From Thermoplasmata archaeon (lineage in GTDB: Archaea > Thermoplasmatota > Thermoplasmata > Sysuiplasmatales > Sysuiplasmataceae): DNA of 35,045 nt. The stretch's first letter is position 1, and each line of letters starts with the position of its first letter. The stretch spans positions 1-35,045 of the forward strand of contig JAJZXY010000018.1 of NCBI GenBank assembly GCA_021806165.1. Reading direction: 5' to 3'. This document shows positions 1 to 35,045 of the stretch, one piece after another. The notes under the pieces are model-generated. The model saw only the letters and a list, made by a program, of their open reading frames with translations, searched no databases and was not told the origin of the DNA. Made by a program: the position numbers and the translations under genes.

Positions 1-70
1 TTCCGCGGCTCCATTTTTCAAGCTGCAGCCGTTCCTCGGGTGTGACTGTGATAGATACAGCTTTGCGCAC
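1..70 (-). CDS. IS630-type transposase, N-terminal fragment cut by window edge
   Basis: Only the first 23 codons lie in the window. The reading begins at a GTG (68-70) and gives MRKAVSITVTPEERLQLEKW followed by SRG. This matches the usual beginning of IS630-family transposases: a short basic start, then an 'I-T-L-T-x-E-E-R-x-x-L-E-x-W-x-R-G' helix that opens the helix-turn-helix DNA-binding domain. A TATA-like AT stretch at 91-99 (read on the minus strand) lies about 25 nt upstream, which would give a leaderless transcript starting at this GTG. The catalytic DDE domain would lie left of the window, so it is unknown whether the element is intact. The family call rests on a short segment. Confidence 0.5.
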   Translation of the reverse strand, partial: MRKAVSITVTPEERLQLEKWSRG

Positions 71-163
71 GACACCTGACTGGCATGAAGATATATAACA
101 CTAGCTATTTGTGTAACAGCACACTAGAGTGATGACTGCTGCATTTCCGCACCAAGGGTCGCG

Positions 164-198
164 TTCCATGTCTGACCGGAAAGGCCGGTCTCATGGAA
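164..198. repeat. strong two-part hairpin
   Basis: The outer arms TTCCATG (164-170) and CATGGAA (192-198) pair perfectly. The inner arms GACCGG (174-179) and CCGGTC (185-190) also pair perfectly around a 5-nt loop. A small asymmetric bulge separates the two stems. The structure sits between the transposase start and the 3' end of the broken pdxA gene. It could be a terminator-like structure or the end of a mobile element. Confidence 0.6.
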
Positions 199-258
199 TG
201 TCACAACATAAGCTATCCGGGCAAATGGGACAGTGATTGAAACACCGGAGCCTGACCG

Positions 259-1237
259 TCAGATTCCCGCAGGTGACGCTGGGGGTCCACCCCTGGATGG
301 TGCTGACGGCACATAAGCATATGCCCCATCCTGCTCCCCGAAGCCAATGCTGCTGTTGGTTGATAAGATGTTTGTGGGGGCAAGCCTTACTCCCCAGGCG
401 GTGCCCACGGGGTGGCCGATGTTCATGTCCGCCGTCCTGTAGAAATCGAATCTTTTCAGAGCCCCATGTGCCTGGTCGTGGTACAGGGAAAGGGCTATGT
501 CTTATGCGCTGTTCAGAGTATTGCGGTGGACAACATCCGCAGGGACTGGCCATGTGACATTCAGTTCCCCCGAGGCATCCTCTATTACGGGTGCAATCAC
601 CTTTATCTCGGTGTCGCAGGGGAGTTCCCCATCAACGCCGTGCGGGTTCAGTGCTGCCACTGCGATGCGTCTCTGTTTGAATCCCAGGACCTGAGAGCAC
701 TGTCTGAAAGCCTGATGAACTTCAGCACATTATCCCTTGTGACAAGATTGAGCGCTTCCGTGATGGGGAGTTGCCTGGTCAGCAGGACGGTCCTCAGGGT
801 CTGCAGTCCGTAGATCACCGTTACATCCTTTGAGGATGTGAAAGAGCTAAGCATGGATATGTGGTCCCAGAAGGTGGAGCCTGCAAGTGCAATCGCTTCC
901 GTGTGGACAGGCGCGGTGCACATGCCGTCGATCTTCCCCACCCCTGCAATCGAGGCACCAACCCCCATTGTCCTGAGGGAGAGGAGTCCTGTCTCCTATG
1001 CGCTCACACCAAGCTTCATGCTGTCGAAAGTGAGGTTGCCTGAAGGTATGTCGGCAAACTCCACATCCTCCAGCCGTCCAATGTCCAGCCCAAACCTGGC
1101 CGCAGTGTGCCTGAATATCTCATTGTTCCCTATCAGCACGATCCTTTCCAGCGGGAAGCTCGCATTGAGAAGCGCCTTGGTCATTATCTCATATCCTTTG
1201 CCAGCGGGATCCCCATTGTAATGCCTGTTCTTGACAA
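259..1237 (-). pseudogene. pdxA: pdxA-family dehydrogenase (4-hydroxythreonine-4-phosphate / 4-phosphothreonate type), broken
   Basis: Conceptual reading across three frames rebuilds a protein of the normal family length of about 325 residues. Landmarks in order are: the N-terminal GDPAGKGYEI motif, CTAPVHTEAIALAG (the family's T-A-P-I-x-K-E-A-L-x-x-A-G), DHISML, the RIAVAALNPHG motif (family A-x-L-N-P-H), PVPADVV, and SLYHDQAH. In the intact enzyme three histidines bind the metal. Two are visible (in DHISML and YHDQ), while the middle one (family T-T-H-x-P-L) reads TRQLPI. Lesions are a frameshift in the G run near 1214, TAG at 996-998, a frameshift near 650-680, and TAA at 502-504. The C-terminal part after GTAW no longer follows the family. 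A TTG at 1235-1237 is the likely old start. The gene cannot give a working enzyme. Confidence 0.8.
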
Positions 1238-1342
1238 ACTTTTACTTCCCTGTCACCGTCACCGGCTATGATTCATACTGCTAAAGAACCCACAGACATT
1301 ACCTGCCTGTTTTTCCAATACACGGCACCGCCATAGGACGGC

Positions 1343-1354
1343 TATATCTTTTTA
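1343..1354 (+). promoter_or_regulatory. TATA box of the glyoxalase-fold gene
   Basis: The sequence tatatcttttta precedes the first plausible start codon (GTG 1381) by about 27 nt, the usual distance for an archaeal promoter with a very short leader. Confidence 0.6.
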
Positions 1355-1389
1355 ACCAGACCGGGGCTACTTGCAATGGAGTGAATGGA

Positions 1390-1770
1390 ATGGAAGCGAA
1401 ATTCGTCTATACGGGCATTAGGGTCAGGGACATGGACAGGGCAATAGCCTTCTACACTGGTGTCCTGGGCATGAAGCTCACAGGGAGGCAGAGAATCGAG
1501 GTTGCCAGCGGGGAAGTGGCAAACCTGGTCAGCGAGGAGGGTGGCCACGAGCTTGAGCTGAACTGCTATGACAAGGGAAGCAAGTTCGACACACCATACA
1601 CCCCAGGTGAGGGGCTGGACCATCTGGCATTCAGCGTCCCCGACCTGGATAAGGCGGAGGAAGAGCTCAAGAGGCTTGGACACAGGGTCGTTGAGGTGCT
1701 GGACACAGGCAAGAGCAGATGGTTCTACATAGAGGACCCCGACGGCAATTACATCGAGTTCCTGGGGTGA
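1390..1770 (+). CDS. Glyoxalase/bleomycin-resistance fold (VOC family) protein, lactoylglutathione-lyase-like
   Basis: This is a 126-residue vicinal-oxygen-chelate protein with the typical start (YTGIRVRDMDRAIAFYTGVLG) and end (IEDPDGNYIEFLG). It contains two beta-alpha-beta-beta-beta units. Candidate metal ligands are E55 (in HELEL), H78 (in LDHLAF) and E123 (in YIEFLG). The first family ligand, often His in 'HxxLRV', is Thr here (YTGIRV), so methylglyoxal chemistry is not assured. The start could be ATG 1390 or in-frame GTG 1381, and the TATA box at 1343-1354 fits either with a short leader. The next gene begins 6 nt after the stop, so the two are probably co-transcribed. A role in detoxifying reactive aldehydes is a family-level inference. 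Confidence 0.85.
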   Translation: MEAKFVYTGIRVRDMDRAIAFYTGVLGMKLTGRQRIEVASGEVANLVSEEGGHELELNCYDKGSKFDTPYTPGEGLDHLAFSVPDLDKAEEELKRLGHRVVEVLDTGKSRWFYIEDPDGNYIEFLG

Positions 1771-1776
1771 GCACCA

Positions 1777-2304
1777 GTGATTGGCGGGCTGGAAGCGGCT
1801 GGTCCCTTCCCTGGACTTGAGAAGGAAATGGCGCTCTTCGGGCAGTTTGTTGGAGACTGGGAAATTGTAGAGGACCGTTTCATAGCCGGTGAGCACAGCG
1901 GCCTTGTGCTGAAGGGAGAGCTGCACTGGGGCTGGATCCTCGGCGGCCGCGCGACGCAGGATGTCTGGATAATGCGCGGGGTGGCCGGGAAGAAGGAGAT
2001 TGCGGGAAGCACCGTCAGGTTCTACGACAGCCGGACTGGCGACTGGCAGAGCATCTGGATCGCCCCGTCAAGGGGGGAGGCCAGGAGTTTCAGGGCGCGC
2101 AGGGAGGGTGAGAGCATAATCCTCGATGGCGGCGGCAGGGAAACGCCGGAGAGGTGGATATTCTACGACATAGGCAGGGATGAATTCAGGTGGAGGGCGG
2201 AGGAGCAGCCCGCAGGGGACGGTGAGTGGGTTGTTACCGAAGTCATGCAGATAAGGAGGATTAGGGGAGGAGCATCCACCGGCAAGGCGCCAGATTCGCT
2301 ATAA
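1777..2304 (+). CDS. Lipocalin-like beta-barrel protein (DUF1579-like), function unknown
   Basis: This 175-residue soluble protein starts with GTG, directly behind the glyoxalase-fold gene. The pattern FVGDWEI near residue 26, then LGGRATQDVWIM, VRFYDSRTGDWQSIWI, and RWIFYDIGRDEFRWRAE resembles DUF1579 and related calycin-type proteins. Those proteins begin with 'G-x-W' and carry repeated W-containing strands. The sequence shows no signal peptide and no membrane segment. Family members have no agreed reaction. Co-transcription with a VOC-fold protein suggests a shared small-molecule role, but nothing in the sequence names the ligand. The fold call is moderate and the gene call is strong. Confidence 0.7.
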   Translation: MIGGLEAAGPFPGLEKEMALFGQFVGDWEIVEDRFIAGEHSGLVLKGELHWGWILGGRATQDVWIMRGVAGKKEIAGSTVRFYDSRTGDWQSIWIAPSRGEARSFRARREGESIILDGGGRETPERWIFYDIGRDEFRWRAEEQPAGDGEWVVTEVMQIRRIRGGASTGKAPDSL

Positions 2305-2334
2305 AATCAGGACGGCTCATATATTCGGCACCCT

Positions 2335-2344
2335 CGATTTATAC
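2335..2344 (+). promoter_or_regulatory. TATA box of the broken cydA gene
   Basis: The sequence gatttatacg lies about 40 nt before ATG 2380. The promoter still looks intact although the gene behind it is broken. Confidence 0.4.
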
Positions 2345-2379
2345 GGCTGGGGCGTAGAAGTCGTTGCAGGTGCCGGCCA

Positions 2380-3667
2380 ATGGCAATTCCCATGGTTGAT
2401 TTCGACAGGTTTCTGTTCGCTTTCACGATAGGGTAGCATATTCTCCTTGTTTCCTTAAGCATAACACTTTCCATACTCATTTCCATAGCCGAATTCCTCT
2501 CAGTCCGCTATGTCGACGCCTACTACGGCGCGCTTGCCAGGCGCCTCCTGAGGGTGTTTGTTGTATCGTTCGGCGTCGGCACTGCAAGCGGCGTGGTTAT
2601 GGCGGTAGAGCTGGTCAGTCTGTTTCCTGGATTCATGACGCTTGTCTCCCAGACAGGCGTGATTGCCATATTCTACGTCGAGATATTCGCATTCTTCGCC
2701 GAAACCATCTTCCTGGTTGTCTATGCCTACTACTGGAGCTCGTTCAGGGGGAAGTATACACACTGGCTCCTGAGCCTGCCCATCGTTGGAGGGACACTCC
2801 TCTCGGGGTGCTGATAACGATGGTCAATGCATGGATGAACACTCCAAACGGCTTCAACATAGCCACATACCTTGCAACTGGCCAGATTAACGATGTCAAC
2901 CCGTGGGCACCATTCCTGACCGTGTCCACCGGGGCGGAGGTCTTCCATGTCATTTCCATGGTGGTGCTTACGGGCGCCATGCTGATAGGCGGATACTTCG
3001 CATACCGCTACATGAAGGGGAAGGGGGAGGATGAGAGGAAGCTCTTCCTCAAGGGTCTGAAGCTGACCACTGCCATCTCCTTCGTATTCATCATACTCAC
3101 TATAGTCTCAGGAATCAACGAAATAACGACGCTGTGGTGCAACAGCCGCTGAAATATGCCGCAGTAGAGCTGAATCCGGACCCGGGCAGCGGTCTCTCCG
3201 AGCACATATTCGGCTCACTAGTAGGCGGGCAGGTTGTCGGCGGACTCGAGATTCCAGACCTCCAGGGCTACCTGGTGAAGCTTGAGACTGGCATAACCAG
3301 CCTGCCCGGGCTCTCCCAGTTCCCACAGTCGCAGTGGCCGCCGCTCATCATACACACTACATTCGACACGATGGTCATTTCGGCATTAATCATGCGCCTC
3401 TTCCTCTTCGTATTCACAGGCCTGTGGGTTCTCGGCAGGAGGCCATACGACAACAGGCTGATGTCATTCGGAATACAGTTCTTCGCCCCCTTCACACTCC
3501 AAATCATGGAGCTCGGCTGGGTTACAGACGAGCTTGGAAGGCAGCCGTGGATTGTATACAACGTCATGACGGTGAGCGAGGCTGCCAACTACAGCAGCTA
3601 ACTCTTCACGCTTCTCACAGGGCTTGTTGTTATCAGGGTGGTCTCAGGGATAGTAAGCGGCAGGGGA
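2380..3667 (+). pseudogene. cydA: Cytochrome bd ubiquinol oxidase subunit I, broken
   Basis: The combined frames rebuild a CydA of about 430 residues. It has the N-terminal heme helix (FAFTIG-stop-HILLV, where the His is the usual heme ligand), 'NAWMNTPNGF' (family N-x-W-M-x-x-P), QQPLKYAAVE (family K-L-A-A-x-E, the quinol-binding Lys and Glu), and ELGRQPWIVY (family G-R-Q-P-W). Lesions are TAG at 2434-2436, a lost G near 2807 in the run before VLITMVNAW, a frameshift near 3130, and TAA at 3599-3601. ATG 2380 and ATG 2392 are both in frame as starts. An active enzyme would reduce oxygen to water in the membrane using quinol. As written it cannot be made whole. The quinol-site residues are still conserved, so the decay appears recent. 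Confidence 0.85.
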
Positions 3668-4203
3668 GTGGACCTTGTCAACTACTCATTCTCACTTGAG
3701 CGGTGGATAACAGACCCTGCGAGCATCCTCTACGTTGCAGGAGTACTGGTGACAGTGATAGGGCTGGCGCCTGTCTTCTACGGGATGGAGGAGCTGAGGA
3801 AGCTGGCTGCGCCGCTTACGGCTGCGGGCATAATAATGTCCTCCCTCTCCTCTGCCTCTATTCGGTCCCGTTCATATCCCCGCTGTTCATACTTCCCGTG
3901 GCGCTCACAATACTTCCTCCTGTCCTCTATGCCTGGAGGAGGACAGCACCCATCGTGAGCAACAAACTGGTGTTCTGCCTGATGGCGACTGTCATAATAT
4001 TCTCACTGAACTATCTCGTCTACCCTACAGCGTTCGGCGGAACGCTTCCTGTCGACTCGGTGACTGCGACAGGGGCAATGGCGGATGCATTCATTGTGCT
4101 TTCGATCGCGGGAGCGGTGATCATCGGGCTGCTGATGACACTCTACCTGCTGGCTGTGAGAAACTTCAAGAATAGACCTCGACCATCAGAGCACGCTGCC
4201 TGA
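3668..4203 (+). pseudogene. cydB: CydB-like second subunit of the bd oxidase, broken
   Basis: This follows directly behind cydA. A GTG at 3668 opens a frame with a membrane segment (ASILYVAGVLVTVIGLAPVF). After a shift near 3835-3840 another frame continues with four more hydrophobic stretches: SVPFISPLFILPVAL, VFCLMATVIIFSLNYL, AFIVLSIAGAVIIG and LLMTLYLLAV. The phrase VDSVTATGAMADAF resembles the family's conserved S-x-T-x-x-A region before the last helix. At about 178 codons it is roughly half the length of a bacterial CydB, so it may be a short archaeal form or may have lost sequence. The assignment rests on position behind cydA and hydrophobic pattern more than on catalytic residues. Confidence 0.55.
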
Positions 4204-4205
4204 AT

Positions 4206-4892
4206 TCAGGTCATGTAGGAGATGAAAAGTTCAGCCAGCCCGGCAAGCCTGTAGTTCTGTAGGTTGCCGTTTCCAACTGCGAGTGTGAACGCATAGGAAC
4301 CCACATGCCCGACGACCAGCTGGATTGTGGAACCGAGGGAGTCAACGTGTATGATCGAGAAGACAGACTTCCCGTAGGTGATATAGAGCATGTTGGATGA
4401 ACCAGGCACCGGGGCGAGGCTGAGGCTGCCGAAGAGCTGTGAACTGTAGAAGCCCGAGGTACTGCCGCTGCCGTTGAACAGACACTCCACCGCATAGATG
4501 TAGGGGGTGCCGGGCGCCATGTTCACAGAGTTGTTTGTATATATTGCTGTCCTCGTCTCCAGCAGGCCGAACTCCTGCGGTATTGCAGGGGCCGTCATAT
4601 TGAATGTGACGCTGCCTGTCTGCAGGCAGGTGCTGGTAAGATTCTGGCTCGGTGAGCCGCTGAGGTATTCGCTCAGCACCTGGTTCGGTGGAAAGCCGAA
4701 CCAGTCCTGCCTGGGGTGCTCTGAGGCAGTGACATCGCTGCAGCTGACACAACCGGAAGAGGCAGGATTCTCTGCATTCGAATCAATATCCGGGGTGGAT
4801 ATAGTCAAGGACCGCCTCAGGAAATGAAATATGATAACCGGGGCTTTCGACAGTAATTTGTATACTGCGTGATTACAATCATTACCGGGCAT
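4206..4892 (-). CDS. Hypothetical surface-protein-like reading frame, probably 5'-truncated
   Basis: This open frame encodes 228 residues rich in Ser, Thr, Gly and Asn, with several N-x-S/T sites (NLT, NMT, NNS, NGS) as in archaeal surface glycoproteins. It has a CVSC pair near residue 49 and a beta-rich C-terminal half. No signal peptide is evident. Its ATG (4890-4892) is only 5 nt from the divergent methyltransferase start, so the first 30 residues would run through that gene's promoter. The real start may lie further in or may be lost; a TATA-like ctatatcc occurs near 4797-4804 on this strand. It has no recognisable family. It may be a remnant of a secreted protein. Confidence 0.4.
   Translation of the reverse strand: MPGNDCNHAVYKLLSKAPVIIFHFLRRSLTISTPDIDSNAENPASSGCVSCSDVTASEHPRQDWFGFPPNQVLSEYLSGSPSQNLTSTCLQTGSVTFNMTAPAIPQEFGLLETRTAIYTNNSVNMAPGTPYIYAVECLFNGSGSTSGFYSSQLFGSLSLAPVPGSSNMLYITYGKSVFSIIHVDSLGSTIQLVVGHVGSYAFTLAVGNGNLQNYRLAGLAELFISYMT
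4855..4864 (+). promoter_or_regulatory. TATA box of the methyltransferase gene
   Basis: The stretch aatttgtata lies about 38 nt before ATG 4898, so the leader would be at most about 10 nt. Confidence 0.45.
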
Positions 4893-4897
4893 CTGAC

Positions 4898-5680
4898 ATG
4901 ACAGCCGGACAGCTTACATATGAGGAATATATCGCGGGTGCTGAAAAATGGCAGTTCAGCGGCTGGGACTTTTCCTACCTTGAAGGTAGGATGGTGGATG
5001 CGCCGCTGCCCTGGGATTTTGCATCGCTGGTAAGGGGGAGGATGAGGGAGGATGCTCTCTTCCTTGACATGGGGACAGGGGGAGGGGAGTTTCTCGCCTC
5101 GCTCGCACCCCTCCCAAAGAGGACATACACCACGGAGGGCTACGGCCCGAACATGCAGGTGGCCCTCTCGAGGCTGTCACCGCTCGGAGTGGATGTGGTG
5201 AACACATGGTGCACAGACAACACGGCCTTGCAGCAGAAGGGGGATATGCCGTTCAGCGAAGGCTCATTTGACATCATTGCGGACAGGCATGAGGCTTTCA
5301 GGGCAGGCGAGGTGGCGAGGGTGCTGAAGCGCGGTGGAGTGTTCATGACACAGCAGGTGGAAAGCATATCCAAGCCTGAGCTCAACCAGGCGCTTGGCGT
5401 CCCCGTCCCGGAAGACCTGTGGAACCTGCGCACAGCGACAGGGCAGCTTGCAGATGCCGGTCTCGAAATAACCGCGGGAAGGGAGGCTGCTGTCCCCTCT
5501 GTCTTCATGGACATTGGCGCTGTGGTCTGCTACCTCAGGATGGTGGAGTGGCACATACCCGATTTCAGCGTCGGCAGGTATGACAGCGAGCTCAGAAGTA
5601 TTGACAGTGAAATCAGGCGGAACGGAGGCTTCAGGACAAGTGACAGGTATTTCCTGGTTGAGGCGACAAAGGGTGCATGA
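4898..5680 (+). CDS. Class I SAM-dependent methyltransferase
   Basis: This 260-residue Rossmann-fold methyltransferase has motif I at FLDMGTGGGE (residues 55-64), the glycine-rich loop that holds S-adenosylmethionine. An acidic residue at the end of strand 2 occurs in TTEGYGPN. The 'FDIIADRHEAF' segment is the usual motif IV region, and LKRGGVFMTQQV is the post-motif strand. The tail after residue 210 (VVCYLRMVEWHIPDFSV) resembles small-molecule methyltransferases of the type-11/12 group. The substrate cannot be told. The DUF167 gene begins 9 nt after its stop and is probably co-transcribed. Confidence 0.85.
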   Translation: MTAGQLTYEEYIAGAEKWQFSGWDFSYLEGRMVDAPLPWDFASLVRGRMREDALFLDMGTGGGEFLASLAPLPKRTYTTEGYGPNMQVALSRLSPLGVDVVNTWCTDNTALQQKGDMPFSEGSFDIIADRHEAFRAGEVARVLKRGGVFMTQQVESISKPELNQALGVPVPEDLWNLRTATGQLADAGLEITAGREAAVPSVFMDIGAVVCYLRMVEWHIPDFSVGRYDSELRSIDSEIRRNGGFRTSDRYFLVEATKGA

Positions 5681-5689
5681 GGCCGTTGA

Positions 5690-5926
5690 ATGGTGAAAAG
5701 GCGGATCATTCAGGTCAGGGTGACAGTCAATGCGCCGGCACCCTCTGTAAGGGAGGTGGCTGAAGGGAGGTATGAGGTCAGGGTAGACGAAAGGGCCGTG
5801 GCCGGAAAGGCAAACAGGAGGCTTGTCGAGATACTGGCGGCGCACTTTGGAGTGAGGAAGTCCGCCATAACAATAGTGGGAGGCCTGAGGTCGAGGGAGA
5901 AGAGGGTTGAGCTGGCTGAGGAGTGA
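5690..5926 (+). CDS. DUF167 / UPF0235 (YggU-like) protein
   Basis: This 78-residue protein has the whole family signature: a beta strand start (RIIQVRVTVNAPAP), the Y-E-V-R-V-D strand, the motif AVAGKANRRLVEILAAHFGV (family P-x-x-G-x-A-N-x-x-L), and ITIVGGLRSREKRVEL (family G-x-x-S-R-x-K-x-x-x-I). It lies directly behind the methyltransferase. The biochemical role of the family is not settled. On the opposite strand a membrane-protein frame (5710-6264) runs through almost the whole gene, so one of the two 3' ends must be wrong or the genes truly overlap. Confidence 0.9.
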   Translation: MVKRRIIQVRVTVNAPAPSVREVAEGRYEVRVDERAVAGKANRRLVEILAAHFGVRKSAITIVGGLRSREKRVELAEE

Positions 5927-6264
5927 GGCAGCTGCCTGCAGTGTGCTGCACCGTCTGCTCTGTTCCTCTTCCTGCGCCTGACCACTGTGGCTGCGGAGGC
6001 GATGACAGCAATGAGAACCACGCCCAATATGATATACAGCGTAATGCCAGCTAGGGGTGAGACGCCAGCCCCCGACGGAGCGGCCGCCGGAGCCTGGGCG
6101 GGCATTGTCTGCGCCGGTGAAGCTGTTCCCCCGGCCGAGGAAGCGGTGGAGTATGGAAGGGGAGACAGTGATGCTACCGCAATTGTTGAGAGCAGCAGCA
6201 GAACTGCAAGAATTAACGGAACAATACAATCAATCCTGAATCCAGCCTTCCCTTCCGTTGCCAT
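5710..6264 (-). CDS. Small membrane-anchored protein with signal peptide; C-terminal end uncertain
   Basis: The first 100 of 184 residues look real: a charged start, a signal or anchor helix (CIVPLILAVLLLLSTIAVAS), a Pro/Ala/Ser-rich linker near 45-68, a second hydrophobic helix (ITLYIILGVVLIAVIASAA), and a stop-transfer run VVRRRKRNR. This is the layout of small archaeal surface proteins. After that, the frame continues for about 75 low-complexity residues antisense to the DUF167 gene and ends at 5710. That tail has no features and may result from a lost stop or frameshift near 5940. Promoter-like AT repeats and a leader hairpin lie upstream. The function is unknown. Confidence 0.5.
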   Translation of the reverse strand: MATEGKAGFRIDCIVPLILAVLLLLSTIAVASLSPLPYSTASSAGGTASPAQTMPAQAPAAAPSGAGVSPLAGITLYIILGVVLIAVIASAATVVRRRKRNRADGAAHCRQLPHSSASSTLFSLDLRPPTIVMADFLTPKCAASISTSLLFAFPATALSSTLTSYLPSATSLTEGAGALTVTLT

Positions 6265-6338
6265 TGAAATGCACCTGTGATGTCATTTCTTTGCCGCTGC
6301 CGGGCAAAGGGACTATGTGCACTGGACATATCGCCGGC

Positions 6339-6360
6339 CCAGCGAACCTGCGGTCGCTGG
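6339..6360 (-). promoter_or_regulatory. hairpin in the leader of the small membrane-protein gene
   Basis: CCAGCGA (6339-6345) and TCGCTGG (6354-6360) form a perfect 7-bp stem with an 8-nt loop. It lies between the AT-rich promoter block at 6387-6408 and the ATG at 6264, so it would be near the 5' end of a leader of about 100 nt. Confidence 0.4.
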
Positions 6361-6386
6361 AAACGGTGCACAGTGGAATAGTTGGA

Positions 6387-6408
6387 TTATAAATATATCG
6401 TTATAAAT
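6387..6408. promoter_or_regulatory. AT-rich promoter block with direct repeat TTATAAAT
   Basis: TTATAAAT occurs at 6387-6394 and again at 6401-6408. The block can serve as a TATA box on either strand. On the minus strand it points to the membrane-protein gene. The plus-strand gene at 6535 has its own closer TATA box near 6500. Confidence 0.5.
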
Positions 6409-6534
6409 TTCAGCTGCCCGAAGGCAGCCCCGTTCCTGCGGCGCCCACTGCAGCGCTGGAGGACTAGACCAATGTTATCATGCATGCTGCCCTGCTGGTA
6501 AGTTTAATAAGCACTCCACCGGGATCACCTGTTC

Positions 6535-7092
6535 ATGGCAGCAAACATGCAGGGCGACCCGGAGTTCGCCAAATACACGGTTATGCCTGAAAAGGTCTTG
6601 GGCAAGGTGCAGCAGGTGCTTCAGCCCAACGAGGTAATTGAGTTTGCCCTCAGGGGCATAGGGGCAACACACAGCCAGGGAATGAATGTGCGCAGGGGAG
6701 ACCAGGGCACGCAGGTGGGGCATCCGTGGTTCCTTGTAACAAACAGAAGGCTTCTGCTCGCTTCCACAGGCCTGATGTCATTTGAGACAAGGTCTTTTAC
6801 ATGGGACCAGCTCAACTCGGTGGAGCTGCAGCAGGGCATAATGGATGACCATGTGGTCATAACAGGCATGTCCTCGACGGAAAACTGGACATTCTGGAAG
6901 AAGGTGCGCCCGCTGACGCTGCAGGCGGTGCAGCTTGCACAGAAGCTTATAGACCAGTCCAGGAACAGGCCCCAGCAGGCGGCCGCACCGGCTCAGGCGG
7001 ACCCTGTTGCAGAGCTCAAGATGCGTCTCGTCCGCGGCGAGATAACTGAAGAGCAGTACAACAAGATGCTCAGCATACTCAAGAGCAGCTGA
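6535..7092 (+). CDS. PH-like domain protein with C-terminal SHOCT domain
   Basis: Residues 20-140 of this 185-residue soluble protein form a bacterial-type PH domain. They include the phrases VLQPNEVIEFALRG, GHPWFLVTNRRLLLAST and SFTWDQLNSVELQQG, the pattern of YdbT/DUF304-like PH proteins. After a Pro/Gln/Ala-rich linker, the last 30 residues (AELKMRLVRGEITEEQYNKM) are a clear SHOCT domain, a short helical oligomerisation module found at the ends of many prokaryotic proteins. The sequence gtttaataag at 6499-6508 lies about 30 nt before the ATG and is a good TATA box, making the transcript nearly leaderless. The ligand and the role are unknown. Confidence 0.8.
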   Translation: MAANMQGDPEFAKYTVMPEKVLGKVQQVLQPNEVIEFALRGIGATHSQGMNVRRGDQGTQVGHPWFLVTNRRLLLASTGLMSFETRSFTWDQLNSVELQQGIMDDHVVITGMSSTENWTFWKKVRPLTLQAVQLAQKLIDQSRNRPQQAAAPAQADPVAELKMRLVRGEITEEQYNKMLSILKSS

Positions 7093-7101
7093 AACCGGAG
7101 G

Positions 7102-7398
7102 CTACTTCAGCCTGTGGAAATCCTTTACCCTTCCATCATTGTGGAACTTGATATAGAAGCTGAATTCATTCTTCCCGGACCGGGCGCTGCACTTCCTTCC
7201 CGTATTGTTGTTGCCCTGGATTTCTATGGAATCCACCGAAGACCACCCATTCTCCTTCTCGACCGAGGCAACCATGTTCTTGAAGGCGGCTGCACATATG
7301 TCGCAGCAGAAAACCATCCTCTCCCCCTCGACTTCATCCCGGTATTCACCCCATGTGGCATTGCAGAGTGCGCACCCTTCAGTGTTGTTTGTCTTCAA
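7102..7398 (-). CDS. Ta0938-family zinc-binding protein
   Basis: This protein of about 98 residues has a cysteine-rich N-terminal half (C9, C12, C31, C32, C35: CALC, then FCCDIC) and a basic beta-rich C-terminal half. It closely resembles the Thermoplasma protein Ta0938, a small zinc-binding protein known from structure work and largely confined to Thermoplasmata. I place the start at TTG 7396-7398 because a GGGGGAG ribosome site sits 5 nt before it; a longer ATG start at 7425 is possible. The gene overlaps the end of the haem-oxygenase-fold gene by about 20 nt in another frame, so the two are translated from one mRNA. The function is unknown. Confidence 0.75.
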   Translation of the reverse strand: MKTNNTEGCALCNATWGEYRDEVEGERMVFCCDICAAAFKNMVASVEKENGWSSVDSIEIQGNNNTGRKCSARSGKNEFSFYIKFHNDGRVKDFHRLK

Positions 7399-8278
7399 GC
7401 ATCTCCCCCCTTTCGAGCCTTGCATTGAGGTAGTCGTCGAGGAGTGCAACCGTCCTGTATACAACAGACTGCACGTCCAGCCGAATCGCAGGATCGGTGC
7501 AGTGTTTCACAATCAGCTCCAGCGCCTCCATCGAATGGCCCGCATCCGCCCTGTATCCCTCCAGCAGGAAGTTCTTGACGCCGTCGCTGTAAGATGCATC
7601 ATCCAGAATGGATGCATCGAAGTAGGTCATCTTCGAGCCCATATCCCTAATGTCCGGATTGGCGGTGAGCTCCAGTGTGTGCATCGCCGCCATGCCCTCC
7701 TGCCAGCTGCAGCCTGAGGCGATCCTCCACCACCAGTCGAGGCAGCGGGATGTTGATGGCAGAGGCTTCCCTGCATAGACGGCATCCCTCCCTATGCCGA
7801 TGCTCTCCCCCATTCTAAGCAGAAGCTCATGGTGGGACGGCCTGTCAGGCGGCATCCCCCTGAACTCTGATATGATGTTGTCAATCTCATACAGCTGCAC
7901 CTCCTCGAGGTCGGTCTTCGCCATGATCATTGCGCAGCACCTTACCCACTGCCTGAGGAAGTGGTGATGCTCCATCACATAGCCGTAGATGGTCTTCCTG
8001 TCGGGGTGCTGCAGGTGCAATATGAAAGGGTGAGGCTCTGGACCATAAATGCGCTCTATGAGCCTGAGCACGATCCACCTCTCCAGGTTTCCGGAGGTGT
8101 CATACAGCCGCTCAAGGGAGGATGTGAGTGACGAATGGTCGGTGCCTGCTCCGCCTGCATACCTTGAGAGCCATGCTGAATGCTCCGCCTCCCCTTCTGC
8201 AGCTCTACTGGAGATATGTGCTGCGAGGGGTGCAAATTCCGCCCCTCCTTCAGAGGAAAGGCACACGGGGCACTTCAC
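7379..8278 (-). CDS. Haem-oxygenase-fold (TenA/PqqC-like) protein with N-terminal zinc-finger-like motif
   Basis: Residues 1-35 of this 299-residue protein carry C3, C6, H21 and H33, spaced like a C2H2-type zinc site. The rest is all-helical, with EHHHFLRQWVRCCAMIM, EEVQLYEIDNI, SHHELLLRMGESIGI and AMHTLELTAN. These are the histidine/glutamate-bearing helices of the TenA/PqqC/haem-oxygenase-like superfamily, which includes di-iron oxidases. The exact ligand set cannot be fixed by eye. The start is GTG at 8276-8278, and ccaaataagaa (8298-8308) is a TATA box about 25 nt before it, so the message is leaderless. It overlaps the Ta0938-like gene, which suggests a joint role, perhaps metal- or redox-related (inference). 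Confidence 0.65.
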   Translation of the reverse strand: MKCPVCLSSEGGAEFAPLAAHISSRAAEGEAEHSAWLSRYAGGAGTDHSSLTSSLERLYDTSGNLERWIVLRLIERIYGPEPHPFILHLQHPDRKTIYGYVMEHHHFLRQWVRCCAMIMAKTDLEEVQLYEIDNIISEFRGMPPDRPSHHELLLRMGESIGIGRDAVYAGKPLPSTSRCLDWWWRIASGCSWQEGMAAMHTLELTANPDIRDMGSKMTYFDASILDDASYSDGVKNFLLEGYRADAGHSMEALELIVKHCTDPAIRLDVQSVVYRTVALLDDYLNARLERGEMLEDKQH

Positions 8279-8297
8279 GTAATGGCGATCCTGCCGT

Positions 8298-8308
8298 TCT
8301 TATTTGGA
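8298..8308 (-). promoter_or_regulatory. TATA box of the haem-oxygenase-fold / Ta0938 operon
   Basis: Read on the minus strand, ccaaataagaa lies about 25 nt before the GTG start at 8278. Confidence 0.5.
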
Positions 8309-8346
8309 CATTTGCAAAGTGCACACCTTCACCACACACCTCCCAC

Positions 8347-9423
8347 CTAAAGCTTGAGCGTCCTGTCCAGCCTGGCAAAATACGGGTCGGTGCTCCTGAA
8401 GCTGTCGGGGTTTGTGCCCCGCAGCATTGCAAGGTAGAGGGCTGTGAGCTGTAGAGGTATGACTGTAACGAAGGGTGAAAGGTGTTCCTGGACATGCTTC
8501 ACGGGTGGAAGGAGATTGTACGGGTCGTCCGCGCTTTCCGATATGGTCAGCAGGTGCCCGCCCGCATCCGATAGCGATGATGCGAGCTCCCTGCACCTGC
8601 CGGCAGAGGCACCCCAGATGATAGGTATGAACAGATCCTGCGGTATTGAGGCTGCGCGCATCGGACCATGAATCATCTGCTCCACCTCGAAGCCGAAGGC
8701 GTTTATGTAGCATGTCTCCTGAATCTTGAGCGACCCTTCCTTTGCCACTACCCCATTGGGTCCTCCGCCTGCAATCCATATTCCAGGCGCATGGTCATAG
8801 GCGGCAACCGCCCTCCTGACAGACTCCCTTGCTGCAAGGACCGAGGACATGGCATCAGCCACTTCCCTCGATACAGAGGATATTGCCGTGCGCGCCTCAC
8901 CCCCGTCGGCAGAGGAAGCCATGGCAACGGAGAGCATTACTGCCAGAGCCGTTGTGAAGCTCACGGTGTGGGCTGACGAAACTTCCTGCTCGACAGTCCT
9001 GAACACGGTGTCGGCATCCCCGTCGCCGATTGTGCTGCCATAGCCTGTAACAGCAGCCACATGGCATCCCCTTTCGCGTCCGATGCGGAGAGACCTGTTG
9101 CTGAAATTCTTGTAGCCCCTGTGACTTATCACCACCACCGTGTCCTCCCTGGAGATCGGTGGTGTGTAGTTGGCAAAGTCGAAGGAAGAGTATGCAACTG
9201 CCTTGACACCCTTTCCAGCATTCCGAGACGAGAAGAATCGGGAAGATAGCTCGGCGCAGTGGAATGAGGTGCCTGTGCCCACGACGTATACCGTCCCCTT
9301 CCCCCTGCCTGCAATTTCCGCCCCCAGCTGGAGTGCGCCGTCTGTATTCTTCTCAACAGTGGTGAGAAGTGCTCCTGGCTGGGAGAGTATCGCGGCCATC
9401 ATATGGTAGCCCTGCTCGCTCAT
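8347..9423 (-). CDS. Two-SIS-domain sugar-phosphate isomerase-like protein (GlmS isomerase-domain family)
   Basis: This protein has 358 residues. SIS domain 1 starts with VYVVGTGTSFHCAEL (family G-x-G-T-S), followed by VVVISHRGYKNFSN and VAAVTGYGST. SIS domain 2 contains IWIAGGGPNGVVAKEGSLKIQE, then FEVEQMIHGPM, as in the GlmS isomerase domain (A-x-E-x-x-L-K-x-x-E ... E-x-x-H-G-P). The glutaminase domain of GlmS is absent, so it should not use glutamine. It may be an aminosugar deaminase/isomerase, or an enzyme of the AgaS or GlmS-like archaeal branch. The ATG at 9423 is preceded by a G-rich stretch. No TATA box is evident in the 54-nt gap, so it is probably read with the secreted-protein gene upstream. 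Confidence 0.85.
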   Translation of the reverse strand: MSEQGYHMMAAILSQPGALLTTVEKNTDGALQLGAEIAGRGKGTVYVVGTGTSFHCAELSSRFFSSRNAGKGVKAVAYSSFDFANYTPPISREDTVVVISHRGYKNFSNRSLRIGRERGCHVAAVTGYGSTIGDGDADTVFRTVEQEVSSAHTVSFTTALAVMLSVAMASSADGGEARTAISSVSREVADAMSSVLAARESVRRAVAAYDHAPGIWIAGGGPNGVVAKEGSLKIQETCYINAFGFEVEQMIHGPMRAASIPQDLFIPIIWGASAGRCRELASSLSDAGGHLLTISESADDPYNLLPPVKHVQEHLSPFVTVIPLQLTALYLAMLRGTNPDSFRSTDPYFARLDRTLKL

Positions 9424-9477
9424 GCCTGCCCCGGCCTCCTGCCTGCCAGTCGCGCGCTCCTCTCCCCTGGTTCAAGT

Positions 9478-10875
9478 TCAGGCTATCTGCCTGTATCCTG
9501 CTGTCTGGTTGTTGTAGTATGTGAAACTCCATCCGGGAGGCGCGTTGAGGGTGAACGGGAGCATGTAGTCCTCGTTGAGGGGGGACAGTTTGGAAGGGGT
9601 GCTGCCGTAAGAAAGGCCGCTCATGCTGCCGTTGAAGTAGTACTGTGATATGGGGTATGAGGACGACGGCTGGAACTCGAGCTGTGTATAGCTGGCATAG
9701 AAATCGGTGCCATTGTACGGAATGGTGGCATTCCAGTACCTGTTGCCGGACGAGGTGCTTACCCCCAAGTCAACAATGCTGAATGTGATTGTCTTGTTGG
9801 CAGGTGAGTCGACAATGCTCAGCTGCAGTTTGCTGCCCTGGGGTGTCAAGAAGCCAGGCTGCACCGCCGGATTGTTTGAGTGAAGGAAATAGTGGGCGAA
9901 GCAGTTCTTGCCGGGCACATACCACGGGGATATGTGTCCGTTCGGGTTCAGGTCCACGCCAAGCTGGAAGAAGCCAACGCAGCTGGATCTGGTGGCACCG
10001 TAGTAGTTCATTGCGTTGATCTGGTAGCTGAGTATTCCGCCCTCGGGCACATTCCAGTTGTCAAGCGTCATGGTTGCCTGCAGTATTGTGAATGGCTTAA
10101 GGTTGCTGACAAGCAGGCCCGAACCCTGGCCGTAGCCCTCCATCGGATTGTAGCCTGGAATGTAGATTGGTATTTCATATGATGAGAAGACCACGCCAGT
10201 GGCATAGCCCGCAGCCTTCTGCCCGGATGGGACTGATAGCTCCACCCCCGCATACTGGTAGGCGGCAGGCACACTGACAGTTGCAAGGTATGACGAGGAG
10301 CCGTCAACGAACAGCTGGGCGGTCCATGAAAATGCCTTGTTTGTGCTGCTGTCATATATGTTCCCTGACAGGTAGACCCAGTTCGCAGGATAGGCCGAGA
10401 CCGAGGGGGCATTTCCCACTGAACTCAGGGAGGCGGGTGATGTCCCGGCATATATCGCGGCACCGTCGACACCAACAGTGAACAGCTGTTCCCCGGCCTG
10501 GTTCACAATGCTGAAGAGCGTCGTGGAAGAGGGAGAGCTCACTGCAACCTGGAAGGATATGAACTGCCCTCCCGGAACCACACTCCTGCTATTCGAAACA
10601 GAGCTGCCGGCGGGAATTTTCAGCGATGGTTCACCGAAGTAGTTGACCGACGAGCTTATTGCAGGCGACCTTCCGGTGAGCACCTTCCAGCCGTAGCTTG
10701 CATATGTGCCCCCGTCATTGAACGAGGAAACCAAGGCGAATGTACCCTGCGTCGATGCAGCCGGAGCGGCACGCTCCTCAAGGAGGTGCTGCCCTCCCTG
10801 TGCCACCGCGGGCAGCAACGCAAGTGCGAGCAGTGCCACTACAAGCAGTACAGCGGTTCTGTGGAGAAATGACAC
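9478..10875 (-). CDS. Large secreted protein, beta-rich, family not recognised
   Basis: This 465-residue protein begins with a clear signal peptide (FLHRTAVLLVVALLALALLP, cleavage near AVAQGG). It then has long Ser/Gly/Tyr/Asn-rich beta-type sequence, several N-x-S/T sites, and no C-terminal membrane anchor, so it is probably released. Middle phrases such as YYGATRSSCVGFFQLGVDL, HISPWYVPGKNCFAHYFL and ITFSIVDLGVS suggest a jelly-roll or lectin-like fold with one likely disulfide (the SSC and KNC cysteines). It resembles large exported proteins of acidophilic archaea, but I cannot name a family and do not see a protease active-site motif. It starts with GTG at 10873-10875. Confidence 0.7.
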   Translation of the reverse strand: MSFLHRTAVLLVVALLALALLPAVAQGGQHLLEERAAPAASTQGTFALVSSFNDGGTYASYGWKVLTGRSPAISSSVNYFGEPSLKIPAGSSVSNSRSVVPGGQFISFQVAVSSPSSTTLFSIVNQAGEQLFTVGVDGAAIYAGTSPASLSSVGNAPSVSAYPANWVYLSGNIYDSSTNKAFSWTAQLFVDGSSSYLATVSVPAAYQYAGVELSVPSGQKAAGYATGVVFSSYEIPIYIPGYNPMEGYGQGSGLLVSNLKPFTILQATMTLDNWNVPEGGILSYQINAMNYYGATRSSCVGFFQLGVDLNPNGHISPWYVPGKNCFAHYFLHSNNPAVQPGFLTPQGSKLQLSIVDSPANKTITFSIVDLGVSTSSGNRYWNATIPYNGTDFYASYTQLEFQPSSSYPISQYYFNGSMSGLSYGSTPSKLSPLNEDYMLPFTLNAPPGWSFTYYNNQTAGYRQIA

Positions 10876-10900
10876 AGGGGTGAATCTGCCTGCTGGTAGA

Positions 10901-10911
10901 TAAAAATATTC
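10901..10911 (-). promoter_or_regulatory. TATA box of the secreted-protein gene
   Basis: On the minus strand the sequence aatatttttat lies about 30 nt before the GTG start at 10875, so the transcript would be nearly leaderless. Confidence 0.6.
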
Positions 10912-10957
10912 TGGACCGGGCCCGCAAACCCATCCCGCTGGCTCTGCACTGAGGTGC

Positions 10958-11746
10958 TCAGTCCCTTATCTCCTTCTCCGCCATCACATAGGTAAGCGCA
11001 ACCATCCCCGCTGCCAAGAGAGCAAGAGCCCCGAGCCACTGGAAGATGCTGCCCCACTGGGACGCCGTAAGGGAGCCCTGAAGGACGACCAGCCTTATCG
11101 ACTCGGCAGACCATGAGACGGGGTTGTACTTGGCGACATCGCCTATCCAGGGAGCCATCAGGCCGACCGGAAACATTGCATAGCTCATGAAAAGCAGCGG
11201 AAGGTTCACGAGGTTGACTATCCCGAATATGGTGTTCATCTCCCTCATCCTGATAGCTATCACGCTGAACATGGATGAGAAGATGAGCGACGTGAGCACA
11301 ATTGCTGTTATGATTACAAGCACGTCCGCAAGTGAGAAATCGCCGGGGAACTTCAGCCCATTGGGAAGGACCAGTGCAGCTATGATGAGTATGACTGACT
11401 GCACCATAATCCTGATGATCGCTGAAAAGATCCTCGAAAATACGATTGAGCTCCTGGAGATGGGCGATGCCAGGAACCTGCCCATCGGACCCAGCCTTCT
11501 GTCGAATATTATATTGGTGCCCGTAAACATGCCGGTGAAGAGCGCTGTGATTGTTAACACCCCTCCCACAATGTAGGTGATGTAAGTGCTCCCCTGCGGT
11601 ATCGCACCCAGGTGGGACAGATTGGACAGGGCGCTGCCAAAGAGGGCTATCCAGAAGAAAGGCTGGATCAGGCCGGTGAAGAAGAATACTGGATTTCTGT
11701 ACCACTTCTTCAGGTCACGCATCAGCAGCGGGAAAACGCCGCTCAT
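10958..11746 (-). CDS. ABC-2 type transporter permease
   Basis: This 262-residue integral membrane protein has six hydrophobic segments: FFFTGLIQPFFWIALFG, YIVGGVLTITALFTGMF, a pair near 110-170 (VLVIITAIVLTSLIFSSMF), LVNLPLLFMSYAMFPVGL, and a final LGALALLAAGMVALTYV. The ABC-2 signature lies in the last third: NLPLLFMSYAMFPVGLMAPWIGDVAKYNPVS (family 'F-P-x-x-x-x-P-x-x-x-x-x-x-x-x-x-N-P'). The family exports drugs, polysaccharides or lipids. Its ATG overlaps the stop of the ATPase gene (ATGA), a sign of translational coupling; together they form a complete half-ABC exporter pair. Confidence 0.92.
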   Translation of the reverse strand: MSGVFPLLMRDLKKWYRNPVFFFTGLIQPFFWIALFGSALSNLSHLGAIPQGSTYITYIVGGVLTITALFTGMFTGTNIIFDRRLGPMGRFLASPISRSSIVFSRIFSAIIRIMVQSVILIIAALVLPNGLKFPGDFSLADVLVIITAIVLTSLIFSSMFSVIAIRMREMNTIFGIVNLVNLPLLFMSYAMFPVGLMAPWIGDVAKYNPVSWSAESIRLVVLQGSLTASQWGSIFQWLGALALLAAGMVALTYVMAEKEIRD

Positions 11747-12741
11747 GCCTGTCTCATCCTCCTCATGTTCATGGCGTTCTTGAACCTGTCAGCGGGCGCA
11801 TCCTCCCTCAGGCTCCTGCCCGTATACCTCAGGAACACCTCATCAAGGGACGGCTTCTGGACGCTCAGCGTGGTGATGCTTATTCCCTTCTTGAAAACAA
11901 AACCCATCAGGTCTGGCAGCTCGCTGTCAGCATCTGCAACCCTTATCTTCAGCGTCCCGGGCTTGGAATCGAGTATTTCAATTATGCCGCCGTACTCCTT
12001 GACCGGAGCGGTATCCTGGCCATCCCTGAATCCCATCGTGACTATGTCACCCTTGAGCGATGCCTTGAGCTCACCTGGCGTCCCTGTAACTATGATCTTG
12101 CCATGGTCAACTATCGAAACCCTGTCGGCCAGTGCATCGATTTCCTCAAGATAGTGGCTTGTGAGTATGATGGTCATGTTATAGTCGCGCTTGAGCGTCG
12201 TGATGTAATCCCACATGACAGACCTTGTCTGCACATCGAGACCGAGCGTGGGTTCGTCGAGGAAGAGCACGCGAGGCTCATTTATGAGACCGATTATCAG
12301 CTCAAGCCTCTTCCGCATCCCGCCGGAGTATTCCCTGACATGCTTGTCGGCGGCATCCGCCAGATCCACCATGTTAAGGAGCTTTGACGCGCGCTCCGCA
12401 GCTGTCTTCTTGGGAACGTCGTAGAAGCTAGCCACGAGGAGCAGATTCTCGCGGCCGCTAAGATCCTCGTCCGCTGTCAGGTCCTGCGGGACGACGCCTA
12501 TGATGCGCCTTATCGCCATTGATTCCCTGTTGATGTCATGCCCGCCAACAGATGCCTTCCCTCTGGTCGAGCTGAGCCTTGTGGTGAGCATGTTTATGGT
12601 GGTCGTCTTCCCGGCGCCGTTTGGGCCCAGGAGGCCGTAAACCTCACCCTCCAGTATTTCTAAACTGATAGCATCAACTGCCGGCTTTGTCTCTCCCTTG
12701 TAAACCTTGGTCAGGGACTCCACACGTATGATCGGAACCAA
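11743..12741 (-). CDS. ABC transporter ATP-binding protein (DrrA-like, ABC-2 exporter)
   Basis: This ATPase of about 332 residues has Walker A at GPNGAGKTT (39-47), the signature YSGGMRKRLEL, Walker B at VLFLDEPTLGLD, and the H-loop in ILTSHYLEEID. The C-terminal extension of about 80 residues (GTLKIRVADADSELPDLMGF) is typical of DrrA-type drug and lipid exporters. I place the start at TTG 12739-12741, which lies 6 nt after a GGAGGA ribosome site. ATG 12745-12747 is in frame but directly abuts that site. A frame extending upstream to 12927 is open, but its extra residues show no family similarity. The inverted repeat at 12880-12894 lies in its promoter region. Confidence 0.9.
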   Translation of the reverse strand: MVPIIRVESLTKVYKGETKPAVDAISLEILEGEVYGLLGPNGAGKTTTINMLTTRLSSTRGKASVGGHDINRESMAIRRIIGVVPQDLTADEDLSGRENLLLVASFYDVPKKTAAERASKLLNMVDLADAADKHVREYSGGMRKRLELIIGLINEPRVLFLDEPTLGLDVQTRSVMWDYITTLKRDYNMTIILTSHYLEEIDALADRVSIVDHGKIIVTGTPGELKASLKGDIVTMGFRDGQDTAPVKEYGGIIEILDSKPGTLKIRVADADSELPDLMGFVFKKGISITTLSVQKPSLDEVFLRYTGRSLREDAPADRFKNAMNMRRMRQA

Positions 12742-12879
12742 CCACATTCCTCCACTTAGCTGTCTGCCGATGGCTCCGCCGAAGCACTGCCATCCTGCGT
12801 CAGGAGGCAGAGAGCGCTGCCCAGCGCTTGCGCAAATGTCAGCTTGATGCCAGTGCAATTCCCGGGCTTGAGAGCCATA

Positions 12880-12894
12880 ATATCGTTTCGATAT
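12880..12894. promoter_or_regulatory. inverted repeat, probable PadR operator upstream of the ABC exporter
   Basis: ATATCG - TTT - CGATAT is a perfect inverted repeat. The same arms, with a 5-nt spacer, occur beside the padR gene at 13603-13619. A TATA-like tgatatagtc on the minus strand lies just upstream (near 12900-12911), so a bound repressor would cover the transcription start of the exporter operon (inference). Confidence 0.65.
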
Positions 12895-12938
12895 CGGATT
12901 GACTATATCAGATTTGCCTCTGGTCATCCGCGACAGCG

Positions 12939-13505
12939 TCAGACAACGGAGGAGACCATCGCCTTTGCGAAGGAGGTGGGGGACAAGGACTGCGCTGAGC
13001 TGTATACGTAGATAAGACTGAAGCAGAAGAAACTGCCCGTGTAGAATGAGATGAAGTATGACTGCCGGCCCGAGGTCGTCAGGTTGAAAATCGCCACGCT
13101 CACAGATGAGTATTTAAGCGTGCTGACGGGCGAGCTGGCTGCGGTATAGCCTGAAACCACTGCAGACTCCAGTGAGCCGGCGCTCTGTGAGGAGTTCATC
13201 TGGTTCTCAATCACCATCGCTACCACAGAAGATGAGTTGTAGTAAACACCCTCCGTCTTCTGGATATAGAAACCTGATTCGCTGTAGCCAGACCTTGAGA
13301 CAACCGCCGACTTGGTTACGGAAGTCCCAAGAGCGCTTCCGGCCTGCTGCTGGGAAGGGAAGCCGAAGTGAGGGCCGCCGAACCCTCCAAATCCAGCCAC
13401 TCCCTGGGCTGCAAATACCGCGGCAAGCGATATCGCCGTTACAACCAGCACGGCGCCAATCATCATGAGTAGCGCCTTGAAAGGCGTCTTTCCTTCAAAC
13501 AGCAT
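12939..13505 (-). CDS. Membrane-anchored exported protein with Gly/Phe-rich stretch, function unknown
   Basis: From ATG 13503-13505 this is a protein of about 188 residues. A single hydrophobic segment follows a basic start (FKALLMMIGAVLVVTAISLA). After it comes a Gly/Phe-rich region (GFGGFGGPHFGFP), then a Ser/Thr/Tyr-rich extracellular domain with several N-x-S/T sites and a last hydrophobic stretch near SYFISFYTGSFFCFSLIYVY. No family is recognised. It lies between the divergent padR and the ABC exporter operon, and both flanking intergenic regions carry the same inverted repeat, so it is probably in the same regulon. The longer open frame from 13622 would run into the operator and is unlikely. 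Confidence 0.6.
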   Translation of the reverse strand: MLFEGKTPFKALLMMIGAVLVVTAISLAAVFAAQGVAGFGGFGGPHFGFPSQQQAGSALGTSVTKSAVVSRSGYSESGFYIQKTEGVYYNSSSVVAMVIENQMNSSQSAGSLESAVVSGYTAASSPVSTLKYSSVSVAIFNLTTSGRQSYFISFYTGSFFCFSLIYVYSSAQSLSPTSFAKAMVSSVV

Positions 13506-13602
13506 TTTCCCCGCCAACCCACCTGCAAACGCCCTGCAGCCTATTAGAGCTTCCGCAGAGAATGTCCCCGAATGATATCCGGAGCCCGCCGGGAATGTAT
13601 TA

Positions 13603-13619
13603 ATATCGAAACCCGATAT
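13603..13619. promoter_or_regulatory. inverted repeat, probable PadR operator in the divergent promoter
   Basis: ATATCG - AAACC - CGATAT is a perfect inverted repeat. It lies between padR (start 13652) and the membrane-protein gene (start 13505) and overlaps the TATA-like attaatat used by the minus strand. A further half-site, atcaatatcc, occurs at 13631-13640. It matches the repeat at 12880-12894. Confidence 0.65.
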
Positions 13620-13651
13620 CACCCATCGTTATCAATATCCGAGGTTAACCC

Positions 13652-13987
13652 ATGGATGAACTGACACGCTATCTGGAAAGCGGGCTTTTCCGCCCATACG
13701 TCCTCTGGATTTGCTCAAAGTCGGCCATTTCAGGGACAGACTTCCTGAATGTGGAAAGGACGCACGACCATGTGCTGAGCCCCGGTAAGCTCTACCCTGT
13801 CCTGCATCAGCTGACCCGGGACGGCCTGCTGAAGGAGGAGATGAGGATAGAGCACGGCAAGGTGCACAAGTACTACAGGACTACTTCGAAGGGAATGAAG
13901 TCTCTGGAGGCGCTCAGGTCCGACCTGGGGCCCCCCATGAAGCGTTTCCTCCTGGACTGGCTTAGACCTTCGGCAGGCGGAATCTGA
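13652..13987 (+). CDS. PadR-family transcriptional regulator
   Basis: This 111-residue winged-helix protein has the typical PadR recognition region LSPGKLYPVLHQLTRDGLL followed by the wing (EEMRIEHGKVHKYYRTTSKG) and the start of a short dimerisation helix (MKSLEALRSDLG). PadR proteins usually repress exporter or stress genes and their own gene by binding inverted repeats. The pair of matching repeats at 13603-13619 and 12880-12894 fits control of itself, the neighbouring membrane protein and the ABC exporter. The ATG is the only sensible start. The inducer is unknown. Confidence 0.9.
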   Translation: MDELTRYLESGLFRPYVLWICSKSAISGTDFLNVERTHDHVLSPGKLYPVLHQLTRDGLLKEEMRIEHGKVHKYYRTTSKGMKSLEALRSDLGPPMKRFLLDWLRPSAGGI

Positions 13988-14075
13988 GTTCAAGCTGCTG
14001 TACGCAGCGGCGGTGGATTGGTTTGAATTTCAAGCGCAGCCCTGAACTGTCTGAACGCAGGTCTTATCCGGCCTG

Positions 14076-14095
14076 CTGCAGCCGGCAGGCTGCAG
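14076..14095. promoter_or_regulatory. perfect 8-bp hairpin before the NRAMP gene
   Basis: CTGCAGCC (14076-14083) and GGCTGCAG (14088-14095) pair around a GGCA loop. It lies 44 nt upstream of the proposed TTG start of the metal transporter and 89 nt after padR. It might end padR transcription or act in the transporter leader. Confidence 0.45.
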
Positions 14096-14138
14096 AACGA
14101 CTGTGCTGTGCGGAGGAGTCGAGCGGGAGGTCCTGCCC

Positions 14139-15464
14139 TTGAAGAATGTGACCGAATCGAAGAGTGCGAGGGGCAACATCGCCAAATCTGCCGCCCAGTT
14201 TCTGCGCTGGATGGGGCCTGCTCTCATGGTTTCCATAGCATACATGGACCCGGGCAACTACGGCACCGACATTGCTGCAGGCGCAGGCTACAGGTATTCC
14301 CTGCTCTGGGCCGTCTGGCTCGCTTCTGCCATGGCCATGCTGCTGCAGTACCTCTCGGGCAAGCTGGGAATTGCCACCTCATATGACCTTCCGCAGCTTG
14401 TAAGGAAGTCATTCGACGGCAGGAGGGGGTATGTCATACCCTACTGGCTTGCCGCGGAGGCTGCGGCGGCTGCCACTGACCTCGCCGAGTATCTCGGCAC
14501 TGTCCTGGCGCTCAACCTGCTGTTCGGCATTCCGCTGCTCTATGCCGCGATGTTCGGTGCGCTCGACGTCATACTCCTCCTGGTCATGGTGGGGAAGCGC
14601 TTCAGGCTGATAGAGCAGTATTTCGCCCTGCTCATTGCAATACTCGTTGTGGGCATACTCTACAACCTGATCGTCGTGGGCATAGAGCCGACGCAGCTTG
14701 TCTACCATTCATTTGTTCCAGAAGTCTCAAACACGAATGCATTCCTGATTGTCGTCGGCATCATAGGCGCTACGGTGATGCCTCATGCGCTGTTCGTCCA
14801 CTCCTGGCTGACGAAGAACAAGGTTAACATGCTTGGCAGGAAGGAGGGCGGAGGGGAGGTCAAGGGTGGCGCATTCGAGGGAGAAGACGACCACAGGGAG
14901 CATTCAGAAGCTGAGATCAAGGGGGCTATGAAGCTCCACCGGAACGAAACCATTGTTACCCTCACAATAGCTGGCCTTGTCAACGCAGGCATACTGCTCG
15001 TCGCCATTCCTCTCTTCCCGAACGAGAGCCTGACTGTGGGCGGGTTTGTGTCGGGCGTGAGCAAGATTTACGGCCCCCTGATAAGTATCCTGTTTGTCGT
15101 CACACTCCTTGCGTCAGGCCTCTCTTCGTCCGCACTCGGCACGATCGCCGGGCAGGTGATAATGGAAGGGCTGATAGGGAGGAGGTGGAACATATGGGCA
15201 AGGAGGATTGTCACAAGGGTGATCAACGTCTTCCCCACTACCATCGCCATCCTCATCGGTCTCGACCCCCTCATACTGCTCGTCTACAGCCAGGTGATAC
15301 TCAGCATCATGATTCCGCTGCCGATGATACCCCTTGTCTACTACACGTCAAAGAGGAAGTACATGGGGGGGTTTGTGAACAGAAATGTTACAATTGCGCT
15401 CTCGGTGCTCACGGCGGCACTCATCCTGTTTTTCAACTTCTTCCTTCTGACAACAATTCTCTGA
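14139..15464 (+). CDS. NRAMP-family divalent metal transporter (MntH-like)
   Basis: This transporter of about 441 residues has the hallmark TM1 motif DPGN (residues 37-40; D37 and N40 bind the metal) and the TM6 motif MPH (214-216), whose Met normally selects Mn2+/Fe2+ over Ca2+. About 11 hydrophobic helices are visible. The loop around residues 230-265 is unusually long and rich in Gly, Glu, His and Asp (EGEDDHREHSEAE) and could bind metal (inference). I place the start at TTG 14139-14141, which follows GGGAGG by 8 nt; an in-frame GTG at 14103 would overlap the hairpin region. The family couples metal uptake to protons, which suits an acidophile. Confidence 0.9.
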   Translation: MKNVTESKSARGNIAKSAAQFLRWMGPALMVSIAYMDPGNYGTDIAAGAGYRYSLLWAVWLASAMAMLLQYLSGKLGIATSYDLPQLVRKSFDGRRGYVIPYWLAAEAAAAATDLAEYLGTVLALNLLFGIPLLYAAMFGALDVILLLVMVGKRFRLIEQYFALLIAILVVGILYNLIVVGIEPTQLVYHSFVPEVSNTNAFLIVVGIIGATVMPHALFVHSWLTKNKVNMLGRKEGGGEVKGGAFEGEDDHREHSEAEIKGAMKLHRNETIVTLTIAGLVNAGILLVAIPLFPNESLTVGGFVSGVSKIYGPLISILFVVTLLASGLSSSALGTIAGQVIMEGLIGRRWNIWARRIVTRVINVFPTTIAILIGLDPLILLVYSQVILSIMIPLPMIPLVYYTSKRKYMGGFVNRNVTIALSVLTAALILFFNFFLLTTIL

Positions 15465-15479
15465 GCGGAGCTCAGTCCG

Positions 15480-16888
15480 GGAGGAGCCGGAGAGCACTGC
15501 GCCGGGCTCTCTGGAAACATGCCGTATTTCCTCCAGACCCATGGACGGATGTATGCCGGCGGAAATGCCGTCCTCGGCCGCCCTCTGCGTATTGGGAAGC
15601 TCTGACCTGCCTGAAAAATCGGAAGCCGCGTACGAGGGCTGGTCATCTATGTTGCACGTCAGTATCGGCCTCGTTTCCATCCTCCTGCTCTGCAGGTGCG
15701 ATACCACCTTCGTCCCGGATATGGCCCAGTCCGCGATCATCGGGAAGCAGAACCATGAAACATCCGAACCGCTGATAGGTTCAGGGAGCATCAGGCTGCC
15801 CGCTGCCCCTCCGTCATTGAGCTCATCACTCGGCGCCGCGGAATTCTCCTTCCTGCGTCTGGTTATGCAATGAAAACTGGCAAGTTGTGAAATGCCAGTG
15901 CGTCCGGGATATCCTTGGACTTCATGTTGAATCCATTGTGGTCGAAAACAAACTGCAAATCACAGTCAGTGGGAAGTTTTACCTGACAGCTCCATTGAAG
16001 CCTGCAAATAGAAGGTGCTCCGCCGGGAGAACGGCAGATCTGTGTTCCGACCCAGTCCCTGAATGACATAACTGCAGAACTGAGTTCAGCATTCTTTGCA
16101 ATAAGCATCCCTCCTTCGCAGGTGGTGATGTGATGCGACGCGTAGAAAGAGAAGGTCGCAATACAGGGGCAGGTGCCAGGCAGCTTGCCCCCGTACCTGC
16201 TCCCGAGCGCGTCGCAAGAATCCTCGATAAAGAGGAGAGCATCCTCCCTGCACCTCTTGCGCACTGCGTCGGAAGGGTGCGGTATACCGAGGATGTACGG
16301 GAGGATCACTCCCGGAGTTCTGTCATCCACTGCCTCGGCAACCGCATCACGGCGAACTGCAAATGGAGGCAGTTCTATGTCAGGGAGCTTCGCCTTGAGT
16401 CCTGTCTGTGGGAATGGGTTGTTCGTTGTTGGAAATGTGAGGGCAGATGTTAAGCAGTCGCCCTTCATCCTCGCCCATTTGCGGCAGCAAGTGCACTGAA
16501 AGCGAGGTAATTTGCGGAAGAGCCAGAGTTGACATGGACTGCATACTCACCTATGAAGAGTTGTGAAAATTCCCTCTCAAATTCGGATGCAAAACGCCCT
16601 ACACCTGGCCAGCCCGGGGAAAAAGCCACCACGACTGCATCAATGGGCTGCCTGAAATCATCTTCGCCAAGCAGCGGCCGGCCGATTCTCACAGGCGTTC
16701 TTCCCGGCTTGGATTTCTATTTCGCCGGCTGCAGTCTGGTGTTGTACAGATGGGTGAGCAAGTCGTCAAAGCTACCAGTCTCGTCACCTTCCGCACATTG
16801 AATGGCTGGAACGCGGTTCAAAAGTGATGCCAAAACGAATGGCCCTTAATTTCAATGAAGGATTATGCCCGCTATCCATTGACTTCAT
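15480..16888 (-). pseudogene. rfbH: RfbH-like dehydratase / DegT-DnrJ-EryC1-StrS family, broken
   Basis: Several frames together rebuild an RfbH-type protein (CDP-4-keto-6-deoxyglucose-3-dehydrase-like). Landmarks in order are: PVRIGRPLLGEDDF; GRFASEFEREFSQLF; VNSGSSANYLAFSAL; DCLTSALTFPTTNNP; FIEDSCDALGSRYGGK; TFSFYASHHITTCEGG; and a C-terminal block LPEPISGSDVSWFCFP ... METRP ... LPNTQRA. The sequence SHHIT has His where ordinary DegT aminotransferases have the PLP-binding Lys, which is the mark of RfbH. Lesions are a frameshift and TGA near 16800, TAG at 16718-16720, a frameshift near 16465, and a shift with TAA near 15863. The promoter (aataataag near 16940) and ribosome site (GGAGGT before ATG 16888) still look intact. 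It would have acted in deoxysugar synthesis for surface glycans. Confidence 0.8.
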
Positions 16889-17069
16889 CTGTACCTCCTC
16901 GAAATTCAACCTTTGGGACAGACATGCCTCGAACCGTTACTTATTATTCCACCACCCCTCAACCTGTAAGACGGCTCGTCAGGGCACTGAAGCGCCCCAA
17001 TCAGCAGGATGATAGAACAAGTTGAAATATGATGGGCCCGATAGTTTCAGCATATTGAGGCGAGAACAG

Positions 17070-17246
17070 ATGAAAGCGACGTTTGAGTGCAAGGATCTGG
17101 GAATGGCATGTGACTTCAAGGCAGAAGCCGGCTCCAAGGATGAGCTGATGCCAAAGATAGTGGAACATGCGAAGACGGCCCATGGCATGGAGACCATTGA
17201 CGAAGAGATGAAGGGCAAGGTGGTTTCAGCAATCAAGGTCCTCTGA
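17070..17246 (+). CDS. DUF1059 small protein
   Basis: This 58-residue protein contains the DUF1059 pattern: ATFECKDLGMACDFKAEA, then a helix with DELMPKIVEHAKTAHGM and the C-terminal EEMKGKVVSAIKVL. The two Cys and the H-x-x-x-x-H spacing (EHAKTAHGM) are characteristic and may form a metal site, but the function is unknown. I start at the ATG at 17070, which follows gaggcgag; an upstream in-frame start at 17022 adds 16 residues not seen in the family. It stands alone between two pseudogenes. Confidence 0.85.
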   Translation: MKATFECKDLGMACDFKAEAGSKDELMPKIVEHAKTAHGMETIDEEMKGKVVSAIKVL

Positions 17247-17269
17247 AACGGCCGTCCCACACGGAATGG

Positions 17270-17728
17270 TCAGTACGGCGGCAGGTACGGCACCAGTACA
17301 ACGGTTGCCTGCTTGACAACGATCGCAGTGGCAGGTGGATTTGCAATTTGCAGCTACCCTCTCAGAGACCGAGCCCCAAAATGGGGCCTTTGCAAGTCCC
17401 GTGCCTCCGTTTCCCAGTGGAATCCAGGAGTATGGGATCGGCGCCCTTCTTTTCGGCTGCGTCAAGTATGACATCGCCGTGTTGCCCTTCACCATCATAG
17501 CTTCCGGCTGCCCTCCCCATGTCGCCTGCCGCGGGATGGATGGGCACCTGAACTGCGTGGACTGTGTGAAACCGCGATCCCCCGTTCTGGATTGCAAATG
17601 TAATGCCATAGTCGAACGCCTTCCATGGCCTCTCGCAGCTGTCGAGTGCGACCGCGCTGAGGGCGGGAAGATTCGTCGGGAGTTCCTCTAGGCGTGTTAT
17701 CAGTGACTCGCTGGCAGGCACAGCTCAT
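17270..17728 (-). pseudogene. Universal stress protein (UspA family), broken
   Basis: Read across three frames, the sequence gives the UspA pattern: AVALDSCERPWKAFDYGITFA (family V-A-x-D-G-S-x-x-S-x-x-A), HTVHAVQVP, GDVILDAAEKKGADPILLDS (family I-x-x-x-A-x-x-x-x-A-D-L-I-V-x-G), then in other frames GSVSERVAANCKST and IVVKQATVVLVPYLPPY. The usual GxxGxx(9)GS ATP loop is split by a frameshift near 17360 and a second near 17330. The stop is at 17270-17272. A TATA-like catattaatc near 17757-17766 lies just upstream of an ATG at 17728. The protein cannot be made as written. Confidence 0.7.
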
Positions 17729-17787
17729 CTCACCGGACAGCAGCTCGCTGAAGAGGCTGATTAATATGACTTGTGCGACGGGATAAA

Positions 17788-17799
17788 TTCATTAATAAG
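17788..17799 (+). promoter_or_regulatory. TATA box of the acyl-CoA dehydrogenase gene
   Basis: The sequence ttcattaataag is centred about 24 nt before ATG 17818, so the transcript begins at or next to the start codon. Confidence 0.65.
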
Positions 17800-17817
17800 C
17801 CTCCCGGATTATACATC

Positions 17818-19467
17818 ATGCAACTTGATTTTTCGGAACTGTTTCTCTCGGGCGATGTGAACTATGCGCGGGATGACCTGCCACTCGGCGCCCTCCTGCG
17901 CTACATCGGTTTCACTCCGGATGATGACATGGAGGAACTTGGGCGGTACATATCAGGCAGGATGATAGAGGCTGCATTCTATATCGACAGGTATGCCAGG
18001 CCGCAGCTGGCTGCGCGTGGCGTTTTGGGCAACAGGCTGAATTCAGTATGGCTCTCCCCCGATCACAGACGGATACTGCAGGAGCTTCAGGACTTCGGCA
18101 CAGTGTGGAAGTCCATTGAGAGCGGCGATATGAAATATCACTTCGTCTCAGGCTACCTGATATCGGACTCGGGCATATTCTGCACCCTGACACTCACAGC
18201 GCAGACAGCATACGCCCTGAGGAAGTACGGCAGCAGCTCGCTGAAGGGCAGTTACCTGGGCAGATACACTGACAGGGAAAACCCGTGGTACGGTGCCACC
18301 TACTACTCCGAAACGCAGGGAGGAAGCGATCTGGGTGCTGGTGAAACAAAAGCTGTTGAGGACGGGGGGGCGTGGAAGCTTACCGGCCATGAGAAATACT
18401 TTGCCAGCAACGCAGGCATAGCCGACGGTGCCATTGTCACCGCACGGCCCGAGGGTGCAGCCGCGGGAGCCAAGGGCATAGCTGTCTTCTTTGTCCCGGC
18501 GAAACGCGAAGGCGGGGAGGACAACTACTCGGTGAGGAGGCTGAAGGACAAACTGGGTACGATATCAGTCCCGACCGGTGAAGTTGAGCTGGAAGACTCG
18601 GAGGGATTCCTGCTGGGAGAAAGGGGGAAGGGAATATACTACGCCATGGAGATACTGTCTGTATCGCGCATAGATGACGCGCTGGCGGCAGCAGGCATAG
18701 GCAGGAAAGCGCTCTGGGAGGCATACAGGTTTGCATGCAGGCGATCGGCCTTTGGCAGGAGGATAATCGAACACCCCCTGCTTGCAAGGGACTTCATTGA
18801 AATGGAGGCTGACCTGGAGGCAGCGCTCGCCCTTTCTCTGGTCGCGGCAAAGCATTTCTCCGACAGCAGCGAATCCGTGCCGCCATACGACGACAGCTAT
18901 CACTTCGCAAGGATGCTCACGCATATTGCAAAGAACATGGCATCAGAGGTGGGCGCAGAGGTGACGAAATATGCCATGGAAATCATGGGAGGCCGCGGCT
19001 TCCTTTCCGAATACCCTATAGAGAAGTTCCACAGGGATGAGCTTGTCACATCGATATGGGAGGGGACGAGCAACATACAGGCGCTGGATCTCCTTGAGCT
19101 GATGGTGAAGAAGGGGACGCACGAGCTGCTCTACACCTCACTCGCCCAAATTGTTGCAAGGTGCAATGACAGGGAACTGAAGGATGCAATGGAAAAGGCG
19201 CTGGAAAGGACGCGCGCTGAAGTGGCGCGTATGATGCAATCTGCATCCCCGGAGTTCTACGGCAAGGACATTCTCAGGGCGCTCGGGAGTGTTGCTGCCG
19301 CCATATACCTGCAGGATGCTTCATCAGCGCAGGGCGGTGATGTGCTGAAGGATATGGCAAGGACATACATTGAAAGGCACCTGGCCGGAAAGAGTGCTTC
19401 GCCTGATATCCTGTCCCGTTCGGCTGGTCTCGAATGGATGGACGGCGGAAAAGCAACTCATGAATGA
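17818..19467 (+). CDS. Acyl-CoA dehydrogenase, AidB-like
   Basis: This 549-residue flavoprotein has the middle-domain motif YYSETQGGSDL (162-172), LTGHEKYFAS (188-197, the FAD-contacting W/K-F-x-S region), CRRSAFGRRI (307-316), MEIMGGRGF (387-395) and IWEGTSNIQALDLL (413-426). E415 matches the catalytic base position of short-chain dehydrogenases (x-E-G-T-x-x-I-Q). The long N-terminal helical part and the roughly 100-residue tail are typical of the AidB/long ACAD branch, whose bacterial member is tied to alkylation stress. ATG 17818 is chosen because the TATA box puts the transcript start there; the frame is open from 17773, but those codons lie in the promoter. The substrate is unknown. Confidence 0.9.
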   Translation: MQLDFSELFLSGDVNYARDDLPLGALLRYIGFTPDDDMEELGRYISGRMIEAAFYIDRYARPQLAARGVLGNRLNSVWLSPDHRRILQELQDFGTVWKSIESGDMKYHFVSGYLISDSGIFCTLTLTAQTAYALRKYGSSSLKGSYLGRYTDRENPWYGATYYSETQGGSDLGAGETKAVEDGGAWKLTGHEKYFASNAGIADGAIVTARPEGAAAGAKGIAVFFVPAKREGGEDNYSVRRLKDKLGTISVPTGEVELEDSEGFLLGERGKGIYYAMEILSVSRIDDALAAAGIGRKALWEAYRFACRRSAFGRRIIEHPLLARDFIEMEADLEAALALSLVAAKHFSDSSESVPPYDDSYHFARMLTHIAKNMASEVGAEVTKYAMEIMGGRGFLSEYPIEKFHRDELVTSIWEGTSNIQALDLLELMVKKGTHELLYTSLAQIVARCNDRELKDAMEKALERTRAEVARMMQSASPEFYGKDILRALGSVAAAIYLQDASSAQGGDVLKDMARTYIERHLAGKSASPDILSRSAGLEWMDGGKATHE

Positions 19468-19526
19468 AACAGCGGGAATGTGTACATGACAGTTCTTTCC
19501 GGCAGCCAGGCACGTGGAATGCGAGC

Positions 19527-19766
19527 TCAGCTGCTTATGGGCTGTGCTCCTGCACAGCTGAATGATGTGATGTGTGCGGTGTTGGGGGCAGCCTGCAAAG
19601 TGTCCGCAACCATGTAGACTGCAGTCACTGTTGCACCGTGCCCGGCCTCCAGTGAGGCAAATGCGGATTGGCTCATCGAATAGGATGATACGCCGCCTAT
19701 TGTCTCGAAACCGGGATTGTTGCCGGTCGGGTAGTTGAGCGCATAGTTTCCGTCACTCATCTGCAC
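19527..19766 (-). CDS. Short reading frame, possible remnant of a surface protein
   Basis: These 79 residues (SDGNYALNYPTGNNPGFETI, GHGATVTAVYMVADTL) have a plausible protein composition. No family is recognised, no signal peptide is seen, and the TATA-like gtatat is only about 15 nt from the ATG. It lies in a gene-poor, debris-rich region and may be the end of a decayed gene whose front was in another frame. Confidence 0.25.
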   Translation of the reverse strand: MQMSDGNYALNYPTGNNPGFETIGGVSSYSMSQSAFASLEAGHGATVTAVYMVADTLQAAPNTAHITSFSCAGAQPISS

Positions 19767-20305
19767 ATATACCCGCGGAGTTCAAGACACACAGTTTACC
19801 CCCCTGGACGAAGGTTCCGCGGCGGGCAGCTAGGAGGTGAAGTGATTAACTGTAACGGGTGAATAACTCGGTCTCCGGGATGGCTATTCTAATGTAGACT
19901 TCCTGGTTCTGGCAACCGGGCCAACTGACCCTGCCGGCCGGGTTGCCGGCTGTCGCAAGGAATGGTATATTTATAGGTGCACCTCCACACACGTCTGCGG
20001 CTGTGGAGAAGAGGAGTGCAACTACCGCCAGGCTTGCAAATCATGCAACCCTTCCGCTCACTCCCCTGAAATCCCTCCGCCTGTCCTCCAAACCATGCTT
20101 CAGGTTCCTGTGTTTAGCCAAATCCCTGCATCCTGCCGAACTGCTCCCCTCCATTACCCACATTCAGAGGAAATCAGGGAGTGGGGCAGATGAGCATCCC
20201 GTGGCCCATACTAAGCATTTCGAAAGAACCAGGCAGTAGAAGCGATATGTAGCGTTAATTTGCGACATAGCCGGCCTGCGCTGGAGTGTCGTACCGGCGG
20301 CCGCA
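19767..20305. other. gene-poor stretch with hairpin and transposase-like debris
   Basis: No convincing gene is seen. On the minus strand near 19990-20100, a reading with an in-frame TGA gives NLKHGLEDRRRDFRGVSGRV then FASLAVVALLF. This recalls the C-terminal end of IS4/IS5-type transposases (R-G-L-x-R-V-x-x-H-x-x-L-x-x-L-A). The likeness is weak and only a database search can confirm it. A plus-strand TATA-like tatatttata at 19967-19976 has no clear gene behind it. The hairpin at 19911-19947 lies here. Confidence 0.35.
19911..19947. repeat. imperfect inverted repeat, 11 of 12 pairs
   Basis: GGCAACCGGGCC (19911-19922) and GGCCGGGTTGCC (19936-19947) are inverted copies with one mismatch, separated by 13 nt. 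It may be a mobile-element end or a terminator-like hairpin. Confidence 0.45.
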
Positions 20306-20703
20306 TCAGAGGCTACGGGAATGGTCAGTCCACTTCCTGCTTTCCATCCCCCGCAGGGCAGCGACCTTTGTCACAGTGCCGGCATATGACGCCCACGGGC
20401 TGAGTTTCTGTAGGTCAGTAACCTCTTTCAAGAAAGGTACATGGCCGGGCGGGATGCGTGGACATCGGCTTCATTGTAGACCTCCTCCCCTTTCCGTAAG
20501 GTCACCAAGCAACTGCCATTCAGCACATAACCCCCGTGTTCCACCGGACAGAGATCACAGGGAGGGCTGCTGAACACAGCTCGGCCATCGGATTCCTTCA
20601 GGGAACTCTCATAAGACACATGCATCACGCCCATCTCCTTTGCCCCCACTACGAAATCAGCCGAGTCGAACAGTTTTTCCACGTCACATCTCTTCGAGCG
20701 CAT
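20306..20703 (-). pseudogene. Small single-domain cupin, broken by one frameshift
   Basis: The first frame gives DVEKLFDSADFVV, CPVEHGGYVLNGSCLVTLRK then GEEVYNEADVH. This is the first cupin motif of small one-domain cupins of the 'H-x-G-Y-V-L-x-G-x-L-x-V-x-x-x-x-G-x-E-x-x-x-x-x-G-D' type. The second motif continues in another frame as RIPPGHVP followed by FLKEVTDLQKLSPWASYAGT and a stop at 20306-20308. The shift lies near 20455-20465. The metal site would use the His of EHGGY, the Glu of GEEV and the His of PPGH, all retained. A single-base change would restore a protein of about 132 residues, so it is either a recent pseudogene or a sequence error. Confidence 0.65.
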
Positions 20704-20886
20704 AGTGCACTGATCGGCTGAGCTCCAATAGGCGGTTAGAACTTACTCGCCATATTTCACCCTGCTCGGGCACCGTGCGGGGGTGTAGCTGGTCCATGGA
20801 GTACGAACGATGCCAAAGAAGACCTCCGGCGGCTGTATCCGGATTCCGCTCCCGGCTTTCACAGATGTACACCAGAATGATATGAG

Positions 20887-20898
20887 ATAAAATAAATA
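20887..20898 (+). promoter_or_regulatory. TATA box of the S53 protease gene
   Basis: The sequence ataaaataaata lies about 46-57 nt before ATG 20944. The leader would be about 20-25 nt. Confidence 0.55.
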
Positions 20899-20943
20899 CG
20901 GGAGACTGGACACCATCACACCACTTCCAAGCGGGGATATGAC

Positions 20944-22215
20944 ATGCAAAGTGAGAGGAGAACAAAGATTGTATCGCTGTGCCTTGTCGTGCTGACAGTG
21001 GCCACATTTTCAATCATGGGCGTTGTTCTCGTGGCCCCTGCAGGCGCTGCTTCGCCTTCAGAAGCTGTCCACCTGTTTGCACTGAGCAACATCTTGCAGC
21101 CACTTAAGAAGGGTGGCCAGGGTGGCGGGGGGCACGGAGGAGGTGGAGGTTCCACCCCGACGGCACCTGCAACGTCACCACCTTACTCCCCGAGCCAGAT
21201 TCGTGCTGCATACGGTTACAGCCAGACCTACAATGGCGCTGGTGAAACAATTGCGATAATCGATGCATACGGAAGCCCGAGCATCCAGAACGACCTGAAC
21301 TACTTTGATGCTGCCTACGGGTTGCCCTCCATTACCATCAGCATTGTCAAGCTGGGCGGACACATTTCAAGGAATGCGGGCTGGGCTCTTGAAACAAGCC
21401 TCGACGTTGAGTGGGCTCACGTAATGGCCCCGGCTGCAAACATAGTGCTGATTGAAACATCGTCTGCATCCTCGAGCATGCTCATCACCACTGCAATAGG
21501 CTATGCTGTCAATACGACCCATGCAAACGTGATTTCCATGTCGTGGGGAATGGCTGAGAGCCAGATGACAAGCGCCCAGATTGCTTCATACGACACCACG
21601 CTGCAGTACGCGGCACAGCACGGTTCAATTCTGGTTGCGGCATCGGGCGACAGCGGCGCAAACGACGGAACGTCGGCCCCGACCGTTAACTTCCCCGCAG
21701 CCAGCCCCTACGTTGTGGGGGTGGGGGGAACTACACTGAACATAGCTGTCTCAGGGGGTGTAACCACATACACGAGGACTGCTTGGAACTCGTCTGGCGG
21801 CGGTGTTAGCGCCTACTTCAATGAGCCTGCTTACCAGTCCGGCAGCGGAATACAGCTGACAGGCAGGGGCGTTCCGGATGTATCATATGACGCGAATCCT
21901 AACACAGGTGTCTGGATATATGACACTACAACCTACGAGGGCCTGAGCGGATGGATTGGCGTTGGCGGCACAAGCGCAGGTGCCCCCCAGTGGTCAGCGA
22001 TATTCGCCGACGGAAACCAGTATCAGCAGGGTGCTGCTCTAAGCGGTGTCGCTGTCCTGAATGCTCTGTACAGCGCATACAGCTCATCCTCCTATACATC
22101 TGCATTCCACGACATCACATCGGGTTACAACGGCTATTACAGCGCCGGTCCAGGCTATGACGAGGTAACCGGAATCGGGTCACCGGACGTCGCAAACCTG
22201 CTTCCGCTGCTCTGA
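20944..22215 (+). CDS. Secreted S53 (sedolisin/kumamolisin-type) serine-carboxyl protease
   Basis: This 423-residue exported protease starts with a signal peptide (KIVSLCLVVLTVATFSIMGV, cleavage near AGAAS). A Gly/His-rich linker of about 15 residues (57-69) and a Pro/Thr stretch follow. The catalytic domain has the Glu/Asp pair E150 and D154 (in ALETSLDVEW), the oxyanion Asp D236 (ASGDSGA) and the nucleophile Ser S344 (GGTSAGAP). The Ca2+ site lies near D390-G410 (HDITSG ... GYDEVTGIGSP). These are the defining residues of S53, active at low pH. The long N-terminal pro-domain usual in kumamolisin is missing, with only about 45 residues between signal and linker. Such enzymes digest protein outside the cell in acid habitats. 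Confidence 0.93.
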   Translation: MQSERRTKIVSLCLVVLTVATFSIMGVVLVAPAGAASPSEAVHLFALSNILQPLKKGGQGGGGHGGGGGSTPTAPATSPPYSPSQIRAAYGYSQTYNGAGETIAIIDAYGSPSIQNDLNYFDAAYGLPSITISIVKLGGHISRNAGWALETSLDVEWAHVMAPAANIVLIETSSASSSMLITTAIGYAVNTTHANVISMSWGMAESQMTSAQIASYDTTLQYAAQHGSILVAASGDSGANDGTSAPTVNFPAASPYVVGVGGTTLNIAVSGGVTTYTRTAWNSSGGGVSAYFNEPAYQSGSGIQLTGRGVPDVSYDANPNTGVWIYDTTTYEGLSGWIGVGGTSAGAPQWSAIFADGNQYQQGAALSGVAVLNALYSAYSSSSYTSAFHDITSGYNGYYSAGPGYDEVTGIGSPDVANLLPLL

Positions 22216-22307
22216 AACCGGGAAGACTGATTGAGCGGTGGCAGGTCATATGTCCCGAAGGGCATGATTCGAAAGGGCACAAATAGGTGTTGCAGGTTCT
22301 AAAGAGC

Positions 22308-22745
22308 ATGGCAGCAAAAAGGAAGGCAGCAGTAACGTGGCAGAATGATCTTCTGAAGGGCAGCGGGACCGTCAGGTTCGACAGCGGGGCATTGCCCGAG
22401 GCGGGAGTGTCCTGGGCGGCCAGGACTGAAGCAACCAACGGGAAGACGAGCCCCGAGGAGCTCCTGGCCGCAGCTCATGCTAGCTGCTTTGCGATGGCGT
22501 TCTCCAATGGCCTGGCAAAGAACAATACTCCGCCGACTAAGCTCGATGTAACGGCAGTCTGCACCTTTGACAAGGTTGGCGATGGCTTCAAGGTTACCAC
22601 CATGGAGCTTGCAGTCAGAGGCGTTGTGCCCAACATAGACGGAGCAAGGTTCCAGGAGCTCGCTCAGGCGGCAAAGGAAGGATGCCCCATATCCAACGCG
22701 ATAAAGAACAACGTGGCCATCTCGCTCACCGCCGAGCTTGTCTGA
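22308..22745 (+). CDS. OsmC/Ohr-family protein
   Basis: This 145-residue thiol-dependent peroxidase-fold protein has both reactive cysteines: C60 (AAHASCFAMAF) and C126 (KEGCPISNA), spaced as in OsmC. The phrase GKTSPEELLAAAHASC is the usual active-site start. Family members remove organic hydroperoxides. ATG 22308 is chosen because it begins the family domain and because acaaatagg near 22278-22286 is a possible TATA box for a nearly leaderless message; the frame is open from 22287. A T-rich tract at 22796 probably ends the transcript. It is a single-gene unit following the protease gene. Confidence 0.9.
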   Translation: MAAKRKAAVTWQNDLLKGSGTVRFDSGALPEAGVSWAARTEATNGKTSPEELLAAAHASCFAMAFSNGLAKNNTPPTKLDVTAVCTFDKVGDGFKVTTMELAVRGVVPNIDGARFQELAQAAKEGCPISNAIKNNVAISLTAELV

Positions 22746-22795
22746 AGCACATCCGGGCTCTGAAGGCATATGATGGAAGCGCTGAAACAAACACC

Positions 22796-22808
22796 TTTTC
22801 TTTTTATT
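22796..22808 (+). terminator. T-rich terminator after OsmC
   Basis: The tract ttttctttttatt lies about 50 nt after the OsmC stop. Archaeal RNA polymerase commonly ends on such T-rich runs without a hairpin. Confidence 0.6.
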
Positions 22809-22904
22809 CCACACCCCGGCTTCTCTGTCAGCTGACAATCCGATGCGCAAATGCATCCTGCTGCCCGGCTGCTGTACGCAGAGACTAAGGGAAGGGATGC
22901 AGAT

Positions 22905-23806
22905 ATGCATCCGATGAGGAACTACAGTATAGAAACGGCATCAGGCCGCACAATCGAGGTCCAGGAGGGGGCGATGAGAAGGGGTTGGCGGTCTTTGCAA
23001 TACACGGGACTCCAGGCTCACGGCTCCTTTACAAACCTCACCTCGACAGCGCAGAGGCCGGGGGAATAAGGCTGATTGGCTGCAACAGGCCAGGCTTCGG
23101 ACACTCCACACGCGTGGAGGGAAGGAACGTGGCCAACGCAGCCAGGGACGTGGCCAGGATAGCCGACAGCCTCGGCATTGACAGGTTTGCAGTATGGGGG
23201 CACTCAGGCAGCGGTGACCCCGCACTCGCATGCGCCGCGCTGATGTCCGCCAGTGTTGTGGCGTCGGCCTGCGTGTCCTGACTTGCACCATACAATGCGG
23301 GGGGGCTCGACTTCTATGAAGGGATGGGAGAATTCAACGTGGAGGATTTCAAGCTCATGTTGAGCGACATGGAGGAATGGATAAGGAAGAACAGGAGTGA
23401 TGCTGAAATGATGGCAGTGGGGAGCAGGGATGACATCAGGGAGCTACTCAGCTCACTCCTGTCCGAGGTTGACAGAAAAGTTCCGGACGACACGAAGGTC
23501 GATATCTTCTGCGACCAGGTTGCCGAGGCTTTTGCCGTGGACATACACGGCATCGTGGACGACAGACTGTCCGTGACCATGCCATGGGGATTCGACTCCG
23601 CGGCCATCAGGGTGCCTGTGCAGATATGGCACGGCGGACAGGACAGGTTCGTACCCTTCGGCCACGGGAAGTGGATTTCTGCACACACCCGGGCTGCCGA
23701 AGCGCACCTCGAAGAGGACGAAGGGCACCTGTCCATCTTTGCAGGCAGGATTGATGCAATACACGCCTGGCTGGTTTCAAAGTTCCAGGCGTCGCCTGCT
23801 GGCTGA
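22905..23806 (+). pseudogene. Alpha/beta hydrolase, broken by a frameshift and an in-frame TGA
   Basis: The rebuilt protein of about 300 residues has the oxyanion loop HGTPGSR, the strand LIGCNRPGFGHS, the nucleophile elbow WGHSGSG (catalytic Ser), a cap region LAPYNAGGLDFYEGMGEF, the Asp-bearing WHGGQDRFVP, and the catalytic His in DEGHLSIF. All three catalytic residues remain. Lesions are a one-base shift in the G run near 22965-22975 and a TGA at 23279-23281, where many relatives have Gly (a GGA to TGA change would explain it). The starts ATG 22905 and 22914 follow a GGGAAGGGA ribosome site. An intact version would cleave an ester or a related bond. Confidence 0.75.
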
Positions 23807-23829
23807 AACCGCCCTGCCCTGCCGGCAAA

Positions 23830-26601
23830 TCAGAACTTGCGCCTCATTCTCACGAATACGACAGCGACAGCGGCTATCACAACCACCACCCCTGCAAGTA
23901 TGACGATTGTAATCAGCGTTCCGCCGAAGATGCCGAAAGGACTGTTGCCGGGAGGCGGAGAGCTGCTGGCAGATGTGAATGAGATTGCCTTGCTCACGCT
24001 TGAGCCGTGTACTGTTACAGTGCCTGTGACCGTCTGTGTTGTGTAACCGCTTGGAGGCACAACTGTGAACTGGTATGTGCCGTTGGGCAGGCTGAATGTG
24101 ATATCCTGCCGGGCTAGTGTCACGTTCGCACCGTTCACAACAACAGACCATGCTGTTCCCGATGGAAGGCCGCTCTCTGTGAAAGTCAGGTTGTAGTCCA
24201 CGATGCTGAATGTCACTGAAAGGGACTCTGTGCTGCCTGCGACCGAGAAGGAGCCTCCCTTTGCCGAATACTCCCTGAAGCTGGTGCCGATAACATAGGA
24301 GTAGGAGCCGTTGGGTTCATTGAATGAGATTGATGTGGCAGTGCTGCTGAACGACTGACCGCCGGTAAGGTTGACGAACCAGGTTTCTCCAGAGGGCAGC
24401 CCTGACTCGGTGAATGTCACGGAATAGGTAACCTTGGTAAAGGTTACGGTGCGGTTCAGCTGTGCACCGTTCACTATGAATGTGCCACCGCCACTCTCAA
24501 ACAACTTGTCCGTCGTGCCAACCGAATATATGTAAGTGCCATTTGGAAGGGTGGCGGTTATTTCAGCAGAGGATGAGGAGAGGGAGGGCTCTCCTGATAA
24601 GTTGACATACCAGGTCGTTCCGGACGGGAGTCCTGTTTCAGTGAATGTCACAAGGAACATGGACTCATTGAATGCGATGGCCTGAGAAGCGGGTGCGCCG
24701 TTTACTGTGATGCTGCCTGAGGAGGGTGAGACGTAGTAGCCTGTGTAGGACCCTGCAGTGAACGAGTATGTGCCGTTGGTTTCATTGAAGGTGACTGTAC
24801 CCGTAGTTGAGGTGACGGTCACACCATTCAGCGTGACATACCAGGTTGTGCCAGATGTCAATCCTGATTCAGTGAATGTTACAGTGTAGACGACCGGATT
24901 GAAAGTCACAGATACTGCCGTTGCAGATCCGCTGACTGCGAATGAGCCCCCTGGAGCAGTGTAGCTCTTGTCTGATGTGGCTATCGAATAGGTGTATGTT
25001 CCATTGGGCTCGCCGAATGTGATTGTAGCCGTAGCACTGCTGAATGTCTGGCTGTTTGTGAGGTTGACATACCATGTTGTGCCGGAAGGCAGACCGCTCT
25101 CGGTCATGGTGACGTTGAACAGCAGTGGCGATTCTATCATGGAAACCGAGCCGGAGTATTGGTTGGTTACATAGAGAAGGAAGTTGGATGGGTCGTACAG
25201 AACAGCAAATGGGCCACTGCCAACTGCTATGGATCCCAGTAGCGACACAGATGAGGTGTTAATTACCTCCACTGTTCCGGTCAAGACAGTTATGTAAAGG
25301 TAGCCGTTCTGGGAGTCATATGAAAGCGCCTGTACAGATTGTGCTGAGAATGCGACAATCGTCGATACAACAATTTCGGTCGTTGCATTAATGACCGAGA
25401 CATTGCCAGAGCCTGAATTCACTACATACAGGCTGTCTGTTGCAGGTACATAGGCGAGGCCTTCTGCATTTGCACCAACGCCAACATTGATGGGAGATTC
25501 GAGTCTGTTAGTGGTGCCGTTGATTATGTAAACCAGCCCCGAACCGTATGTGACAAACAGATTGCCATTGGAGGAATCTACTGCGATCTGCCCTGAGCCC
25601 ATGAGGACAGGCATGGAAACGGATGCAACAATTTTGCCCGTTGCAGGATTGATGGCTGCGATAGCAAAGGCTAGGTACATACCTGGTATGGAAATAGATG
25701 ACACGTATACTGCACATATCAGTCCATTGACTGGGTCGTAAACGGGAGAGTACGGATCCATACCAATGGTGATGTTACCAGTTATGGTTTCTGTGGAAGG
25801 ATTGATGATATAGAGGTTGTCGCCTGCGGCGTTGGCGACGTAGACCATGCCGTTGACCGGGTCATATGCGGACCCCTGAGGTGATGAACCGGTGCTCACA
25901 GATGAAACAACCGGATTGATAGTGACATTCACCACGAAGAAAGCGCCTCCAGAGTCAACGAATACGAGCTCAGTGGAAGGTACGTATAGCAGGCTCTGAG
26001 CTAAATTCGTGGAAGAGTTGTGATATACCTGGGTGACAAGCGATGTTATGTTGGTGCTGACGTTCAGTGAAAAGAGTTCTGAGGACGCGTCAACGCCGTA
26101 GATGTTCCTGTTTGCTGAGTCGTATGCAAGTCCCTCTGCTTGGTTAGGTATGACAGTTACCTCATTGACGACTGTGTTGGTGGTTCCGTTGATTACAGTG
26201 ACATTTACTGAGTTGCCTGAAACTGAGACATAAAGAGCATTGTTAGAGGGGCCATAGGTTATGCCATAAACGTATGCCCCGACTGTAATATTGGTGACAA
26301 TTTTGTCGCTCGACGGGTTGAATACAGTCACATTCCCTAAATTCCCACTCCCTTGACCTGTAATGTAAAGATTACCATTTGAGCTGTCGAAAGCTATGCC
26401 GAAAGGATTGAACGGCCCGGGCAACGGGGTTGCACTCGTAATAGAGTTTGTGGCTCCATTGATTGCTATCAAGTCGGCAGAGTCTGGAGCTCCAACAATC
26501 ACACTTGTTGAATATAGAAGGCAAGAGCAAGGAAGGTGCTGAGGAAGAACAGGGTGCTCGTGGTAACAGGCGATCTCAGGTTCAGCGGAGTGGAACGGCA
26601 T
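23830..26601 (-). CDS. Giant surface protein: YncE-type beta-propeller repeats, five ESGLPSG-type repeats, C-terminal membrane anchor
   Basis: This open frame has 923 residues. Residues 40-490 are NHL/YncE-like beta-propeller blades with phrases such as YDSSNGNLYVT, VSVINATT and VINGTTN. Residues 495-880 are five repeats of about 75-80 residues that each start F-T-E-S-G-L-P-S-G-T-T-W-Y-V-N-L and contain PNGTYxYS, a beta-sandwich module common in Thermoplasmata surface proteins. A membrane helix (FGGTLITIVILAGVVVVIAA) and the basic end RMRRKF close it. Dozens of N-x-S/T sites suggest heavy glycosylation. No signal peptide is seen: the first 33 residues (to about 26501) are unlike an export signal and overlap a gene on the other strand, so the 5' end is probably lost or wrongly placed. 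Confidence 0.8.
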   Translation of the reverse strand: MPFHSAEPEIACYHEHPVLPQHLPCSCLLYSTSVIVGAPDSADLIAINGATNSITSATPLPGPFNPFGIAFDSSNGNLYITGQGSGNLGNVTVFNPSSDKIVTNITVGAYVYGITYGPSNNALYVSVSGNSVNVTVINGTTNTVVNEVTVIPNQAEGLAYDSANRNIYGVDASSELFSLNVSTNITSLVTQVYHNSSTNLAQSLLYVPSTELVFVDSGGAFFVVNVTINPVVSSVSTGSSPQGSAYDPVNGMVYVANAAGDNLYIINPSTETITGNITIGMDPYSPVYDPVNGLICAVYVSSISIPGMYLAFAIAAINPATGKIVASVSMPVLMGSGQIAVDSSNGNLFVTYGSGLVYIINGTTNRLESPINVGVGANAEGLAYVPATDSLYVVNSGSGNVSVINATTEIVVSTIVAFSAQSVQALSYDSQNGYLYITVLTGTVEVINTSSVSLLGSIAVGSGPFAVLYDPSNFLLYVTNQYSGSVSMIESPLLFNVTMTESGLPSGTTWYVNLTNSQTFSSATATITFGEPNGTYTYSIATSDKSYTAPGGSFAVSGSATAVSVTFNPVVYTVTFTESGLTSGTTWYVTLNGVTVTSTTGTVTFNETNGTYSFTAGSYTGYYVSPSSGSITVNGAPASQAIAFNESMFLVTFTETGLPSGTTWYVNLSGEPSLSSSSAEITATLPNGTYIYSVGTTDKLFESGGGTFIVNGAQLNRTVTFTKVTYSVTFTESGLPSGETWFVNLTGGQSFSSTATSISFNEPNGSYSYVIGTSFREYSAKGGSFSVAGSTESLSVTFSIVDYNLTFTESGLPSGTAWSVVVNGANVTLARQDITFSLPNGTYQFTVVPPSGYTTQTVTGTVTVHGSSVSKAISFTSASSSPPPGNSPFGIFGGTLITIVILAGVVVVIAAVAVVFVRMRRKF

Positions 26602-26883
26602 GGTTTGAGGAGAGAGATCAAGGGCGTCCTCGGACCATTGGGTTTTACAGTTAATCCAAGGTCAAGATCTGCACGCGCACCAGGCCTCCTGATAAAATAC
26701 CTGAACCGCGGGCTGAATGTGGTCTCCCTGGATTCGGTGAGGACCGTGGACCTGGCGGCAATGCCTGGAAAGGGCAGAAGTGCCCCGCCTGGGTACATGA
26801 TTCTTGCTGTTAACGGACGCGGTCTCAAGCACCCGCTGGAAATTCCAGGTATGCGCATTACATCTCCGGAGGGACTGTCTTGA
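26536..26883 (+). CDS. Hypothetical protein translationally coupled to the PKD gene
   Basis: This 115-residue frame starts at GTG 26536, right after an aaggaag ribosome site. It is basic and has no hydrophobic segment. Two patches, RVLVVTGDLRFSG and PPGYMILAVNGRGL, look like beta strands of a soluble domain. I do not recognise the family. Its TGA overlaps the TTG start of the next gene, giving the coupling sequence TTGA. The overlap of its first 66 nt with the start of the giant surface protein on the other strand means that one of the two starts is wrong or that a rearrangement joined them. Confidence 0.5.
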   Translation: MLRKNRVLVVTGDLRFSGVERHGLRREIKGVLGPLGFTVNPRSRSARAPGLLIKYLNRGLNVVSLDSVRTVDLAAMPGKGRSAPPGYMILAVNGRGLKHPLEIPGMRITSPEGLS

Positions 26884-27965
26884 AAAGGGGAGGAGTTCAT
26901 GCACTCCTTGCCCTACTGCTGTTGATCGCAGTTGTGGTCCTTTTCCTGTCAGCTTTCAGTAGCGGCATGCGTGGAGAGATTGCAAATGTGCTTGCTCCAG
27001 AGAGCACAGGCACCTACACATTGAGCCCAGATACGGGGGTTGGGTTCGAATGGATAGCACAATCTTCCGTCACGTATGACATAAGCTCCACATCCACCGC
27101 CTACCTCACAGTCTTCTGGAGCACCTCGACAGGCAATGCACAGGTGGCGAGGAACGGCACGTCCCTCACCGGGACTGCCTCGCCGCAGATTGATACCAGC
27201 CAGACACCTACGCCCGCAGACGCGACGATAGTTGCGGCTGCGGAGGATGTATGCGGGCATACGCAGATAACAGTCACATTTGGAATGCAGGGATCGGTTA
27301 CGCCTGACAACGGACCGACCTACATCACCGGACTGCAGACAGGCAATTGTTCGACTTCAGTTACCACCGCCCTACCCGGTCCCGGGATAGGTGTGATTGC
27401 CGGTGGCGCTTCCGCGGCCATTGGAGGGATTGCACTAGCAGGTCTTGCCGCTTCAGGAGGCGGAGGTGCCTATACCGTACCGTCCCTGCCTGAGCCAACA
27501 CCCGGGCAGCAGATGGATTTCGGTTCGTCGTTCTACGGACCTGACACCCTCATTACCATGAATCCATGGGAACCCACGCTGCCGCCTCTGCCTCCTCCAC
27601 CAGGAGGCTCTGGTGCTGCACCCGCGCAGATACCCGAGCTCCCCCCTCCGACAATGAAAATGACAGGTGAAATATGCGCGTTTCCCAATCCCGGCGGGAA
27701 AGGCGATCCATATGAGTCCTGGAGCAGGAATTCAGAGCACAGTGTTGCAGGTTTTGTCAACGTGAATGGAGGGTCAGGCCCTTACACAGTCGTGCTTCAT
27801 TTCGGCGACGGCACAACCGGTTTTGTAGAAGGGGGGAGCCCCGGTTCAGGCTTTGTGAGCTTCAACCACACCTTTCCCCACGCCGGCCTCTGGCAAATCA
27901 CAGCCCAGGTCCAGTCTCCAGGTTCCGGCCTGCAGACTTACACCTGCCTGGTCGTGGCGCAGTAA
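26880..27965 (+). CDS. Membrane-anchored protein with PKD domain
   Basis: This 361-residue protein begins with a signal or anchor helix (LLALLLLIAVVVLFLSAF). A Ser/Thr-rich extracellular domain (about 35-165) carries one Cys pair (C125 in EDVCGH and C155 in TGNCST). A second hydrophobic Gly/Ala-rich segment follows (GIGVIAGGASAAIGGIALAG), then a proline-rich linker (LPPLPPPP), and finally a PKD-type domain: GSGPYTVVLHFGDGTTG ... FNHTFPHAGLWQITAQV (family Y-x-W-x-F-G-D-G ... H-x-Y-x-x-x-G-x-Y-x-V). PKD domains mediate surface contacts. It starts at TTG 26880, overlapping the stop of the upstream gene. It may help anchor a surface complex together with its coupled partner (inference). Confidence 0.75.
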   Translation: MKRGGVHALLALLLLIAVVVLFLSAFSSGMRGEIANVLAPESTGTYTLSPDTGVGFEWIAQSSVTYDISSTSTAYLTVFWSTSTGNAQVARNGTSLTGTASPQIDTSQTPTPADATIVAAAEDVCGHTQITVTFGMQGSVTPDNGPTYITGLQTGNCSTSVTTALPGPGIGVIAGGASAAIGGIALAGLAASGGGGAYTVPSLPEPTPGQQMDFGSSFYGPDTLITMNPWEPTLPPLPPPPGGSGAAPAQIPELPPPTMKMTGEICAFPNPGGKGDPYESWSRNSEHSVAGFVNVNGGSGPYTVVLHFGDGTTGFVEGGSPGSGFVSFNHTFPHAGLWQITAQVQSPGSGLQTYTCLVVAQ

Positions 27966-28522
27966 ATAGCGTCTGATATAATAAGCTGACATAATGGATT
28001 GGATTAAGAGACATCTGCTCCTGATCTCTACCACGGCGGATGAGAGGGGGAAGGGAAAATAGAAGGGGATTGGTGAGAAGACATGGGAAGCTGCCGGCAA
28101 GGTGGTCAAGGTGGTGACTGGAGGAACAGAATCATTTACCGGACGGCTGAAGAAGGGGCTCGGAAGGAAGAATACGCCTTTCCATAGCAGCACTGCGCCC
28201 GCTGGCATTTCTGTCGCATGCAGCCGAATTACTTCTGCGCTTCCGTACGGCTGTGAGTCCTATAACTGCTGCGTTTAGCGCAAAGGCGGCGACACAGAAG
28301 AGGTGGTTGACAAGCGGGGAAGAATGCCCGGGATTCTGCGTCTACCGGAGTGACACTGTGCAGGCGCTTGTGCCGCCGGCTGTAACCGTGATGTTCACGT
28401 ATTTCATCAATCCTGGTGTGATTAAATGTGACCTGTCATCTGGTACACGCCTGTAACGTATCGTTGGAAAATCTCGAAAGGGCAAGTGCCAATCCTGTAT
28501 GAAAGGCATGCCGCAATCCTGT
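27966..28522. other. stretch without a clear gene
   Basis: A plus-strand TATA-like gatataataag (27976-27986) is followed by an ATG at 27993 and a reading MDWIKRHLLLISTTADERGK then GK, TAG, KGIGEKTWEAAGKVVKVV and so on, which could be a decayed small gene. On the minus strand the reading KYVNITVTAGGTSACTVSLR (about 28340-28410) has a surface-protein composition but soon meets a stop. Neither is recognised. Confidence 0.3.
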
Positions 28523-31030
28523 TCATGCCGGTCCATTGCACCGCATGGCAAGTCTCCCCAGCTCTGAAGCGGAGCTCATCTCCGTCCATGAACCTGAGTT
28601 GTAGGACATGAGCGCCGACCCTTTGAGTGCCAAAAAGAGTGATTCCCGGAACTCCCCTCCCCTGAGTGCTGATATCACCGGACCCTCCTCGTTGAATACA
28701 AAGACAGGCACTGCATTGTTCCTCACGGCCCTCTCAATCTTCTTTCTGCGCTTATCAAGCTGGTATCTGGTTGCCACCTCAACCTCAACATAGAGCAAGG
28801 TGGACGAAATGCTGCCCGGCGTCTTGACTATCAGGTCAGGCTGCTCCCTCCCCAGTCGCTGCCTCGGAATGTATGTGAGCATGTGCATCGAGTCGAATAT
28901 GTCCTTGACAGCAAGAACCATGCTCCTGTGCTCCGAATTGCCCGCAAGCATGCCTCCCTGCAGCCTCAGCAGTTCGTTCCTGCCGGACTGTGACAGTTTC
29001 AGGTGTGCCTTCTGCACCAGGGACATGGATCTTGCCCTCTCGATTAGAGTGGACATTTCAGAGGCGCCATAGCCGAGGAGGGTCAGCGCACCGGTCTCCT
29101 CTATGCCGCTTATTGACTGCTTCCCCTGGTTTTCGGCCATCCTTGTTATCTGCAGCACGTCGAACAGCTGCCCTTCGAGCGATGAGAGAGGAGAGGGGAA
29201 TGCATCATCGGTCGTGCTGTAGCACTCCCCGACAGCGCCTGCATATGCGCCCAGGTCGAATGGGGAGGGGGCTGGCACATCAACAGACAGCAATCCTGTC
29301 GACCCCCTGCTCCTGATTATGGCCGAAAGAGGCTCGAGCCCCGTGATGTCCTCCGGGGAGATGTCGCCTGCGAACTCGCTTGCCATCCTGGCATCCATCT
29401 CATCCAGGTGCAGCAGAATCTTGTTTTCGAAGTTGGAGCCAAGAGAGGCAAGAGTGCTCCTGCCAAACACTGAAGGGCTCTGAGTGGCAAAAACAACATT
29501 GACTCCGAACTTCCTTCCCTGGGAGGCAATGCGCCCGATTATGTCCGCCGGATAGAGCTGTGCCTCATCTATGAGTATGGTTGCACCGCTGCGGGCGGAC
29601 GAGGCCAGTATCCAGTATGCGGAAATCAGCATTGCCCCCACGAGCGATGATACGCCCGCACCGATGCGGTTCATGTCCAGGTTGGCCACGATTGTAATCC
29701 CCTCCCTGATGCAGGCGCCAATATCGAGATTGCCCTTCCTCCTGCAGAGGAGGGAGCGGCAGTGCCTGTCATCTATGATCCGGCCGATCTTGTCGATGGT
29801 GGACATCCACCACTCGTCCTTCGCCTTCGGTACTATGGAGAGGAGGAAATTCCTGGTGTTGCCTTCGGGAGTGGTGTCCGCAAGCTCCTTTGACGCAAAC
29901 GGGTTGTTGATCAGCTCCATGACATCCACGAAATTGGACTCCGGCAGAGGCGCAACGGCTCCGATCATCCCCTTGAGCAGATACTCCAGCCTTGGCCCCC
30001 AGTACTCCTTACCGAATGCCTCCCTGACTGAGTGGCCGATGGATTCGACAAGCAGGGAGGAGACCTCCTGCGTCTCCCCGCAGCTCCTGAACACTTCGAA
30101 CGGGTTGATGCCCAGAGGGGTGAGGACAGGATCAATCATAAGCAGCCTCCCCTCGTCTATCCTGTTGCCCCGGGAACCCATGATGGAGATGGCAAGCGTT
30201 CCATGGGGGTCTATGACGCATACAGGCCTGCCCTGCCTGATCAGTGCAAGTGCGAGATGCTGCAGAACGGATGACTTTCCCGAACCGGTTCCACCGAAAA
30301 CCAGCGTATTGCCCCTGAGGAAATCTTCACCTACAAACAGCCGGTGCCTGCCGGAGGCAGTAACCACATTTATGCCCTCTAGCACAACGTCTCCATGTCC
30401 AGGTGGAAAGCCTCCCCTGATCATCCAGGTCTCATTCGGGGAGGGAAGTATTGCATCTATTGCAGACAGAGGCATGACGGAGGCCGGAGGCCGCGCCTTC
30501 CACGGTTTACTCCGCTTCCAGAGCTTCCTCTGCATGGCAGGGGGAAATATCTCCGCCAGCCTCCACTGCTCACCTGCAAACAGCAGGTGAAATGAAATCA
30601 GTGCCTTCCCGTACAGGCCGTGCCCCGGTCTTGAGTGCCACAGCCGCCTGATGCTGACCGCCGCCCTGAGCTTTTCGTCAGGGAGCAATGATCGCATCGC
30701 TGAGTGGACAGCCTGAGTGAGATGGAGGCTTGGGATGTCACCCGCGTGCCTCAGTGATAGTGCGACAGAATATCCTGCCGAACGCACAACGTCTAGCGTG
30801 TCAACCCGGCATCGCGGGTCTCTGCCTGCAATGGCAGTCCGGAGCATCCCAAGAATATTGTCGTGGCACGTCACTATGGTCTGCAGAGGGAAGAGACCCT
30901 CTTTTTGAAGTATCAGTGTGAAGGAGCGTATTCCCCCTGCCATGTCGCCCAGGAAACCTGAATGGTTGAAATCGATGCTCTGAGGGAAGTGCACGGCGTA
31001 GAAGTTCAGGCGCTTGCCCAAAGGCAACAC
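28523..31030 (-). CDS. HerA/VirB4/TraG-like P-loop ATPase with possible PD-(D/E)xK nuclease tail
   Basis: Residues 1-210 of this 835-residue soluble protein are an N-terminal domain of unknown type. The ATPase core has Walker A at FGGTGSGKSS (about 245-254), VCVIDPHGT (271-278, the FtsK/VirD4-like second strand), Walker B at TILIDEAQ (484-491), and a sensor strand NVVFATQSPS (511-520). It resembles archaeal 'type IV secretion/DUF87' ATPases that move DNA. After a helical part near 640-715, the last 110 residues contain PDLIV (D732) and YVEVEVATRYQ (E749, E751) followed by basic helices, which is the order of a PD-(D/E)xK nuclease. It starts with GTG 31030, with a TTG inside. A 16-bp palindrome lies upstream. 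It may come from a conjugative or integrated element, or act in defence. Confidence 0.8.
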   Translation of the reverse strand: MLPLGKRLNFYAVHFPQSIDFNHSGFLGDMAGGIRSFTLILQKEGLFPLQTIVTCHDNILGMLRTAIAGRDPRCRVDTLDVVRSAGYSVALSLRHAGDIPSLHLTQAVHSAMRSLLPDEKLRAAVSIRRLWHSRPGHGLYGKALISFHLLFAGEQWRLAEIFPPAMQRKLWKRSKPWKARPPASVMPLSAIDAILPSPNETWMIRGGFPPGHGDVVLEGINVVTASGRHRLFVGEDFLRGNTLVFGGTGSGKSSVLQHLALALIRQGRPVCVIDPHGTLAISIMGSRGNRIDEGRLLMIDPVLTPLGINPFEVFRSCGETQEVSSLLVESIGHSVREAFGKEYWGPRLEYLLKGMIGAVAPLPESNFVDVMELINNPFASKELADTTPEGNTRNFLLSIVPKAKDEWWMSTIDKIGRIIDDRHCRSLLCRRKGNLDIGACIREGITIVANLDMNRIGAGVSSLVGAMLISAYWILASSARSGATILIDEAQLYPADIIGRIASQGRKFGVNVVFATQSPSVFGRSTLASLGSNFENKILLHLDEMDARMASEFAGDISPEDITGLEPLSAIIRSRGSTGLLSVDVPAPSPFDLGAYAGAVGECYSTTDDAFPSPLSSLEGQLFDVLQITRMAENQGKQSISGIEETGALTLLGYGASEMSTLIERARSMSLVQKAHLKLSQSGRNELLRLQGGMLAGNSEHRSMVLAVKDIFDSMHMLTYIPRQRLGREQPDLIVKTPGSISSTLLYVEVEVATRYQLDKRRKKIERAVRNNAVPVFVFNEEGPVISALRGGEFRESLFLALKGSALMSYNSGSWTEMSSASELGRLAMRCNGPA

Positions 31031-31137
31031 CCCCTGCTTGAGAACCCGGAGGGAGACGGGTGAAGTCGCTTAGCTGTTGCACCCAAACCGCAGATACTGC
31101 CGTTGCGAATGAGCATGATGATGAACCTGCGATTTCA

Positions 31138-31145
31138 CAATATAA
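31138..31145 (-). promoter_or_regulatory. TATA-like box of the HerA-like ATPase gene
   Basis: On the minus strand the sequence reads ttatattg. It sits immediately downstream of the 16-bp palindrome and about 110 nt before the GTG start. Confidence 0.45.
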
Positions 31146-31151
31146 GCCATA

Positions 31152-31167
31152 CTGTTACATGTAACAG
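31152..31167. promoter_or_regulatory. perfect 16-bp palindrome, probable operator
   Basis: CTGTTACATGTAACAG is its own reverse complement. It lies next to the TATA-like box of the HerA-like ATPase gene and is the only gene-control-sized perfect palindrome I noticed in this gap. A helix-turn-helix dimer probably binds it. Confidence 0.7.
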
Positions 31168-31827
31168 GTTAACAGCAAGAATCTGCCGGAATGTGCAGCT
31201 TCAGCCTTGTGAGAATCCTGCTTCTTCCGGTCGAATTCCTGCCCCGTAATCAGTGTGTATGGGAAATGAGGATATCAGCAGCGGCAGGGAATGTGTATCA
31301 GTTCTGCCGGCACAGAATATGAACATCGCCATCAAGACAACGGACATGAAGGAGCTGAATGTCGATGGGCAGTGCTCCGTCAGGCAGGCCGATCTCATTC
31401 GGATATGGGGTTCATTCAGCCTTCTTCGGACCTGCCAACAGCATTGATGGCACTTGCCGGGGGGATCATGCAGGGCAAGAGGCCCGGTATTATCTGCTGC
31501 CCGTTGTACATTCTCCCGACAGCGGGGCTCGGGGCTGGCTGACCTGCCAATCGCCGAGGGTGCGGCGGGGCGCACTGCAGGATTGATGTTATAGCCAAAC
31601 CTTTTCCGGCAGCAAATGGATCGCTGATTTTGCTTAGACTGCCCCCGCCCGACCGGGCGGACTATCCGGGGGCATCCGTGACAATAGTCATTGTTGGCTT
31701 CATTCCTGAATGCTAGGGGGCCATATACGCAGGAAAGAGCCGTGCCTGAGACATGCCTGCCTTCGCTGGAGGCGACTTGCTGGAGCATTGTGATATGCGG
31801 TTGCCGGCTGCACGAGCATATGGCAGT
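31168..31827. other. gene-poor stretch with decayed reading frames
   Basis: A plus-strand reading from about 31259 gives MGNEDISSGRECVSVLPAQN, then MNIAIKTTDMKELNVDGQCS, and ends at about 31446. Other frames continue as FGYGVHSAFFGPANSIDGTC. The broken readings could be the remains of one gene, but I do not recognise it and no family motif is visible. I see no transposase or RNA gene. Confidence 0.3.
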
Positions 31828-31858
31828 CATTATATCCCAATAAGGAGAATGACAAGCG

Positions 31859-32704
31859 ATGCCCCGCGACAGCAGACAGGTGAGCAAGAGCGGCGATGAT
31901 GCCGATACCCAGGACAGGGCGAGGCTCCTGGCATTCCTTGTTGACGGGGATAATGCCATGGCCTCCCTCATCGAACCCATGCTTGAGGAAGTAAGCAAGT
32001 ACGGCACCTCCATCATAAGGAGGGTTTACGGCGACTGGACGAAGTCGACCATGCAGGCCTGGCGCTCGGTTCTGCAGGAACATGCGCTCAGCCCAGCGCA
32101 GCAGTTTGCCAACGTCTCGGGGAAGAACGCAACAGACAGCGCGCTGATAATCGAGGCAATGGACATGCTGCACAATGGTGTTGTTGACGGTTTCTGCATC
32201 GTGTCCAGCGACAGTGACTATACGAGCCTTGCAAAGCGCATTCGCGAGGAGGGGCTGTTTGTCATGGGCATTGGCAGGGCTGCGACCCCCGCTGCATTCA
32301 GGAACGCATGCAGGGTATTTGTTGCCACGGAAAACCTGGCTCCTGCTGAGAGCACGAGGAAAGAGAGCAGAAGGCGATCAGGCAGGAGGTCCAGGGGAAG
32401 GGAGCCCCGTCAGCCGGAGGAGATGGTTGCAGAGGAGGTACCACCCGCAGACGGCAACAAACTGCCTCCTGCTCATGCACTTCGCCTCCTCAGAAAGGCA
32501 TTTGACGCGACTGTGAACGAGGACGGGCGTGCGACACTTGCATCAATGGGGCTGACGCTTAGAAGACTCGACCCCGCGTTCGATACGCGAACCTATGGAA
32601 AGAGCAAGCTGATGTCCCTTCTCGAAGCACTTAAGGACGATTTCACGATAGAAAAACCAAGGGATTCTTCAGATACCACCGTCTTTGTGAAATTGAAGCA
32701 GTAG
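31859..32704 (+). CDS. NYN-domain RNase-like protein with C-terminal LOTUS/OST-HTH domain
   Basis: This 281-residue protein contains two domains. The NYN (PIN-like, DUF88/LabA) domain spans residues 20-160: FLVDGDN (D29, D31), KNATDSALIIEAMD (D93), and VSSDSDY (D118, D120) form the acidic metal-binding site. A highly basic linker (about 165-185) follows, and then a LOTUS/OST-HTH domain (205-275) with DPAFDTRTYGKSKLMSLLEA, the family signature. The pair is found in proteins that cut or hold RNA. A TATA-like cattatatcc at 31828-31837 and an aaggag site (31842-31847) precede ATG 31859. It diverges from the HerA-like gene, 830 nt away. The RNA target is unknown. Confidence 0.88.
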   Translation: MPRDSRQVSKSGDDADTQDRARLLAFLVDGDNAMASLIEPMLEEVSKYGTSIIRRVYGDWTKSTMQAWRSVLQEHALSPAQQFANVSGKNATDSALIIEAMDMLHNGVVDGFCIVSSDSDYTSLAKRIREEGLFVMGIGRAATPAAFRNACRVFVATENLAPAESTRKESRRRSGRRSRGREPRQPEEMVAEEVPPADGNKLPPAHALRLLRKAFDATVNEDGRATLASMGLTLRRLDPAFDTRTYGKSKLMSLLEALKDDFTIEKPRDSSDTTVFVKLKQ

Positions 32705-32738
32705 ACACCGGGAGCAGTCAAGCTGCTGCATTAAGAAT

Positions 32739-33977
32739 TCAAGATTCCTGACTTTCCCCTGCACTCGACTCCCGGCGCTTTTCCCAGTTCCGAATTGCCC
32801 TGTAATAGACAATCGAGCTGCCAATCTGTATAATCCCTCCGACAATGAGCGGTGACTGGAAACTGGCATCCATCAGATATCCGGACAGTCCGGAGGTGGT
32901 CTGGGAGCCCCTTGTTGCCACTCCCTGCAGGCTTGATGCCGTGCCGTAATCCTCGTCGCCGATGCCCCTGATGCTGATTGCACCGCGCATTGGTATGCCC
33001 GCCCCGGCCACCGCACTCCTTGCAGCATAAAGAATGAACGCAGCCGGAAGGAATGGAATCAGCGCTATGGCGACAAGTATGCCTCCCTGGAAGAATCTGG
33101 TGACAGAGGACACGCGTATGGCGCTTATTCTGGCTGAATTGAGGTATTTCCCTGACAGATAAGAGCCGGCGGCTGTGGCTGCATAAGCGAGCGTGAATAT
33201 CTCACCTACCGTGGAAACACTGATGCTGTACCGCAGTTCAAACCACAGGGGAAGCAGTGGAAGGGCTATTCCTATGGCCGACCCGTTCATAATATTCGGG
33301 AGCATCACCCTCAGCAGGTACGAGAAACTCTCCCTCTTCATCACCCTGCTCGTCTTCCTCGGTCTCCTTCTCTCCTTCAGGAAGAGCAGCGATACAAGGG
33401 AGATGAGCATGACAAAGAAGGATGCTACAAAGAGGACATGGAATGTTCCCACGCTTCCAAAATACGGTGTCAGGTATCCATGTGTCAGGAGAAGAAAACT
33501 ACCCACTATGGCTGAAAGGGATGCAACAACGCTCATCCTCGCAAGCATGTTGACCCTGCTGACCTCGTCCGGCCAGTTGCTTGCGATGAAGGCTGTGAGG
33601 CCGGGGGAGAAGGCACCCCTTGCTCCTCCAGCCGTCCCTGTTATACCAGTAGCCACCGCTGATACAGCGACAATGGCGATATTGGTTGAAAGCGAAAGAC
33701 CGGCCAGGCCGAATACAGGGAGGATGTCCCCGATGATCAGTGCCCTGCTGTAGCCGATCCTGTCTCCCAGTATACCAAGAACAAGAGACAGGAGCATGTT
33801 GAAAACGACTATTGGCAGATATACAAGTCCGATGAAGACGAGACCAAAGCCGAGAATATGCAGGTAGAGGGAAAAGGCAAGTGTGACGAATATCAGCGAG
33901 ATGCTCCTGGCAGACCTGGATATCAGGAGGAACTTGAATGTTGCATCTATGCTCTGCTGGGAGTCGCTGAACACCAT
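32739..33977 (-). CDS. Major facilitator superfamily (MFS) transporter
   Basis: This 412-residue membrane protein has about 12 hydrophobic helices. The MFS motif A occurs after TM2 as LGILGDRIGYSRALI (family G-x-x-x-D-R-x-G-R-R). The second-half copy is replaced by GKYLNSARISAIR. The middle loop is basic (KERRRPRKTSRVMKRE). Motif C-like Gly/Ala-rich helices occur in GITGTAGGARGAFSPG, and the central part resembles multidrug-efflux-type MFS proteins. ATG 33977 is chosen because ggattaatact (33994-34004, minus strand) is a TATA box about 25 nt before it, so the message is leaderless. The substrate is unknown. Confidence 0.9.
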   Translation of the reverse strand: MVFSDSQQSIDATFKFLLISRSARSISLIFVTLAFSLYLHILGFGLVFIGLVYLPIVVFNMLLSLVLGILGDRIGYSRALIIGDILPVFGLAGLSLSTNIAIVAVSAVATGITGTAGGARGAFSPGLTAFIASNWPDEVSRVNMLARMSVVASLSAIVGSFLLLTHGYLTPYFGSVGTFHVLFVASFFVMLISLVSLLFLKERRRPRKTSRVMKRESFSYLLRVMLPNIMNGSAIGIALPLLPLWFELRYSISVSTVGEIFTLAYAATAAGSYLSGKYLNSARISAIRVSSVTRFFQGGILVAIALIPFLPAAFILYAARSAVAGAGIPMRGAISIRGIGDEDYGTASSLQGVATRGSQTTSGLSGYLMDASFQSPLIVGGIIQIGSSIVYYRAIRNWEKRRESSAGESQES

Positions 33978-33993
33978 CTTGCGGACGCGGTCA

Positions 33994-34004
33994 TAGTATT
34001 AATC
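33994..34004 (-). promoter_or_regulatory. TATA box of the MFS transporter gene
   Basis: On the minus strand the sequence ggattaatact is centred about 22 nt before the ATG at 33977. Confidence 0.6.
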
Positions 34005-34123
34005 CAGTGCCATTCCTGAGGGGACAGAGGCACCACTGAAACTGTAACTGGCCAGACAGAGGCCGGTGCGTTTCCGTCGGAATAGGAGGCCGGTGAAATT
34101 AGTGTGGAATTGTGAAAGATAAT

Positions 34124-34133
34124 GATTTATAAC
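34124..34133 (+). promoter_or_regulatory. TATA box of the zinc-ribbon membrane-protein gene
   Basis: The sequence gatttataac gives a transcript start near 34155. This is why an ATG at 34122, inside the TATA box, cannot be the true start. Confidence 0.6.
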
Positions 34134-34175
34134 AACAATCCGATCAACCACGGTCCCAATCGCGGGAGGACGGCA

Positions 34176-34715
34176 TTGAGCTATTGCGGGAATTGCGGGA
34201 CGGAACTCATCAGTAATGCCAAATTCTGCAGGTTGTGCGGTGCACGCGCGGGGTCCGGACAGGCGGCTGTCGATACGGAGCTGCCAGAAACTGAGACCAT
34301 ACACCTGAGGAGAGGGGGAAGGATTGTTGTGAGGAGCGACATGGTGCTGTTCTACCTGAACAAGAGAAAGGTCAAACACAACAAGCCGGTCCTCTTTCCC
34401 CTGGTCGGACTTGTCAGGCTGAAGGTGAGGAGAAAGGTCAACTGGGGACTTGTTGCGCTGGGTGTCTTTTTTGTCCTTGTTCAGGTCAATTTCATAATAA
34501 TGCAGATAAGTTCGGGCAGCACGACAACTGCATCTGCTGGAATTGCCGCCTTCGGACCAGCGATTATAATCGTTGGATTCAGAAGATGGGTGATCACAGC
34601 AGAATACTCATCGGGGCAGGTCCAGAGCTTCAAGTCGTACAGCAGACCGCTTCTCAGCAACCTTGCCGGCACGATACACACGCATGTCCCGTCGGCTGAG
34701 CTCATAATGAAATGA
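34176..34715 (+). CDS. Zinc-ribbon membrane protein
   Basis: This protein of about 179 residues starts with a double zinc ribbon half, YCGNCGTEL ... AKFCRLCGARA (four Cys), a common N-terminal tag in archaeal membrane proteins. Then come a soluble beta part (THLRRGGRIVV-like) and two hydrophobic segments (WGLVALGVFFVLVQVNFII and AGIAAFGPAIIIVGF). A short cytoplasmic-like end follows. It resembles the bacterial 'zinc-ribbon plus DUF' group but has no known reaction. I place the start at TTG 34176-34178, 6 nt after GGGAGG and behind the TATA box at 34124; the longer frame from ATG 34122 would start within the TATA box. Confidence 0.65.
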   Translation: MSYCGNCGTELISNAKFCRLCGARAGSGQAAVDTELPETETIHLRRGGRIVVRSDMVLFYLNKRKVKHNKPVLFPLVGLVRLKVRRKVNWGLVALGVFFVLVQVNFIIMQISSGSTTTASAGIAAFGPAIIIVGFRRWVITAEYSSGQVQSFKSYSRPLLSNLAGTIHTHVPSAELIMK

Positions 34716-35045
34716 AAGCAGACAGCTCCTGTCCTCTCAGTCTGGCTATACCTGAATTGGGCCCTGCACAAAAAGTGTAATTCCAGTGTGTTCGTGAATT
34801 GAATTTATCGTGGGCATCCCATCACTGCTTAGCACGAGCACGCGGCTCAAAACAGGGGATGGAATGCTTGAGAAGAGATAGTGCAAACAGTGTACGGAGA
34901 CGTTGCTGAAGCAGGTGCAATGAAAGGAAGAGGGACTGGAGCAGATACAACGAATGGCAGTGCAGGGAGATTGTGCCTGCATGCACTGTGCTGAGAGGGA
35001 TTGTGGACAGTTCAGGGGTGCGGGTGCATGACTGGGAAAGGAGGA
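34716..35045. other. right-edge stretch without a clear gene
   Basis: A short plus-strand reading (IEFIVGIPSLLSTSTRLKTG, about 34795-34860) ends at a TAG and recalls transposase beta-strand phrases only vaguely. I see no start, motif or promoter. The 3' 180 bases are rich in short stops. Confidence 0.3.

Follow-up and report, generated by a model that had tools for sequence, protein, structure and literature searches.

A VirD4/TrwB-like ATPase of a Thermoplasmata archaeon with a putative nuclease-like tail probably shared by archaeal coupling ATPases

The Ced DNA-import system of Sulfolobales consists of chromosomal VirB4/VirD4-like ATPases together with a pilin and a VirB6-like channel (PMC11868833, PMC9905601), and among the archaeal conjugative plasmids the VirB4 and VirD4 genes of pT33-3 (Thermococcus nautili 33-3) are essential for transfer (PMC12857230). 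Reviews up to 2025 state that a relaxase is not known from any of the archaeal conjugative plasmids (PMC9905601, PMC12857230, PMC6563490), and for pTC likewise none has been reported (PMC4390865). Among the bacterial relaxases the MOBC group are PD-(D/E)xK enzymes (PMC12857230), which correspond to the Pfam family PF13814, Replic_Relax (PMC5357655).

The window analysed here is the entire 35,045-bp contig of a Thermoplasmata MAG (1.88 Mb, 96% complete) and contains at 28523..31030 of the minus strand a frame with the start codon GTG, which encodes a predicted VirD4/TrwB-like coupling ATPase of 835 amino acids with a winged-helix and PD-ExE tail. The frame is a real gene: intact homologues with 43–78% identity are present in six of the eight genomes of the GTDB family, while a search of 400 genomes in total with the tail profile gave no homologue among the sampled genomes of the class outside this family. 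In comparison with the orthologue of the nearest relative, G001, dN is far below dS in the motor (0.151/1.8), the winged helix (0.067/2.0), and the nuclease-like part (0.106/1.27), and the gene is under strong purifying selection. In the family genomes G003 (85% complete) and G006 the gene was not detected and the type IV secretion system (T4SS) operon described below is present. The N-terminal domain (residues 1–230; 30341..31030, minus strand) is family-specific and without a Pfam match; inspection of the protein by eye revealed no obvious hydrophobic N-terminal helix, and an N-terminal transmembrane anchor is absent from many T4CPs.

Residues 231–600 (29231..30340, minus strand) form, according to Pfam and NCBIfam matches, an FtsK/HerA-superfamily motor of the VirD4/TrwB type with the Walker A motif GGTGSGKS (residues 246–253; 30272..30295, minus strand), the DEAQ-type Walker B motif ATILIDEAQ (residues 483–491; 29558..29584, minus strand), and an ATQSP motif, which upholds the DNA-pumping ATPase core proposed earlier. 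In Pfam TrwB_AAD_bind (7.9e-6) and FtsK_SpoIIIE (2.9e-6) score above cut-off and DUF87 slightly under it. The best NCBIfam matches, CedD (2.5e-9) and VirB4_CagE (3e-9), lie far under the curated cut-offs: the CedD equivalog NF053655 is not reached (36 bits against 600), nor is the HerA equivalog (17–19 bits against 800–970), and the HerA N-terminal barrel has no match in the protein. Relatives of the ATPase also give TrwB_AAD_bind, several of them with TraG-D_C, and the nearest plasmid relatives in tblastn are the transfer ATPases of Sulfolobus, Thermococcus, and haloarchaeal plasmids. Together, these profile scores and plasmid relatives identify the protein as a coupling ATPase of the VirD4/TrwB type and not HerA, and the label "HerA/VirB4-like" is corrected to that extent. 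CedD is the best NCBIfam relative and Ced is likewise chromosomal; however, the CedD model (527 aa) matches the motor only, and the partner operon contains VirB4 rather than CedB.

The motor is followed by a winged-helix-like segment (residues 608–690; 28961..29209, minus strand; weak Pfam wHTH match, E 0.0097), which can be aligned to the corresponding segment in the ATPases of Sulfolobus plasmids, and by a PD-(D/E)xK-like domain (residues 695–785; 28676..28948, minus strand) with the motif PD-x16-ExEV-[AST]T-x(8)-KK. In the alignment of seven family members conservation is highest in residues 608–785, and D732 (28835..28837), E749 and E751 of the ExE (28778..28786), T754, and, in the following helix, the candidate catalytic lysine K763 (28742..28744; all minus strand) with K764 are invariant in all seven, the three acidic residues exactly where the first-pass annotation had placed them. 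Among 22 diverse archaeal homologues, with identities down to 10%, only P731, D732, E749, and E751 are invariant. The K763 position, invariant in the close family, is elsewhere rich in K, N, and R. The order of elements in the distant tails is winged-helix segment, helix, strand, PD, ExE strand, and K-bearing helix. No Pfam family covers the tail domain, searches of PDB sequences, Pfam, and viral contigs with it returned nothing convincing, and in the full texts searched, which largely exclude subscription papers, no paper describing it was found. Thus, the PD-(D/E)xK tail suspected earlier is supported at the level of its motif, while AlphaFold models of 225 and 131 residues, computed from a two-sequence input (the window protein and L030), reached mean pLDDT of only 48 and 42 and left the fold unconfirmed; judged by the conserved residues, a PD-(D/E)xK fold is likely.

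Since the third catalytic position is occupied by E instead of K, nuclease activity is not guaranteed, and the same ExE in place of ExK would suit an alternative in which the coupling ATPase is the same, with a tail that is a non-catalytic module for DNA or substrate recognition, its PD-(D/E)xK fold binding DNA or docking the relaxosome. Coupling proteins frequently use their C-terminal extensions to choose the substrate, which counts for such a module. The cutting would then be done by another nuclease, for example, HerA-NurA or a ParB-type enzyme, to which the production of ssDNA has been attributed in earlier proposals (PMC9905601; PMC11868833). Against this alternative, the residues that remain invariant in the 22 diverse sequences are the metal-binding set P, D, E, E, whereas the DNA-contact positions vary. 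Moreover, the active site of BamHI is composed of D94, E111, and E113, that is, D-x16-ExE with the identical 17+2 spacing, so the missing ExK does not exclude catalysis. According to these data a non-catalytic tail is considered unlikely, though not negligibly so, and the tail is probably a nuclease.

The first-pass annotation regarded the protein as a special fusion and named a conjugative origin as the main alternative. The fusion is not peculiar to this protein and the conjugative origin turned out to be right, as the same tail ends the coupling ATPases of archaeal conjugative plasmids. Of the VirD4-like ATPases encoded on Sulfolobus and Thermococcus conjugative plasmids in PLSDB, 17 match the pMGB1 query over 80% or more of its length; all 17, including those of pNOB8, pING1, pKEF9, pARN3/4, pHVE14, pSOG1/2, and pT33-3, have this tail, and each of them terminates in a winged helix and RPD-x(~20)-ExES-xNE-x(3)-H-xEQ-x(3)-N-x(2)-K. 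The tail core is also present in two haloarchaeal plasmid ATPases and in 23 of the 24 examined coupling-type ATPases of Thermoplasmata, some of which adjoin VirB4; the latter proportion is biased upwards by ranking with a tail-including model, and many shorter relatives lie outside this set. In hhalign comparisons of the tail the own family matched Thermoplasmata with 94.4% probability (E 8e-8; reversed control 0.6%), a Thermoplasmata subset matched Sulfolobus with 89.6% (E 2e-6; reversed control 0.1%), the own family combined with Thermoplasmata matched Sulfolobus with 83% (E 8e-6; reversed controls at most 1%), and all archaeal sequences matched Halorussus with 97.8% (E 1e-12). Compared directly, the own family gave no match with the Sulfolobus set (0.4–1%), and the link between them passes through Thermoplasmata sequences of the L091/L095/L100/L101/L104 type and combined profiles. 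Taken together, the tail is very probably common to archaeal coupling ATPases by homology.

The ATPases of the Sulfolobus plasmids and pT33-3 (VirD4/TraG-like) display the same succession of VirD4/TrwB motor, winged helix, and PD-x(n)-ExE; however, they are longer (about 1000–1370 aa), extend further at the C-terminus, and differ at the N-terminus, and they are plasmid-borne beside transfer genes, whereas the window ATPase is chromosomal and solitary. A conserved nuclease-like domain is thus placed on a motor that all these archaeal conjugative plasmids already carry, which bears on how DNA is prepared for transfer in archaea and on whether it is moved in the ssDNA or dsDNA form.

The closest bacterial counterpart appears to be MOBC. 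Bacterial Replic_Relax proteins, like the archaeal tail, contain a winged helix followed by PD-x(~20)-Ex[DE]..K and partner a coupling ATPase; however, in bacteria this is a separate protein, while in archaea it is fused to the ATPase. On plasmids of Embleya, Desulfosporosinus, and Streptomyces the Replic_Relax gene directly follows a coupling or ATP-binding gene. This arrangement, recorded on the bacterial plasmids L120, L122, L124, L126, and L128 with ATP-binding or T4CP genes immediately before the MOBC-type gene, amounts to the archaeal fusion divided between two genes. The archaeal tails do not reach the PF13814 threshold (one of 22 cores at E 0.02), and hhalign of 47 archaeal against seven bacterial sequences gave E 0.0014 and 18% probability with PD and ExE in register (reversed E 0.8), so the similarity is only suggestive and is treated as a lead rather than as membership of MOBC/Replic_Relax. 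Weak PF13814 matches in other Thermoplasmatota (L075, L076) were rejected as unrelated proteins.

The upstream region of the window gene contains, 122 bp before the start codon, the 22-bp element TGTTAACCTGTTACATGTAACA (31153..31174, minus strand) with the perfect palindrome TGTTACATGTAACA inside it, and just downstream the putative TATA-like box CTTATATTG (31138..31146, minus strand). A search for TGTTAACNTGTTACATGTAWCA in 61 genomes of the class gave eight matches, all within the own GTDB family, against a chance expectation of about 5e-6. Three of them lie upstream of the ATPase gene (own genome, G005, and G007) and five upstream of a T4SS operon (own genome, C8:36097-36118, G001, G002, G005, and G006), in all eight on the same strand as the downstream gene and at most sites with a TATA-like box directly after the element. 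The element is absent at the divergent G002 copy of the ATPase gene and at the extra decayed copies in G005 and G007. The G002 case, like the operons of G003 and G006 in which the ATPase gene has no detected counterpart, counts against a strict pairing of gene and operon. We infer that the element and the adjoining TATA-like box resemble an archaeal activator site. The palindrome was also considered as an oriT, which was rejected because it immediately precedes a TATA-like box in two types of transcription units, one of them the T4SS operon; an operator is the simpler reading.

In the own genome this operon encodes a T4SS_pilin (9e-9), TrbL/VirB6 (7e-4), VirB4 (NF045975, 8.5e-28), and a VirB3-like protein, the coupling gene being missing from it, and a DUF87 search of this genome revealed no further coupling-type ATPase. 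Thus, the earlier observation that conjugation genes are not seen nearby holds within the window and fails at the level of the genome, where the T4SS operon on another contig has the same upstream element, by which the ATPase gene is linked to the operon though not adjacent to it. The operon locus (L139, G000:C8:28000-40000), present in every family genome inspected, comprises genes for the pilin (PF18895/PF04956), VirB6-like, VirB3-like, and VirB4 proteins and a PH-domain protein and adjoins genes for a cysteinyl-tRNA-synthetase-like and a DUF835 protein. Small winged-helix-like proteins (86–103 aa; L035:8671-8931 and 11505-11816) are encoded near both G005 copies of the ATPase gene and are possible regulators acting at the palindrome; a ribbon-helix-helix-like protein (about 120–150 aa), the product of the first T4SS-operon gene in G004 and G005 (L136:3133-3576, L137:7201-7662), is another candidate for binding it.

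The preferred reading, to which we assign a probability of roughly 0.6, is that the window gene encodes the coupling ATPase for a DNA-transfer system of the Ced/Ted-like kind located on the chromosome, and that a MOBC-relaxase-like nuclease fused to this ATPase processes the exported DNA. The ATPase would serve a compact chromosomal archaeal T4SS for DNA exchange, and, since the same promoter element stands at both loci, one regulator probably switches on both the ATPase gene and the remote pilin-VirB6-VirB4 operon. A hexameric motor would drive DNA towards the VirB4/VirB6/pilin channel, while the winged helix and the PD-(D/E)xK-like tail may bind the DNA and nick or cleave it ahead of transfer or in its course, thus doing the job of a relaxase, most similar to MOBC, but in cis on the motor. 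Both the direction of transfer and the relaxase-like role are what we infer from these comparisons, and the odds of relaxase-like processing by the tail are put at about even. The wider proposal, that the archaeal relaxase is a MOBC-like PD-(D/E)xK domain fused to the C-terminus of VirD4-type ATPases from the Sulfolobus and Thermococcus plasmids to haloarchaea and Thermoplasmata, with the window gene as its chromosomal T4SS-coregulated version, is tentative and held with slightly less than even confidence. The tail is nevertheless a testable candidate for the relaxase so far missing from archaeal conjugation, as its motif allows a test of the size of a point mutation where transfer assays work (pT33-3 and the Sulfolobus plasmids), and a chromosomal T4SS with a putatively co-regulated coupling ATPase is identified in uncultured Thermoplasmata.

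The window neighbours of the ATPase gene encode MFS, NYN-LOTUS, and surface proteins: a large YncE-type beta-propeller surface protein (23830-26601, minus strand), a PKD-domain membrane protein (26880-27965, plus strand), and, beyond the element and divergent from the ATPase gene, an NYN-domain RNase with LOTUS (OST-HTH) (31859-32704, plus strand). The solitary position among unrelated genes and the best PADLOC match, mad8 (3.9e-22), would fit the stand-alone defence gene envisaged in the first-pass annotation, in which a nuclease joined to a HerA-type motor degrades invading DNA. The mad8 match, however, is limited to residues 239–578 of the ATPase, none of the four scanned neighbour proteins matches PADLOC models, so that a locus of mad8 plus MADS genes is not seen, and the relatives with the same tail are located on conjugative plasmids or adjoin VirB4, while the operator-like element is common to the T4SS operon. 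HerA and HerA-nuclease defence systems and mad8 of MADS have the FtsK-HerA superfamily motor in common with the window protein but differ from it by its weak HerA scores, a tail outside the defence nuclease families, and its relatives in conjugation. The defence reading is thus not supported and highly improbable.

In the close family the copies of the ATPase gene occupy ordinary, non-conserved chromosomal neighbourhoods, so the proviso that homologues might always be embedded in conjugative elements describes the distant family and not the close one. That the neighbourhood is never conserved, that G005 and G007 contain several copies, some of them broken, and that a transposase lies close to a G005 copy would be expected if an integrative or mobilisable element had left the ATPase gene behind as a decaying remnant or a solitary gene, the ATPase then being a selfish one that moves its own DNA by pirating the host T4SS. 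This is doubtful, and more so than a non-catalytic tail, since the window copy has neither an integrase (by eye) nor flanking repeats, the gene is under strong purifying selection, and in three genomes its operator is identical to that of the chromosomal operon; a dedicated coupling ATPase of the chromosomal system remains the preferred reading. The extra copies in G005 and G007 (L035:9401-11391, L036, L041, L042, and L043), several of which are disrupted by stop codons or frameshifts or cut off where a contig ends, represent amplification and decay in one genus. Antisense to the window gene a 339-aa open frame (29571-30590, plus strand) is a shadow ORF and no gene.
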